DNA from: Mycetohabitans sp. B8
GTDB lineage: Bacteria > Pseudomonadota > Gammaproteobacteria > Burkholderiales > Burkholderiaceae
NCBI RefSeq assembly: GCF_021991875.1
Contig: NZ_JAHLKR010000016.1
Coordinates: 62,001-126,000 of the forward strand
Length of the DNA stretch: 64,000 bases
Reading direction: 5' to 3'
Part shown: one piece after another, positions 1-64,000 of the stretch
Layout: the number at the start of each line of letters is the position of its first letter
Position numbering within the stretch: position 1 is the first letter of the stretch
Position numbers and translations under genes: made by a program
Notes under the pieces: generated by a model
The model's input: the letters and a program-made list of their open reading frames with translations, nothing else
Database searches by the model: none
Told to the model about the DNA's origin: nothing

Positions 1-25
1 ATCAGCTCATCGGGGAACAGCTTCG

Positions 26-574
26 GTGCCTTGGGGTTCTTGCTCTTCTTGCTCACTGTTCTTCCAGGTAGCAGCGCCGAATGAGAAATGGCTTACCGAC
101 ATTACAGAGTTCCAAGTTCCAGCCGGCAAAGTGTACCGATCGCTTGTGATCGACTGCTTCGATGGGCTCGTTGTCAATGGGTCAATCAGCGCGCGTCCGG
201 AAGCCGAGCTTGTGAATACCATGCTGGATGCGGCCATCGAGACGGTGGCAAATAGTAACGCCCAGCCTATCGTCCACTCCAATCGCGGCGCCCACTATCG
301 CTGGCCCGGCTGGCTCTCGCGGATGCGTGACGCCAGGCTGATTCGTTCAATGTCGCGCAAAGGTTGCTCTCCCGGCAATGCGGCTTGCGAAGGCTTCTTC
401 GGGCGGCTGAAAACGGAACTGTTTTATTCTCGGCACTGGCGGGCTACAAGTATTGAGCAGTTCATTAAGGTAGTCAACTCTTACATCCGCTGGTATAACG
501 CCAAGCGAATCAAGGTCTCGCTTGGCACACTCAGTCCACTCGAATACCGGAAGAGCCTCGGACTTGTGGCATAA
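26..574 (+). pseudogene. IS3-family transposase (OrfB) fragment, catalytic Asp changed
   Basis: The protein matches the catalytic half of IS3-family OrfB transposases, which cut and join DNA through a DDE triad. From the GTG at 26, the first Asp is D25 (WLTDITEF). The third residue is E122 (ACEGFFGRLKTE). The spacing of 35 residues back from E122 lands on N86 in VHSNRG, where the family has a conserved HSDRG. The second catalytic Asp is therefore Asn, which should abolish transposition. Residues before about 15 do not resemble OrfB, and the frame stays open to the window edge, so the N-terminal half is lost or rearranged. The C-terminus (YIRWYNAKRIK, LSPLEYR) is complete. I see no terminal inverted repeats. 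The family call is firm; the subgroup is not. Confidence 0.85.
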
Positions 575-622
575 ACCATTCCAAGGTTTTAGCCGCACCT
601 CCCCTTTTGCGCGACTGCGACC

Positions 623-659
623 TTGACGGACACGGTTTTGGCATATACTATTTGTATAT
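623..659 (+). promoter_or_regulatory. vapBC promoter with palindromic operator
   Basis: A sigma70-like promoter precedes vapB: TTGACG at 623-628, a 17-bp spacer, and TACTAT at 646-651. The -10 is overlapped by a perfect inverted repeat, ATATAC (643-648), 5 bp, GTATAT (654-659). A ribosome binding site AGGAGG follows at 662-667. VapB antitoxins and VapBC complexes normally repress their own promoter by binding such palindromes, so autoregulation is inferred. Confidence 0.6.
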
Positions 660-673
660 ACAGGAGGTTTATC

Positions 674-946
674 ATGCCAATTCCGATGTCATCAACACGG
701 TCGAAGGAAGCCAAGTTGTTTCGCAACAACCGCAGCCAAGCGGTGCGAATCCCGGTTGAGTTTGAACTGCCGGGTGATCGGGTTCTGATTCATCGCGAGG
801 GCGACAAACTTATCATCGAGCCGGTGAAGACTCCCATGAACATTATTGAATTATTGGCCGTGTGGAGACAGGAGCCGCCGCTTGGACCCGCTGATCAATT
901 TCCGGAAATTGAAGATATGCCCGCTCGTCCGGAGGATATATTTTGA
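674..946 (+). CDS. vapB: VapB-type antitoxin
   Basis: This 90-residue protein is the DNA-binding antitoxin of a type II toxin-antitoxin pair. Residues about 12-50 form the swapped-hairpin (AbrB/MazE-like) domain typical of VapB: KLFRNNRSQAVRIP, then GDRVLIHREGDKLIIEP. The acidic, proline-rich tail (residues about 55-90) is the kind of segment that wraps the toxin. The ATG at 674 is chosen because AGGAGG lies 7 nt upstream; the frame extends further 5-prime but lacks a better start. Its stop codon overlaps the vapC start, so the two are translationally coupled. GC is lower than in the core genes, consistent with acquisition with the surrounding mobile DNA. Confidence 0.88.
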   Translation: MPIPMSSTRSKEAKLFRNNRSQAVRIPVEFELPGDRVLIHREGDKLIIEPVKTPMNIIELLAVWRQEPPLGPADQFPEIEDMPARPEDIF

Positions 947-1347
947 GCGGCTATCTGTTGGACACAAACATCATCAGCGACATAATCCGAAATCCGTTTG
1001 GACAAGTTGCGAGTCGTATCGAACAAATCGATCCAAAGACGATATGCACGAGTATCATTGTTGCCGCGGAACTGCGCTACGGATGCGCTAAGAAAGGTTC
1101 CCCAAAGTTGCTTGGCAAGGTAGAGAGCGTCCTCGCAACAATCCCTGTATTGCCGCTGGACGCCCCTGTCGACACAGAATATGGTGCCATCCGTGCTGAG
1201 TTAGAGTCGGCCGGTCAACTTATAGGCGCTAACGATCTCTTGATCGGCGCTCACGCTTATGCATTGGGGCTGATACTCGTGACCGACAATATAAAAGAGT
1301 TCGCCCGCATTCGCGGACTGGCGGTGGAAAACTGGTTAGAACGATAG
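943..1347 (+). CDS. vapC: VapC-type PIN-domain ribonuclease toxin
   Basis: This 134-residue PIN-domain protein is the toxin partner of the preceding antitoxin. VapC proteins are Mg-dependent endoribonucleases that cut tRNA or rRNA. All four acidic active-site positions are visible: D7 (YLLDTN), E43 (VAAELRYG), D98 (GANDLLIGAHA) and D115 (LVTDN). The start is a TTG at 943 that overlaps the vapB stop, with GGAGG at 931-935. The rare start and the coupling would keep toxin synthesis below antitoxin synthesis. Length is normal and no damage is visible, so the module looks functional. The RNA target cannot be read from sequence. Confidence 0.9.
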   Translation: MSGYLLDTNIISDIIRNPFGQVASRIEQIDPKTICTSIIVAAELRYGCAKKGSPKLLGKVESVLATIPVLPLDAPVDTEYGAIRAELESAGQLIGANDLLIGAHAYALGLILVTDNIKEFARIRGLAVENWLER

Positions 1348-1417
1348 GCTAGGGCGCCAGAGTCGCCGTCGTTTACCGATTGTGCCGAAACGACTTTGGG
1401 CTGTAGTTTGACCGCTT

Positions 1418-1612
1418 TCAGTCGTCGTCCAGCGGTTTTGTGTCGCGACGGCTTTTACCGCCAGCACGCTTGATCTTGCGAACAAACAATATGAGCACCG
1501 CAGCGACAACGCCGAACATCACATGATGGCTTCACGGGACTTCCGGTCGCGCAAGCGCGAGCATCCATCCAGCCGCAACGGCAACGATACCCACTCTCAA
1601 AAGCAGTAGCAT
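1418..1612 (-). pseudogene. Small two-helix membrane peptide gene split by an in-frame stop
   Basis: On the minus strand, an ATG at 1612 preceded by AAAGGAG opens a frame of 64 sense codons ending at 1418. One TGA (1532-1534) interrupts it after 26 codons. The first part is a hydrophobic helix (RVGIVAVAAGWMLALA). The second, restarting at a GTG-ATG pair near 1519, holds another helix (MFGVVAAVLILFV) and a basic tail (RKIKRAGGKSRR) ending in acidic residues. This layout of two helices and a charged tail looks like a real small membrane protein with a nonsense mutation. I do not recognise the family. Two separate tiny peptides are possible. Confidence 0.4.
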
Positions 1613-1919
1613 TAGACGGGCTCCTTTACTGAATAAAGCGGCGATTGAACGCCAAGAAAAGAGTGCTAACGACCTTGCGGCCGTCCGAGTGCAGCGGAGA
1701 AATCGACAGCGCCGAGCTGACGAGTCAAACGTACATGAAAAGCCATAGCCACGGCGTCGATAAGGCCGAGGCGAGCACCGCGAATAGAAGCGCCGCTATT
1801 CCGTCACCATGGCACCACTGGCCGCGATCAACGCACACGGGGCTGGCTGAACCCCGTTTATCGCACTTGTGTAAGTCGTAGAGCCACCAACCATGAACGC
1901 GAGGTCCACCGTGACTTAA
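1613..1919. other. Non-coding or decayed accessory stretch
   Basis: I see no convincing gene here. The open frames on both strands lack ribosome binding sites and recognisable domains. The composition is mixed, as in the rest of the first 4 kb. Confidence 0.4.
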
Positions 1920-2651
1920 TTTGAGTATTCGCGCAATCAAGAGGCTCACCGAACCGACATCACTTCTTCTGGCGACCAGCTGGCCTACCGTTACAGCGAC
2001 GTATCTAACCTGACCGACGCCAAGGGCCACGACAGCACGCGCGGCATTTACTAGCAACACGGTGTTCAGACTAGCACGACGGAGCAGGGCGACTACGGTG
2101 GCCAGCACACGACCGGCCAAACTCTGGGCAAGGATTTCCGAGAGGGGTCGAACTTTAACATGCAGGCCGGCGCTCAAGACGCGCTGGGCATGAATCTGAG
2201 TGCCGGCGGTGGCAGCCGGAGCAGCAGTGGTGTCCGCGCCGCTGCCACCGGTGACAGTATAGACCCGCGCGAAGAGAAGCGAATTGCTGACTCGATGAAG
2301 CAAGGCGGGGCAACGCAACAGCAAATTAATGAGGCGTTGGGCAATTACCGTGTAAGCAAGGGCGGTGGTGCCCTTAGTATCTTCAACGCTGGTCTCAATC
2401 TCGACTCGCGCAAGCTCTACTCAGCTGAGATGAGCCGATGGCCGATCATCTCCCACCCGACAATACGCATACCGGGAGCGGGCAACAGGCGTTGGAAGAA
2501 GGAAAAATCCATGCCGATTATCCGAGTAATGCGATACCGGCTTGATCGTCATTGTCACCTGCAGGTTCACATAAAGTGTGGACGGAGGATGCGGATTTCT
2601 TCGGGACGGGGGTGGCGACTTGGACGACAAATCGAATCCAATTCTATTTGA
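1920..2651 (+). pseudogene. Decayed reading frame, possibly a conjugation-type protein
   Basis: One frame runs from 1920 with an in-frame TAG at 2052. It encodes a polar, Gly/Ser/Gln-rich sequence (EQGDYGGQHTTGQTLGKDF; ALGMNLSAGGGSRSS; ADSMKQGGATQQQINEALGN). From about 2438 the natural-looking sequence moves to another frame (ADHLPPDNTHTGSGQQALEE, stop at 2543-2545), so at least one frameshift has occurred. Low-complexity Gly/Ser/Gln tails like this occur in TraG-type mating-pair proteins of integrative conjugative elements. That assignment is a weak inference. No start codon or ribosome binding site marks a gene beginning. Confidence 0.35.
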
Positions 2652-2700
2652 ATTAGATCCTATGGAGCGTGAGAATAGCCAACGGGAGGTGCGCTCGACT

Positions 2701-2810
2701 TACGATATCGGACTATGAGCTGCTCAATCTGACGCACGCTCAGGCCCAGCCGTTCGGCCGCACGACCCGGTTTCAGACCCATGTCCACCACAGCCTGAAT
2801 CAGCTTCAGG
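2701..2810 (-). pseudogene. Transposase helix-turn-helix fragment
   Basis: The minus strand encodes about 36 residues with the pattern LKLIQAVVDMGLKPGRAAER followed by LGLSVRQIEQL. This is the N-terminal helix-turn-helix found in ISNCY-type and related transposases, which starts with a leucine-rich helix and has an RAAERLGLS-RQI core. The similarity stops abruptly on both sides and nothing resembling the catalytic domain follows. It is therefore a scrap left by an insertion element. The exact element is not identified. Confidence 0.5.
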
Positions 2811-2832
2811 TACTATTGTTAGAGCTTCAAGT

Positions 2833-3099
2833 ATGACCGAGCAACTATTCAGCCGTACCGGCGTTCGCTACGAGGTGGCGCTGGACGTGTTGGGCGCTAT
2901 TATTGCACATCATTCTGAGGCCGTTGCGGCCGAGCGCGACAAGCCGGTGCCCGACGAGGCGGTTATTGAGTGCGCCTTGCAGGAAATGGATGCGTTAGAC
3001 ACATCATTGCGCGACGAACTTGACCCAAGGGAGCCCGAGGCTATCGAGCGCGTTATCCAGCAGTACGCCCCGCAGGCCCGCGAACTGTACGGTTACTGA
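2833..3099 (+). CDS. Small acidic protein, putative partner of the zeta-type toxin
   Basis: This 88-residue protein is acidic and predicted mostly helical, with no transmembrane segment (ATG at 2833). It begins MTEQLFSRTGVRYEVALDVL and ends with YAPQARELYGY. Its stop lies 15 bp before the ATG of a zeta-toxin-like P-loop gene, so the pair is arranged like an antitoxin-toxin operon. Small genes of this size commonly precede zeta-type kinases on proteobacterial mobile elements. I infer an antitoxin or accessory role from position, not from a recognised fold. Because the toxin is truncated, this gene is probably an orphan. The frame is intact. Confidence 0.55.
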   Translation: MTEQLFSRTGVRYEVALDVLGAIIAHHSEAVAAERDKPVPDEAVIECALQEMDALDTSLRDELDPREPEAIERVIQQYAPQARELYGY

Positions 3100-3114
3100 G
3101 AACGGAAGAAAACG

Positions 3115-3462
3115 ATGCCCGGCGAAACGTTTAAGTACACGGTGGAAAGCGCCTACAAGGACGTAGAGCGCAATGCCTTGGCAAGAACCCGGGCCCAGGA
3201 ACAACCTAAGGCGATCATGCTGGGCGGCCAGCCGGGATCTGGCAAGTCTGTGCTGGCCGCTGAAGCGATCCGCGAGCTACGTAGCAGCGGCGGCGCTGTG
3301 CTCATCGATGCAGACCGGATGCGGGAGCGAAATCCCCGCTACAAGCAGCTATCGCATGAAGATCCGCAGCACGCAGCTGATCGCACGCACAAAGAAGCAG
3401 GTGAATGGGCAACCCGGCTGATCGTTGTGGCCGCTGAGAATCGGCGCAACCTAGTTCCGTAA
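3115..3462 (+). pseudogene. Zeta-toxin family kinase, truncated after the P-loop region
   Basis: Zeta toxins phosphorylate UDP-N-acetylglucosamine and block cell-wall synthesis. The Walker A motif GGQPGSGKS is at residues 37-45, and the usual following segment VLIDADRMRERNP (D65, D67) is present. The frame continues to AENRRNLV, where intact members carry on through the substrate and lid regions. Here it stops after Pro-115. Full-length family members are about twice this size, so the protein should be inactive. The sequence beyond 3450 belongs to an unrelated frame, which suggests a recombination breakpoint rather than a point mutation. Confidence 0.75.
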
Positions 3463-3958
3463 AAACGGGGGATTACCGCTGGGCGTGCGCCGCTGCGGCG
3501 CTGACCATGCGCCTCGTGGACCTCGGCGACGAGCGGGCCGCTCGCCTTGATTGCATAGCCGCCTATGCTCGGGGCAGCTACTTTAACGTGGAGCTATACG
3601 ATCGAGACGTTTCGTTGCCTTGGTTAAATGCCATCGGACCGACGGAGCGCGGCACAATAGGATGGCGACGCCACTTCCGGCCACGAGCTTGTGGCGCGAT
3701 GCGCAGTGCAGTGTACTGACCGGGCGGCCGGCAGTTGTCGGCGTGCAAATCTGAGTATTCGCGCTCGCATCGCAGGCACGGACCTCTCGCATTCGCTGAC
3801 AAAAACGGAAAAGTGCTTGCCGACCCGGGACCGGTCTGCGTATAATCTCGGTCTCTGCTGATGACGAAAGCAGCGTTGTTCCAAATCGAACACGTTGTGA
3901 CGTTTTGGCGGAAATGAGTGAAGTCTTCGTTGAAACGAAAAAAACGGATCAAAAAAAC
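3463..3958. other. Recombination debris and upstream region of the tRNA operon
   Basis: A plus-strand frame open from 3438 to the stop at 3717-3719 contains a natural-looking stretch (RLVDLGDERAARLDC; AYARGSYFNVELYDRD). It has no ribosome binding site and overlaps the end of the truncated kinase, so it is probably the inside of another gene joined here. I do not recognise it. From about 3720 to the tRNA promoter I see no gene. Confidence 0.4.
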
Positions 3959-3987
3959 TTCACAAACGGAAGAAACGTCGTTATAAT
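3959..3987 (+). promoter_or_regulatory. tRNA operon promoter
   Basis: TTCACA (3959-3964), a 17-bp spacer and a perfect TATAAT (3982-3987) lie about 57 bp before the mature 5-prime end of tRNA-Glu. AT-rich sequence with A-runs just upstream (3938-3957) could act as an UP element, as is usual for stable RNA promoters. Confidence 0.75.
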
Positions 3988-4043
3988 ATCGTTCTTTCTT
4001 GAGCTGTTAAACAAAGCAGCGAGACAGAATCTGAAAAGATTAT

Positions 4044-4119
4044 GTCCCCTTCGTCTAGAGGCCTAGGACATCACCCTTTCACGGTGAGTACAGGGGTTCG
4101 AATCCCCTAGGGGACGCCA
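4044..4119 (+). tRNA. tRNA-Glu (anticodon TTC)
   Basis: A complete 76-nt cloverleaf. The acceptor arm GTCCCCT pairs with AGGGGAC, the anticodon loop CTTTCAC carries TTC, and the T-arm contains GGTTCGAAT. The CCA end is encoded (4117-4119). It reads glutamate codons GAA and GAG. It is the first gene of a two-tRNA transcript and lies next to accessory DNA. I saw no duplicated copy of its 3-prime end that would mark an integration site in this window. Confidence 0.97.
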
Positions 4120-4148
4120 GATATCAAGTGCGCACGAAAGGTGTGCGC

Positions 4149-4179
4149 AGTATGCAAGGGTAACCGACGCTTGCATACT
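4149..4179 (+). repeat. Perfect dyad in the tRNA spacer
   Basis: AGTATGCAAG (4149-4158) and CTTGCATACT (4170-4179) form a perfect 10-bp inverted repeat around an 11-nt loop, between tRNA-Glu and tRNA-Asp. A hairpin here would sit in the precursor and could guide RNase processing. There is no T-run, so it is not an intrinsic terminator. Confidence 0.7.
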
Positions 4180-4192
4180 GAGATGTCGAATT

Positions 4193-4269
4193 GGAGTGGT
4201 AGTTCAGTTGGTTAGAATACCGGCCTGTCACGCCGGGGGTCGCGGGTTCGAGTCCCGTCCACTCCGCCA
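4193..4269 (+). tRNA. tRNA-Asp (anticodon GTC)
   Basis: A complete 77-nt cloverleaf. The acceptor GGAGTGG pairs with CCACTCC, the anticodon loop carries GTC, the T-arm contains GGTTCGAGTCC, and the CCA is encoded (4267-4269). It reads aspartate codons GAU and GAC. It is cotranscribed with tRNA-Glu 73 bp upstream and followed at once by an intrinsic terminator. Confidence 0.97.
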
Positions 4270-4274
4270 AAGTT

Positions 4275-4302
4275 AAAAAAGCCCGCATAAGCGGGCTTTT
4301 TT
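4275..4302. terminator. Bidirectional intrinsic terminator
   Basis: An A-run (4275-4280), GCCCGC (4281-4286), the loop ATAA, GCGGGC (4291-4296) and TTTTTT (4297-4302). It ends the tRNA transcript on the plus strand. Read on the minus strand, the A-run becomes a T-run, so it also ends the convergent MATE exporter transcript. Confidence 0.9.
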
Positions 4303-4366
4303 ATTCCGTATTGCCAGGCGTCGCTGGCATGATGTGGCGAATCATGCGCATTCGGGCCTGCCGCAT

Positions 4367-5770
4367 TTAACTGTGGCCCGCTTCTGGATTGAGCGACGCC
4401 TGTGCGTGTGTCCTTTTGCTTAGGCTTGACCAATAGACCAGCAGCCCGGCCGCTGCCAGCGCGAGGCTCAGCGTATTAGCGTACCAGAAGCCGCGCGCGC
4501 CGGTCAGCGCCGCGGGCATCCAATGTAGTGGGTCGAAGCCCACGATGTATCCACCGCCCAGTCCGACGCCCCATAGCGCGACGGCGTAGATCATCGTCGG
4601 GACCACGGCGACCCGGTACGCACGCAGCACGAACGCAGTGGTGATCTGCAGCGCGTCGAACAGGTGGTAGCCTGCGACGATCGTCACCAGCGGCATGGCG
4701 GCGGCGATCACGTCTGGGTCGGGCGTATAGGCGGCGATCAGCCACGGTCTCATCGCGATGATGACTGTGGCGTACAGTAGCGCGATGCCCGCAGCCAACT
4801 TGATCCCATTTGCGGACAGGGTGCGTGCGGCGGTGAGTTCGCGTGCACCGAGCCGTTGTGCAACTAGCGTGGACGTCGCGATGCCGATCGACAACGGTGT
4901 CATGTACAGCACTGCACTGACATTGCCGGTGATCTGGTGTCCAGCGAGCGTCGTGGTGCCGAAACGCGCGATGAACAGCGCCATGAATGTGTAGGATGTG
5001 ACTTCAATTAGGTAGGACAGGCCCATCGGGACGCCAAGCTTGAGCAACGCCAATTGTTGTCGCCAGTGAGGCCACGAGTATTGTGCGAATACTGCAAACT
5101 GGCGATAGAAGTCGACGCGTAGCAGTAGCACGATGCCGGCGAGGGCCGATAGCCAATTGATGATCGAGCTGGCGAGGGCGGCGCCTGCACCGCCCAACGC
5201 CGGCAGGCCGAACGCGCCGTGGATCAGCAGGGCATTGAGCGGTACTTTCAACGCCAATCCGCCGAGCTGAATCGTCATCACCGGCCGCGGTTGCGCGACC
5301 GCATTCGACAGTGAACTGAAGATACGGAACAGCAGGCTGGCAGGCAGTCCGAACGACAGGATACGCAGGTAGGCGAGCGTGCGCTCATTGAGCGCTGGCG
5401 GCACGTCGGCGATGCGCAGCAGCGGCGCCGGGAAGTACAGCAGCAGCCAGCCGAGTAGCGCCAGCGCAATGGCGAGCCAGGCCGATTGCCGCACTGCTTC
5501 GCCGATTTGCGCGTGGCGGTGCGCGCCGAACAATTGCGCCGTGATGGGCTGCAGCGCGACCAGGATACCGGTCAGACCGACATAGACTGAAATGTAGATT
5601 GAGAAGCCGAGTCCGAGAGCCGCCAGTTCCGTTGCGCAATACCGCCCGACCATTACAGTATCGGTGACGCCGAACGCGATGATCGCCAACTGGCCAATTA
5701 GTACGGGCCAGGCGAGGGAAATAATTTGGCGGGCGTCGGTTAGCATGTCGGGCGGTGGGTTGAGCGGCAA
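4367..5770 (-). CDS. norM: MATE-family multidrug/sodium antiporter
   Basis: This 467-residue inner-membrane protein belongs to the MATE family, which exports cationic drugs and dyes in exchange for Na+ or H+. About twelve hydrophobic segments in two related halves are visible. The N-terminus shows the family pattern SLAWPVLIGQLAIIAFGVTD followed by MVGRY. The second half restarts with LGVPMGLSYLIEV. Length matches the NorM subgroup (about 450-470). The start at 5770 could instead be the ATG at 5746 (MLTDARQ). It lies 52 bp downstream of the glycosyltransferase stop on the same strand, so cotranscription is likely, and the transcript ends at the terminator at 4275-4302. Substrates cannot be inferred. 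Confidence 0.9.
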   Translation of the reverse strand: MPLNPPPDMLTDARQIISLAWPVLIGQLAIIAFGVTDTVMVGRYCATELAALGLGFSIYISVYVGLTGILVALQPITAQLFGAHRHAQIGEAVRQSAWLAIALALLGWLLLYFPAPLLRIADVPPALNERTLAYLRILSFGLPASLLFRIFSSLSNAVAQPRPVMTIQLGGLALKVPLNALLIHGAFGLPALGGAGAALASSIINWLSALAGIVLLLRVDFYRQFAVFAQYSWPHWRQQLALLKLGVPMGLSYLIEVTSYTFMALFIARFGTTTLAGHQITGNVSAVLYMTPLSIGIATSTLVAQRLGARELTAARTLSANGIKLAAGIALLYATVIIAMRPWLIAAYTPDPDVIAAAMPLVTIVAGYHLFDALQITTAFVLRAYRVAVVPTMIYAVALWGVGLGGGYIVGFDPLHWMPAALTGARGFWYANTLSLALAAAGLLVYWSSLSKRTHAQASLNPEAGHS

Positions 5771-5822
5771 GCGCGGCTGTCGGCCGGTGGCGCCCGGCAG
5801 CCTATATGGCCTTGAGGGCTGA

Positions 5823-7580
5823 CTATGGGTCCGTGCGACGCCTTACACCCCGTTGCGGTGGCGCCTTCGGGCGTTCAACCTTGACATATAACCGGAATAA
5901 CTCGTCGCGATCCGCGGCTCGGCGTCCTTCCCACGCGAGGTGCCATGCGTATGGCGACAGGGTGGCCGGCGCGCTGAAATCGTGCGTGTCCTGTCGCAGC
6001 AGTACGTCGCAATCCTCATCGCCAAATGCAAAGCGCATATTGCCGAAGTACGCAAAGGTTGCCAATTGGGCGTTGCCCAGGCGCACCGGCCGGATACACG
6101 CATAGTCAGGCGGCAAATGCGTGGCGATTTGCGTGGCGACGTCGCGGTAGGTCCGGCTGTAGTTCACCACGGGCAACCATAGCGTCATCAGCAGCACCCA
6201 CATCAGCGTCGTGCCGCCGCTGGTCAGCACGACGCTGCGCCAGATCACCTTCGGATGCCGCGAGATGCGCCAGCGTACCAATGCGATCCAGCCGAGCGTG
6301 ACGACAAGCGCGCACAGGAACGACAGAGGTGCGAATTCGGGCTGGAATCCAGGCACCAGTCGTGTGAGGTTGCGGGCCAGCGGATGCGGGAAGCCGGTCA
6401 AGCTCGCGAGCCAGACCAGCCATACGAAAGAGCCGAGGATCGTGAAGCTGAGCACCGCGAACCAGTCGATCGCGTTGATCGCGCCGCGCTTCAAAGTGGG
6501 CAGGCCGAATGCGGCGAGCATCGCGAGCGGCGGGATTAGCAGCATGAAAAAACGGTTGGTTTGATGGCTCTGCAAAACGACCAGTACCAGCAGTGGCCAG
6601 AACACGGACATCGGAATCGCCACATGCGGTGCGCGACGCAGTCCACCCCAGCTGTACCAAGACCAGATCGCAAGGGGCCATGCGGGCCATGTAAACAGGG
6701 GCAAGTTCTTGATCGCGTAGAACAGCACCTTGGACGGTGGCCCGGAATACGCATCGAAGTTGCCGTGGAACCACACGCGTAAGAAATCCGGTGCCTGCGC
6801 TGGGAATGCCCATAGCGTGGCCAGCGGCCATGCCAGCCCCAGCGCGAGGGCCAACGGCATTGCGGTCACGACAAACGGTTTAATCTGGACACCGTGAACC
6901 AGCCAGACCGTTGCAACGATTGACACGAGCAATGCGGTTGCCAGCACCGGATTGCCCGCGAATGCGATGCCACCCAGCGCAACCCCGGCCCACGCCGCGC
7001 CTTGCAACGGCTTGTCCAGGCTGCGCACTAGCCCGTACAGCAGCAGGGCGACCGCCGTCATTTCAGCGATTTGCGGCGTCGTCTCGTGACCGCGTTCGGC
7101 CAGTCCGAAGCAACCCAGCACGATCAGCAGCGCGCCATCGGCCAACGTGCGCCCGTAGTCCTGCGGCAACGGTTCGCCGCCAAACGCATATTTGAACGGC
7201 TGCACTTCTGGGCGTCGGCCAAGCAGGTATGCACCATACCAGACGAACGCGCAGGTCATGCAGAAAAACATACCGGTGTAGAGGCGCGATGCGTTGCTCG
7301 GATCGACCAGCGGATCCAGCCATCGGATGAAGAAGGCGCCGATCCAATAGGCAAGCGGTCCATCCGTCGTCACGGGCTTGCCGACCAGGTTCGGTAGCAG
7401 CCAATCGCGCCAGCTGCCGCTTGCCATCGTCCACATGACGCCGAAGCCGGCGGCATCCTCGTTTTTCCAAGGATCACGGCCAAACAGGCCGAATGCTGCA
7501 TAGACGACGCAAATCGTCAGCAAGGCCCAGCGTGGCAGGGCACGGGTGGCCGAGGCCGTGAGTCGGACAACGGGTCTCAT
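5823..7580 (-). CDS. ArnT-like (PMT/GT39-GT83 type) membrane glycosyltransferase
   Basis: This 585-residue polytopic protein resembles ArnT/PMT transferases, which move a sugar from a lipid carrier to an envelope acceptor on the periplasmic side. After a first helix (LLTICVVYAAFGLFG) comes the acidic loop DPWKNEDAAGFGVM, matching the DE-containing first periplasmic loop of the family. It is followed by GKPVTTDGPLAYWIGA, matching the conserved KP and YW element. Ten or more further hydrophobic segments follow, then a soluble C-terminal domain (residues about 480-585). Donor and acceptor are unknown. Lipid A aminoarabinose transfer is one possibility, but no arn genes are near. It precedes the MATE exporter on the same strand. 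Confidence 0.75.
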   Translation of the reverse strand: MRPVVRLTASATRALPRWALLTICVVYAAFGLFGRDPWKNEDAAGFGVMWTMASGSWRDWLLPNLVGKPVTTDGPLAYWIGAFFIRWLDPLVDPSNASRLYTGMFFCMTCAFVWYGAYLLGRRPEVQPFKYAFGGEPLPQDYGRTLADGALLIVLGCFGLAERGHETTPQIAEMTAVALLLYGLVRSLDKPLQGAAWAGVALGGIAFAGNPVLATALLVSIVATVWLVHGVQIKPFVVTAMPLALALGLAWPLATLWAFPAQAPDFLRVWFHGNFDAYSGPPSKVLFYAIKNLPLFTWPAWPLAIWSWYSWGGLRRAPHVAIPMSVFWPLLVLVVLQSHQTNRFFMLLIPPLAMLAAFGLPTLKRGAINAIDWFAVLSFTILGSFVWLVWLASLTGFPHPLARNLTRLVPGFQPEFAPLSFLCALVVTLGWIALVRWRISRHPKVIWRSVVLTSGGTTLMWVLLMTLWLPVVNYSRTYRDVATQIATHLPPDYACIRPVRLGNAQLATFAYFGNMRFAFGDEDCDVLLRQDTHDFSAPATLSPYAWHLAWEGRRAADRDELFRLYVKVERPKAPPQRGVRRRTDP

Positions 7581-7653
7581 GCGTGGCGATTGGACCTATT
7601 CTTGTGATCGGCGACTCAGCATTGTAGTCGCGTCGCGCGGCGTCGTCAGATAG

Positions 7654-7677
7654 AAAAGGGCAGCCTCGGCTGCCCTT
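7654..7677 (-). terminator. Intrinsic terminator after rpmE2
   Basis: AAGGGCAGC (7656-7664) and GCTGCCCTT (7669-7677) form a stem with the tight loop CTCG. On the minus strand it is followed by TTTTC, so it ends the rpmE2 transcript before the glycosyltransferase gene. Confidence 0.7.
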
Positions 7678-7771
7678 GGTGGAAACTGTCCCGGCCTGCG
7701 CGGCGTGCCGCAAGCGGCGTTGCCAGGTACCGGGGTGGCCGCCCGCAAGGGCGGCCGCTCCGCGGCCGGGC

Positions 7772-8038
7772 TTACTTCGCGACCTTTGCGCCGGCACGGT
7801 TGCCGAACTTTTGGCGGAACTTCTCGACGCGGCCGGTCGTATCCAGGAGCTTGTTCTGCTCGCCCGTGTAGAAAGGGTGCGATTCGGAAGACACTTCAAC
7901 CTTCGCGAGCGGATAGGTCTTGCCGTCGAGCTCGATCGTCTCACGCGTCTGGATCGTTGAACTGATGATGAACGTCTTGCCGCTGGACATGTCCTGGAAC
8001 ACGACCTCGCGGATATCGGGGTGAATGCCTTTCTTCAT
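7772..8038 (-). CDS. rpmE2: 50S ribosomal protein L31 type B
   Basis: This 88-residue protein begins [20 protein letters not shown] and contains [10 protein letters not shown], both typical of L31. It has no cysteines, so it is the zinc-independent type B paralogue that replaces zinc-binding L31 in the large-subunit central protuberance when zinc is scarce. The ATG at 8036-8038 is preceded by AAGGAA. The frame extends upstream, but that part has no family similarity. The gene stands alone and has its own terminator. In many bacteria the C-minus paralogue is under Zur control; I see no clear Zur box here. Confidence 0.95.
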
Positions 8039-8153
8039 GATACGTTCCTTGGTTTCAAGCGGTAGCCAGCCCGCCGCGTCACCCTGCCGACAGTCCGCTG
8101 CCGGTGCGCGAGCCACTTTCCGAAGGTGGAAAAGGCAGAATTATGCCCGAAAA

Positions 8154-8993
8154 TCAGTCGGTTGACGAATTTTTCAGGACCCCGGTGCCGGCCAGATCCT
8201 GCCGGTAATAGCGTGCGAGCAGCTGGTATAGCTGCGGATACTGCTCGGCGAAGGCGTGTGGCCGCACGAACAGCGCCTCGCTGCAGACCGCGAAGAATTC
8301 CGACGGGTGTTCGGCTGCATACGGGTCGATCAGCGAATCGCGCTCCAGGCGCGCCCAGCGGTGCGGTGGAAACGCGTCCAAGCGCGCGCAGAATTGATCG
8401 TACGCATTGTCAAAAATGTCGTCCCATTCGGTGCGCCCCAACTGCGCATGCCAGCGGCGAACCAGTGGCGGATGACCGTCGGCATCGCCATTTAACATGT
8501 CGATCTTGTGCGCGAACTCGTGGATCACCACGTTGTACGCATCGCTGCCGCCGGTCATCTGCACGTCTTCCCAAGACAGGATCACCGGGCCACCTTCCCA
8601 TGCCTCGCCACTGGCATTCTGCATGATCTCGTGGACCACGCCGGCTTCGTCCTCGACGCTCTTGCGGACCACGAACTCGCCCGGGTACACGATGATGCCG
8701 ACCCATCCACGATACAACTCCAAGCCCAGGTTCAGCACCGGCAGGCAGGCCTGCGCGGCAATGCCCACGCAGATCTCGTTGGTCAACTCGAGCTCGTGTG
8801 CGCTTGTAAACGTCTTTTGTGCAAGGAACAGGCTGACCAGTTCGCGTAGCCGTGCCTGATCGCTGTCGGTTAAGTAGCTTAGGAAGGGCAGTCGTGCGCA
8901 GGTGTGTGCCCATAGCGCGTCCGAAATCGCGAACTCGCGCAACGCGCGCTCGCGGCGGCGTCGCCCGAGCCAGTCGGAGAGTTTGCCGAACAT
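8154..8993 (-). CDS. mtfA: MtfA-like zinc peptidase (M90 family)
   Basis: This 279-residue cytosolic protein matches MtfA, a zinc aminopeptidase that in E. coli also binds the repressor Mlc and so affects glucose PTS expression. The zinc site is HEFAH at residues 158-162, with a likely third ligand or catalytic Glu in HPSEFFAV (E232). The N-terminal LPFLSYLTDSDQARLREL and central VYPGEFVVRKSVEDEAGVVH are family signatures. Length is normal. Burkholderiaceae generally lack the Mlc/PtsG circuit, so the regulatory role known from enterobacteria may not apply. It is separated from the MFS gene by 22 bp on the same strand. Confidence 0.88.
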   Translation of the reverse strand: MFGKLSDWLGRRRRERALREFAISDALWAHTCARLPFLSYLTDSDQARLRELVSLFLAQKTFTSAHELELTNEICVGIAAQACLPVLNLGLELYRGWVGIIVYPGEFVVRKSVEDEAGVVHEIMQNASGEAWEGGPVILSWEDVQMTGGSDAYNVVIHEFAHKIDMLNGDADGHPPLVRRWHAQLGRTEWDDIFDNAYDQFCARLDAFPPHRWARLERDSLIDPYAAEHPSEFFAVCSEALFVRPHAFAEQYPQLYQLLARYYRQDLAGTGVLKNSSTD

Positions 8994-9015
8994 GGTGTCC
9001 TGTTCCGTCCGCGAT

Positions 9016-10557
9016 TCAATTCAATGCACGCTGCCATGCGGCAAACAACCCGCCAACCACCGCTACCGCGGCAAGAAAGTAAAAGCCGTCCAGCGAAGCC
9101 AGGAAATTCGCCTGCTGTGCGACACTGCGCGCGAGCAGCGCGACGGCGACGCTGTGCGAATCGCCGCTGGCGAGCACGCTCCGGCTCAGCGTGTTCAATG
9201 CCGCGGAAAAAGCCGGATTGTACGGATTGACGGCTTCGACGAGGCGGGTTTCGTGCAGCGCGAGTCGATGCTGTTCGAGAATGATGATCGACGCGGTGGC
9301 GAACGAGATGGCCAGTTGCCGCACCAGGTTTTTCAACCGGTAGCCGTGGGTGAACGCCTCGATCTCGAAGACGCGGAAGGTCAGGTTCGCGACCGGCAGC
9401 ACGATGAACAACAGCAACAGGCCGCGCAGTAGCAGCGGAGCGGCGAGTGCGTCGCGGCCGACCTGTGGCGACATCTGCGCCGTCCACAGCGCGGCCAGTG
9501 CCGCGAGCGCGAATCCGGGCACGATGAGCCATTTCTTGCGCGGCATGCGCTTTGAATAATGCAGGTAGACGAAGAGCAGCATGCCAGATATCAACGAGGT
9601 GACGCCGTTAAAATATCCCGTGCTCTCGATCGTGAAACCCAGTCCGCGTTCCATCAGCCGGGGCAGCAGATAGCTGAACCCCGTCGATAAGTAGTAGTAG
9701 AACACATAGAGCACCAGTCCGACCTGAAATGTAGGCTCGCGCAGCACGTGCAGGCGCACCAGCGGCGCCGGGTGATGCCATTGGTGATAGATAAACCAGG
9801 CGAGCCCGGCAAGGCCGCAAACAGTCAATACAATCAAGCCGGGCGAGCCGGTGAACAACTGGAAGCGCAACTGCGTCATGACGATCTGCAATGCGGCTTG
9901 CGCGAATGCGAAAACCAGATAGGCCCAGTAGTGCGGCTCGGTGCGGTGTGCCGGGTCGACGTCTCCGGTATCGGGCAGCGATAACAACGCAAGCGCGCCG
10001 AGCACGAAGCCCGCGGGCGCGGTGCAGGCGAACAGTGCCCGCCAGTCGAAATGCGACACCAGCCATGCACCGGCGATTGGCGCGAGCGCACTGCCGAAGA
10101 CGATTAGCGTAAGAAACATCCGCAGTGCGCCGGCTCGGCGCTGCTCGGTGAAGCTGAGCTGGATCAGGATCCGGCACGCGCCGAGCATCGGACCCACGAA
10201 GTAGCCCTGCAGGCCTCGCGCGAACAGCAGTTGTGTGGAATTGTCGCAGAGCGCCGCCAGCAGGGCGCCGGCGCTGTAGAAGCCCATGCATCCAGCGATG
10301 TAGCGGCGATAGCCGATGCGCTCGACCCACCAATGCTGTTGCAGGATGCCCAGCACGGCGCCCAGCGCGTAGGCGCTTGAGGCCCACACCAGTTCGTCGG
10401 GGGAAGCGTTGAGGCCGCCGGCGATGTAGGTGGCGAAGAACGAAAAAATGGCGTTGTCGAAATAGTCTAGCCCGATGACCGCCGCGAGCACCCATGACAT
10501 CACCGCGTTGCCGCGGTAGGGAGCGTGTGCGGTGCCGGTTGCCAAAGCGGCGTTCAT
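9016..10557 (-). CDS. MFS exporter, DHA2 (14-helix) type
   Basis: This 513-residue protein has about fourteen hydrophobic segments, as in EmrB/QacA-type proton-driven drug exporters. The motif A region appears as QHWWVERIGYRRYIAG after helix 2, and the loop LQGYFVGPMLGACRI matches the gating region after helix 4. No EmrA-type membrane-fusion gene is nearby. The start codon overlaps the stop of the MerR-family gene by 4 bp, so the two are cotranscribed. The exporter is probably induced by a ligand of that regulator and may remove it. The substrate is unknown. The C-terminal 60 residues (about 420-480) form a long soluble loop before the last helix. Confidence 0.85.
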   Translation of the reverse strand: MNAALATGTAHAPYRGNAVMSWVLAAVIGLDYFDNAIFSFFATYIAGGLNASPDELVWASSAYALGAVLGILQQHWWVERIGYRRYIAGCMGFYSAGALLAALCDNSTQLLFARGLQGYFVGPMLGACRILIQLSFTEQRRAGALRMFLTLIVFGSALAPIAGAWLVSHFDWRALFACTAPAGFVLGALALLSLPDTGDVDPAHRTEPHYWAYLVFAFAQAALQIVMTQLRFQLFTGSPGLIVLTVCGLAGLAWFIYHQWHHPAPLVRLHVLREPTFQVGLVLYVFYYYLSTGFSYLLPRLMERGLGFTIESTGYFNGVTSLISGMLLFVYLHYSKRMPRKKWLIVPGFALAALAALWTAQMSPQVGRDALAAPLLLRGLLLLFIVLPVANLTFRVFEIEAFTHGYRLKNLVRQLAISFATASIIILEQHRLALHETRLVEAVNPYNPAFSAALNTLSRSVLASGDSHSVAVALLARSVAQQANFLASLDGFYFLAAVAVVGGLFAAWQRALN

Positions 10558-11198
10558 CGGTTGCCGCCGTGGCCCGGACCGCGTGGCGCGGGGCGGGGTA
10601 CTGGACGCTGACGAGCCAGCGCCGCATCGGCATCGCGTATGGCCCGGCTCTGGTGGCCCGTGTTGATTGAGCTGGCGGTTTCGCTGGCCGGTGCCGTCTT
10701 CGTGCCGTCCCGCTCATGGACGCCGCCACGCGCGTTGCGCCGCTGTAGCGCAACGTCCACCGGGGCGCCAGCCAGTCGCTGGTCGACATACGCCAGGTCG
10801 TGCTGTAACTGCGTCCGTAGCGCTTGTGCGGCCTTCAGTTCATTGCGCGCGTGAGCGACACGTCGATCCAGGATGTCCAACTGCATGGCCAGCGAGGCGC
10901 GCCATGCAGCGAGCGCGGCAGGCGAGAGACGCGGGCGGCCTGCGTCGGCTGGCGCTTCGAACGGCAGCTTCAGCAACTCGGTGATCGCCGTGAGCGAAAA
11001 GCCCAATGAGCGCATCCGCAAGATGCGCGCGAAGCGATCAAGATCGGCCTGCTCGTATAGCCGGTAACGTCCTTTGCTGCGGGTGGGCGTTGCCAGTCCC
11101 AGTTCCTCGTAGTACTTGAGCGTGCGTGGTGTCACGCCGAGCCGGGTAGCGGCTTCGCTGACAGTCACCAGCGCGCAACGGGGATCGGCGGCACGCAT
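10554..11198 (-). CDS. MerR-family transcriptional regulator
   Basis: This 214-residue protein has the MerR winged helix at residues about 11-80: LVTVSEAATRLGVTPRTLKY, YEELGLATPTRSKGRYRLY, and RFARILRMRSLGFSLTAITE. A helical dimerisation segment follows (residues about 100-150). The tail of about 60 residues is polar, without obvious metal-binding Cys pairs, so the ligand is more likely organic than a metal. It is translationally coupled to the MFS exporter. A long dyad lies immediately upstream of its -10, where MerR proteins bind and untwist the promoter. It is therefore expected to control itself and the exporter. The start at 11198 places the HTH normally. Confidence 0.9.
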   Translation of the reverse strand: MRAADPRCALVTVSEAATRLGVTPRTLKYYEELGLATPTRSKGRYRLYEQADLDRFARILRMRSLGFSLTAITELLKLPFEAPADAGRPRLSPAALAAWRASLAMQLDILDRRVAHARNELKAAQALRTQLQHDLAYVDQRLAGAPVDVALQRRNARGGVHERDGTKTAPASETASSINTGHQSRAIRDADAALARQRPVPRPAPRGPGHGGNR

Positions 11199-11230
11199 CG
11201 CGCAGTTTGGCTCGAAGACGGGAAAGGCCC

Positions 11231-11264
11231 ATTATACATAAACCTGTACGTTCACGTTCAGGTT
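11231..11264 (-). promoter_or_regulatory. MerR-type promoter/operator upstream of the regulator-exporter pair
   Basis: On the minus strand a perfect TATAAT (plus positions 11231-11236) is preceded by a 24-bp dyad at 11241-11264. AACCTG and CAGGTT are perfect outer arms, and 10 of 12 positions are symmetric overall. A -35-like CTGAAC lies within the dyad at a 19-bp spacing from the -10. A dyad inside an over-long 19-bp spacer is the hallmark of MerR-activated promoters. The start codon of the regulator is about 33 bp downstream of the -10. Confidence 0.7.
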
Positions 11265-11317
11265 GCTCGAGGCCGGCCCACCTGCTGGCGATGTGTTTTG
11301 TAAGCTGTCGGCCCAAT

Positions 11318-11347
11318 AAAAACCGCCGGCAAGGCCGGCGGTTTTTT
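11318..11347. terminator. Intrinsic terminator after rho
   Basis: AAAAACCGCCGGC (11318-11330), a 3-nt loop, and GCCGGCGGTTTTT (11334-11346) form a near-perfect GC stem flanked by an A-run and a T-run. It ends the minus-strand rho transcript. It is symmetric and could work in both directions. Confidence 0.9.
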
Positions 11348-11373
11348 GTGGGTCAGTGACGCGCGTGTTGTGC

Positions 11374-12636
11374 TTAACCGCCGCGGCGCATCATGTCGAA
11401 GAACTCTGAATTGCTCTTGGTCTGCTTCAGCTTGTCAAGCAGGAATTCCATGGCTTCGATTTCATCCATGTCATGGATGAACTTACGCAGCACCCAAATC
11501 TTCTGCAGGATTTCGGGCTTGATCAGTAATTCCTCGCGACGGGTGCCCGATTTGTTCAAGTTGATCGACGGATAGACCCGCTTTTCCGCGAGGCGCCGTT
11601 CCAGATGCACCTCCATGTTGCCGGTGCCCTTGAACTCCTCATAGATCACGTCGTCCATGCGGCTGCCGGTTTCGATCAGCGCAGTGCCGATGATCGTCAG
11701 CGAACCGCCTTCCTCCACGTTGCGCGCCGCACCGAAGAAGCGCTTCGGGCGTTGCAGCGCGTTGGCGTCGACGCCGCCGGTTAGAACCTTGCCTGAGGCT
11801 GGCACGACGGTGTTGTAGGCGCGTGCGAGCCGCGTGATCGAGTCCAGCAGAATTACCACGTCGTGCTTCATCTCGACCAGCCGCTTGGCCTTCTCAATCA
11901 CCATTTCGGCGACCTGCACGTGACGCGACGCGGGTTCGTCGAACGTGGACGCAATCACCTCGCCGGCCACCGAGCGCTGCATTTCAGTCACTTCTTCCGG
12001 GCGCTCGTCGATCAGCAGCACGAACAATGTGACGTCCGGATGGTTTGACTTGATCGCATGCGCGATGTGCTGCAGCATCACGGTCTTGCCTGACTTCGGC
12101 GACGCGACCAGCAGTCCACGCTGGCCCTTGCCGATCGGTGCAATCATGTCGATGATGCGGCCGGTGATGCTTTCCTCGCCGCGCATGTCGCGCTCAAGCG
12201 ACAGCGGCTTGTTCGGATGCAGCGGCGTGAGGTTCTCGAACATGATCTTGTGTTTCGAGGCCTCGGGCGGCTGTCCGTTGACTTTGTCGACCTTGACCAG
12301 CGCGAAATACCGCTCGCCGTCCTTCGGCGTGCGTACCTCGCCTTCAATCGTGTCGCCGGTGTGCAGGTTGAAGCGGCGGATTTGCGACGGACTGATGTAG
12401 ATGTCGTCGGTGCTCGCCAGATAAGACGTCTCGGGCGAGCGTAAAAAGCCAAAACCGTCCGGCAGCACTTCGAGGGTGCCGTCGCCGAAGATGGTTTCAC
12501 CCGTCTTGGCGCGCTTTTTCAGAATGGCAAACATCAACTCCTGTTTGCGCAGGCGGTTCGCGTTTTCAATCTCCAGGCCATTGGCCATTTCGATCAAAGC
12601 GGATACGTGTTGCGACTTGAGCTCAGATAAATGCAT
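11374..12636 (-). CDS. rho: Transcription termination factor Rho
   Basis: This 420-residue hexameric RNA helicase releases RNA polymerase at factor-dependent terminators. The N-terminal helical domain ([20 protein letters not shown]) and cold-shock-like RNA-binding domain ([16 protein letters not shown]) are followed by the P-loop [10 protein letters not shown], Walker [17 protein letters not shown], and the secondary RNA-binding Q and R loops. Length and motifs are canonical. It is followed by a strong intrinsic terminator. It lies downstream of trxA on the same strand, as in E. coli and most proteobacteria, with a 214-bp gap that holds its own possible promoter. Confidence 0.98.
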
Positions 12637-12747
12637 ACAGGAATCCCGCCAGGGAAAGAGGAGAAGCGACAGAAAGGGGAGGGAGGTCGTCGGGCGACGG
12701 GCCCGGTTAGGACGTTATACGATTTTAAAACGTATTCAGTTTTTCTA

Positions 12748-12778
12748 ATATTAGCATAGCATGGCTATGTAAATTCAA
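12748..12778 (-). promoter_or_regulatory. Possible rho promoter
   Basis: On the minus strand TTGAAT (plus 12773-12778) is followed by TGCTAA at 16 bp or TAATAT at 19 bp, in an AT-rich block unusual for this genome. A 6-bp dyad CATAGC-ATG-GCTATG (12755-12769) lies inside it. The -10 choice is ambiguous. Rho genes are often autoregulated through their long leader. Confidence 0.35.
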
Positions 12779-12850
12779 GTATGGCCCCGATGCGGCGCTT
12801 GTTGCAAGGATGCAACGAGTGCCGCATCGGCGCGGACGCTGCCGCGGGGC

Positions 12851-13177
12851 TCAGATATGGCTGTCGATCAGCGCCGTGATTTGGGCCTTCGACAATGCGC
12901 CGACCTTCGTCTGGGCCACCACGCCGTTCTTGAATAGGATCAAAGTCGGAATACCCCGCACGCTGAACTTGGCCGGCGTCGTCGGATTCTGGTCGACATC
13001 GATCTTCGCGACCTGCAGACGGTCGCCGTAGTCGCGCGCCACCTCGTCCAGTAGCGGCGCGATCATCTTGCACGGCCCGCACCATTCCGCCCAGAAGTCG
13101 AGAAGGACGGGCTTGTCCGCCTTGAGGACGTCCTGTTCGAAAGAAGCATCGGTGATGTGCTTGATTTGTTCGCTCAT
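12851..13177 (-). CDS. trxA: Thioredoxin 1
   Basis: This 108-residue cytosolic disulfide reductant has the active site WCGPC in [20 protein letters not shown], the buried Asp in LLDFWAEW and the cis-Pro in [10 protein letters not shown]. Length matches E. coli TrxA. It supplies electrons to ribonucleotide reductase, methionine sulfoxide reductase and PAPS reductase. The start at 13177 ([10 protein letters not shown]) is chosen over an upstream ATG because it fits the family N-terminus. It precedes rho on the same strand. Confidence 0.98.
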
Positions 13178-13410
13178 TATCGCGTTACCTCTAAAGGCTC
13201 CGGGGCTTGGCTTCATGATGGCCCCCCGATCTGCCCGATATCCAAAAACCCGCCCGGCGGCATGCTGCTGCCGCGCGGCGGCCCTCGCGAAGCCGTAACG
13301 GGGAATCAGCCCGCCCGTTCACAGGTCGTTCAGCCGTCATCTTAACGTAATTCGTCCTTCGTCGTGCGCGGTGGCGTTGCGGTGCAATCCAGTGCTAGAA
13401 TACGCCGTGA

Positions 13411-13502
13411 CGGGCCTCCTCGCATGGCGGCGCGGTCAACTTGGTCAGGTCGGGAACGAAGCAGCCACAGCCGTTTTCCGCCAGTGCCGAGGGTTGGGCT
13501 CG
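13411..13502 (+). ncRNA. ffs: Signal recognition particle RNA (4.5S type)
   Basis: The conserved apical hairpin GGTCAGGTCGGGAACGAAGC lies at 13443-13462 and is followed by AGCC. It forms the Ffh-binding asymmetric and symmetric loops with a GGAA-type tetraloop region. The outer stem pairs CGGGCC at the 5-prime end with GGGCTCG at the 3-prime end, giving a rod of about 92 nt typical of the short bacterial form. It ends near TTCCTTTTT. An extended -10 (TGCTAGAAT, 13393-13401) lies 10 bp upstream with a weak -35. It binds Ffh and targets ribosomes making membrane proteins to FtsY. It lies just before dnaX, a common betaproteobacterial arrangement. End points are estimated to within a few nt. Confidence 0.9.
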
Positions 13503-13691
13503 TCACCTTCCTTTTTCTGATCACCCGATCAGGCTGTTCCGCTTCCGTCGTTCCCGCTGTCAGCGCAGCATGCATACGCGTGATGCGCCAATGCCTACGC
13601 GCGATCCTCTTCGCCCACCACGCCTGCATCCGGCAGCGTGCGGCGCAATTTCACGCGCGGTGCGCGCGAGCGTTACTGATACAATTTCGTG

Positions 13692-16229
13692 ATGACCTAT
13701 CAAGTTCTCGCACGCAAGTGGCGGCCCAGGGATTTCGCGTCGCTCGTTGGCCAGGAGCACGTGGTGCGCGCGCTCACCCATGCGCTGCAAGCGCAGCGGC
13801 TGCATCACGCTTATTTGTTCACCGGCACGCGCGGCGTCGGCAAGACCACGCTGTCGCGGATCTTGGCCAAGGCGCTCAATTGCGAGGCCGGCATTACCGC
13901 CACGCCGTGCGGCGTATGCAAGGCGTGTCGCGAAATCGACGAAGGGCGCTTCGTCGACTACGTTGAAATGGACGCAGCCAGCAACCGGGGCGTCGACGAG
14001 ATGGCCGCACTGCTTGAGCGCGCCGTCTACGCGCCGGTCGATGCGCGCTTCAAGGTCTACATGATCGACGAAGTGCACATGCTGACCCATCACGCGTTTA
14101 ACTCGATGCTCAAGACGCTCGAGGAGCCGCCGGCGCATGTGAAGTTCATTCTCGCGACGACGGACCCGCAGAAAATTCCCGTCACCGTGTTATCGCGCTG
14201 TTTGCAGTTCAACCTTAAACAGATGCCGGCAGGCCATATCGTGTCGCATCTGGAGCATATCCTGGCCGATGAGGGGATCGGTTTCGAGACGCAGGCGCTG
14301 CGCCTGTTGTCGCGCGCCGCGGACGGCAGCATGCGCGATGCGCTGTCGCTGACCGATCAGGCGATTGCGTACGCGGCAGGCGCGGTGACCGAGCAGGCCG
14401 TGCGGGGCATGCTCGGCGCACTGGACCAAAGCTATTTGGTGCGCTTGCTGGATGCGGTCGCCGTGCGCGACGGCGTCGCGGTGCGCTCGGTGGCTGACGA
14501 GATGGCCGCGCGCAGCCTGTCGTTCTCGACCGCGCTGCAGGATTTGTCCAGCCTGCTGCATCGGATTGCATGGGCGCAGGTGGTGCCCGATTCGGTGCTG
14601 GATGAATGGCCGGAGGCAGCGGACATCCGACGTTTTGCGGGGCAGTTGACGCCCGAAGCCGTGCAGCTTTATTACCAAATCGCGACGATTGGTCGCGCTG
14701 AACTGGGGCTGGCTCCAGACGAGTACGCTGGGTTCACGATGGCGTTGTTGCGCATGCTGGCGTTCGGTACTATCGACGCGACACGCGGGGCTGCGCCGGC
14801 GGATATGCCGCCGGCAGCCGGTACACCGGCGGTGAACACGCCGGGGATCGGCGGTGGCCCGGCAGCCGGTGCCGCGCGCGCTGCCGGCACCGCGCAACGC
14901 GAACCTGCACAGCGCTTGCACGCCCGCGCAGCGACGCAGGCGCTCGCCATGCCGATCCATGCCGCCGAGGCGGTGCAAACGGCCGCACGTTCGCCTGGCG
15001 TGCCTGCGGATGTACACGGCGAGGCTGACGCGGGTGAGGCGATGCAGGCGGAAGAGGGCCACACGAAGGTGGCGCGCGCGAACGCGACGCAGGCGCGCAC
15101 GATCAGGACTGATGCGACCGGCATGGGCGCGGCCCAAACGCAGCCGAACGGGACGGGCGCGCCCTATCCGGACGATGGTTCGACGGATGCGGTTGAGGCC
15201 GCTCCAAGCCAGCCCGCGTTGAAGGAGGACGTTGCCGCTTTCTCGTTGCCACAATCGGTTCCATCGCTCCCAGACTCATCGCGCGCCGGCAGTCCGGCCA
15301 GCGCGGCGCTTGGCATGCTGCGGGGTAAGGGAATCCGCGCTACAAGCGAGCGCGGCCGTGCGCCGGCGGCCGCGTCGAGCGCTATCCGATCTGAGGCGAC
15401 GACAGCGCCGGGCGCGAGCGGCGACGGCGGCGCCGCGCCGCCTCGCGCGAAAGCGGCATCCGCAGCAGCCCAACTTGCCGAACGGCTAGCGGCCAGCGCC
15501 GGCACTCGGCGCTCGGCGCCGCGCCGCGACGGCCAGCAGCGGGGCGCTGCCGCGCCAGGTGGCGCGGCGCGCGTGTCTGGCGCGACCCCTGGCGCGGGCG
15601 ACGCACAAGGCGCTGTTCGCGCATCGACGCCGGCGGTGGCGCCCTGGGACGATACGCCGCCCGACGACGAGTTCGTGCCGCTGTCCGCGTATGACAGCGC
15701 GTTCGAGGTTGGCGAGCCCAATTTCGCCGCGCTGGCGGATGACACGGCGCCCGACGTGCCGGCTGCCGTGCAGCCGCCGGCGCCAGTCGATGACACGCCG
15801 TTGCCGCCGGCTGTGTCCCTTGCGCCGCTCGGCTACGACAGCGATTGGCCGACATTGGCCGCATCGCTGTCGCTCAGCGGCATCGCCTACCAGCTTGCGT
15901 TTCACAGTGAGCTCATGGCGTGCGACGGTGACGAGCTGACATTGTGCGTGCCGGTGCCGCAATATGCGGACGCAGCGCACGCCGGCAAGCTGAAGGCCGC
16001 GCTCGAAGCGGCGCTGGGCAGGTCAGTGCGCGTGGCTGTGTCGGTTGGCCCCGCACGCCGCACGGCCGCGGCCGTGGAGGCCGCGCGGCGCGCGCGGCAA
16101 CAGCAGCAAGCCGAGCGCGAGATCAACGCGGACCCGTTCGTGCAGACGCTAATCCGCGAGTTCGGCGCGACGATCGTGCCGGGCTCGATTCGCCCGCTGG
16201 GCGCCGACCACCGCGCATCCGCCGCATGA
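13692..16229 (+). CDS. dnaX: DNA polymerase III subunits gamma/tau
   Basis: This 845-residue clamp-loader ATPase starts [20 protein letters not shown], has Walker A GTRGVGKT at 45-52, a four-Cys zinc module (C64, C73, C76, C79), Walker B/DEVH at 126-129, and the sensor SRC motif ([11 protein letters not shown]). Residues about 365-700 are an Ala/Gly/Pro/Arg-rich low-complexity linker, unusually long. The C-terminal domain (residues about 715-845), which binds polymerase alpha, is conserved in style ([21 protein letters not shown]). I see no A-rich slippery heptamer like the one used in E. coli to make gamma, so only tau may be produced. GTG at 13689 is an alternative start. It lies in an operon with ybaB and recR. 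Confidence 0.97.
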
Positions 16230-16269
16230 CCGACCAACGCAGCATTCCCCCGCTATTCGAAGGAGTTCC

Positions 16270-16599
16270 ATGATGATGAAGGGCCAACTCGCCGGCTTGA
16301 TGAAGCAGGCGCAGCAAATGCAGGAAAACATGAAGAAGATGCAGGATCAGCTCGCGCAGATTGAGATCGAAGGCCAGTCCGGCGCCGGTCTCGTGAAGGT
16401 GACGATGACCTGCAAAAACGAAGTGCGTCGTGTCACGATCGATCCGAGCCTGTTGGCCGACGACAAGGACATGCTCGAGGACTTGGTCGCTGCCGCGTTC
16501 AATGATGCGGTGCGCAAGGCGGAGGCGACAGCGCAGGAGAAAATGTCCGGTATGACCGCGGGGCTGCCGCTGCCGCCGGGCTTCAAGCTGCCATTCTGA
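16270..16599 (+). CDS. ybaB: Nucleoid-associated protein YbaB/EbfC
   Basis: This 109-residue DNA-binding protein has the family pattern [20 protein letters not shown] near the start, then [20 protein letters not shown]. The tail is Pro/Leu-rich ([12 protein letters not shown]). YbaB dimers bind DNA like tweezers and help organise the nucleoid. The gene sits between dnaX and recR, its near-universal position, 40 bp after the dnaX stop with AAGGAG upstream. There are three consecutive ATG codons at the start; the first is used here. Confidence 0.96.
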
Positions 16600-16669
16600 T
16601 TTTGCGTGCGTCGTTGATGAAGGCGTGTGTCGAACGTCGACTCCCGGCGCGCGTTGGCGCGCGACGCCC

Positions 16670-17272
16670 ATGAACGTAAAGCCGCCGTCCGCACTGGCCG
16701 CGCTGATCGAAGCGCTGCGCACGTTGCCTGGTGTCGGACCGAAGTCCGCGCAGCGTATCGCCTATCACCTGATGCAGCATGACCGGGACGGGGCGCGGCG
16801 GCTCGGGCGATCGCTGCTGCACGCGACGCAGGTGCTCAAGCATTGCGAGCGATGTAACACGTTCACCGAGCGCGACCTTTGCGAGCTGTGCAGCGACGAG
16901 CAGCGCGATCCGACGCTGCTGTGTGTGGTCGAGACACCCGCCGACCAGGTTATGCTCGAGCAGACGCTCGCTTATTGTGGGCTCTATTTTGTGCTGATGG
17001 GACGCTTGAGCCCGCTTGACGGCGTCGGGCCGCGCGAGATCCATTTCGATCGGCTGATGCGCCGGGCAACCGACGGCGTGGTCAAAGAGGTCGTGCTGGC
17101 CACCAACTTCACGAATGAAGGCGAGGCGACTGCCCATTACCTAGGCCAGATGCTTAAGGCGCGCGGCCTGACGGTCACGCGGCTGGCTCGCGGCGTGCCC
17201 GTCGGCGGTGAGCTCGAATATGTCGACGCCGGCACGATCGCCCGCGCGGTACTGGACCGGCGTTCGGTCTGA
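16670..17272 (+). CDS. recR: Recombination mediator RecR
   Basis: This 200-residue protein works with RecF and RecO to load RecA on gapped DNA. A helix-hairpin-helix ([20 protein letters not shown]) is followed by a zinc finger with C59, C62, C71 and C74, and then a Toprim domain ([15 protein letters not shown]). Length equals the family norm. The ATG at 16670 gives the standard N-terminus [16 protein letters not shown]; the frame is open further upstream without similarity. It is the last gene of the dnaX-ybaB-recR operon and is followed directly by gene remnants. Confidence 0.97.
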
Positions 17273-17313
17273 ATGCGTGTCGTCGATCAAGTCGAACGAG
17301 TTGAAGGAGACGC

Positions 17314-17400
17314 ATGGGGATATCCTCGGGGCCACTGACCGGCATCCAGGTCCTTGAACTGGGTACGTTGATCGCCGGCCTTTCACGGCTCACGGCGTGA
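17314..17400 (+). pseudogene. CaiB/BaiF-type CoA-transferase, N-terminal remnant
   Basis: After AAGGAG, an ATG at 17314 opens 28 codons. The segment [17 protein letters not shown] is the hallmark N-terminus of class III (CaiB/BaiF/formyl-CoA) CoA-transferases, which normally run about 400 residues. After LIAG the similarity ends, and the frame stops at 17398-17400 inside the tail of an inverted quinone oxidoreductase remnant. More than 90 percent of the gene is missing. The intact ribosome binding site shows recent loss by deletion. Confidence 0.75.
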
Positions 17401-17785
17401 TCAGCACCTTGCCGGTCACACGCCGTGCGGCCATCTCCTGCAACGCGCGTGGTGTGTCCTCGAGTGCATGGCGTGCCGAGATATGCGGACGCAACTTACC
17501 GTCGCGCCGCCAATCGAGCATGTGTGCGACCGCCACGGCGTTGCGCTGCGGCTCGCGCCGCACAAATTCGCCCCAGAACACGCCAAGCATGCTGGCCTCC
17601 TTAAGCAGCGCGAGGTTGAGCGGCAGCCTCGGGATCTCGCCGTTGGCGAAACCCACGACCAGATAGCGACTGCGCCATGCAATGCCGCGAAGCGCCGGTT
17701 CGGCATAGCCGCCGCCGACCGGGTCATAGATCACGTCCGGCCCGCGGCCGCTGGTCAGCGCCCTGAGCCGTTTGCGCAAGCGAAC
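17390..17785 (-). pseudogene. Quinone oxidoreductase (zinc-type MDR family), C-terminal remnant
   Basis: The minus strand encodes about 125 residues of the C-terminal half of a quinone-oxidoreductase-like medium-chain dehydrogenase/reductase: [40 protein letters not shown], ending VTGKVLITP. The N-terminal catalytic half and the Rossmann GxGxxG are absent. Upstream sequence is replaced by the antisense of the surE leader, and no start is available. It converges on the CoA-transferase remnant, overlapping it by 11 bp, so one or two deletions have shortened both genes. Confidence 0.7.
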
Positions 17786-17905
17786 GCTCGTGCCTTTTAT
17801 TCGGTGCGGCCCAGCGGCCGGAACCACCGCTGCTGTGCGTCGCATGATCGAGTGGTGTGCTCGATTGCCATCCGTTGGCGAAACATCCTCGGTTACAATC
17901 GCCTG

Positions 17906-18673
17906 ATGAAGATTCTGCTCAGCAACGACGATGGTTATTTGGCGCCCGGGCTCGCAGCGCTCCACCAAGCACTCGCGCCATTGGGCGACGTGGTTGTAGT
18001 GGCGCCAGAGCACAACTGCAGTGGCGCATCCAACTCACTGACGCTGTGGCGGCCACTGTCCGTCTTCACTGCCGCAAACGGCTTTCGCTACGTGAACGGC
18101 ACACCGACTGATTGTGTGCACGTGGCGCTGACTGGCCTGCTCGATGGCAAGCCAGACTTGGTGGTGTCCGGCATCAACAATGGGCAGAACATGGGCGAAG
18201 ACACGCTCTATTCGGGTACCGTCGCGGCAGCCACCGAGGGGTTCCTGTTCGGCGTGCCGTCCATAGCGTTCTCGCTGGTCGACAAGGATTGGGCGCATCT
18301 GGATGCGGCTGCGCGCGTGGCTGCGGATATCGTGCAGTATGGGTTGCGCGTGCCATTGCCCGCGCATACGCTGCTGAATGTGAATATTCCGAACCGGCCG
18401 TACGCTGAAATGGGAACCTGGCGCGTCACGCGGCTCGGTAAGCGGCATCCGTCGCAGCCGGTGATTCGCGCGAGCAATCCGCACGGTGAGCCGCTCTACT
18501 GGATCGGAGCGGCCGGCGCCGCGCTCGATGCGAGCGAAGGCACGGACTTTCACGCGGTGGCGGCCGGCGATATCTCGCTTACGCCGCTGCAATTGGATCT
18601 AACCGATACGCGATTGCTTCCGGCGCTACGCGAATGGACGCGCGGTTGGCGGCAGCCGGGGCAGCCTGCATGA
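17906..18673 (+). CDS. surE: 5-prime/3-prime-nucleotidase SurE
   Basis: This 255-residue metal-dependent phosphatase acts on nucleoside monophosphates and is tied to stationary-phase survival. The N-terminal [14 protein letters not shown] carries the two metal-binding Asp residues. SGASNSLT and [20 protein letters not shown] complete the active site. Length is normal. The ATG at 17906 fits the family start. It heads the conserved surE-pcm-nlpD-rpoS cluster, with its stop overlapping the pcm start. The promoter must lie in the 120 bp between it and the quinone oxidoreductase remnant. Confidence 0.97.
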
Positions 18674-19542
18674 GCGCCGGGCGCGCCAAGCAGTTCCCGC
18701 TCGGACTGTCCGACGTGATGCGCGAGTCGCGCGGTGCGCGAGCCCTGCCCGGCGCGGCGGGGGCCGCATCCGCCAGCGCCTCGACTAAGCCGATGCCGGG
18801 CGGCGCGCGCACGCGCGAAGGCGTCGAACGGATGCGGTCGTTTTCCGACAAGATGATACCGGCCGCGCCCGCACACGTACCCTTGCCCACGCAACTGGCG
18901 CTGACTTCGGAACGTGTTCGGCAACGGATGGTCGAACGCGTGCGCGCGAGTGGCGTCGCCGACGCACGCGTGCTTGCCGCGCTCGCGGCGATACCCCGGC
19001 ACCAGTTCGTCGATCCCGCGCTTGCTGCGCAGGCCTATGAGGATGCTGCACTGCCCATCGGGTATCAGCAAACGATCTCCAAGCCATCGGTGGTTGCGCG
19101 CATGCTGGAGTTGGCGGCAGCCGGGCGCGCGCTGGAGAACGTGTTGGAGATCGGCACGGGCTGCGGATATCAGGCGGCCGTGTTGAGCCACCTGGCGCGC
19201 GATGTGTATTCGGTCGAACGCGTCAAGCCATTGTACGAGCGGGCGAAAACGAACCTGCGTCCGTTGCGCGTGCCGAACATCCGGCTGCATTACGGCGACG
19301 GGCGGCTCGGCTTGCCAAGCGCCGCGCCGTTCGACGCCATCGTGATCGCCGCCGCGGGCTTCGATGTGCCGGCCGTGCTACTCGAGCAATTGGCCATCGG
19401 CGGCCGCCTGGTAGCGCCGGTGGGCTCACGCAGCGGCAACGAACAGGTGCTCACGCTGGTCGAGCGCGTGTCCAGCGCGCAGTGGCGTGAGTCACAGCTT
19501 GATCGAGTTTTCTTTGTCCCCTTAAAATCGGGAGTGATTTGA
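18670..19542 (+). CDS. pcm: Protein-L-isoaspartate O-methyltransferase
   Basis: This 290-residue protein repairs isoaspartyl residues in aged proteins using S-adenosylmethionine. The SAM site is [19 protein letters not shown], preceded by [20 protein letters not shown], both diagnostic. An N-terminal extension of about 75 low-complexity residues, absent from short enterobacterial Pcm, precedes the catalytic domain, as in other Burkholderia. The ATG at 18670 overlaps the surE stop (ATGA) and is preferred over the ATG at 18634, which lies deeper inside surE. The gene is part of the surE-pcm-nlpD-rpoS run. Confidence 0.95.
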
Positions 19543-20447
19543 CGTTGAACAGCATGTTGCGGAGTGAAAGCGTGAATGCGAGTCTGGTGACGATCCAGCG
19601 AACGGTTTGTGTGGCTGCCGCGCTAGCAATGCTGACGGCGTGTTCGACTCGGCTGGAGCCCGCTCCCGTCATCGACCGCAGCGGCGCGCCGCTTTCTACC
19701 ACCGGTGTGGGATCGGCGCAGGCCGTGCCATTGGGCCCACCGCCGCCCGGATACTACCGTGTGAAGCCAGGTGACACGCTGTATCGGGTCGCGCTCGAGA
19801 ATGGGCAGAACTACCGCGACATCGCGGCGTGGAACAACCTGACGAACCCGAACCAAATCGAAGTCGACCAGTTGCTGCGGGTCGTGCCGCCGGGAGCCAA
19901 CGTCGGGGCTTCGTCGCCTGGCGTCGCGGCCGCGCCGCTCGGTGGTGCGGCGGTGCAGTCGCGCCCGCTCGGCGGCTCAACCGCACCCGATGCCGCGTCG
20001 ACGCTGTCGATGGCCGCGCCGCCTTACGGCTCGGCGCCGGTGATCGCCTCGATTCCGCCACAGCCGGAGGCGGCGGCCGGCAACGTCAACTTCGCGTGGC
20101 CGGTGCGCGGCCCGCTGCTCAATCCGTTCGACGAAGCGAAGAACAAAGGGGTGAACATCGGCGGCGCGCTCGGTGCGCCGGTGAAGTCGGCGGCCGATGG
20201 ACGCGTTGTTTATGCGGGAAATGGACTGCGCGGATATGGCAATCTCATTATCATCAAGCATAATGCGACGTACCTGACCGCGTACGCGCACAACCGTACC
20301 TTGCTGGTTAAGGAAGGCGACCCGGTGACCAAGGGCCAGACGATTGCCCAGATGGGCAGTACCGATTCGGATAAGGTGATGCTGCACTTCGAGGTCCGCA
20401 AGCAGGGCAAGCCTGTCGATCCCATGAAATATCTTCCGCCGCAATAG
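19539..20447 (+). CDS. nlpD: NlpD-type lipoprotein, murein hydrolase activator
   Basis: This 302-residue outer-membrane lipoprotein activates amidases during cell division. A signal peptide ends in the lipobox LTAC (C35). A LysM domain follows ([20 protein letters not shown]). The C-terminal LytM/M23 domain (residues about 185-300) contains [20 protein letters not shown] and LTAYAHN, but the N-terminal metal His of active LytM peptidases is replaced (KGVNIGG), as in regulatory NlpD. The TTG at 19539 overlaps the pcm stop; TTG 19545 or ATG 19554 are alternatives. It ends 11 bp before rpoS, and in other proteobacteria a main rpoS promoter lies inside nlpD. Confidence 0.94.
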
Positions 20448-20458
20448 AGCGAACCACT

Positions 20459-21535
20459 ATGGCCAAAGCGAAGCGCCGTCCTTCGACCGACCTGTCGGAA
20501 CCCGTTGGCGATACCTCCGGTGAGTTGGACGACGGCGAGCGCGTCGCGCGACACGCCGACGAGCCGCCTGCCGAGCACGGACTGGACGATGAGCCGGTGT
20601 CGGAGCAAGGCACCGCGGAAGAGGCGGTGGTCGCGGAGCCTGATCCGGATGATTTTCGCACGCTGCTGCAGGCTGAACTGACCGCTGACACGATCCAGCA
20701 CTACCTAAACCACATCAGTGTGAAACCGTTGTTGACGCTCGAGGAGGAGCAGCGCTATTCGCGGCTGGCCAAGGCGGGGGAGTTCGACGCCCGGCAGATG
20801 ATGATCGAGCGCAATCTGCGGCTGGTCGTCAGCATTGCGAAAGGCTACCTGAATCGCGGCGTGCCGTTGCTGGACCTGATCGAGGAAGGCAATCTGGGGC
20901 TGATGCACGCGATTGAAAAATTCGATCCGACGCGTGGTTTTCGCTTCTCGACCTATGCAACGTGGTGGATTCGCCAGAGCATCGAGCGCGCGATCATGAA
21001 CCAGGCACGCACCGTGCGCCTGCCGGTCCACGTGATCCGCGAGTTGAACCAGGTGCTGCGCGCCAAGCGCCATCTGGAGCGGACCGCCAGTGCGTCAGCG
21101 AGCGGCGCCGGCGAGCGCCATGACGCGAGCATCGACGATATCGCGTACCTGATTGGCAAGACACCCGAGGAGGTGACGGATATTCTTGCGCTCAATGAGC
21201 ACACTGCGTCGCTGGACGCGCCGCTGGAGTTAGATCCGGCCAGCAGCTTGCTGGATCTGCTGTCGGACGAGCAAAGCCAGTCGCCGGACGCTGAGGTGCA
21301 GCACCGCGAACTGGAGACGCTCACACGAATATGGCTCTCGCGCCTACCTGATAAGCATCGCCACGTGATCGAGCGGCGCTTTGGGTTGAACAATATCGAG
21401 CCGGTCACGCTCGAGGAACTGGCCGATGAGATGGGGCTCACGCGTGAACGTGTGCGGCAGATTCAGCAAGAGGCACTGATGCGCCTGAAGCGCTATTTTG
21501 CTTCCCACGGCGTGCCCAAGGACGCCGTGCTGTGA
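20459..21535 (+). CDS. rpoS: RNA polymerase sigma factor RpoS
   Basis: This 358-residue stationary-phase and stress sigma factor has an acidic N-terminal extension (residues 1-70), then region 1.2 ([20 protein letters not shown]), region 2 ([40 protein letters not shown]), region 3 and region 4.2 ([20 protein letters not shown]). Position directly after nlpD confirms RpoS rather than RpoD or RpoH. Length is slightly above E. coli RpoS (330). Its stop overlaps the start of the exonuclease gene. It controls the general stress response and, in many species, PHB use. Confidence 0.97.
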
Positions 21536-22308
21536 TCCCGGTACTCGTCTTCGATATCGAGACTATTCCGGACGTAGCTGGCATTCGTAAGCTAGAGTCA
21601 TGGCCTGCGACGATGTCCGATGCCGACGTCGCCGAGTGCGCGTTTGCCGCGCGCCGTGAGAAAACAGGCTCAGATTTACTGCCGCTGCATTTGCAGCGGG
21701 TCGCCGCGATCTCGTGCGTGTTCCGTGATCGGGACGGATTCCGTGTGCGCTCGCTGGGCACGCCGCAGGATCCGGAAGCCGCGCTGATCCAGTCGTTTTA
21801 TCGGGTGATCGAGAAATACACGCCGCAATTGGTGTCGTGGAACGGGGGCGGCTTTGATTTGCCGGTCCTACACTATCGTGCGCTGGTCAATGGTGTTGTC
21901 GCACCCAAATACTGGGACCTCGGTGACGGCGACCGGGACTTCAAATGGAATAACTACATCAGCCGGTATCATGCCCGTCATACGGATTTGATGGACGTGC
22001 TGGCGATGTACAACGCCCGCGCGAACGCGCCGCTGGACGCGTTGGCCAAGCTGTGCGGGTTTCCGGGCAAGATGGGCATGGATGGCTCACAAGTATGGGA
22101 CGCGTTCCGGCAGGGCCGCATTGCCGAGATCCGCCACTACTGCGAGACGGACGTCGTCAATACCTATCTGCTGTATTGCCGCTTTCAGTGGATGCGCGGC
22201 GTGTTGAGCGCGGCAGACTACGAGGACGAAGTCGCGTTGGTGCGCGACGCATTGACCCGCGAAAGCGCGCCACATTGGCGGGATTATCTGGCGGGCTTTG
22301 CCGGCTGA
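21532..22308 (+). CDS. DEDDy-type 3-prime to 5-prime exonuclease (PolB-like)
   Basis: This 258-residue protein has the exonuclease motifs of the DEDD superfamily: Exo [10 protein letters not shown], Exo [14 protein letters not shown], and Exo [14 protein letters not shown] with the YxxxD arrangement. It matches the predicted PolB-related 3-prime exonuclease family, which lacks a polymerase domain. Start is a GTG at 21532 overlapping the rpoS stop, so translation is coupled. The biological substrate is not established for this family; RNA or DNA end trimming in stationary phase is inferred from the rpoS context. Confidence 0.85.
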
Positions 22309-22500
22309 CGGCACGGCCGTGCCGCGCGAGCGCGCCGTGACCACGTTTCAATCGCGCTCGAGCATGAGCGTCAATACTGCACCCATTGGATAGTCCAGTC
22401 CATGATTAGCATTAGGGGCTTTGCTATGATGGATAAAGATGCCGGGCCCAGCATCGCTAGTCTACAATTTGCGTTTCGTCACAAACTAGGAAGTTTCAAG

Positions 22501-23961
22501 TTGGTTCACACCGTACAGCCGAAGGCCGCTACATTGGCCGACGCCGCGTCGACCAATGTTGTGTCGATTGGCACGAGCCATGCCCGCGCGACGCTGTCGA
22601 GCGCGGCGACTGCGCCGCGCGTCGCGCCCGTGGTTGACATTGAGTCGCTCGATATGGAGGCGCGCGGTGTGGGGCGGCAGGTCGACGAGCAGGGCGTGCC
22701 CGGCAAGGTCATCTTCGTCGAGGGGGCGTTGCCGGGCGAAACTGTGTCGTACTCGAGCTTTCGCAAGAAGCCGAGCTACGAGCAGGCGCAAATCGTCAAG
22801 ATATTGCGCGCCAGCGGTATGCGCACCACGCCGCGATGCCCGTTCTTCGGCACCTGCGGCGGATGCTCGATGCAGCATTTGGACGCGCGCGCGCAGATCG
22901 CGATCAAGCAGCGGGTGCTGGAAGACAATCTATCGCACTTGGCCAAGCTGCGCGCGGAACAGATCTACCGGCCGATAGGCGGTCCCTCATGGGGATACCG
23001 CTATCGTGCCCGACTCACCGTGCGCCACGTCGTGAAAAAGGGCGGCGTGCTGGTTGGGTTCCATGAAAAGAAAAGCAGCTATGTGGCTGACATGACGCGG
23101 TGCGACGTGCTGCCGCCGCACGTGTCGGCGCTGCTCGTGCCGTTGCGGCGGCTGGTCGAGTCACTATCGATCCGGGACCGGTTGCCACAGATTGAGTTGG
23201 CAATCGGTGACGCGCTCACCGCGCTGGTACTGCGGGTGCTCGAGCCGCTGACCGAGCAGGATGAGGCACGGCTGCGCGCGTTTGCTGACCAGCACGGCGT
23301 GCAATTCTGGCTACAGCCCAAGGGACCGGACAGCGTCACACCGTTCTACCCGGTCGATGTTGAACTGGCCTACACGCTGCCGGAGTTCGATATTCGGATG
23401 CCGTTCAAGCCGACCGACTTCACGCAGGTCAACCCCCAGATCAACCGGGTGCTGGTCGGCAAGGCGGTGCGGCTGCTGGCGCCAGCGCAAACCGATCGCG
23501 TGCTGGATTTGTTCTGCGGGCTGGGCAATTTCACGTTGCCGTTGGCACGGCGCGCGCGTGAGGTGGTCGGCATCGAAGGCAGTGAGGCACTGACGCAGCG
23601 CGCGCAGGCCAATGCGCGTGTCAATGGTCTTGAGGCCCGCACCGCGTTTGCCACGCGCAACCTGTTCGAGGTGGGCGCCGCTGATTTGCACGCGCTTGGC
23701 CGGTTTGACAAGTTCCTCATCGATCCGCCGCGCGAAGGCGCGCTGGCCGTGGTTAAGGCGCTTGGCGAGTTGGCGCAGACCGGCGACGCGGCGTGTTTGC
23801 CCGGGCGGATCGTCTATGTGTCGTGCAATCCGGCCACGCTGGCGCGCGATGCCGGGTTGCTCGTGCACGAGGCCGGCTATCGGCTGGTTGGTGCGGGCGT
23901 CGTGAACATGTTTCCGCACACGTCGCACGTCGAGTCGATTGCCTGTTTCGAGCGTGCGTGA
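22501..23961 (+). CDS. rlmD: 23S rRNA (uracil-1939-C5)-methyltransferase
   Basis: This RlmD/RumA enzyme methylates U1939 of 23S rRNA. The N-terminal TRAM domain ([14 protein letters not shown] through [13 protein letters not shown]) is followed by the iron-sulfur cysteines in [13 protein letters not shown]. The SAM motif is [16 protein letters not shown], the nucleophile segment is [12 protein letters not shown], and there is a terminal [14 protein letters not shown] prefer the TTG at 22501 with AGGAAG 7 nt upstream. The ATG at 22402 is in frame (33 residues longer) but has no ribosome binding site. A Thr/Ala-rich segment lies before the TRAM domain. It is a single gene downstream of the exonuclease. 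Confidence 0.93.
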
Positions 23962-23976
23962 GCTGGCGCAGCTGGC

Positions 23977-24095
23977 GGGCGGAAAAAGTGGTAGGAGCGC
24001 GGTTCGCGGGCGAAAAGCTGGCAGGAGCGCGGTTGGCGAGCGCAGAAGGCGGCTGGCGCGCGCTGGCAGGCGAAAAGGTAGCAGGGGCGCGCGCC
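23977..24095. repeat. Degenerate 30-31 bp tandem repeat after rlmD
   Basis: Four imperfect copies start near 23977, 24008, 24037 and 24068. The shared core is GGGCGAAAAG, then TGGCAGGAGCGCGGTT. Copies 1 and 2 are most alike; copy 3 is the most degraded. The repeat lies outside any gene, between the convergent rlmD and yccA-family genes. Confidence 0.6.
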
Positions 24096-24164
24096 GGCGG
24101 CGCACGTGGTACGCTGTGAGGGCAGCGTGCGGACGACAGGGTGGCGGCTGGGACGCGCCGGCCG

Positions 24165-24194
24165 AAAAAAAGCGCGGAGACGGGTCCCCGCGCT
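24165..24194 (-). terminator. Intrinsic terminator of the Bax-inhibitor family gene
   Basis: AGCGCGG (24171-24177) and CCGCGCT (24188-24194) form a stem around a 10-nt loop. Read on the minus strand it is followed by a run of seven T residues (24164-24170). Confidence 0.8.
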
Positions 24195-24245
24195 CCCTAA
24201 CTGGGTGTGCGCTGCGCGCCGTCGCAGCGCCGGGGCCGTGACGGC

Positions 24246-24947
24246 TTAGTTGCGGTTGCCGCCGAAAATACCGAGCAGCGCCAACAGATGCGTGAATACG
24301 TTGTACAGATCCAGATAGATCATCAGCGTCGCACTAATATAGTTCGTTTCGCCGCCGTTGACCACGCGCTGCACGTCGAACAGCATGTAGGCTGAGAAGA
24401 TGACGATCGCCAGAACCGACACCGTCAGCATCAATGCCGGTAGGTGCAGGAACACATTCGCGACCGAGGCCAGCAGCAGCACGAGCACGCCGACGAACAA
24501 CCACTTGCCCAAGCCGGAAAAGTCGCGCTTGCTGACCGTGGCGACCGTCGCCATCGCCGCGAAGATTAGACCGGTGCCGCCAAACGCAAGCATGATCAGC
24601 GACGGGCCGTTCGTGAAGCCGAGAATGAAGCTCAGCAGGCGCGACAGCATCAGGCCCATGAAGAACGTGAAGCCGAGCAGTACGAACACGCCGACTGCGC
24701 TGTGCTTGGTCCGCTCGATCGCGAACATGAAGCCGAACGCGATCGCGAGGAAAGCCAGCACGCTCATCATCGGCGAGGTGGCGGCGAATAGCGAAAAGCC
24801 GGTGGTCACTCCGATCCACGCGCCGAGCACGGTCGGTGCCATCGACAGTGCCAACAGCCAGTACGTGTTGCGCAGCACCCTATTTCGCGTTTCGGCCGAC
24901 ACGACGGTGCCGGTACGCCCAAACCCGTAGGTACGAGAGTCAGCCAT
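24246..24947 (-). CDS. Bax inhibitor-1/YccA family membrane protein
   Basis: This 233-residue inner-membrane protein has seven hydrophobic segments (for example WLLALSMAPTVLGAWIGVTT and FVLLGFTFFMGLMLSRLLSF). The C-terminal pattern VIFSAYMLFDVQRVVNGGET carries the paired Asp of the calcium-leak/proton-sensing site known in bacterial BsYetJ. E. coli YccA interacts with and inhibits FtsH; here hflK and hflC, the other FtsH modulators, lie 12 kb away. The ATG at 24947 is preceded by AAGGAG; the frame extends upstream without support. It is divergent from ndk and has its own terminator. Confidence 0.92.
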   Translation of the reverse strand: MADSRTYGFGRTGTVVSAETRNRVLRNTYWLLALSMAPTVLGAWIGVTTGFSLFAATSPMMSVLAFLAIAFGFMFAIERTKHSAVGVFVLLGFTFFMGLMLSRLLSFILGFTNGPSLIMLAFGGTGLIFAAMATVATVSKRDFSGLGKWLFVGVLVLLLASVANVFLHLPALMLTVSVLAIVIFSAYMLFDVQRVVNGGETNYISATLMIYLDLYNVFTHLLALLGIFGGNRN

Positions 24948-25095
24948 AGTTTCTCCTTGCGTTATCTTGACTTGCAAACAAACTGTGCCGCTGTCGCTCG
25001 CCACCTCATCGCGGCGGCCCGACAGCCAAGCTATAACGTGATGTTAGAGCCTTACAGTGGTGTAAGGGTTCCCCCGCCAATGATACACCGGCTCA

Positions 25096-25104
25096 TGCTA
25101 CAAT
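25096..25104 (+). promoter_or_regulatory. Extended -10 element before ndk
   Basis: TGCTACAAT (25096-25104) fits an extended -10 (TG-N-TACAAT). No good -35 lies 16-18 bp upstream, which is typical of extended -10 promoters. It is about 50 bp before the ndk ATG. Confidence 0.5.
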
Positions 25105-25154
25105 GGCGGATTCGGTGGACTTCGTAACTTCCTTATTTTCCCGGAGTTTTTTTA

Positions 25155-25580
25155 ATGGCGATCGAGCGCACCCTGTCGATTATCAAACCCGATGCTGTCG
25201 CAAAGAACGTGATCGGTCAAATCTACAGCCGGTTCGAGAATGCCGGGCTGAAGATCATCGCGGCTCGCATGGTCCATCTGTCGCGCGCGGACGCGGAAAA
25301 GTTCTACGCGGTGCACAAGGAGCGGCCTTTCTTCAAGGATCTGGTCGAATTCATGGTGTCGGGCCCGGTCATGATTCAGGTGCTCGAGGGCGAAAGCGCG
25401 ATCGTGAAGAATCGTGAGCTGATGGGCGCGACCGATCCGAAGAAGGCGGAAAAGGGCACGATTCGTGCGGATTTCGCGGACAGCATCGACGCCAACGCGG
25501 TGCATGGCTCCGACGCGCCGGAAACGGCGGCTGTCGAGGTCGCCTTCTTCTTTCCGGAAGTGAACGTCTACTCGCGCTGA
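25155..25580 (+). CDS. ndk: Nucleoside diphosphate kinase
   Basis: This 141-residue enzyme balances nucleoside triphosphate pools by phosphate transfer through a histidine. The active site is H117 in [12 protein letters not shown], and the N-terminus [20 protein letters not shown] is canonical. Length matches the family. The gene opens the widely conserved ndk-rlmN-rodZ-ispG-hisS order and lies 104 bp before the rlmN start. Confidence 0.98.
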
Positions 25581-25684
25581 GCGGCGGTAAGCCGGCTGCG
25601 CTGGCCTATGCCCGCGCCTGCGGGCATAGGCTGGATCAGCGGCGCGGTGTGCCGCCGCGAGGAGCGCTATCTGAGACGGCAGGC

Positions 25685-26824
25685 ATGACAATGACTGACA
25701 CGGTCAATCTTCTGGATTTCGATGCTGCGGGCCTGGTTGCGTATTGCGCGAGCCTCGGCGAGAAGCCGTTTCGCGCGCGCCAGTTGCAGCGATGGATCCA
25801 TCACGGTGGCGTCAGCGATTTTGACGCGATGACCGATCTCGCGAAGTCACTGCGCGACAAGCTGAAGACCCGCGCATCGATTCGTCATCCCGTGGTGCTG
25901 CAGGACCACACGTCTGCGGACGGCACGCGCAAGTGGCTGCTTGACGTGGGCGAAGGCAACGCGGTCGAGACCGTGTATATCCCGGAGCAGGGGCGCGGCA
26001 CGCTATGTGTGTCGTCGCAGGCTGGTTGCGCGGTGAACTGTCGCTTTTGCTCGACCGGCAAGCAAGGCTTTTCGCGTAACCTCGGCGTCGGCGAGATCGT
26101 TGGCCAATTGTGGATGGCCGAGTTCGCGTTGCGCACGGCGCGCGGCGGCTTGGCTCCCGGTGAACGGGTCATCACGAATGTCGTGATGATGGGCATGGGC
26201 GAGCCGCTGCTGAATTTCGATGCGGTGGTGCCGGCCATGCGGCTGATGCTGGACGACCACGCGTACGGGTTGTCGCGTCGCCGCGTGACGCTGTCCACAT
26301 CGGGCGTTGTGCCGATGATCGACCGGCTAGCGGCTGAATTGCCGGTGGCGCTGGCCGTATCGTTGCACGCGCCCAACGACGCGTTGCGCGACGAGTTGGT
26401 GCCGCTGAACCGAAAGTACCCGCTTGCGGAATTGATGGCAGCGTGTAACCGGTATTTGCGTGTTGCACCACGCGATTTCCTCACGTTCGAATATTGCATG
26501 CTGGACGGTGTCAACGACAGTGATGAGCACGCGCGGCAACTGCTCGCGCTGACGCGCGACGTGCCGTGCAAATTCAATCTGATACCGTTTAATCCGTTTC
26601 CTGAGTCCGGGCTGTTGCGCTCCCCTCCGGAGCAGATCAAGCAGTTCGCGCAGATCTTGATCGATGCTGGCGTCGTGACGACCGTGCGCAGGACGCGCGG
26701 CGACGATATCGACGCGGCCTGCGGGCAGTTGGCCGGCGAGGTCCGTGATCGTACCCGCGTGGCGGAGCGCATGCGGCGCGACGCGCGTACCGGTCTCGCG
26801 TCGATCGGGGTGCGCACGGTATAA
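25685..26824 (+). CDS. rlmN: Dual-specificity rRNA/tRNA methyltransferase RlmN
   Basis: This 379-residue radical-SAM enzyme methylates A2503 of 23S rRNA and A37 of some tRNAs. The 4Fe-4S cysteines are C115, C119 and C122 in [16 protein letters not shown]. The GEPLLNF motif and the late [11 protein letters not shown] segment are conserved, and the resolving Cys lies in the C-terminal [11 protein letters not shown]. The ATG at 25685 is favoured; upstream codons have no similarity. The protein ends in a short basic tail. It is followed by a 268-bp gap where relatives usually carry a TPR/PilW-type gene. Confidence 0.97.
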
Positions 26825-27092
26825 CTGCGCGCGGTATAACGTATGGGCGGAGGTGGGACGGGGCAACAATGAGGGCTTGTGCCGACAGGGCTGGGATGGC
26901 GACGTTCGTGGCTCGCTGCGTGCGTCGCGGGATTTTGTGCCGTGCGTCGCGATCGTACGCATGATTTGAATCATGCCGGTGCCGGCGAACGGCGGTTTGC
27001 CGGCGTTGCTCCATGGAGGGTTCATCGTTGAGGCGAGATCAGCTCGCGGCGGCGCCGCGAGCAACGAAAAGAATTCCAGTGAGGAATTAGGG
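26825..27092 (+). other. Gap between rlmN and rodZ without a gene
   Basis: In many Burkholderiales a PilW/PilF-type TPR lipoprotein gene sits here. I find no lipobox, TPR motif or supported start. A frame open from 26973 runs into rodZ, but its first 40 codons lack family similarity. Whether the missing gene was deleted or moved cannot be judged from the window. Confidence 0.45.
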
Positions 27093-28145
27093 ATGAGTGA
27101 CCAGCAGCATCCGACACCGCACGATTCGAGCGTCACGGCCAGACGGCCAGATCCGGGCGCCGCGGCGGAGTCCGCGCGGCAGGTCGGTGCGCAGCTCGAA
27201 AAGCTGCGCGAGGCCAAGCGATGGTCGATCGAAGATGTGTCCGCGCGGCTGAAAGTCGCGCCGCACAAGTTGCGTGAGTTGGAGTCAGGCGATTACAGCC
27301 ATCTGCCGGATACGACGTTTGCGATCGGCGTGGTGCGTAGCTATGCGAAGATGCTCGGCGCCGATCCGACGCCGCTGACCGATACGCTGCGACGCACCAG
27401 CAGGCCGATCGAGCCCGAACTGTCGCTGCCCAAGTACAGTGGCGCGGGATTCCCCAGGGGCCGTGTCGTGATGAATCTGGGGGGCGCCCCTAGGCGCCGG
27501 CCATGGGTATGGATCGTCGCGTTCGCGATTGCGCTGGCGGCGGTCATCGCGGTATGGCGCACCGGCGGCGAGGCGGGCGGAGGCTGGATCACTCGCCTGA
27601 AGACGGGTGGCGCGGATGCGGTTGAGCACGACGGCGGCGCATCGCCGGGCGCCGCGGCGCAGACCGGCAACTTCGGTGACGCCGCGCCGGCGAGTGTGCA
27701 GCCGGCGTCGGTGACGAGCACGCTGACTGAATTACCGCGTCCCGCGTCGCTTGATGCGTCGTCGGGCGCGGACACGTTGCCCGTGGCATCGACGGCCACG
27801 GCGCTCGCGTCAGCGCCGGCGTCGCCTGCGATTGCGGCCAATGCCCGGCCGGGCGACGCGTCGCCGGCGCTGGGGGCCCCACTGGTGCTGGCCGACGGCG
27901 AGGCGGCGGTAACAATCAAGGTGTCGCAGGACAGTTGGTTCAGCGTACGGCAGCGCGATGGCAAGCCGTTATTTTCCGGCTTGCTGCGCGCGGGGGACGA
28001 GAAACGTGTACAAGGCATTGCGCCGTTTCGCGTGACCGTGGGCAACAAGGCAGGCATTGAGGCGATGGTGCTCGACGGCAAGCCGGTTCCGTCTGCGAAA
28101 TACGATGGCGCGCAGGGTAACGTCGCGCGCTTCAGTCTGCCGTAA
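27093..28145 (+). CDS. rodZ: RodZ-like membrane protein with N-terminal HTH
   Basis: This 350-residue bitopic protein has a cytoplasmic HTH domain (residues about 32-95; LREAKRWSIEDVSARLKVAP), a basic stretch, one transmembrane helix at about 137-155 (PWVWIVAFAIALAAVIAVW), an Ala/Ser/Thr-rich periplasmic linker and a C-terminal DUF4115 beta domain (ITIKVS-type start at about 274). RodZ links MreB filaments to the cell-wall elongation machinery. The ATG at 27093 follows GAGGAA. Position between rlmN and ispG is the standard one. The linker is low complexity. Confidence 0.92.
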   Translation: MSDQQHPTPHDSSVTARRPDPGAAAESARQVGAQLEKLREAKRWSIEDVSARLKVAPHKLRELESGDYSHLPDTTFAIGVVRSYAKMLGADPTPLTDTLRRTSRPIEPELSLPKYSGAGFPRGRVVMNLGGAPRRRPWVWIVAFAIALAAVIAVWRTGGEAGGGWITRLKTGGADAVEHDGGASPGAAAQTGNFGDAAPASVQPASVTSTLTELPRPASLDASSGADTLPVASTATALASAPASPAIAANARPGDASPALGAPLVLADGEAAVTIKVSQDSWFSVRQRDGKPLFSGLLRAGDEKRVQGIAPFRVTVGNKAGIEAMVLDGKPVPSAKYDGAQGNVARFSLP

Positions 28146-28245
28146 CGAAGGATAGGGGGCGCGTGGCAAGACCAGTGACGGCCAGCCCCGTGCAGTCGTG
28201 CGTCTGTCGCAGCGCGCGCACGGTGCTCAATAGGATGAGTGTGTC

Positions 28246-29631
28246 ATGCAATCGGATAATTCGATGCAGTCCAATATTCTGTTTGAATCCGGTGGTGCGC
28301 CGGTAGCAAGCCAGGTCGCGTCAGGTGAACCGGTGTTCTGCGGCTCTGCGCCAAGGCGCCGCACGCATGCGGTTACGGTGCGTTGGCAGGACCATACGGT
28401 GACGATTGGCGGTGGCGCGCCGGTGCGCATACAGTCGATGACGAACACCGATACTGCTGATCCGATCGGTACCGCGATCCAAATCAAGGAGCTTGCGCAG
28501 GCTGGCTCCGAGTTGGTGCGCATCACGGTCAATACGCCCGAAGCTGCGGCCGCGGTGCCGGCGATCCGTGAGCAGCTCGACCGCATGGGCGTGAAAGTGC
28601 CGCTGGTGGGCGACTTCCACTACAACGGCCATCTGCTGCTGCGTGAGTATCCGGATTGCGCGCAGGCGCTGTCGAAGTACCGAATCAACCCGGGCAACGT
28701 CGGTCAGGGTGCCAAGCGCGGCGCGCAATTCGCGCAGATGATCGAGGCGGCGATCCGCCATGATAAGCCGGTGCGCATCGGCGTGAATTGGGGAAGCCTG
28801 GATCAGGACCTGCTTGCGCGGATGATGGACGAGAATGCGCGGCGTGCGACGCCATGGGACGCGCAAAGCGTGATGTACGAGGCGCTGATCCAGTCCGCGA
28901 TCGGCTCGGCCGAACGGGCTGTCGAGCTTGGCTTGGGGCGCGAGCGCATCGTGCTTTCATGCAAGGTCAGCGGCGTGCAGGACTTAATCGCGGTCTATCA
29001 AGCGCTGTCGCTGCGTTGTGACTTTGCGTTGCACCTCGGGCTGACTGAGGCGGGCATGGGTTCAAAGGGCATTGTCGCGTCGACCGCCGCGCTGTCAGTG
29101 CTGCTGCAGCAGGGCATCGGAGACACGATTCGGGTCTCGCTGACGCCGGAGCCGGGCGCCTCGCGCACCGATGAGGTCATTGTCGCCCAGGAGATTTTGC
29201 AGACAATGGGGCTGCGCTCGTTCACGCCGATGGTGATTGCGTGTCCAGGCTGCGGCCGCACGACGAGCACGGTGTTCCAGGAATTGGCGTCGCAAATTCA
29301 AAACTATCTGCGCACGCAGATGCCGGTGTGGCGCAAGCAGTATCCGGGCGTGGAGACGATGAATGTCGCGGTGATGGGCTGTATCGTCAATGGTCCCGGC
29401 GAGTCCAAGCACGCGAATATCGGCATCAGCTTGCCGGGAACCGGTGAGAATCCAGCCGCGCCCGTGTTCATCGACGGCGTGAAGACGACCACGCTGCGCG
29501 GCGCGCGTATCGCGCAGGAGTTTCAGGATATCGTCAACGACTATGTCCAGCGCACCTATGGCGTGACGGTGGCGAGTGAAGTGGCGTGCGAAGCACAGTC
29601 CCCAGCGCAGATCATCATTGAATCGACATGA
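28246..29631 (+). CDS. ispG: 4-hydroxy-3-methylbut-2-enyl diphosphate synthase
   Basis: This 461-residue 4Fe-4S enzyme carries out the penultimate step of the MEP isoprenoid pathway, reductively opening the cyclodiphosphate MEcPP to HMBPP. Cluster ligands appear in [12 protein letters not shown] and in [13 protein letters not shown]. The N-terminal barrel starts with [20 protein letters not shown]. Length is larger than E. coli IspG (372) because of an insertion between barrel and reductase domains and an N-terminal extension of about 40 residues; both are common in betaproteobacteria. Its stop overlaps the hisS start (ATGA). Confidence 0.97.
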
Positions 29632-30965
29632 CAGAACAGAAACGTAAGCTAGAGAAGCTGACCGGCGTCAAGGGAATGAACGACATCCTGCCGCGCGACG
29701 CCGGCCTGTGGGAGTTTTTTGAGAGCACGGTCAAATCGATGCTGCGCGCCTACGGATACCAGAATATCCGTACGCCGATCGTCGAGCATACGCCATTGTT
29801 CACCCGTGGTATTGGCGAAGTGACCGATATTGTCGAAAAGGAAATGTACAGCTTCGTCGATTCGCTGAACGGCGAGCAATTGACGATGCGTCCAGAGAAC
29901 ACCGCTGCCGTGGTGCGCGCGGCGATCGAGCACAATCTGTTGTACGATGGCCCGAAGCGGCTCTGGTATATTGGACCCATGTTCCGCCACGAACGGCCAC
30001 AGCGCGGTCGTTACCGGCAGTTTCACCAAGTCGGTGTCGAGGCGCTCGGTTTCGCGGGTCCGGACGCCGATGCGGAGATCATCCTGATGTGTCAGCGGCT
30101 TTGGGACGATCTGGGTCTTACGGGCATCCGGCTCGAGCTCAATTCACTCGGGCAGGCGCACGAGCGTGCCGCTCACCGCAACGAGTTGATCGCGTATCTG
30201 GAGCGGCACGTCGAGTGGCTCGACGATGATGCAAAGCGCCGGCTGTACACGAACCCGTTGCGCGTACTCGACACGAAGAACCCCGCGATGCAGGACATTG
30301 CGACGCATGCGCCGAAGCTGATCGACTTTCTTGGGGACGCGTCGCTCGCACATTTCGAAGGCGTGCAACGGTTGCTGAACGCAAACAACATCCCATTTAC
30401 GATCAATCCTCGGCTCGTGCGGGGGCTGGACTACTACAACCTGACGGTGTTCGAGTGGGTGACCGACAAGCTCGGCGCGCAAGGTACTGTCGCCGGCGGC
30501 GGCCGCTATGATCCGCTGATCGAGCAACTCGGTGGCAAGCCGGCGCCGGCTTGCGGCTGGGCCCTGGGCGTCGAGCGCATTCTGGAACTGCTGCGCGAGA
30601 ATCAATTGGTGCCGCTCGACGAAGGCTGCGATGTGTACGTCGTACACCAGGGTGACGCGGCGCGCGAACGTGCGTTCGTGATCGCCGAGCGGCTGCGCGA
30701 CACGGGGTTGGATGTGATCCTGCATTGCAGCGCCGACGGCGCGCCGGCGAGTTTCAAGTCGCAGATGAAGCGTGCCGATGCGAGCGGTGCCGCGTATGCG
30801 GTGATCCTTGGCGACGACGAGGTGCAGCGCGACGAGGTGTCGATCAAGGCGTTACGTGGCGATCCGGCGGGCGCGGATGGCGCGCAGCAACGGGTGCCGG
30901 CCGAACGCTTGACCGAATTCCTGATCGATGCGATGGTTGCACCCGCCGACGAAGGCGACAAATGA
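29628..30965 (+). CDS. hisS: Histidyl-tRNA synthetase
   Basis: This 445-residue class II synthetase charges tRNA-His. Motif 2 appears as [20 protein letters not shown], the histidine-binding loop as [15 protein letters not shown], and motif 3 as [13 protein letters not shown], followed by a C-terminal anticodon-binding domain ([20 protein letters not shown]). Length is standard. It overlaps ispG by 4 bp and precedes yfgM by 23 bp, as in most beta- and gammaproteobacteria. Confidence 0.98.
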
Positions 30966-30988
30966 ATGACTAGGCGAGTATTCACTAG

Positions 30989-31615
30989 ATGAGCTACCAC
31001 CACGAACAAGAAACCCTCGACAACCTGCAGGCTTGGTGGGCGAAGTGGGGCAATGCACTGACCTGGCTCGTGCTCGCTGCGCTGCTGGCGGGGGCCGCCT
31101 ACAACGGTTGGAACTGGTGGCAGCGGCGCCAAGCGGCGCAGGCTGCGGTGTTCTATGACACGGTCCAGCAAGCGGTGGCCTCGGGTGACAAGGCGCAAAT
31201 CGCGCGCGTCGCGGCGGACATGGAAGCGCGCTTCGGTGGCACCGCGTATGCACCGCTTAGCGCGCTGGCGGCAGCCAAGGCGTTGTATGCGGCAGCAGAC
31301 GTGGCCGGCGCGAAAGGGCAGTTGCAATGGGTCGTCGATCAGGCACGCGGCGACGCGTTCAAGGCGGTCGCGAGGTTGCGGCTCGCCGCACTGTTGATCG
31401 ACGAGCAGGCTTATGACGCGGGCTTAAAGTTGTTGTCCGAGCCGCCGCCGGCGTTCAGCGGTCTGTATGCGGATCGCCGCGGCGATCTGCTGGCTGCGCA
31501 GGGTAAGCGTGACGAGGCGCGCGCCGCGTATCAGACCGCGCTGGCGGCGCTCGAGCACGGTGATTCGTCCGTGCGCCAGCTGATCCAATTCAAGCTCGAT
31601 GCGCTCGGTGGCTGA
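30989..31615 (+). CDS. yfgM: YfgM-like ancillary SecYEG translocon protein
   Basis: This 208-residue protein has a short cytoplasmic N-terminus (MSYHHEQETLDNLQAWWAKW), one transmembrane helix (residues about 21-42) and a periplasmic TPR-like domain. YfgM binds SecYEG and the chaperone PpiD and helps hand over secreted proteins. The QEQETLDNLQAWWAKWG start is shared by betaproteobacterial YfgM. It lies between hisS and bamB, its usual place, supporting the call. Confidence 0.92.
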   Translation: MSYHHEQETLDNLQAWWAKWGNALTWLVLAALLAGAAYNGWNWWQRRQAAQAAVFYDTVQQAVASGDKAQIARVAADMEARFGGTAYAPLSALAAAKALYAAADVAGAKGQLQWVVDQARGDAFKAVARLRLAALLIDEQAYDAGLKLLSEPPPAFSGLYADRRGDLLAAQGKRDEARAAYQTALAALEHGDSSVRQLIQFKLDALGG

Positions 31616-31665
31616 AGCCCCGTGCGGCTCGATTTCCGATTGACCCGTCAATGCGCCACTGCTCC

Positions 31666-32808
31666 ATGAATTTTGTCTTCCGCTACGTCCGGCCGCTCGC
31701 GTGCCTGCTTTCGCTGACCATGTTGGCTGCGTGTTCGTCCACAAAGGATGTGCGTCGCGTGCCGACCGAACTGACCCCAATCAAGACCGTGCTCGACGTG
31801 CATGAGGCGTGGAAGGCCAGCGTGGGCAAGTCCAAACGCTACCTGTTCGCGCCCGCCGCGGTCGGCGACTATGTGTATGCGGCCGGCGCGAACGGTTCGG
31901 TGGTCAAGATCGACGCGACCAATGGCAAGGAGGTCTGGCGCACGAAGGTAGGCGCAGACCTGTCGGCGGGTGTCGGCAGCGACGGCACGCTGACCGCGGT
32001 CGGCACGCTCAAGGGGGACGTATTCGTGCTCGGCGACGATGGCAAGGTGCTGTGGAAGGCGAATGCATCCGGTGAGATCGCCACGCCGCCGGCAGTGGGC
32101 CAGGGCTTCGTGCTGGTGCGCACGATCGACGGGCGCATCACGGCGTTCAATGCACAGACCGGCGAGCAGAAATGGGTTTACGTGAACCGCGCGGTACCGC
32201 TGAACCTGCGGACCGCGACCGGCATGACGTTCGCCGGCAACAGCGCGGTGCTGGCGGGGTTCCCGGGTGGCTCGCTTGCCGCGATCAATTTGCAAGGCGG
32301 CGATGCGTACTGGCAAACGCCGGTCTCGTATCCGCGCGGTGTCACCGAAGTCGAGCGGATCAACGATGTGGCCGGCGCGCCGACGCTGGTCGGCTCGCAG
32401 ACCTGTGCGGTGACGTTCCAGGGTCGGATCGGTTGCTTTGATGTGTTGAGTGGACGCGCGCTGTGGGAGCAGCCGTTCTCCAGTTATGGCGGCTTGGCGC
32501 AGGACGATCATACTGTGGCCTCGACGGACGACTGGTCGGTCGTGTCGCTATACGATTCAACGACTGGCCAGCCCCTGTGGCAGAACACGCAGCTCAAGAG
32601 CCGCGACGTCAGCGCGCCGGCGCTCGTCGGCCGCGCGGTGGTGGTCGGCGACTACAAGGGGTTTGTGCACTTCCTGTCGCGTGACACCGGTGAATTCGTC
32701 GCACGAATGAGGACAGGGGGCGCGATCACCGCGCAACCCATCGTTGCCGGCAACACGTTGGTCGTGCAGACCCGCGACGGCAACCTGTACGGTTTCCGGC
32801 CGCAATAG
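31666..32808 (+). CDS. bamB: Outer-membrane assembly lipoprotein BamB
   Basis: This 380-residue lipoprotein of the BAM complex folds as an eight-bladed PQQ-like propeller. The signal peptide [21 protein letters not shown] ends in a lipobox (LAAC). Blade repeats show the expected Trp-docking pattern ([80 protein letters not shown]). I use the ATG at 31666; ATG 31651 is 5 codons upstream in frame. bamD lies 18 kb away on the other strand. The gene order hisS-yfgM-bamB-der is the usual one. Confidence 0.95.
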
Positions 32809-32881
32809 GCCGGCCGGCATTCGCGTATGCGCGCCGCCGGCCGCTGCCGGACGGCGCGCGTGCGTTTTTGGAAAAAGCAAC

Positions 32882-34216
32882 ATGAAGCCCGTAATCGCCC
32901 TTGTTGGGCGCCCCAATGTGGGAAAATCCACGCTGTTCAATCGGTTGACGCGCTCGCGCGATGCGCTTGTCGCGGATCTGCCCGGGCTCACGCGCGACCG
33001 CCATTATGGCGAGGGTCGTGTCGGCGAGCAGCCGTACCTGGTCGTCGATACGGGTGGCTTCGAGCCGGTCGCCAAGGATGGCATCCTGCATGAGATGGCC
33101 CGGCAGACGCGCCAGGCAGTCGAGGAGGCGGATGTGATCGTGTTCGTGGTCGATGGCCGCAACGGCCTCGCGCCGCAGGACAAGGCGATCGCCGACTATC
33201 TGCGCAAGACGGGCCGCCCGATCTTCCTGGTCGTCAACAAAGCAGAGGGCATGAAGTACAGCGCGGTGGCCGCGGACTTCTATGAGCTCGGCCTGGGCGA
33301 CCCACGCGCGATCTCCGCCGCGCACGGCGACGGCGTCAGCGAGATGATTGGGCAGGCACTCGCCGTCGCCTATGCGGATCGTGTGCCGCTCGACGAAACG
33401 CATGCGGGCCATGGCGTAAAAATCGCCATCGTCGGCCGGCCCAATGTCGGTAAGTCGACATTGGTCAATGCGTTGCTTGGCGAGGAGCGCGTGATTGCGT
33501 TCGACCTGCCTGGCACGACGCGCGATTCGATCTACATCGACTTTGAGCGCCAGGGCCGCCAGTACACGCTGATCGACACGGCCGGGCTGCGCAAGCGCGG
33601 CAAGGTGTTCGAGGCGGTCGAGAAGTTCTCGGTGGTCAAGACGCTGCAATCGATCGCCGACGCCAACGTGGTGATTCTGCTGCTCGACGCACGGCAGGAC
33701 ATCTCGGAGCAAGACGCGCATATTGCCGGCTTTGTCGTCGAGCAGGGCCGCGCGCTCGTGATCGGCGTCAACAAATGGGACGGCCTGGATGAACACGTGC
33801 GCGAGCGCACCAAGGCCGACTTGGCTCGCAAGCTCAAATTCCTCGACTTCGCGAAGTCACATTACATCTCGGCGGCGCAGAAGACGGGGATCGGTGCGCT
33901 GATGCGCTCGGTGGATGCCGCCTACGCGGCCGCGATGGCCAAACTGCCGACGCCGAAGCTCACGCGGGCGCTGATCGACGCCGTGCAGTTCCAGCAGCCG
34001 CGGCGCCGCGGTCCGGTCCGTCCCAAGCTGCGTTATGCGCACCAAGGAGGGCAGAATCCGCCGATCATCGTGATCCACGGCAATGCGTTGGATGCGATCA
34101 CCGATACGTATAAACGTTACCTCGAAGGTCGGTTTCGCGAAACTTTTGGTCTCGCCGGCACTCCATTGCGCATAGAGTTTCGTTCGAGCCGGAACCCTTA
34201 TGCGGACAAAGACTGA
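32882..34216 (+). CDS. der: Ribosome-assembly GTPase Der (EngA)
   Basis: This 444-residue GTPase has two tandem G domains and a C-terminal KH-like domain, and matures the 50S subunit. The first G1 is [14 protein letters not shown] and the second [16 protein letters not shown]3 motifs DTGG and DTAG and G4 motifs NKAE and NKWD are visible. Length is standard. It starts at the ATG at 32882, 73 bp after bamB; the reading frame is open upstream but only as an overlap with bamB. Confidence 0.98.
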
Positions 34217-34243
34217 ATGTGAGGCGACGGTCTGGCCGGCAAC

Positions 34244-34271
34244 TTTACGGCCTTGAAAATTCGGCTATAGT
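34244..34271 (+). promoter_or_regulatory. Candidate hfq promoter
   Basis: TTTACG (34244-34249), a 16-bp spacer and TATAGT (34266-34271) lie about 73 bp before the hfq ATG, in the 127-bp gap after der. The -35 is weak and the -10 good. AT-rich sequence follows, suitable for a leader that Hfq could bind to control itself. Confidence 0.45.
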
Positions 34272-34343
34272 GTAGCGATTGACGGCGTTTCTTTTTCTCG
34301 CCGCCAATATTATCAACCTGCAAAAAACAACTCGGAGTTTGCT

Positions 34344-34580
34344 ATGAGCAACAAAGGGCAACTGTTACAAGACCCGTTTTTGAACGCATTGCGCAAGGAG
34401 CATGTGCCGGTGTCGATTTATCTCGTCAACGGTATCAAGCTGCAAGGCAATATCGAGTCGTTCGACCAATATGTGGTGTTGCTCCGCAATACTGTTACGC
34501 AAATGGTGTACAAGCACGCGATCTCGACTGTCGTGCCCGCCCGCCCGGTGAACTTCCATCCCGATTCGGAAGGGTCTTAA
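34344..34580 (+). CDS. hfq: RNA chaperone Hfq
   Basis: This 78-residue Sm-like protein forms a hexameric ring and pairs small RNAs with mRNAs. The Sm1 motif ([39 protein letters not shown]) and Sm2 YKHAIS are canonical. The C-terminal tail is short, as in other betaproteobacteria, compared with the long tail of E. coli Hfq. CGGAG precedes the ATG. It is followed by hflX, as in most proteobacteria. Confidence 0.98.
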
Positions 34581-34647
34581 TCCAATTGTCTGGCGGGCGC
34601 GGCCAGCCGGCCTGGCGCCTGTCCTCCACTCTGACTTTTTTATCAAT

Positions 34648-35895
34648 TTGATCAACGCAGCGCTTGTCAGCATAGATTTCGGAAAGATCGATTTTCAGGC
34701 CAGTCTTGAAGAACTGAGCCTGCTCGCCACCAGTGCCGGGGCTCACCCGGTGCTGACGCTGACGGGCCGGCGCTTGAGCCCGGATGCCGCGCACTTCATC
34801 GGCAGCGGCAAGGTCGAGGAGCTTCGACTCGGCGCGCAGGCCAACGACGTCGATATTGTCATCTTCAACCACGCATTATCGCCCGCGCAGCAGCGCAACT
34901 TGGAGCGTGAGCTCGAGCGGCGTGTCGTCGATCGCACCAGCCTGATTCTCGATATCTTCGCGCAACGCGCGCGCAGCCATGAAGGCAAGCTGCAAGTGGA
35001 GTTGGCGCAACTGCAATACCTGTCCACGCGTTTGGTGCGAGCGTGGACCCACCTGGAGCGGCAGAAAGGCGGGATCGGCTTGCGCGGCCCAGGCGAGACG
35101 CAGCTGGAGACCGACCGGCGGTTGATCGGCGAACGTATCAAGATGTTGCGTGGCAAGCTGCGTAAGTTGCAGCGCCAGCATGGCACGCAGCGTCGCCAGC
35201 GCGAGCGCAATCGCACATTGTCGGTGTCGTTGGTCGGCTACACGAACGCCGGCAAGTCAACGCTGTTCAATGCGCTGACCAAGGCGCAAGCCTATGCGGC
35301 TGACCAGTTGTTTGCGACACTGGATACGACGTCGCGCCGCGTCTATGTCGGCGATGCGGGCAATGTCGTGGTGTCCGACACGGTCGGCTTCATCCGGGAC
35401 TTGCCGCACCAATTGGTCGCGGCGTTTCGCGCAACGCTGGAGGAAACTGTGCATGCGGACCTACTGCTGCATGTCGTCGATGCGTCCAGCGCGGTGCGCG
35501 CGGATCAGATCGAGCAGGTCAACGACGTGTTGCGCGAGATCGGCGCGGCCTCGATCCCACAGATTCTCGTGTTCAACAAGATCGACCAGGTGCCTGAGTT
35601 GGCAAGCCGGGCCAATCTGGTTGAAAGGAACGAGTATGGTAATATCACGCGCGTCTTTTTGAGTGCGCGAACCGGTCAGGGACTCGACGCGTTGCGTGAC
35701 GCGGTGGCCGAGGTGGCGCTCGGCGCACAGACGTTCAAGCGGGACCCGGACGGTATGGGCGCCGACGATCACGACCCGCGTCGCGACGCCGATGGTTCAC
35801 ACTCGGACGAGGCCGGGTCGACGGCCGGCGCCAATGCATCCGACGACGAGCGCGTTCGCCAAGCGAGCCGCAGCGTCCACCAACAGCGTATCTGA
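34648..35895 (+). CDS. hflX: Ribosome-splitting GTPase HflX
   Basis: This 415-residue GTPase rescues stalled ribosomes by splitting them. The N-terminal HflX domain (RRLSPDAAHFIGSGKVEEL; DRTSLILDIFAQRARSHEGK; GIGLRGPGETQLETDRRLIG) is followed by the G domain: G1 GYTNAGKST, G3 DTVGFIRDLPH, G4 FNKID. The C-terminal tail (about 60 residues) is Asp/Ser-rich and low complexity. The start is a TTG at 34648 (INAALVSIDFG), the only codon giving the family N-terminus. It lies between hfq and hflK. Confidence 0.96.
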   Translation: MINAALVSIDFGKIDFQASLEELSLLATSAGAHPVLTLTGRRLSPDAAHFIGSGKVEELRLGAQANDVDIVIFNHALSPAQQRNLERELERRVVDRTSLILDIFAQRARSHEGKLQVELAQLQYLSTRLVRAWTHLERQKGGIGLRGPGETQLETDRRLIGERIKMLRGKLRKLQRQHGTQRRQRERNRTLSVSLVGYTNAGKSTLFNALTKAQAYAADQLFATLDTTSRRVYVGDAGNVVVSDTVGFIRDLPHQLVAAFRATLEETVHADLLLHVVDASSAVRADQIEQVNDVLREIGAASIPQILVFNKIDQVPELASRANLVERNEYGNITRVFLSARTGQGLDALRDAVAEVALGAQTFKRDPDGMGADDHDPRRDADGSHSDEAGSTAGANASDDERVRQASRSVHQQRI

Positions 35896-35925
35896 CAACT
35901 GCATTTCGCAATAACCGGCTGTGAC

Positions 35926-37281
35926 ATGGTGAACGACAAGAATATCCGAAGTACGTGGCAGCGCGCGCGTGCCGTCTTTTCAATCAATGATCCGCGCTGG
36001 GGCAGGGGCCAGGGGGGCGACGATGCGTCCCGGCGTCCGCAGGATCAGCGCAATAGCGGCAAGGACGGTCAGGAAGGTCCGCCCGACCTGGATGAGTTGT
36101 GGCGCGACTTCAATCGCCGGATCAACCGGCTGCTCGGTCGCAAGGGCGGTGGCGACGGCGGCAGTCCGGGCCCGGCGAACTTGAGTAATGGCCGCGGCGG
36201 GCATCTGGGCCTGGGGATCGTCGTCGGCGTGCTGGTCGCGATCTACCTGGCCAGTGGTGTCTACATCGTGCAGGAAGGGCAGGCCGGTGTCGTGCTGCAG
36301 TTCGGCAAGTACAAGTACACGACCGGCTCAGGAATCCAGTGGCGGTTGCCGTATCCGTTCCAAAGCAATGAGATCGTCAACATGTCGCAGGTGCGCTCGG
36401 TCGAGATCGGCCGCGACAACATGATCCGTTCGACGAACTTGAAAGATATGTCGATGCTGACCAAGGACGAGAACATCATCGACGTGCGTTTCGCGGTCCA
36501 GTATCGCGTGAAGGACCCGGCCGCGTTCCTGTTCAACAACGTCGACGCGGAAGGCACGGTGACGCAGGCTGCCGAGACCGCAGTGCGCGAGATCGTCGGC
36601 AAGAACACGATGGACTACGTGCTGTATGAGGGACGCGAGCAGGTCGCGCTGCAATTGTCGCAGCAGATCCAGCGGATTCTGGACCAGTACAAGACGGGCA
36701 TTATCGTGAGTAGCGTGACGATGCAGAGCGTGCAGCCGCCGCAGCAGGTGCAATCCGCGTTCGACGACGCAGTGAAGGCCGGACAGGATCGTGAGCGCGC
36801 GAAGAACGAGGCGCTGGCCTATGCGAACAACGTGGTGCCGCTCGCGCAGGGCACCGCTGCGCGGATGGTGGCGGACGCGCAAGGCTATCGCGCACGCGTG
36901 GTCGCCCAAGCTGAGGGTGACGCCGCACGTTTCAAGCAAGTGCAAGCCGAGTACGCGAAGGCGCCGGCTGTCACACGCGAACGAATGTACCTGGACACGA
37001 TGCAACAAGTTTATTCAAACGCAACGAAGGTGATCGTGGACAGCAAAGGCAATAGTAATTTGCTGTACCTGCCGCTGGACAAGATATTGGCGCAGCATCA
37101 CGCGCGCCCGCAAGGTGGCGCGAGCCCCAATGCGTCGGACAATGGCGTGCAGGGCGGCGCGTCGCCGGCTGGCAGCTCGGCCGGTGGGCCAGCGCAAGCG
37201 ATGCCGCGTGCGTCCGTCGGCGACGATGCGAGCCGCTCCCGGGACTTGTTTCGCAGTCGCGGCCGCGACGACGGTCAATAA
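35926..37281 (+). CDS. hflK: FtsH modulator HflK (SPFH domain)
   Basis: This 451-residue membrane protein forms a large periplasmic cage with HflC around the FtsH protease. A Gly/Asp/Arg-rich cytoplasmic N-terminus (residues 1-95) precedes one transmembrane helix (GIVVGVLVAIYLASGVYIVQ) and the SPFH/band-7 domain. Long helical repeats follow (DDAVKAGQDRERAKNEALAY), and the tail is Gly/Ala/Ser-rich. Length and domain order match HflK. The gene is followed after 12 bp by hflC. Confidence 0.96.
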   Translation: MVNDKNIRSTWQRARAVFSINDPRWGRGQGGDDASRRPQDQRNSGKDGQEGPPDLDELWRDFNRRINRLLGRKGGGDGGSPGPANLSNGRGGHLGLGIVVGVLVAIYLASGVYIVQEGQAGVVLQFGKYKYTTGSGIQWRLPYPFQSNEIVNMSQVRSVEIGRDNMIRSTNLKDMSMLTKDENIIDVRFAVQYRVKDPAAFLFNNVDAEGTVTQAAETAVREIVGKNTMDYVLYEGREQVALQLSQQIQRILDQYKTGIIVSSVTMQSVQPPQQVQSAFDDAVKAGQDRERAKNEALAYANNVVPLAQGTAARMVADAQGYRARVVAQAEGDAARFKQVQAEYAKAPAVTRERMYLDTMQQVYSNATKVIVDSKGNSNLLYLPLDKILAQHHARPQGGASPNASDNGVQGGASPAGSSAGGPAQAMPRASVGDDASRSRDLFRSRGRDDGQ

Positions 37282-37293
37282 GAGGGGCGAATC

Positions 37294-38211
37294 ATGAATC
37301 GAATCATCGCCGTTGTCGTTGCCGTGCTCGTCGTGTTGTTCGTCGGTTCCTCGATGATCTTTGTCGTCGACCAGCGCAAGTACGCGATCGTGTTCGCGTT
37401 CGGCGAGGTTAAGCAGATCATCTCGGCGCCCGGACTGCATTTGAAGGCACCGCCGCCGTTCCAGAACGTGATCTACATGGATAAGCGCATCCAAACGATC
37501 GACAATCCGGAAGCGGATCGTTACATCACCGCGGAAAAGAAGAATCTGCTGGTTGACCTGTTCGTCAAATGGCGGATTGTCGATCCGCGCAAGTTCTACA
37601 TTAGTTTTCGCGGCGACGCGTCACTCGCGCAAGACCGAATGACTCAAGTCATCCGTGCGGCACTGAACGAGGAGTTCACGAAACGCACGGTCTCGGAGGT
37701 GGTCTCCAACGAGCGCGAGGTCGTGATGCAGGCGGTGCGCAAGAAGGTCGAGCGCGATGCCTCGAACCTAGGCATCGACATCGTTGACGTGCGGCTGCGC
37801 CGCGTCGACTTGCTTGAGAACATCAGCGAATCGGTCTACCAGCGGATGAAGGCAGAGCGCCAGCAAGTCGCCAACGAGCAGCGCTCGACGGGTGCCGCCG
37901 AGGCCGAACGCATTCGTGCCGATGCGGACAAGCAGCGTGAAGTGGTGATCGCCGATGCGTACAAGCAGGCGCAGGAGATCAAGGGGGACGGCGATGCCAA
38001 GGCTGCGGCGATCTATGCGAACGCATTCGGCCGCGACCCGCAATTCTATGCGTTCTACCAGAGCCTGGAGGCCTATCGGCGCAGCATCGGCAATGGGGAC
38101 GTCGTGGTCGCGGATCCGAACAGCGAGTTCTTCCGCTTCATGAAAAATCCCGCCGGCGTGGCGGTGGGTGGCGCCGCGGCCACGCCTGCCGCGCCGGGTC
38201 GTAGGCACTAG
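37294..38211 (+). CDS. hflC: FtsH modulator HflC (SPFH domain)
   Basis: This 305-residue partner of HflK starts with a single transmembrane helix (AVVVAVLVVLFVGSSMIFVV), followed by the band-7 domain (QRKYAIVFAFGEVKQIISAP; GLHLKAPPPFQNVIYMDKRI) and an alpha-helical arm (MKAERQQVANEQRSTGAAEA). GAGGGG precedes the ATG at 37294. The heteromeric complex controls FtsH digestion of membrane proteins. A short Ala/Gly tail ends the protein. Confidence 0.97.
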   Translation: MNRIIAVVVAVLVVLFVGSSMIFVVDQRKYAIVFAFGEVKQIISAPGLHLKAPPPFQNVIYMDKRIQTIDNPEADRYITAEKKNLLVDLFVKWRIVDPRKFYISFRGDASLAQDRMTQVIRAALNEEFTKRTVSEVVSNEREVVMQAVRKKVERDASNLGIDIVDVRLRRVDLLENISESVYQRMKAERQQVANEQRSTGAAEAERIRADADKQREVVIADAYKQAQEIKGDGDAKAAAIYANAFGRDPQFYAFYQSLEAYRRSIGNGDVVVADPNSEFFRFMKNPAGVAVGGAAATPAAPGRRH

Positions 38212-38272
38212 GCGCACGAGCGCCGCGCGGGCATGCGGCGCGTGTGTCCGCGCGAAAAAAAGAAGCAGGCCC

Positions 38273-38458
38273 ATGGCCGCCACACTCATGCTCGCCATTG
38301 CGCTGATGCTGATCATCGAAGGGATTTTCCCGTTCGTGTCGCCGACGCTGTGGCTGGATACGTTTCGTAAAATAACGCAACTGCCGCCGGCACAGGTGCG
38401 GCTCGGCGGGCTGATCGCGATCGGCCTTGGGTTGCTTCTGCTGATGCTGGCGGGCTGA
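38273..38458 (+). CDS. Small two-helix membrane protein, DUF2065 (YjeT-like)
   Basis: This 61-residue protein has two hydrophobic helices ([38 protein letters not shown]) separated by a short polar loop with the DUF2065 signature [16 protein letters not shown]. The family typically sits directly downstream of hflC, as here, and before hisZ/purA. Function is unknown; the fixed position suggests a role near the HflKC-FtsH complex. The ATG at 38273 is used; the longer upstream frame overlaps the hflC tail. Confidence 0.9.
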
Positions 38459-38495
38459 TCGTGCCGCGCCGCGTCGCGCCACTGGACTTAAGCTG

Positions 38496-39644
38496 ATGCC
38501 GACCTGGTTATTGCCTGAGAATATCGCCGACGTGTTGCCCTCCGAGGCACGCAAGCTCGAGGAGTTGCGTCGCGTGCTGCTCGACCGCTTCCGTTCGTAT
38601 GGCTACGAGATGGTCATGCCGCCGCTGCTCGAATACCTCGAGTCGTTGCTGACGGGCAGCGGCAGCGACCTGGCGTTGCGTACGTTTAAGCTGGTTGACC
38701 AGTTGTCCGGCCACACGCTGGGGCTGCGCGCGGACATCACGCCGCAGGTGTCGCGTATCGACGCGCACTTGCTAAACCGCCAGGGCGTCACACGGCTGTG
38801 CTATGCGGGGCACGTGTTGCACACGCGTCCCCGCGGCCTGCATGCGACGCGCGAGCAAATCCAGATCGGGGCTGAAATCTATGGGCATGCAGGATTGGAG
38901 GCGGATGTCGAGATTCAGCAACTGATGCTCGACAGCTTGCGGCTCGCTGGGCTCGGGTCGGTGCGACTGGACCTGTGCCATGCGGGCGTGCTGGCCGCGC
39001 TGCTGGGCGCCGACGAGCGCGCGGCTGGACTGGGCTCTGCGCTGTACGCGGCGTTGGCCGGCAAGGACGTGCCCCGGCTAGATGAGCTCACGCGTGAGCT
39101 GGCGGAGCCGGTGCGCGATGCGCTGCTCGCGTTGCCAATGCTGTACGGCGACGCGTCGGTGATCCATGAAGCGCGCGCGCGGCTTCCCACGTGGCCGGCG
39201 CTCACGCGCGCGCTCGATGAGCTTGCGTTTCTCGCCGCGCAGATTGGGGATGCGCACGTGACGATCGACCTGGCTGACCTGCGCGGCTACGCGTATCACA
39301 GCGGCGTGATGTTCTGCGCGTATGTCGATGGCGTGCCGAACGCCGTGGCGCGCGGCGGACGCTATGATCATGTCGGCCACGCGTACGGGCGCGCGCGGGC
39401 GGCGACCGGCTTTTCGCTGGACTTGCGCGAGGTGGCGCGGATTTCGCCGCCGCACGCACGCTCCAGCGCCATTTTAGCTCCGTGGAATCACGACGCGGCG
39501 TTGCGGGCCACCGTGGCGGCCTTGCGCGACAGCGGCGAGACGGTGATTCAGGCGTTGCCCGGCCACGAGCATACGCTGGATGAATTCGCTTGCGACCGCG
39601 TGCTCGTGCAGCGTGACAGCGGATGGACTGTCGAGCCGCGGTGA
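38496..39644 (+). CDS. hisZ: ATP phosphoribosyltransferase regulatory subunit HisZ
   Basis: This 382-residue paralogue of histidyl-tRNA synthetase activates short-form HisG, which catalyses the first step of histidine synthesis. It has the class II core ([54 protein letters not shown]) but lacks the anticodon-binding domain and has an altered histidine loop ([19 protein letters not shown]). Its presence implies that a short HisG lies elsewhere. It is located between DUF2065 and purA. Confidence 0.96.
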
Positions 39645-39703
39645 GGACGGCGCACACGCCGGCTGCCTAAAAAAACGGCAGTCGTGCGCACGAACCTAGG
39701 TAG

Positions 39704-41697
<1,994 letters not shown>

Positions 41698-41737
41698 TTC
41701 GCGACAGGTGACGGTATCGGCAATGGACGAACATAAG

Positions 41738-41764
41738 GCGGCTGCTCCTGGCAGCCGCTTTTTT
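41738..41764 (+). terminator. Intrinsic terminator after the purA operon
   Basis: GCGGCTGC (41738-41745), loop TCCTG, GCAGCCGC (41751-41758), then TTTTTT. It separates the purA-phosphoribosyltransferase transcript from kup. Confidence 0.92.
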
Positions 41765-41923
41765 ATCGACGACCGGCGCGGCGCGCGGTCTGTCCCGTAG
41801 TCAATCGCAATCGAAACGGTACCGCAAGCTTCCGCGGTGCGGCAACAACATCGCGGACCCCGGCTTACTGCGTGGGCCTGCATGGATAGAATATCGCCTC
41901 GTTTTCGCGACACGACGCCCGAC

Positions 41924-43819
41924 ATGACGAATGCTCTGCACGATCATCCGATTCGCCCCCAACCGTTGTCCGCCTTGGCCGTGGCCGCAATCGGCGTCGT
42001 GTTCGGCGATATCGGCACCAGTCCGCTGTATGCGCTGAAGGAGGCCTTCAGTGCGCAGCACGGTATCGCGTTGACGTCGGAGAGCATCCTCGGCGTGATC
42101 TCGCTGCTGTTCTGGGCGATTGTCGTCGTGGTGTCGCTGAAATACGTACTTTTCGTGATGCGGGCCGACAACGATGGCGAGGGCGGTGTGCTCGCGCTGA
42201 TGGCGCTCGCGCTGCGCGGGTTTCCGCGCGACGGCAAGTGGATCGGCGTGTTGATGGCCCTTGGCATCTTTGGGGCTTGTATGTTCTACGGCGACGCGGT
42301 GATTACGCCGGCGATTTCGGTGATGTCCGCGGTCGAGGGGTTGGAAATCGCCGCACCATCGCTCGCGCGATATGTGTTGCCGATTACGCTGCTCATTTTG
42401 ATCGCACTGTTCATGTTGCAGAAGCATGGCACCGAGGTCGTGGGGCGGCTGTTCGGGCCAGTGATGATCGTCTGGTTCGTCACGCTTGCGCTGCTAGGTC
42501 TGTACCATATCGCCACCGCGCCTCGTGTAATCACGGCGCTCAATCCATGGTATGCAATACGTTTCATGCATGACCATGCGGTGCAGGCGTATCACGTGCT
42601 CGGCTCGGTGTTCCTCGTGCTCACCGGCGCCGAGGCGCTGTACGCGGACATGGGGCACTTCGGCGCGAGACCGATTCGCGTCGCGTGGTATGGGATGGTG
42701 ATGCCCGCGCTGGTACTGAATTACTTCGGGCAGGGCGCGTTGTTGCTCAGCGATCCGAGCGCGATCCAAAATCCGTTTTATCTGCTCGCGCCGGACTGGG
42801 CGCTGCTGCCGCTGGTGGTGCTTGCCACGGCGGCCACCGTGATCGCGTCGCAGGCGGTAATCTCCGGCGCATTCTCGCTAACCAGCCAAGCGATCCAACT
42901 TGGCTATGTGCCGCGGATGAAGATCCAGCACACGTCCGCGAGCGCGATTGGGCAGATCTACATCCCGATCGTGAACTGGCTGTTGTTGTTTGTGATCGTC
43001 ATGATCGTGCTGGGTTTCAAGAGTTCGGACAATCTTGCGGCGGCCTACGGGATCGCGGTCACCACGACCATGGTGATCACGACGATACTCGCGTGTGTCG
43101 TGATGGTGCGCGTTTGGAACTGGAACAAGCTGTGGGTGGCGACGATCATCCTGAGCTTCATCACGGTTGACCTGTCATTCTTCGGTGCGAACCTGCTGAA
43201 GCTGCGCGAGGGCGGCTGGCTGCCGTTGTTGATTGGCGCATTCCTGTTTTTCTTGTTGACCACCTGGTACAAGGGCCGGCAGCTCGTCAAGGAACGTACT
43301 GCGGCCGACGGTATTCCACTGATGCCATTCGTTCAGGGGCTGCTTGCCCATCCGCCGCATCGCGTGTCGGGTTCGGCCATTTACCTGACCGGCAACGATG
43401 CGCTGGTGCCGGTCAGCTTGCTGCATAACCTAAAGCACAACAAGGTGTTGCACGAGCGCACAATCTTCATGACGTTCATCACGCTGGACATACCGTATGT
43501 CGATGACCATCGGCGCATCGACACCAAGGAGCTCGGCGGCGGGCTATACCGGGTGCGCGCAACGTACGGCTTTAACGAGACACCGGACTTGAACGGCGTG
43601 CTCAAGCTGCTCGAGCAACAGGAAAACATGTCGTTCGATTTGATGGACACGTCGTTTTTTCTGGCGCGGGAAACTGTCGTGCCGACGCAATTGCCGGGCA
43701 TGTCGGTGTGGCGCGAGCGGATTTTCGCGTGGATGCACCAGAACGCCGCGAAGCCTACCGATTTCTTCAGCATCCCGGCTAATCGGGTCGTCGAGCTCGG
43801 CACAAAGATCGAGATTTGA
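41924..43819 (+). CDS. kup: Low-affinity potassium uptake protein Kup
   Basis: This 631-residue protein is a K+/H+ symporter of the KUP/HAK family. Twelve hydrophobic segments are present. The N-terminal [20 protein letters not shown] and [16 protein letters not shown] are family signatures, with a soluble C-terminal domain of about 170 residues. The start at 41924 (MTNALHDHP) gives the normal N-terminus; ATG 41882 is an alternative. It stands alone, bounded by the terminator at 41738 and the convergent tex gene. Confidence 0.97.
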
Positions 43820-43922
43820 TTGGCCCGCCGCCGCGCGGCATCACCTGTCGCTGTTTTTCAGCGGTCGCTCGGTGCAGCGCACGTCGCCGCAGCCGCCGGC
43901 GGTGCGAAGGTGAAGGGTGAAG

Positions 43923-43953
43923 GCGGCGACCGGGCAGGTAGCCCGACCGCCGC
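43923..43953. terminator. Strong hairpin between kup and tex, no T-run
   Basis: GCGGCGACCGGGC (43923-43935) and GCCCGACCGCCGC (43941-43953) pair at 11 of 13 positions around a 5-nt loop. It sits just before the tex stop codon side, between two convergent genes. The absence of a T-run means it may only stabilise RNA ends or act with Rho. Confidence 0.4.
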
Positions 43954-43958
43954 ATCCA

Positions 43959-46298
43959 TCAGCGCAGCTTGAGCTTGGCGAACGCGGCTGCCATCGCGCC
44001 TTGCGGCTCCGTCTCCCGGTTGCGTCTGCCGTGACCCTGACCGCCGTGTCCACCGGCATCCCGGTCACGCGATGCCGCGCTGCCCGCGCCCGTTCCACCG
44101 CCTGCCGCGGCGTCGTCTGACAGGCGCATCGTCAGCGAGATGCGCTGCCGCTTCAGGTCTACCTCGAGCACCTTGACGGTGACGACCTGGCCCGCCTTGA
44201 CGACCTCGTGCGGGTCCTTCACGAACTTCGTTGACATCGCGGACACGTGCACGAGGCCGTCCTGGTGCACGCCGATATCGATGAACGCGCCGAAGGCTGT
44301 GACGTTGGTCACCACCCCTTCGAGAATCATCCCGGGCGACAGGTCGGCAAGCGTCTCGACGCCTTCGCGGAACATTGCAGTCTTGAACTCGGGCCGTGGG
44401 TCGCGCCCCGGCTTTTCAAGCTCGCCCAAGATATCGCGTACGGTGGGCAAGCCAAAGCGTTCGTCGACGAACTCGGTTGCGGTCAGCTTCGACAGCACGT
44501 CACGATTACCCATCACATCGGACACCGACTTGTTGATCTTCGCGAGGATGCGCTCGACCACTGGATAGGCCTCTGGATGGACTGCCGAGCGGTCCAGCGG
44601 GTTCTCACCATGGTTGATGCGCAGGAAGCCGGCCGCCTGCTCAAAGGTCTTGTCGCCCAGGCGCGGCACCTTTTTCAAGTGCGCTCGGGACGGGAATGGC
44701 CCATGGGTGTCACGATACTCGACGATGTTGCGTGCGAGTGTCGCATTCAGGCCCGATACCCGGGCAAGCAGCGCAATGGATGCGGTGTTCGCGTCGACGC
44801 CCACCGCGTTGACGCAATCCTCGACGACTGCATCCAGCGTGCGTGCCAATTCTCGCTGATTCACGTCATGTTGGTATTGGCCCACACCAATCGCCTTCGG
44901 CTCGATTTTCACCAGCTCGGCGAGCGGATCCTGTAGGCGGCGCGCGATCGAAACCGCGCCGCGCAACGATACGTCCAGTTCGGGAAATTCCTTCGCCGCC
45001 AGTTCCGACGCCGAGTACACCGATGCGCCCGCCTCGGAGACGACGATTTTTTGCAGTTTCAGTTCCGGATGTCGTGCGATCAACTCGCTGGCCAGCTTGT
45101 CAGTTTCGCGCGATGCGGTACCGTTGCCGATGCTGATCAACTCGGCCTGCGTCGCTTGGGCGAGCCGTGCGAGCCGCGCCAGCGACCCGTCCCAATCGCG
45201 GCGTGGTTCATGCGGATAAATCGTATCGGTGGCTAGCAGTTTGCCGGTGCGGTCGACTACTGCGACCTTGACGCCGGTGCGCAGCCCCGGGTCCAACCCG
45301 ATCACCGCCCTGGGGCCAGCCGGCGCGGCCAGCAATAGATCCTTTAAGTTTCGTGCAAACACATTGATCGCCTCGTGCTCGGCGCGCTCGCGCAACTGGG
45401 TCAGCAGGTCGTTTTCCAGATGCGGTTGCACCTTCACGCGCCAGCACCAGCGGCACACGTCGCCGAGCCACTTGTCGGCTGGCCGCCCTTGATTGGCAAT
45501 GCCGAAGTGGCGCGCGATCATCGCTTCGCCAGGATGCGGCACTTGTGCATCGAGTTCCTCGCCCAGGCCGAGCTTGACGAACAGTACGCCGGCATTGCGG
45601 CCCCGGAACAGCGCGAGCGCGCGGTGCGATGGCACCGTCTTGATCGTCTCCGTGTAATTGTAGTAATCGCGGAATTTCTCGCCTTCCTCTTTTTCTTTGC
45701 CCTCGACGACCGTGGAGATCACTACGCCTTGGTTCCACAGATAGTCGCGCAGCCGGCCCAGCAACTCGGCGGTTTCGCCGAACTGCTCGGACAGGATGTC
45801 GCGCGCGCCGTCCAGCGCCGCCTTAATGTTGGCAATGCCTTTGTCGGCATCGACAAAGCGGGCGGCTTGCGCTTGCGGATCGTGCGTCGGATCCGCGAGC
45901 AACGCATCCGCCAAAGGCTGCAACCCCGCTTCACGCGCGATTTGCGCACGGGTGCGACGCTTAGGCTTGTACGGCAGATACAGATCCTCAAGCGTTTGTT
46001 TCGCGTCGGCAGCTAGGATCGCGGTGCGCAATTCATCAGTCAACTTGCCCTGCTCATCAATGCTTTGCAGGATCGCCGCGCGCCGATCCTCGAGCTCGCG
46101 CAGGTACAGTAGCCGCTCCTCGAGCAAGCGCAGTTGCGTGTCGTCTAAGTTGCCGGTGACTTCCTTACGGTAGCGCGCGATGAACGGAACCGTTGATCCT
46201 TCGTCAAGCAGTTGTACGGCGGCGGCGACCTGCCGTGGCTGAACATTCAACTCGGTGGCGATGCGCTGTACGATCTTCAGTGCTACGTTGTCCGTCAT
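43959..46298 (-). CDS. tex: Tex-family RNA-binding transcription accessory protein
   Basis: This 779-residue protein is built as an N-terminal helical Tex domain ([20 protein letters not shown]), a YqgF/RNase H-like domain ([20 protein letters not shown]), helix-hairpin-helix repeats ([20 protein letters not shown]) and an S1 RNA-binding domain ([20 protein letters not shown]). It is the bacterial relative of eukaryotic Spt6 and affects transcription and virulence gene expression. The ATG at 46298 is the family start. The C-terminal tail after S1 is Gly/Arg/Asp-rich. It is divergent from the helical secreted-type protein. Confidence 0.96.
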
Positions 46299-46390
46299 GG
46301 GTGAGGCTTGTGCGGGTTCGAGCGGGGCATTTTGCCATAAGCGCGATGTGGGCCGGTCGTGACACAAGATCGCGATGATAGAATTCCGAC

Positions 46391-47422
46391 ATGCATGACC
46401 GCCTACCGACGTCCTCTCCTGCACCGCGCCAGCGCGCTCGCGAATCGATGCTGCCCAGCGGGTCCCTATCTTCGCGACCGCACCGTCACGCGGCGGCGGT
46501 CACCCTGACTGCACGACGCGAGCGGGCGTGGCTGCTGGCTGGATGGCTGCTTGCGTGCGTGGCCAGCATTGTGCCGGCTGCGCCGTTGTATGCGCAGGCC
46601 ATGATGCTGCCGATGTCCGACGCCGGCGATGGCGTGGTTGCGACGACAGGCGTCGATGCGGAGGCGTCGGCGATGCCGGTTATCGCGCCACAGGAGCCTT
46701 CGGCACCCGTGCGTGTGATGGATGACGACCGCGCGGGCGCACGCGCAGCGGTTGCCGGCAGCCCCGACGCGCAGGCCGCGGATTCGGAGGGCGCCGATGG
46801 GCGAGCGCGACAGGCATCGTTCGGCGCCCGACAGGCGCAGCTCGATCGCCGCAGTGAGCTAAACCGGTACGAGTATGGTGTCGCGAGACACAACTGTTAC
46901 AGCGCCATTCTGGTTAACCATTGTCTGGAGAAGGCGCGCGACCGAATGATTGCGAACAAGATGCGGATTCGCGACGACCAAAATGCGCTCGACAACGAGC
47001 GCCGGGCCGCGCATGCGCGACAACGTGACGAGCAGGCTGCGCTCAAGCGCGACGCGCACGCGCGCGAGGCGCCTCAACGCGCGGCGCGTGAGCGCGAGAA
47101 CGAGCAGTCGTACGAAGAGAAGCAGCGCCAGCATGCGATCGATGAGGCGCGACGTAACGCGCAAGTGCCACAACGCGACGCGAACCAGCGCGCGTACGAT
47201 CAGAAGCAGCTCGACTACCAACGCAAGCTTGAGCAGGCGCGGCAGCAGGCTGCTCAGGATGCGCAGCAGCGGGCAGACAATGCGCGCAAGTTCGAGCAGA
47301 AGCAGCAGCGCGCGGCGCAGCATGCGCAGGACGTACGCGAGCGCCAGGCCCGCGCCGCGCGCAAGCAGCGCGCTTCCACGCCGGACGCCGCGTCGGCAGC
47401 CTCCGGTACGGGCGGACAGTAG
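46391..47422 (+). CDS. Secreted-type charged helical protein of unknown function
   Basis: I do not recognise a named family. The 343-residue product has a basic N-terminus, a hydrophobic segment at residues 47-68 ([20 protein letters not shown]) with a likely signal cleavage after LYAQA, then a low-complexity linker. Residues 155-205 hold a compact motif with two cysteines, C169 and C178 ([20 protein letters not shown]), spaced to form a disulfide. The remaining 140 residues are almost only Arg, Gln, Ala, Glu, Asp and Lys, with very few large hydrophobics, and are predicted to be one long charged helix. An ATG at 46448 is a possible shorter start. The layout fits a periplasmic, envelope-associated protein. 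Confidence 0.75.
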
Positions 47423-47554
47423 GGCCGCAGACCCGGTTTCCGGACAAATGCCCAAGCCCTGAGTCAACCGCAGTAGAATCATGGTAAAGCGACCTCATAT
47501 CGGGTGCCGGCGTCACAGGTGCGACGGCTCCAGATCAATCCGGAGGGAAAGGGC

Positions 47555-47770
47555 ATGCAGCATGCATACGACGCTGACACGGTGGCAATCCAAAGCCAGA
47601 TCGCTCGACTTCAGGATGAGCATCATGACTTGGACTGCCTGGTCAATCGGGTGGCTGGCGTGCCCGGCATGAGCGACCTCGAGCTGCAGCGGCTAAAAAA
47701 GCGCAAGCTGAAGGTCAAGGACACGATTACGCTGTTGCAGTTACAGTTGGGGCCAGATACCCATCATTGA
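47555..47770 (+). CDS. YdcH-family (DUF465) small helical protein
   Basis: This 71-residue cytosolic protein has the DUF465 pattern: an N-terminal helix (IARLQDEHHDLDCLVNRV), a turn, and LELQRLKKRKLKVKDTITLL as a second basic helix. Members form antiparallel helical hairpins. Their function is unknown. The ATG at 47555 follows CGGAGGGA; upstream codons in the same frame have no similarity. It lies 93 bp before the DinG-type helicase gene. Confidence 0.9.
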   Translation: MQHAYDADTVAIQSQIARLQDEHHDLDCLVNRVAGVPGMSDLELQRLKKRKLKVKDTITLLQLQLGPDTHH

Positions 47771-47863
47771 TGCAGCGCGGCGGTTCCCGCCGCGTTCGCG
47801 CGACACGCCGGTAGGCGGCGCGCGCTGGCACGGCGCCACACCGACTTTGCAGGAATTGCCGCA

Positions 47864-50308
47864 TTGACATCTACGCCTGAATTGCGTCCGCGCGAACCGG
47901 ATAGTTCGCTCTCGGTCGATGGCGCGCCGGCCGCGCCGACGCTGACCTCGGACGGACTCACCGTTGCTTTGCGCCGGCTCGCCGAACTCGACGCGATCTT
48001 CGCCGCGGACGGTGTGTTGGCCCATCATATCGATGGCTATCGGCCGCGCGACGCGCAACTGCGCATGGCGCAAGCGGTCGCGGCGGCGATCGATGCGACG
48101 GGTCGCCTGCCGGATGCTGGCGCGCTTGCGCTGGCCCATACCGAACGTCCATCGCGGCGGCTCAGCGCGCCGCGCGCCGCGCTGCACGGTGAGCCGGGCG
48201 CCGCGCCTGCCGGCGCTGCGTCGTGCGACGCGGATGCGACGGCGGGCGACAATACACTGATTGTCGAAGCCGGTACCGGCACCGGTAAGACCTTCGCGTA
48301 TCTAGTGCCCGCGATGCTGTGGGGGGGCAAGGTGATCGTGTCCACCGGCACTAAGCATTTGCAGGACCAGCTGTTCCAGCGCGACATTCCGACGGTGCGC
48401 GACGCGCTCGCGGTCCCCATATCGATCGCGATGCTCAAGGGACGCGCGAACTATCTGTGTCACTATTACCTGGCGCGCACCGCCGACAACGGCCGGTTGC
48501 CGTCGCGGCAGGACGCCGCGCATTTACAGGAAATCATGCGTTTTGCGAAGGTCACGCGCAGTGGTGACAAGGCCGAGTTGGCTAGCGTGCCGGAAAACGC
48601 GCCAGTGTGGTCACTGGTGACATCCACACGCGACAATTGCCTGTCGCAGGAGTGCCCGCATTACAAAGACTGCTTTGTGATGCAGGCGCGTCGCGATGCG
48701 CAGCAGGCTGATCTCGTGGTTGTCAATCACCATCTGTTCTTTGCCGACATCATGCTGCGCGACACCGGCATGGCCGAGTTGCTGCCCAGCGCGAACACGA
48801 TCATCTTCGACGAGGCGCACCAACTGCCCGAGACCGCGACACTGTTTTTTGGCGAGACGTTGTCTACCGCGCAACTGCTCGAACTGGCCCGCGACAGCGT
48901 CGCCGAAGGCCTGCTCAACGCGCGCGATGCAGTCGAATGGACGCGGCTTGGCGCGACGCTGGAGCGCGCCGCGCGCGACGTCAGGCTCGCGTTTAAGCAG
49001 GATTCGCTACGCATTTCGCAGTCGCAACTCGGCAACGAGCATCCGCTGTTTGACGCGCTCGTCGGCGTCGAAGCGGCGCTCGACGAATTGATCGCGTCGC
49101 TCGCGCAGCAGGCCGAACGCGCGGAGCCGCTGGCCAACTGCTTGCGGCGTGCCCGAGAACTGCGGCAAATGCTCGACGGCTGGTGTGGGCCGGACAACGC
49201 GCCGGCGCACACCGCGCCATCCGCGGGCTCGCGGCGGGGCGCGCCATTGGGCGCAGCGCGGCAACGCGGCGATGCCGCATCGACATCAAAATCGGCATCG
49301 GCATCTACATCAGGATCTGCGCTGGCATCGACATCGACATCGGCATCTACATCAAGATCCGCTTCGGGATCGGTGCAGCCAGACGACGCAGGCCAATTCG
49401 GCGACGAGAGGGTGTGCTGGGTGGAGGTATTTTCCCACACGGTACAATTGCATCAGACACCATTGTCCGTCGCTCCGATATTCGCGAAGCAACGCGCGGG
49501 CGCGCCTCGCGCATGGATCTTCACGTCCGCGACGTTGTCCGTGCGGGGCGATTTTAACCACTACGCTACGCAAATGGGCCTGAACGCGCGTCGCTCGATG
49601 ACGCTGCCCAGCCCGTTCGACTATCCGAATCAGGCATTGCTGTACGTGCCGCGCAATTTGCCGCAACCGTCATCGCCGTATTTCACGGATGCGGTGTTTG
49701 ACGCCGCGCTGCCGGCGATCGAGGCGTCCGGCGGCGGTGTGTTCGTGCTATGCACGACACTGCGGGCGGTCGATCGGATGGCCGCGCGTTTGCGCGACGC
49801 GATCCTCGCGCGGGGATGGCCGTATCCGTTGCTGGTGCAAGGCGAGGCCAGCCGTACCGAGTTGCTGGACCGTTTCCGTCAATACGGCAACGCGATCCTG
49901 GTGGGCAGCCAAAGCTTCTGGGAGGGCGTGGACGTGCGTGGCGACGCGTTGTCGCTGGTGGTCATCGACAAGCTGCCGTTTGCGCCGCCCGACGATCCGG
50001 TGCTGGCCGCGCGGATGGATGCATTGACGCGCAAGGGGCTGAGCCCGTTCGCGGTGCACCAGCTGCCGCAGGCCGTGATCACGCTGAAGCAGGGGGCCGG
50101 CAGGCTGATCCGTGCCGAAACCGATCGCGGTGTGCTGATGATCTGCGATCCGCGCCTGGTCGACAAGCCGTACGGCAAGCGCATTTGGCAAAGCCTGCCC
50201 CCGTTCCGACGCACCCGTGAGATCGATGCGGTGCAAACCTTTTTTACCGACTCGGTGTCAGCGGATCTGCCCGTCGATTTACACCACCCAGTGTCCCAGT
50301 TGGCGTGA
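47864..50308 (+). CDS. DinG/YoaA-type XPD-like DNA helicase
   Basis: This 814-residue iron-sulfur superfamily 2 helicase has Walker A EAGTGTGKT at 135-143, the cluster cysteines C199, C259, C264 and C270 (DNCLSQECPHYKDC), the DEAH box at 316-319 and the late motifs VGSQSFWEGVDVRGD and LKQGAGRLIR. E. coli YoaA acts in repair of stalled forks; DinG clears R-loops. Two low-complexity insertions are unusual: residues about 82-128 before Walker A, and about 450-512, where a DNA repeat encodes a Ser/Thr/Ala tract. The start is a TTG at 47864. There is no LexA box that I can recognise upstream. Confidence 0.93.
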   Translation: MTSTPELRPREPDSSLSVDGAPAAPTLTSDGLTVALRRLAELDAIFAADGVLAHHIDGYRPRDAQLRMAQAVAAAIDATGRLPDAGALALAHTERPSRRLSAPRAALHGEPGAAPAGAASCDADATAGDNTLIVEAGTGTGKTFAYLVPAMLWGGKVIVSTGTKHLQDQLFQRDIPTVRDALAVPISIAMLKGRANYLCHYYLARTADNGRLPSRQDAAHLQEIMRFAKVTRSGDKAELASVPENAPVWSLVTSTRDNCLSQECPHYKDCFVMQARRDAQQADLVVVNHHLFFADIMLRDTGMAELLPSANTIIFDEAHQLPETATLFFGETLSTAQLLELARDSVAEGLLNARDAVEWTRLGATLERAARDVRLAFKQDSLRISQSQLGNEHPLFDALVGVEAALDELIASLAQQAERAEPLANCLRRARELRQMLDGWCGPDNAPAHTAPSAGSRRGAPLGAARQRGDAASTSKSASASTSGSALASTSTSASTSRSASGSVQPDDAGQFGDERVCWVEVFSHTVQLHQTPLSVAPIFAKQRAGAPRAWIFTSATLSVRGDFNHYATQMGLNARRSMTLPSPFDYPNQALLYVPRNLPQPSSPYFTDAVFDAALPAIEASGGGVFVLCTTLRAVDRMAARLRDAILARGWPYPLLVQGEASRTELLDRFRQYGNAILVGSQSFWEGVDVRGDALSLVVIDKLPFAPPDDPVLAARMDALTRKGLSPFAVHQLPQAVITLKQGAGRLIRAETDRGVLMICDPRLVDKPYGKRIWQSLPPFRRTREIDAVQTFFTDSVSADLPVDLHHPVSQLA
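49281..49374 (+). repeat. Hexamer-based repeat tract inside the helicase gene
   Basis: The tract is built from RRCATC-type hexamers. Two 30-bp copies, 49291-49320 and 49333-49362, match at 27 of 30 positions and are 42 bp apart. All units keep the frame and encode alternating Ser with Ala or Thr. Repeat number could vary between strains without frameshift because the unit is 6 bp. Confidence 0.8.
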
Positions 50309-50332
50309 TGGTTACGGGCATCACGCGGACAT

Positions 50333-50356
50333 GAAAAAGCCCGGCGTAAGCCGGGC
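50333..50356 (-). terminator. Intrinsic terminator after bamD
   Basis: GCCCGGC (50339-50345), loop GTAA, GCCGGGC (50350-50356). The A-run at 50334-50338 becomes a T-run on the minus strand, so it ends bamD. It lies between bamD and the convergent helicase gene. Confidence 0.85.
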
Positions 50357-50421
50357 GATTCGACGACAGGCGTGGCGCGGCGCCACGCGCTATCCAAACC
50401 GGCGCGTGCGGCCGGCCCGGT

Positions 50422-51237
50422 TTACCAGAATTGATACCAGGGCTTTTCACCCTTGCGCAGTGCGCGGGCGTGACCGGTTACGTAGGGGCTGTCCGGAAAC
50501 GTCGATGTGAGCACGCGCTGGGTATCGTCGGCGAGCTGTGGCTGGTTCAGCGCGCGATACGACAATATCATTACATGCAGCGCATCCTCGGTGGCCGGCG
50601 CGTTCTTGTATTCCTTGAGCACCCGTTGCGCGCGGTTGATCGCGGCGACGTACGCGCCGCGCCGATAGTAATAGTCGGCGGTGTGCACTTCATGCGATGC
50701 CAATGCGTTGACGATGTAACGCATGCGCTGTGCGGCATCCGGCGCGTACTTGCTGCTTGGATACTTGTCGACGACGACGCGGAACGCATCGTACGAGTCA
50801 CGCAACGCCTTCGGGTCGCGCTCGCTCATGTCCTGGCCGGCGAAGCGGCCGAACAGGCCCAGGTCGTCGTTGAAGCTGATCAGGCCCTTCAGGTAGTACG
50901 CGTACGCAATATCCGGATGGTCGGGGTGTAACTGGATGAAGCGGTCCACCGCTTGTTCGGCCGCCGCTGTTTCATTGTCCTTCCATTGGCAGTACGCGAC
51001 GTTGATTTGTGCCTGTTGCGCGAAATGACCGAACGGATCGCGCCCCTGCAGCAATTCGAAGTACTTCGAGCACTTGCTCCAGTCACCGGCGGTAAAGGCA
51101 TCCTGGGCCTCCGAGTATAATTTCTGATTGGTCCACGCCGCCGTTTCGTCCGTTTTCTCGGGCAGACCATGGCAGCCGGCGACGATCGCCGCTGCGATGG
51201 CCGCGGCGGCAATCCTCAATGTGTTCAGCACTCGCAT
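50422..51237 (-). CDS. bamD: Outer-membrane assembly lipoprotein BamD
   Basis: This 271-residue essential BAM component has a signal peptide ending in lipobox VAGC (C22), followed by TPR-type helices ([40 protein letters not shown]-like; [18 protein letters not shown]). Five TPR repeats span residues about 40-250, matching the family length. The start codon at 51237 lies only 16 bp from that of the divergent rluD, so each promoter must overlap the other gene or lie in the tiny gap. It binds BamA and recognises beta-signals of outer-membrane proteins. Confidence 0.96.
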
Positions 51238-51253
51238 TTCCAGTGAAGTCCAG

Positions 51254-52372
51254 ATGACTCGTTCAAATGACCGGTCCAGCGCCGGCGTCGATCCGCACGA
51301 TTATAGCCCAAGCGAAAGCCCAGCCCGCCTCGACGAGCATGTTGCGCGGGTACCACCGGCGCTGGCGGGCGAGCGGCTGGACAAGGTTCTTGCGCGCCTG
51401 TTCCCCGCCTTCTCGCGCAGCCGCCTGCAGACATGGATCGACGCGGGGCGCGTGACGTTGGACGGTACACCGGCGCGCTCACGCCAGCCCGTGCCGCTGG
51501 GTGCGACCGTGCGGCTCGTGCCGGATCTGTTGCCGCAAGCGCTGGCGTTCGTGCCAGAGCCGGTGCCATTGCCGATCGTCTATGAGGACGACACCCTGGT
51601 TGTAATCGACAAGCCGGCCGGGCTGGTCGTGCACCCGGCCGCGGGCAATTGGAGCGGCACGCTGCTCAACGGCCTGCTGCATCGCTATCCGGACGCCGCC
51701 GGACTGCCGCGTGCGGGCATCGTGCACCGGCTGGACAAGGACACGTCGGGCCTGATGGTGGTCGCGCGCACGTTGGCCGCGCAGACGGATTTGGTTAGGC
51801 AGTTGCAGGCGCGCACGGTCAAGCGTCGCTATATCGCGCTTGCCTGGGGCGTGACGCCGCCGAGCGGATGCATCGATGCGCCGATCGGACGTGATCCGCG
51901 CGAGCGCACGCGCATGGCGGTGCTCGCCGGGGCCGCCGGCAAGGCCGCGCGCACGCACTTCGAGACCGTGGCCACCGGCGTGTGGTCCGGGCAACCGGTC
52001 TCGAGGCTGCTTTGTGATCTGGAAACCGGACGCACGCATCAGATCCGCGTACATCTTGCCCATACCGGCCATCCGCTGCTGGGTGACCCGCTGTATGGCC
52101 GCGTGCGCAACGCGCGGCAACGGCCCGCGCTGCCCGCCGGCTTCGCGCGCCAGGCGCTGCATGCGTGGCGGCTTGCACTGGTGCACCCGGCCACCCACGC
52201 GCCGGTGGCGTGGCGCTCGGCGATGCCGCAGGACCTGGCGCAATTGGCCGCCGTGCTCGGCCTGGCGGACACACCCGATGACGAGGCTGCGACAATCGAC
52301 TTCGCACAGCAACACGCCTACGATGACGGCGGCGACAGTGTTGCCGACGATGAGGAGGACGAGTTCGAATGA
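51254..52372 (+). CDS. rluD: 23S rRNA pseudouridine synthase RluD
   Basis: This 372-residue enzyme makes pseudouridines 1911, 1915 and 1917 in 23S rRNA helix 69. An S4-like RNA-binding domain ([33 protein letters not shown]) precedes the catalytic domain, whose active Asp lies in [19 protein letters not shown]. The C-terminal 30 residues are Asp/Glu-rich. The ATG at 51254 is preferred; upstream codons in this frame overlap bamD antisense. It is divergent from bamD, as in E. coli, and its stop overlaps pgeF. Confidence 0.96.
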
Positions 52373-53253
52373 ATCCGATCGGGGACCCGACGTCCCAATG
52401 CTTTGCCGAGTTGACGCTGTCCGACTGCATCGTGCCGGACTGGCGCGTGAGTCCCCGCGTGTGTGCGCTGATTACGACGCGCGCCGGCGGCGTGAGCCGT
52501 GGCGCATATGGTGTGCTGCGCAATCAGCAATGCGCGCCCGGCGGCCTGAACCTGGGGCTGCATACCGGCGATGACATGGATGCGGTGCACGAGAACCGTC
52601 GCCGCGTGCTCGCGCTGGCGGGTGCGCACGCCGCATGGCTCGAGCAGGTGCATGGCACGCGCGTGGTCAGCGCCGACGAAGTGGTCGAGACCGATCTGCT
52701 AACGGCCGATGCCAGCGTGACCGACCGCGCCGGGGCGGTTTGCGCGATACTGGTAGCTGACTGCATGCCGGTGTTGATTTGCGACGAAGCCGGCCGGGCC
52801 GTTGGCGCCGCGCATGCCGGATGGCGCGGGCTCGTCGGCGGCGTGATCGAGCATACGGTCGATGCGGTGTGCGCATTGCTCGCGCGCGATGAGCACGCGC
52901 CCGGAGTGCTGCACGCCTATCTCGGACCATCGATCGGCCCCTGTGCGTTTGAAGTCGGGGAAGAGGTACGCACCGCGTTCCTCGACGCGTCGCTGCCGGA
53001 TGAGCGCGATGCGACCGATGCGGCGTTCGTTGCGCTGCCCTCACGGGTCGATGACGTCGCCGATGTGCACGGCGATGGCCGATGCAAGTACCTTGGGAAT
53101 CTCGGCGCACTAGCCCGGCTGAGGCTGGCCCGGGTCGGCGTGCACCATGTGAGCGGGCCCCACGCGTGCACCTTCAGCGATCCTGCGCGTTTCTATTCCT
53201 ATCGCCGGGACCGTACGACGGGTCGCATGGCAGCATTGATCTGGCTGGCCTGA
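52369..53253 (+). CDS. pgeF: Peptidoglycan editing factor PgeF (laccase-domain, YfiH)
   Basis: This 294-residue protein belongs to the laccase-domain family. Characterised members act as purine nucleoside phosphorylase/adenosine deaminase-like enzymes and prevent UDP-MurNAc carrying serine from entering murein. Metal or active-site residues lie in [24 protein letters not shown] and [13 protein letters not shown]. The [17 protein letters not shown] segment is conserved. Its ATG overlaps the rluD stop (ATGA), the usual coupling for this pair. Confidence 0.93.
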
Positions 53254-53391
53254 CCCTGTGTGCGGCGCGGCGGTGGTTCCGCCGCCACGTGTCGCACCGC
53301 CCCATGCCGCACGGCCGTCGTCGTGTGCCGCGACATCGGGAAAATGCCGATTAAAAAAAATGGCGCGGTGCGGCAAAATCGTGGGTCGTGA

Positions 53392-53421
53392 TTGACACGC
53401 GTCATGCGGGGGAGCAAGAAT
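53392..53421 (+). promoter_or_regulatory. Candidate phaC promoter
   Basis: A perfect TTGACA (53392-53397), an 18-bp spacer and AAGAAT (53416-53421) lie about 103 bp before the phaC ATG in an otherwise gene-free 271-bp gap. The gap also has an A-rich block at 53353-53360. Confidence 0.6.
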
Positions 53422-53524
53422 GCCCGGAGGCGGGCGATCGGCGACGGTCTTGCAGCGCGTTCGCGTGACCGATACACAGCCTGTCTTTGTCACTCCATAA
53501 GCGCACCGGGCACTCCATACGGGT

Positions 53525-55300
53525 ATGGCAGACTCATCCAGAACCTCGCAGCAATCCAGCACGGGCGCTTCGTTAGGCAGTGATCCGGCCGGCGATATCC
53601 GACCTCTGGTCGACGGCGGGCTGCCGAATGCGTCGGCGGCGTTGACGAACTCGTTTGCGTCGCTCGGTGCGCTGCCCAGCGTGAGATTCGATCCGCGGCG
53701 ATTGCAAGCGTTGCAGCATGACTATCTGCACGAGTGCCAGACATTGATCGAGCGCGCGCTGAAATTCACGCTGGGCTCGGCGGACATCGATGGGCTGCTT
53801 GAGCCGGGCAACCGCCGCTTTAGCGCCGACGAATGGAAGGCGACGCCGACCTACGCGTTGACGGCGGCATGGTACCTGCTCAATTCGCGCTATCTAAACA
53901 AGCTTGTGGATGCGCTAGAGGCGGAGGCGAAGACGCGCGAGCGGATCCGTTTCGTCGTCGAGCAGTGGGTCGCTGCGGCATCGCCGAGCAATTTTTTCGC
54001 GCTGAATCCGGAAGCGCAAAAGATGCTGCTCGACACCCAGGGGGAAAGCCTGCGGCGGGGCATCGCGAACCTGTTGGCGGATCTGCAGCGCGGCAAGATC
54101 TCGCAGACCGACGAATCGCGTTTCGTGGTCGGCAAAAACCTGGCGAGCACTGAAGGCTGGGTCGTGTTCGAGAACGAGTTGATCCAGTTGATTCAATACA
54201 CGCCACGTACGCCGACGGTCCACGAGCGGCCGCTGCTGGTCGTGCCGCCGTGCATCAACAAATTCTACATTCTGGATCTGCAGCCGGACAATTCGTTGGT
54301 GCGCTACGCGCTCGATGAGGGCCACGCCGTGTTCCTAATATCGTGGCGCAATGCGGATGCGTCGATTGCGCACAAGACGTGGGATGACTATATCGCTGAC
54401 GGCGTGCTCGCGGCGATCGATGTCACGCGCGACATTACCGGCCGTGAGCAGATCAACACCCTCGGCTTCTGCGTTGGTGGCACGCTGCTCGCGACGGCGC
54501 TGGCCGTGCGTGCCGCGCGCGGCGAATACCCGGCTGCGTCGATGACGCTGTTCACCGCGATGCTGGATTTCGGCGACACGGGTGTGCTCGATGTGTTCGT
54601 CGATGACGCGCACGTCGCGATGCGCGAGCAGACGATTGGCGCAAAAGGGGGCGGCGCGCCAGGCTTGATGCGCGGCGTCGAGTTTGCAAACACGTTCTCG
54701 TTGCTGCGGCCAAACGACCTAGTATGGAACTACGTGGTCGACCATTACCTGAAGGGACGCACGCCGGTGCCATTGGACCTGCTGTACTGGAACAGCGATT
54801 CGACGAATCTGCCGGGGCCCATGTATGCGCGCTATTTGCGCCAGACGTACCTAGAGAACCGCTTGCGCGTGCCGGGCGGCGTAACGGTGTGCGGGGAGCC
54901 GGTGGATCTGACCCAGATCGACGTGCCCACATTCATCTATGGATCAAGGGACGACCATATCGTGCCGTGGCGCACCGCGTACGCATCGACGTCGCTGCTC
55001 AGCGGTCCGCTCAAGTTCGTGCTTGGCGCATCCGGGCACATTGCGGGAGTGATCAATCCGCCGGCTAAGAACAAGCGCAGTTATTGGGCGATCGAAGAGG
55101 AAACACGCGCGTTGCCAAACGATCCCGAACAATGGCTCCAGCAATCCACGCAGCGGCCCGGAAGCTGGTGGCCGGAATGGTCGAGGTGGCTCATGCAGTA
55201 CGGTGGCAAACGGATCAAGGCGCGAGCGAAGGCCGGCAATGCGACATACCCGCCGATCGAACCCGCGCCGGGCCGTTATGTCCTCGTGCGCGACGTATAA
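53525..55300 (+). CDS. phaC: Class I polyhydroxyalkanoate synthase
   Basis: This 591-residue enzyme polymerises 3-hydroxybutyryl-CoA on the granule surface. The lipase-like box with catalytic Cys is GFCVGGTLL (C316), the catalytic Asp is near YGSRDDHIVPW and the His in GASGHIAGVINPP. The N-terminal domain (residues about 70-200, PTYALTAAWYLLNSRYLNKL) is typical. Length and absence of a PhaE or PhaR (class III/IV) partner indicate class I. It heads the phaC-phaA-phaB-phaR cluster. Confidence 0.97.
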   Translation: MADSSRTSQQSSTGASLGSDPAGDIRPLVDGGLPNASAALTNSFASLGALPSVRFDPRRLQALQHDYLHECQTLIERALKFTLGSADIDGLLEPGNRRFSADEWKATPTYALTAAWYLLNSRYLNKLVDALEAEAKTRERIRFVVEQWVAAASPSNFFALNPEAQKMLLDTQGESLRRGIANLLADLQRGKISQTDESRFVVGKNLASTEGWVVFENELIQLIQYTPRTPTVHERPLLVVPPCINKFYILDLQPDNSLVRYALDEGHAVFLISWRNADASIAHKTWDDYIADGVLAAIDVTRDITGREQINTLGFCVGGTLLATALAVRAARGEYPAASMTLFTAMLDFGDTGVLDVFVDDAHVAMREQTIGAKGGGAPGLMRGVEFANTFSLLRPNDLVWNYVVDHYLKGRTPVPLDLLYWNSDSTNLPGPMYARYLRQTYLENRLRVPGGVTVCGEPVDLTQIDVPTFIYGSRDDHIVPWRTAYASTSLLSGPLKFVLGASGHIAGVINPPAKNKRSYWAIEEETRALPNDPEQWLQQSTQRPGSWWPEWSRWLMQYGGKRIKARAKAGNATYPPIEPAPGRYVLVRDV

Positions 55301-55347
55301 ACCCGGCGCGCGCGCAATCGGATGAGGGTTTTTAAAAAGGCAGGCGA

Positions 55348-56529
55348 ATGACTGACGTTGTGATCGTGTCCGCCGTCCGTACCGCGGTCGGCAAATTCGG
55401 TGGCTCGCTGGCGCGCATTCCCGCGCCCGAGCTTGGCGCAATAGTGATCCGGGCCGCCCTGGAGCGGGCCGGCGTGAAGCCGGAACAGGTCAGCGACGTG
55501 GTCCTGGGGCAGGTGTTGACCGCCGGCTCCGGCCAAAATCCGGCGCGCCAAGCGCTGATCAAGGCCGGGCTGCCCACTGCCGTGCCGGCGATGACGATCA
55601 ACAAGGTCTGCGGCTCCGGCCTGCAAGCGGTGATGCTGGCCGCCAACGCGGTGATCGCCGGCGACGCGCAGATTGTGGTCGCGGGTGGCCAGGAGAACAT
55701 GAGCGCCGCGCCGCACGTGCTGCCCGGATCGCGCGACGGCTTCCGGATGGGGGAGGCGAAGCTGATCGACAGCATGATCGTCGACGGCTTATGGGACGTC
55801 TATAACCAGTACCATATGGGCATCACCGCCGAGAACGTCGCTCAGCAGTATGGCATTACGCGTGACGCACAAGACCAGTTCGCCGCGCTGTCGCAGAACA
55901 AGGCCGAGGCCGCGCAGAAGGCCGGCCGCTTCGACGACGAGATCGTGCCGATCGATATCCCCCAGAAGAAGGGCGAGCTGGTGCGCTTTGCGACCGACGA
56001 GTTTGTGCGCCACGGCATGACCGCGCAATCGCTGGCCGGGCTTAAGCCGGCGTTTTTAAAGGGGGGCACGGTCACCGCGGCGAACGCATCGGGCATCAAC
56101 GACGGCGCGGCGGCGCTTGTCGTGATGTCGGCGAAGAAGGCCGAAGCACTCGGCTTGAAGCCGCTGGCTCGGATCAAGGCGTACGCGAGCGCGGGGGTCG
56201 ACCCGAAGGTGATGGGCATGGGACCGGTGCCCGCCTCGCGTCGCTGCCTGGAGCGCGCGGGCTGGTCGGTGGCCGACTTGGACCTGCTGGAGATCAACGA
56301 GGCGTTTGCCGCGCAGGCGCTGGCGGTCCATCAGGAAATGGGCTGGGACGTGTCGAAGGTCAACGTGAATGGCGGCTCGATCGCCATCGGTCATCCGATT
56401 GGCGCTTCCGGTGCGCGTATCTTGGTTACCCTGTTACATGAAATGCGCCGGCGCGATGTGAAGCGCGGTCTGGCGTCGTTGTGCATCGGTGGTGGCATGG
56501 GCGTCGCACTCGCGCTCGAACGTGACTGA
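55348..56529 (+). CDS. phaA: Acetyl-CoA acetyltransferase (beta-ketothiolase)
   Basis: This 393-residue thiolase condenses two acetyl-CoA to acetoacetyl-CoA. The nucleophilic Cys is in [16 protein letters not shown] (about C90), the His in [15 protein letters not shown] and [16 protein letters not shown], and the second Cys in [15 protein letters not shown]. Length and motifs are canonical for the PHB thiolase. It lies 47 bp after phaC with AAGGCAGG-like ribosome binding sequence and 46 bp before phaB. Confidence 0.97.
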
Positions 56530-56575
56530 GTGACATCGGCGCAAGCAACAGAATCGATATCGGAGGACGTAACAG

Positions 56576-57316
56576 ATGACACAGCGCATTGCATACGTAA
56601 CGGGAGGGATGGGCGGCATCGGTACCGCGATCTGCCAACGGCTGCACCGCGATGGATTTCGTGTGGTGGCCGGATGCGGCCCAAACTCGCCCCGTCGCAC
56701 AAAATGGCTCGACGACCAGAAGGCATTGGGTTTCGAGTTCATCGCGTCCGAGGGCAATGTCGGCGATTGGAGCTCAACCAAAGCGGCGTTCGACAAAGTC
56801 AAGGCCGAAGTCGGTGATATCGACGTGCTGGTCAACAACGCGGGCGTCACGCGTGACGTGGTGTTTCGCAAGATGACCGTCGAAGACTGGACCGCGGTGA
56901 TCGACACGAACCTGACGAGCCTGTTCAACGTCACGAAGCAGGTCATCGACGGCATGGTCGAGCGCGGCTGGGGGCGGGTGATCAATATCTCGTCAGTGAA
57001 CGGCCAAAAAGGGCAATTCGGGCAGACAAACTACTCGACGGCCAAGGCCGGCATCCATGGTTTCACGATGGCGCTCGCGCAAGAGGTGGCGACCAAGGGC
57101 GTGACCGTCAATACTGTGTCGCCGGGTTACATCGGCACCGACATGGTCAAAGCGATTCGTCAAGACGTGCTCGAGAAAATCATCGCGACTATTCCTGTCA
57201 AGCGCCTCGGCGCGCCGGAGGAAATTGCATCGATTGTCTCGTGGCTCGCATCGGACGAATCGGGCTTCGCGACAGGTGCGGACTTCTCCCTGAACGGTGG
57301 TTTGCACATGGGGTGA
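56576..57316 (+). CDS. phaB: Acetoacetyl-CoA reductase
   Basis: This 246-residue short-chain dehydrogenase reduces acetoacetyl-CoA to (R)-3-hydroxybutyryl-CoA with NADPH. Cofactor motif YVTGGMGGIGTAIC, NNAGVTRD, catalytic Ser in INISSVNGQKGQFGQ, and YSTAKAG (Tyr-Lys) are visible. The C-terminal GADFSLNGGLHMG is typical of PhaB. CGGAGG precedes the ATG. It supplies monomer to PhaC. Confidence 0.97.
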   Translation: MTQRIAYVTGGMGGIGTAICQRLHRDGFRVVAGCGPNSPRRTKWLDDQKALGFEFIASEGNVGDWSSTKAAFDKVKAEVGDIDVLVNNAGVTRDVVFRKMTVEDWTAVIDTNLTSLFNVTKQVIDGMVERGWGRVINISSVNGQKGQFGQTNYSTAKAGIHGFTMALAQEVATKGVTVNTVSPGYIGTDMVKAIRQDVLEKIIATIPVKRLGAPEEIASIVSWLASDESGFATGADFSLNGGLHMG

Positions 57317-57424
57317 TGCGCGTGTGGCGCGCGCGAGCCCACGCGCGCCGTGCATGCATCGCAGAACAAGGGGCATGCCGTCTGTTGAGGATGGCACGTC
57401 CGCATTCGTCCTTGAAGGCGTGAC

Positions 57425-58000
57425 ATGACGACTACAAAGAAATTTGCCGAACGTCTGATTAAGAAATATCCGAACCGTCGGCTCTACGATACCGAGACGA
57501 GCACGTACATCACGTTGAGCGACGTGAAGCAGCTCGTGCTCGATCAGGAAGCGTTCAAGGTGGTTGACGCCAAGTCCAACGAGGACCTGACGCGCAGCAT
57601 CTTGCTGCAGATCATCCTTGAAGAGGAAAGCGGCGGGGTGCCGATGTTCTCGTCGTCGATGCTGTCGCAGATCATTCGTTTCTATGGTCACGCGATGCAA
57701 GGCTTGATGGGAGCATACCTGGAGAAAAATATCCAGGCATTTATCGACATCCAAAACAAGTTTTCTGAGCAATCGAAGGGACTGTACGACAACAATGCGC
57801 TGAACCCAGAAATCTGGTCGCAGTTCATGAACATGCAAGCGCCGATGATGCAAGGCATGATGACCAGCTACATCGAACAGTCGAAGAACATGTTCGTGCA
57901 GATGCAAGAGCAAATGCAGAACCAGGCCAAGACCCTGTTCAGCAGCTTTCCGTTCGCGCCGGGTGGCGGCACGTCACCGACCGGCGGCGATAAGAAATAG
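57425..58000 (+). CDS. phaR: Polyhydroxyalkanoate synthesis repressor PhaR
   Basis: This 191-residue regulator binds both DNA and PHB granules and releases the phasin promoter when granules form. The N-terminal DNA-binding domain (LIKKYPNRRLYDTETSTYIT, LSDVKQLVLDQE) and the following granule-associated Met/Gln-rich helical region (QFMNMQAPMMQGMMTSYIEQ) match the family. It lies 108 bp after phaB, with ATG at 57425. No phasin gene is in the window, so its target lies elsewhere. Confidence 0.96.
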   Translation: MTTTKKFAERLIKKYPNRRLYDTETSTYITLSDVKQLVLDQEAFKVVDAKSNEDLTRSILLQIILEEESGGVPMFSSSMLSQIIRFYGHAMQGLMGAYLEKNIQAFIDIQNKFSEQSKGLYDNNALNPEIWSQFMNMQAPMMQGMMTSYIEQSKNMFVQMQEQMQNQAKTLFSSFPFAPGGGTSPTGGDKK

Positions 58001-58327
58001 TTGGCGCCAGTGCGCCGGATGGCGCTCCCGCACCGGGACTCGATTGCCCGCCGGGCGGGTGCTGGATCGCGTGCCGGGCGGGTGCCGGAACGTGCGGGGC
58101 GAGCGGTATTTCAGCGCACTATGAGGAGGCTGCTCGTTGCCATGCACGAAGGCGACGGCCCGATTGCGTATGGCCGTCGCAGCGGTGAAGCGCACACGTC
58201 ACGCGCAGCGGCTCGCCGTGGTCGCAGTGGAACTCGAGGCCGTCTGAGTGGGGGACTGTGTTTGGCACGGTAAAATGTGGCTTTGTCGGCGCAAGGCGCT
58301 AGAAACCCTCACAAGTACGGTACATTA
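58001..58327. other. Gap between phaR and rimO
   Basis: No convincing gene. A frame on the plus strand up to 58273 is Arg-rich and lacks a ribosome binding site. TAAAAT at 58271-58276 could be the -10 of a rimO promoter; no clear -35 matches it. The CG-rich repeats near 58040-58090 (CCGGGCGGGTGC, CCGGGCGGGTGCC) are two near-identical 12-bp copies 24 bp apart. Confidence 0.4.
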
Positions 58328-59719
58328 GTGAAAAGCCATCACAAAGCAAAGGTCAAGCCGGATTGCGCGCCCAAAGTGGGCATGGTCAGCCTCGGCTGCC
58401 CAAAGGCGCTTGTCGATTCTGAGCAGATCATCACGCAACTACGCGCGGAAGGCTATCAGATCTGCGGTACCTATGACGGCGCCGACCTAGTCGTCGTGAA
58501 TACGTGCGGCTTTATCGATGAGGCCGTGCAGGAAAGCCTTGACGCGATTGGTGAAGCACTGGCCGAGAATGGCAAGGTCATCGTCACCGGCTGCCTGGGT
58601 GCGAAAAAGAACGCGAGCGGCACGGGTCTGATCGAGCAGGTTCACCCGAAGGTGCTCGCCGTGACCGGCCCGCATGCGCTCGGTGAAGTGATGCAGGCCG
58701 TTCATGCGCATTTGCCCAAGCCGCACGATCCGTTTGTCGATTTGGTGCCGGCGGCCGGCATCAAGCTCACGCCGAAACACTATGCGTACCTGAAGATCTC
58801 CGAGGGATGCAATCACCGCTGCACGTTTTGCATCATCCCGTCGATGCGCGGGGATCTCGTCTCGCGCCCGGTCGCGGAAGTCATGCTCGAAGCCGAGAAC
58901 CTGTTCAAGTCTGGCGTTAAGGAATTGCTGGTGATTTCGCAGGACACGAGCGCGTATGGCGTCGATGTGAAGTTCCGCACCGGCTTCTGGAACGGCCGCC
59001 CGCTGAGGACGCGAATGAACGAGCTTGCCACGGCGCTTGGCGAGCTGGCCGTCCAGTATGGCGCATGGGTGCGGCTGCACTATGTGTATCCGTATCCGAG
59101 CGTCGACGAAATCGTGCCGCTGATGGACGACGGCCCGTATCGTGGCCACCTGCTGCCGTACCTGGACGTGCCGCTGCAACATGCCGATCCGCAGGTGCTG
59201 CGGCGGATGAAGCGGCCCGCGAACGCCGAAAAAACGCTGGAGCGCGTGCGGGCATGGCGCGAAGCGTGCCCGGACCTGACGATACGCAGCACGTTCATCG
59301 TCGGCTTTCCGGGAGAAACTGAAGCGCAGTTCGAGGTGTTGCTGGATTTTATCCGCGAAGCGCAACTGGACCGGGTCGGCTGTTTCGCCTATTCCCCTGT
59401 CGAAGGGGCAAGCGCGAACGAACTCGATGGCGCGCTGCCGGACGACGTGCGCGACGCGCGTCGCGCGAGATTCATGGCGGTTGCCGAGTCGGTCTCCGCC
59501 GAACGCTTAAAGCGCAAGGTCGGCAAGACGCTGAAGGTGCTGATCGACGAGGTCAACGCCGATGGGGGCATCGGGCGCTCGGCGGCGGACGCGCCAGAAA
59601 TCGACGGCGTAGTCTACGTGTCACCGGCCAGCAAGGCATCGCGGCGCTATAAGGTCGGCGATTTTGTAAACGTCAAGATCACCGGCGCGGACGGGCACGA
59701 CCTGTGGGGCGACGTTTAA
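58328..59719 (+). CDS. rimO: Ribosomal protein S12 methylthiotransferase RimO
   Basis: This radical-SAM enzyme adds a methylthio group to Asp-88 of ribosomal protein S12. The N-terminal UPF0004 domain has cysteines in [24 protein letters not shown] and VTGCLG. The radical-SAM cluster is [20 protein letters not shown] domain ends the protein ([15 protein letters not shown]). I prefer the GTG at 58328; the GTG at 58277 is 17 codons upstream but coincides with a TAAAAT -10-like sequence. Length from 58328 is 463 residues, close to the family (about 440-460). Confidence 0.95.
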
Positions 59720-59722
59720 GCA

Positions 59723-60121
59723 CTACTCGTGCTCGGGCAGCGCCGGCTTGAAGCTGGGGTTGATCGGCTTGTCCAGCGGCCCCTTGACCGGCAGTACCTG
59801 GACGACAGGTCCATCGTCGGTCTGTGTCGCGACGATATCGTATGAAATGTCCCCGGTGCAGGTGTGCGCGATCCAGCGCTGCGGCTGACCGGGCGTCGGC
59901 GCCGCGTCGGACGGCTTCTCGATGTTCTGCACGCTGTCACAGCCGGAGCGCATCGACGCATCTAGCCGCACCATGTTGTCCGCCGAGCGGCTCGCCGGCG
60001 CGAGGTCCGGCGCAGTGGGCTCGCGGTGCGTGAACGGGATTGACCATGAACTGCAGGCGGCGAGCACCGTGCTCGCCGAAACGATGGCGGCGATGCCCGC
60101 CGCGCGGTTGAAAACGGCCAT
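59723..60121 (-). CDS. Putative lipoprotein of unknown function
   Basis: This 132-residue product has a signal peptide ending in lipobox LAAC (C23). The mature part has a Ser/Pro-rich linker and two further cysteines in RSGCDSVQ and AHTCTGDISYDIV that may form a disulfide. The compact C-terminal domain (GDISYDIVATQTDDGPVVQV) looks like a small beta sheet. I do not recognise the family. It converges on rimO, 3 bp from its stop, and is divergent from the next lipoprotein gene. Confidence 0.75.
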   Translation of the reverse strand: MAVFNRAAGIAAIVSASTVLAACSSWSIPFTHREPTAPDLAPASRSADNMVRLDASMRSGCDSVQNIEKPSDAAPTPGQPQRWIAHTCTGDISYDIVATQTDDGPVVQVLPVKGPLDKPINPSFKPALPEHE

Positions 60122-60231
60122 TGCGATTCCTTAAAACAACGCCTGTACGGTCCTTGCCGCCGTGCGCGGCGGCAAAACCCGGATCATAACCGCTTGCGCC
60201 GATATACTGATAACGCCACTTTTTTTGACAC

Positions 60232-60807
60232 ATGCCGATGAAGCCCATTGCTTGTATTTCAATGACCTGCGTGATTCCGTTCGTGTTGTCAGCCTGCGGC
60301 GCGCCGCAGCCGCGCAGCAATGCCGCCGACGCGGATGCTGGTGCATCGCGGGCGGCCGTGCGCGCGCTGGCGCCGCCTGAGTTGCCACTCAAGCCCAATC
60401 CACAATACGCGGACTTTCCGCTGTACACCGGCGCGCTCGGCGCGCGGCCCATCGAAATGCGCTTAGGCGCGAAGTCCGATGACCCGACCGGCGTGCAGGG
60501 CGAATACCGCTTCCTCGACGGTGCCGCTGGGGTCATCCTCGTGGCCGGCGAGTTGGACAACGGCACGTTGCAGATCGAGGAATCGGACGACGGCACGCAC
60601 ATTACGGGCAACTGGGTCGGCAAGGTGGCCGTGGACGGCAGCATCCAGGGCGAGCGGATGAATCCGGACGATTCCGAGCCGCAACCGTTCGAGTTGCAAC
60701 CCTCCAACGCGGCCGCTCGCGGCGCGCGCTCTCCGATCCACGGGGCCGTCATCGGCGCGCCGTCGCGCCACGTTGGCAGCATGTCGAATCTGACGACAGG
60801 CCAATGA
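60232..60807 (+). CDS. Putative lipoprotein of unknown function
   Basis: This 191-residue product has a signal peptide with lipobox LSAC (C22), a Pro/Ala linker, then a beta-rich domain (residues about 70-145: GVQGEYRFLDGAAGVILVAG; NGTLQIEESDDGTHITGNWV; KVAVDGSIQGERMN) that resembles small beta-barrel lipoproteins. The C-terminal 40 residues are low complexity. I do not recognise a named family. ATG at 60232 or 60238. It overlaps the possible upstream start of metC by 4 bp. Confidence 0.7.
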   Translation: MPMKPIACISMTCVIPFVLSACGAPQPRSNAADADAGASRAAVRALAPPELPLKPNPQYADFPLYTGALGARPIEMRLGAKSDDPTGVQGEYRFLDGAAGVILVAGELDNGTLQIEESDDGTHITGNWVGKVAVDGSIQGERMNPDDSEPQPFELQPSNAAARGARSPIHGAVIGAPSRHVGSMSNLTTGQ

Positions 60808-60824
60808 ACGAGGAGGGTGAAACG

Positions 60825-62030
60825 ATGACAGAAGATTTTTCCGCCGCGCCCGCCGGCGCCGCGCGCGACCCGCAGACCGAGTTGCTTCATCCCGCCGCGT
60901 CTGTGCAGCCCGGCTTTGAATCGTTCTCGGTGCCGACCGCACGGGCATCGACCGTGATTTTCCCGGACTTAGCGTCGATGCGCGCGCTGGACTGGCGCAG
61001 TGATGCGCAGTGGCGCTATGGCCTGCACGCGACGCCGACGTCGGCGGCCTTGCAGCAGCGTATCGCGGCGATCGAAGGCGGGCGTTATGCATTGCTGCAG
61101 CCCTCCGGCCTATCTGCGATCTCGAATGTCTATTTTGCATTCGTGAAGGCGGGCGACGACGTGCTGGTTCCGGACAACGTTTATTCCCCCAATCGTGAGC
61201 ATGGTGACTGGCTCGCGCAGGATTTCAGGATCACGGTCCGCTATTATGATCCGATGGTGGGCTCGGCAATGGCTAAGCTGCTGCGGCCGAACACGAGGCT
61301 GATCTGGCTGGAGGCGCCCGGGTCCGTAACAATGGAGGTGCCGGACGTGCCCGCCATCACGGCGCTCGCGCGCGAGCGCGGCATCGTGACGGCGCTCGAC
61401 AACACCTATTCGGCTGGCCTCGTGTTCAAGCCGTTTGAGCATGGGGTCGACATCTCGGTGCAAGCGCTGACCAAATACCAGTCCGGCGGCAGCGACGTGC
61501 TGATGGGCGCGACGATCACGGCGGACTACGACTTGTACCTGGCGATGAAGCGGGCCCGGATGCGCGTCGGCCTCGGCGTGTCGGCTGACGATTGCTCGCT
61601 GGTGCTGCGCGGGTTGCCGTCGATGCAAGTGCGCTACCGCGCGCACGAACGCAGCGCGCTGGCGATCGCCGGGTGGCTGAAGGGCCGCCCGGAGGTCGCC
61701 GCGGTGCTGCATCCGGCATTTGAAGACTGCCCAGGCCACGCATACTGGAAGCGGGATTTCACCGGTGCGGGAGGATTGTTCTCGGTGGTGTTCGATCCGC
61801 GCTATACGAGTGCGCAGGTCGATGCATTTGTCCAAGGACTCGAGCTATTCGCGCTCGGCTGGAGTTGGGGGGGCGCGCATAGTATCGCGATGCCGTATGA
61901 CATTGCGGCGATGCGTACCGTCAGTACGTGGCCGCATCGTGGCGTGTTGGTGCGTTTCTATATCGGCCTGGAGCACGAGGCCGACTTGCGCGCCGACATC
62001 GAGCGCAGCCTGACGCGGCATTTGCGATGA
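60825..62030 (+). CDS. metC: Cystathionine beta-lyase
   Basis: This PLP enzyme of trans-sulfuration converts cystathionine to homocysteine, pyruvate and ammonia. The Schiff-base Lys is in VQALTKYQSGGSDVLMGA, the phosphate-binding YGLHATPTSAALQQRIAAIE is early, and VTALDNTYSAGLVFKPFEHG carries the PLP-binding Asp. I use the ATG at 60825, which has AGGAGGG 7 nt upstream; an ATG at 60804 overlaps the lipoprotein stop but lacks a ribosome binding site. The protein is 401 residues from 60825. The SGGSDVL active-site region supports beta-lyase over gamma-synthase. Confidence 0.93.
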   Translation: MTEDFSAAPAGAARDPQTELLHPAASVQPGFESFSVPTARASTVIFPDLASMRALDWRSDAQWRYGLHATPTSAALQQRIAAIEGGRYALLQPSGLSAISNVYFAFVKAGDDVLVPDNVYSPNREHGDWLAQDFRITVRYYDPMVGSAMAKLLRPNTRLIWLEAPGSVTMEVPDVPAITALARERGIVTALDNTYSAGLVFKPFEHGVDISVQALTKYQSGGSDVLMGATITADYDLYLAMKRARMRVGLGVSADDCSLVLRGLPSMQVRYRAHERSALAIAGWLKGRPEVAAVLHPAFEDCPGHAYWKRDFTGAGGLFSVVFDPRYTSAQVDAFVQGLELFALGWSWGGAHSIAMPYDIAAMRTVSTWPHRGVLVRFYIGLEHEADLRADIERSLTRHLR

Positions 62031-62076
62031 CGTATCGCGCGCCGGCGACCTTGCGATCGCTGGTCATGCCGCTGCG

Positions 62077-62916
62077 TCAGTCGAACAGGCGCAGCAGGCC
62101 GTCAAGCCCGACGTGATCGAACGCGCAGCTGGCGTGCTCACGCACCAGTGGCTTGGCGCGGAACGCGACTGACCAGCCGGCCGATGCCATCATCGGCAAG
62201 TCATTCGAGCCGTCGCCGAGTGCGATCGCGCGTGATGGTTCAATGCCGAGTTGGGCACACGTGTCGAGCAACGTGCGCGCTTTCACGTCGCCATTGACAA
62301 TTTCGCCGACCACGCGTCCGGTCAGCTTGCCGTCGACGATCTCCAGTGTGTTCGCCCGTGTGAAATCGAGCCCGAGCCGAGACTTTAGGCGCTCGGTGAA
62401 GAACGTGAAGCCGCCTGACACCAGCAGGGTTCGCAGACCGGTGGCACGCGCGCCGTCGAGCATGGCCTGCGCGCCGGGCGACAGGCGCAAGCGCTGCTCG
62501 TACACGTTCGCGAGCACATTGGCGTCCAGGCCGGCGAGCAGGCCGACGCGCCGCACCAGACTTTCGTTAAAATCCTTGATCTCGCCGCGCATTGCCGCCT
62601 CGGTGATGGCCGCCACCTGCGTCTTCAAACCGCAGAAGTCGGCGATCTCGTCAATGCACTCGATCGTGATCAGCGTCGAGTCCATATCCATTGCGACAAG
62701 GCCAAAATCCGTGAGCCGACGCGGTGGAACATACGCATGGTCGAGCTGGTGCGCGCCACAATATGCAGCGATATCGGCGCGTTGCGACGGACTCGCGTCG
62801 CGCACGCGCAGCGCGTGCGCGTCGAGGCGCTCGGCATGCGTGCCGCCCGCCAACGCGGTTAGCAGTCGCAGATGGTCGTCAGACAGCGGCGCGGCGCTTT
62901 GGATCACTAGATTCAT
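62077..62916 (-). CDS. serB: Phosphoserine phosphatase
   Basis: This 279-residue HAD-superfamily enzyme performs the last step of serine synthesis. Motif I is AMDMDSTLITIECIDEIADF, motif II VSGGFTFF, motif III includes GDVKARTLL, and motif IV GDGSNDLPMMASAG. The N-terminal 75 residues form a small ACT-like domain. Length is standard for betaproteobacteria. TACAAT on the minus strand (plus 62989-62994) is a possible -10. It converges on metC with 46 bp between their stops. Confidence 0.97.
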   Translation of the reverse strand: MNLVIQSAAPLSDDHLRLLTALAGGTHAERLDAHALRVRDASPSQRADIAAYCGAHQLDHAYVPPRRLTDFGLVAMDMDSTLITIECIDEIADFCGLKTQVAAITEAAMRGEIKDFNESLVRRVGLLAGLDANVLANVYEQRLRLSPGAQAMLDGARATGLRTLLVSGGFTFFTERLKSRLGLDFTRANTLEIVDGKLTGRVVGEIVNGDVKARTLLDTCAQLGIEPSRAIALGDGSNDLPMMASAGWSVAFRAKPLVREHASCAFDHVGLDGLLRLFD

Positions 62917-63259
62917 CGTTCTACAGGTGTCGGTGGTCGATGCGGATCGGCGGCGATCCGGGCCGCGTGCGTCGCGGCAAAAGCGGCTATTGTAGCGGCT
63001 CGCGGCGCGGGCACCGCGGGGTTGCGCGCCAGCTCGATGCAGTCATGTCGACTGGGCGGCTCGACGGTGGGCGCCCAACCTTGTCCCCGCCATCGTCCGG
63101 CATGTATAGCGGCCCAACGCGAAGAGCAGCGTCACGCCGAATGCCATGATGGCTGTTAGGACCGTGGACGATACGGGTCGGACCAGATGCGTTGTACAGC
63201 CTGAGCGGCTTGCCGGAACGGTAATGGTTTGATATGGCTCGCCACGCCGGTGACAAAGA
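62917..63259. other. Region upstream of serB without a clear gene
   Basis: In several Burkholderia genomes mfd adjoins serB. I see no Mfd sequence here. A minus-strand stretch around 63110-63165 encodes a short hydrophobic segment (TAIMAFGVTLLFALGRY) without a start or ribosome binding site, possibly part of a degraded membrane protein. Confidence 0.35.
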
Positions 63260-63658
63260 TTACTTTGACGTTGCTAAAGAATCGAACGAGACCGCTGAAG
63301 CACGTTGTATCTGGGCGGTCAGAAACCATTCCATACCACGCACAATGACCCCTTGAAGATGTTTAGGTTCTTCACCGTCGTCTGGACACGTCAGGAAATG
63401 GTCGCCACACGGAATATACTCGGACACAAAGGGACGATCGTGTGCGATTAGATAGGCAATACCTGCTTCATAGTCGACTGCGGGCGCGTTTTGATCTCGT
63501 CCCCCCTGAACTAAATAAAGCTGTGCGTTGGAGGCGAGCGCATCTTTGGCCGACGATGCTAAGCCAATAGTACGCCAGTAGGCCGCTTGGTACCCCGCGA
63601 TTGCCTCACTCGACTGACATCCCTGATCTCGAAGTACTTGCTCCCACCGAGCCAACAA
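63260..63658 (-). pseudogene. Alpha/beta hydrolase C-terminal fragment
   Basis: This 132-codon minus-strand fragment resembles the end of alpha/beta hydrolases: QLYLVQGGRDQNAPAVDYEA (acidic residue of the triad) followed by EYIPCGDHFLTCPDD (catalytic His). No nucleophile GxSxG is present in the retained part. A TGA at 63662-63664 lies in the same frame one codon upstream. Beyond it the frame stays open up to 63958, but that part shows no hydrolase similarity. The gene is therefore broken or fused to foreign sequence. Substrate unknown. Confidence 0.5.
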
Positions 63659-63918
63659 GCCTCAAGAAAGCCCGCGAAGCAATACCGTACTTTGCTTGGA
63701 CAACAGGGGGTGGAGATTCATGCGCTCGCGGGAGAATGGCCATATGCCAACGGGATGTATCGCCTCTAATGTTTTCAAACAAGACAGTGGCGGGTTTTTC
63801 ATGCGGGCGCGTGTAGCCCATAGCGGCAACGCGGGATGGCCACCCGTCGCGGCATGGGCGATGCGCGCTACACTGACAAATACAGGAGCCATTCCGTGTA
63901 CAGCAAGGAGGCAATAAC

Positions 63919-64000
63919 ATGATGTTAAGCCGTTCGCGCACCCGATATCGAGCAGCAATCCGCCGCGTCGTGGTGTGGCTGAGACCGTTGATGCTGCCCA
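63919..64000 (+). CDS. Start of an unidentified gene leaving the window
   Basis: A strong ribosome binding site AAGGAGG (63905-63911) stands 7 nt before two consecutive ATG codons (63919, 63922). The first 27 codons give a basic segment (SRSRTRYRAAIRR) followed by the beginning of a hydrophobic stretch (VVVWLRPLMLP), resembling a membrane-protein or signal N-terminus. Too little is visible to assign a family. Confidence 0.45.
   Translation, partial: MMLSRSRTRYRAAIRRVVVWLRPLMLP

Follow-up and report, generated by a model that had tools for sequence, protein, structure and literature searches.

A Largely Single-Copy Protein Family of Burkholderiales With a Predicted Cysteine-Tipped Helical Hairpin

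Results

The Gene and Its Genomic Neighborhood

The gene described here occupies positions 46391..47422 of the forward strand of the window, that is, of the whole 64,000-nucleotide stretch of DNA that was analyzed. The host genome comprises 3.28 Mb in 78 contigs, and its named relative is Mycetohabitans endofungorum (Burkholderiaceae, Burkholderiales). The coordinates given in a preliminary description of this DNA agree with the list of open reading frames. The product has 343 aa and belongs to an unnamed, apparently exported family of Burkholderiales. Translation could start at 46391 or at an ATG at 46448.

All parts of the protein are given on the forward strand. The signal region (residues 1-70, 46391..46600) has a long n-region, a hydrophobic core at approximately residues 47-64 and the sequence AQA at residues 68-70, which we read as a Sec signal peptide. 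It is followed by a linker of low complexity (residues 71-143, 46601..46819). The 59 residues 68-126 (46592-46768) are present in the window protein and in genome G007 and are missing from the proteins of M. endofungorum (L002) and G003, while the remainder of the protein aligns closely. The head begins with a putative first helix assigned from covariation (residues 144-168, 46820..46894; positions 3-27 of the head model), continues with the proposed tip, C169-YSAILVNH-C178 (46895..46924), which contains two invariant cysteines and has the lowest helix propensity of the head, and ends with a putative second helix assigned from conservation and covariation (residues 179-227, 46925..47071), in which R205 (47003-47005) is invariant. 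The DNA encoding the C-x8-C motif (46895-46927) occurs once in the window; these cysteines are the pair, with eight residues between them, that the preliminary description had singled out. The charged tail (residues 228-343, 47072..47419) is variable and has prolines at 228 and 260, 32 residues apart.

A single-sequence search with the window protein matched 26 of 61 genomes, its own included. Four genomes of the genus were compared in four pairs, and dN/dS was 0.09-0.23 for the head and 0.21-0.28 for the tail; the signal region evolved faster than both (0.53-0.94), and for the linker three of the pairs gave 0.31, 0.74 and 1.53, the fourth yielding none. Because of these matches and the dN/dS of head and tail, the open reading frame is a real gene under purifying selection and more than a chance reading frame.

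Upstream and divergent lies tex (43959..46298, reverse strand; named as in the preliminary description), with 92 bases between the two starts. Synteny with tex had been proposed as a check, and indeed, of the 24 genomes with a match in the window's taxonomic family, 19 have tex within 1.5 kb of the gene. Downstream on the forward strand are a gene for a DUF465 protein (PF04325, E 5e-14; 47504..47770) and a gene whose product we take to be a DinG-type helicase (47864..50308). We analyzed gene order in 41 longer loci, which were drawn from the matches and not at random and include the window and L002. Downstream, 29 of these loci have a dinG relative in the same orientation and 18 have a DUF465 gene; upstream, 18 have a gene for an lpd-type dehydrogenase and 17 have zapE (PF03969), with 15 of the zapE genes ending no more than 327 bases, and 12 no more than 74 bases, from the reading frame (tblastn). 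Locus L092 holds lpd, zapE, tex, the gene, DUF465 and dinG together and thus joins the tex arrangement, frequent in the window's taxonomic family, with the zapE arrangement seen in other families. In three loci from genomes of 1.7-2.1 Mb (L081-L083), the gene is flanked by kup and a RadA-like gene and does not adjoin dinG. Another gene, on the opposite strand and beside DUF465 or dinG, was present downstream in 14 of the 41 loci (L063, L064, L066, L068-L071, L073, L074, L078-L080, L089, and L096), but no such neighbor was seen in the window; one representative had a sub-threshold SpoIIE-type match in Pfam (E 0.005).

Distribution of the Family and Searches for a Known Name

Three alignments were used: A1, built from the 26 members; A2, from 24 of these (L005, which almost duplicates other sequences, and L012, whose tail is broken, were omitted); and A4, from 53 heads, which adds 29 of 41 further heads, the other 12 being mostly represented already. 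A search with the cysteine-bearing head had been suggested in the preliminary description, and with A4 it recovered the protein family from 385 of the 398 genomes that represent the window's taxonomic family, its own included, with one match noted per matching genome and a single exception. Among the 13 genomes lacking a match are five of 0.2-0.5 Mb, three with a completeness of 60-83%, and three of four genomes of 1.1-1.2 Mb from the same genus. In G005 (1.2 Mb, same genus), whose three sister genomes of 1.1-1.2 Mb gave no family match with A4, the head is kept and similarity stops at approximately residue 212 of the window protein (L012 and L098). Two other taxonomic families had matches in 104 of 107 and 79 of 110 genomes, again nearly always one per genome, and an order-wide draw of 300 genomes had 55 with A4 and 39 with the narrower A2. 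No match fell beyond the order either in a sample of the phylum searched with A4 (10 of 249 genomes, all from the same order) or in a sample of the class searched with A2 (1 of 185, the window's own genome). Judged by these searches, this is a mostly single-copy family of one large order, Burkholderiales.

The preliminary description had offered no family name, and the libraries that we searched supplied none. The window protein had no membership in Pfam or NCBIfam, with sub-threshold DUF3817-type matches only; the 26 members gave stray weak matches in these two libraries, each in one or two members; six more distant members had no match in Pfam and four members none in PHROGs. Profile searches of the PDB returned four matches with A2, the best at E 0.14, and none at E 1 with A4. 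Neither a description of the family, in titles and the openings of abstracts, nor an experiment on any member was found among the literature matches listed. The term undescribed, as applied to this family, thus refers to the literature and family libraries searched.

Several known groups resemble the family in part. LprI/DUF1311 proteins (PF07007) are exported, helical and cysteine-bearing, a likeness also apparent from the LprI sequences compared; hhalign gave a probability of 1.5% (15 relatives), PF07007 was absent from the window genome and from the Pfam scans of members, and we rejected this assignment. DUF1090/YqjC (PF06476) sequences are also exported; they are small, contain two cysteines and end in a charged region, but in L359 the cysteines are separated by 36 residues, compared to 8 here; this candidate was also rejected (hhalign probability 0.2%, from only 5 relatives; PF06476 absent from the window genome). 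TolA extends a long, polar helical region through the periplasm, to which the predicted tail may be compared, and 2 of the 26 members matched TIGR02794 weakly (best E 8e-4). As the window protein had no match to the full-length TolA model, membership was rejected.

Predicted Export

All 237 members scored, out of 242, have a signal-like hydrophobic stretch ahead of the head, a result obtained on whole stop-to-stop reading frames with our own hydrophobicity rule and not with a trained predictor. By that rule the proteins carry the N-terminal signal segment of Sec-exported proteins, in agreement with the signal segment noted in the preliminary description. A lipobox was matched in 43 of the 237, although the pattern is loose and this number includes false positives; L043, L044 and L049 read convincingly as lipoproteins. 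These sequences suggest a periplasmic location, apparently with a lipid anchor in some lineages.

Covariation Within the Conserved Head

The family reading frame was found in 328 of 359 loci, the rest having no complete match and including some LprI loci, and this yielded 242 distinct heads. Model positions C28, C37 and R64 (C169, C178 and R205 of the window protein) are invariant in all 242, with the caveat that the head profile was built with these residues and some selection for them is therefore built in. Phenylalanine occupies position 32 in 96% of the heads, where the window protein has isoleucine, and the head consensus is C-Y-x-K-F-F-V-N-x-C-L-x-x-A-R.

Mean-field covariation analysis of the head (Neff 188) revealed strong i+3/i+4 coupling, which corresponds to helical periodicity, together with an antidiagonal band at i+j = 65-66 ± 5 that held 19 of the top 40 long-range pairs when 4.7-4.8 were expected (invariant columns excluded). 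None of 1000 column permutations reached 19 pairs in the band (the largest number was 15), though such permutations do not model the relatedness of the sequences. The band was centered at 65-67 in 30 of 30 bootstraps, the two cysteines summing to 65 (28+37), and two other pseudocount settings gave 16 and 19 pairs within it. Of the top 20 inter-helix pairs, 17 fell within 6 of sum 65 (8.9 expected) and 11 had separations that are multiples of 7. Residues were swapped in a correlated manner at positions 24/44, with E/D24-R44 in 43 sequences versus K24-E44 in 9, and at positions 14/56, with R14-E56 in 126 versus S/T14-Q56 in 50. With the window's taxonomic family removed, the remaining 177 sequences still showed the band (16 of 40 pairs, reached by 1 of 300 permutations). 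The 65 sequences of that family by themselves, a set of little power (Neff 28), gave no band, the best count being 9 at sum 85, which 190 of 300 permutations reached; the hairpin proposed below is consequently carried to the window protein by homology. A few strong pairs (47-67, 46-71, and 40-77), together with 51-68, lie on a weak second band near sum 117, which the hairpin does not explain and which may possibly represent contact between the second helices of two chains.

The segment between the cysteines (model positions 29-36) has poor helix propensity in comparison with random sets of eight columns (p 0.0001), and when the head is scanned in 8-residue windows, the eight with the poorest propensity begin at positions 27-34. 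At position 35, 219 of the 242 heads have N, T or S. This speaks for a predicted turn at the cysteine pair. Because the antiparallel helical covariation is centered on that pair, a hairpin closed by a disulfide at its tip is the most likely arrangement, and we consider the hairpin architecture of the head itself to be quite probable.

An antiparallel homodimer would predict the same antidiagonal band. Here each head would be a straight helix, and two chains would lie head to tail about the point midway between the cysteines, linked by two intermolecular C169-C178' disulfides; in a straight helix, residues nine apart are on opposite faces, so that an intrachain C169-C178 bond would be impossible. 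Such a dimer would employ both invariant cysteines, and it agrees with the straight helices that AlphaFold returned from a two-sequence input, both for the whole protein (one helix over residues 129-329, pLDDT approximately 82-97 over most of it, pTM 0.28) and for the head alone (a continuous helix, mean pLDDT 93), models that count against a hairpin. The poor helix propensity between the cysteines and the preference for N, T or S at position 35 argue against it. Proline or glycine also occurs within the segment, at position 30 in 27 and at position 36 in 11 of the 242 heads, but this is a weak point, as these residues are about equally frequent at positions 22 (25 heads), 39 (29), 51 (31) and 54 (32). 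On balance, we regard the dimer as unlikely.

The Charged Tail

The preliminary description centered on about 140 residues of nearly pure R, Q, A, E, D and K, a composition taken to fit a rigid single α-helix long enough to cross the periplasm. A charged tail is certainly present, although "nearly pure" is a little strong: these six residues make up 80% of residues 187-329 (143 residues) and 81% of the best 140-residue window, and the same stretch contains 7 asparagines and 14 large hydrophobic residues as well as prolines 228 and 260. The net pairing of charges at i+3/i+4 exceeds that of shuffled tails (z 2.8; z 1.4 and 1.1 for attractive pairs alone), which fits a mostly helical tail, and hydrophobic periodicity was no better than in shuffles (648 of 1000). 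Covariation across 76 tails (Neff 40) carried a helical i+3/i+4 signal, but no long-range band stood out convincingly (7 of 50 pairs at sums 201-206 compared to 2.7 expected, a count made without permutations). Single α-helix domains are rich in E and K/R and form a long uninterrupted helix with i,i+4 salt bridges. The tail is similarly charged, poor in hydrophobic residues and predicted to be helical, and differs in being rich in A, R and Q and in having internal prolines.

The length of the tail varies considerably. A median of 156 residues follows the second cysteine (236 members scored), yet 18 of 239 members nearly lack the tail, having fewer than 60 residues after this cysteine, which would roughly suffice for the second helix. 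In the set of 236, the 18 members with only 41-55 residues there retain the head. Among 76 tails picked by the pattern [AG][PQ]QR, and within that choice, a spacing of exactly 32 residues between PQR-type motifs occurred 51 times; in 58 tails the first motif lay 50 residues past the second cysteine. A helix of 20 nm corresponds to 133 residues, and proline-free runs of at least this length were found in only 7 of the 211 long members, those that continue for 100 residues or more past the second cysteine, and in none of the 60 long members of the window's taxonomic family, the longest run in the window protein being 70; runs free of both proline and glycine reached this length in none of the 211. 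Given the short tails and the scarcity of long proline-free runs, the family does not appear to conserve a stiff periplasm-spanning helix. A single helix of this kind, in which the cysteines would be minor features, thus seems improbable in spite of the AlphaFold helix over residues 129-329 and the charge pairing, the more so as prolines recur 32 residues apart in the tail and the invariant residues are located in the head. These alignments indicate that the conserved unit is the cysteine-bearing head and that the tail is a variable add-on.

Discussion

Taken together, the data favor, with reasonable though not high confidence, a periplasmic protein whose working part would be an 80-residue antiparallel helical hairpin with a disulfide-closed tip. 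Its periplasmic location, the disulfide, the hairpin in preference to a dimer, and its role make up the reading that we infer to be most likely. A metal- or redox-active head, in which H-x-C and H-C at the tip would bind metal or the cysteines would cycle, is very improbable, as the histidines of the H-x-C-x7-H-C sequence of the window protein and several close relatives are not conserved across the family (H occupies position 26 in 25% of heads and position 36 in 23%).

In the favored hairpin, the N-terminal signal, apparently a lipid anchor in some lineages, would place the protein in the periplasm, where two helices of approximately 25 residues would pack as a short coiled coil. The invariant cysteines at the two ends of the turn (consensus C-Y-x-K-F-F-V-N-x-C) would form a disulfide closing the tip, and the hairpin might then offer this conserved hydrophobic tip to a partner, acting as a docking or scaffold factor. 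We propose this docking role only tentatively. The polar tail could serve as a spacer or weak binder that is lengthened or dropped according to lineage.

Periplasmic adaptors of the AcrA/MacA/HlyD type present the conserved tip of an exported α-helical hairpin to a partner, as the protein described here might do. The comparison concerns how such proteins work, the hairpin here being predicted from covariation. The present family differs in having cysteines at the proposed tip and no transporter gene among its named neighbors, and the lipoyl or barrel domains of HlyD/AcrA had no Pfam match in the 26 members (E 0.1) or in six distant members.

In several families zapE immediately precedes the gene, and our guess from this order is that the partner might take part in the processes that ZapE serves, either division or those concerning inner-membrane proteins. 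ZapE is described in PMC7314023 as an inner-membrane ATPase linked to FtsZ-dependent division in bacteria. The connection comes from gene order, which may simply be old, and we consider it doubtful. It is similarly doubtful that the protein is an order-wide core periplasmic factor that assists ZapE either in division or in the turnover of inner-membrane proteins, with a disulfide-tipped docking hairpin and a tail spacer tuned by lineage.

The gene order next to zapE nevertheless provides a first guess at a pathway. A gene that is near-universal in its taxonomic family, occurs in most of the genomes sampled from two others and is nearly always single likely does something basic in the envelope. 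None of the libraries searched has a model for this family, and its head profile, tip motif and naturally short versions make the gene directly testable.
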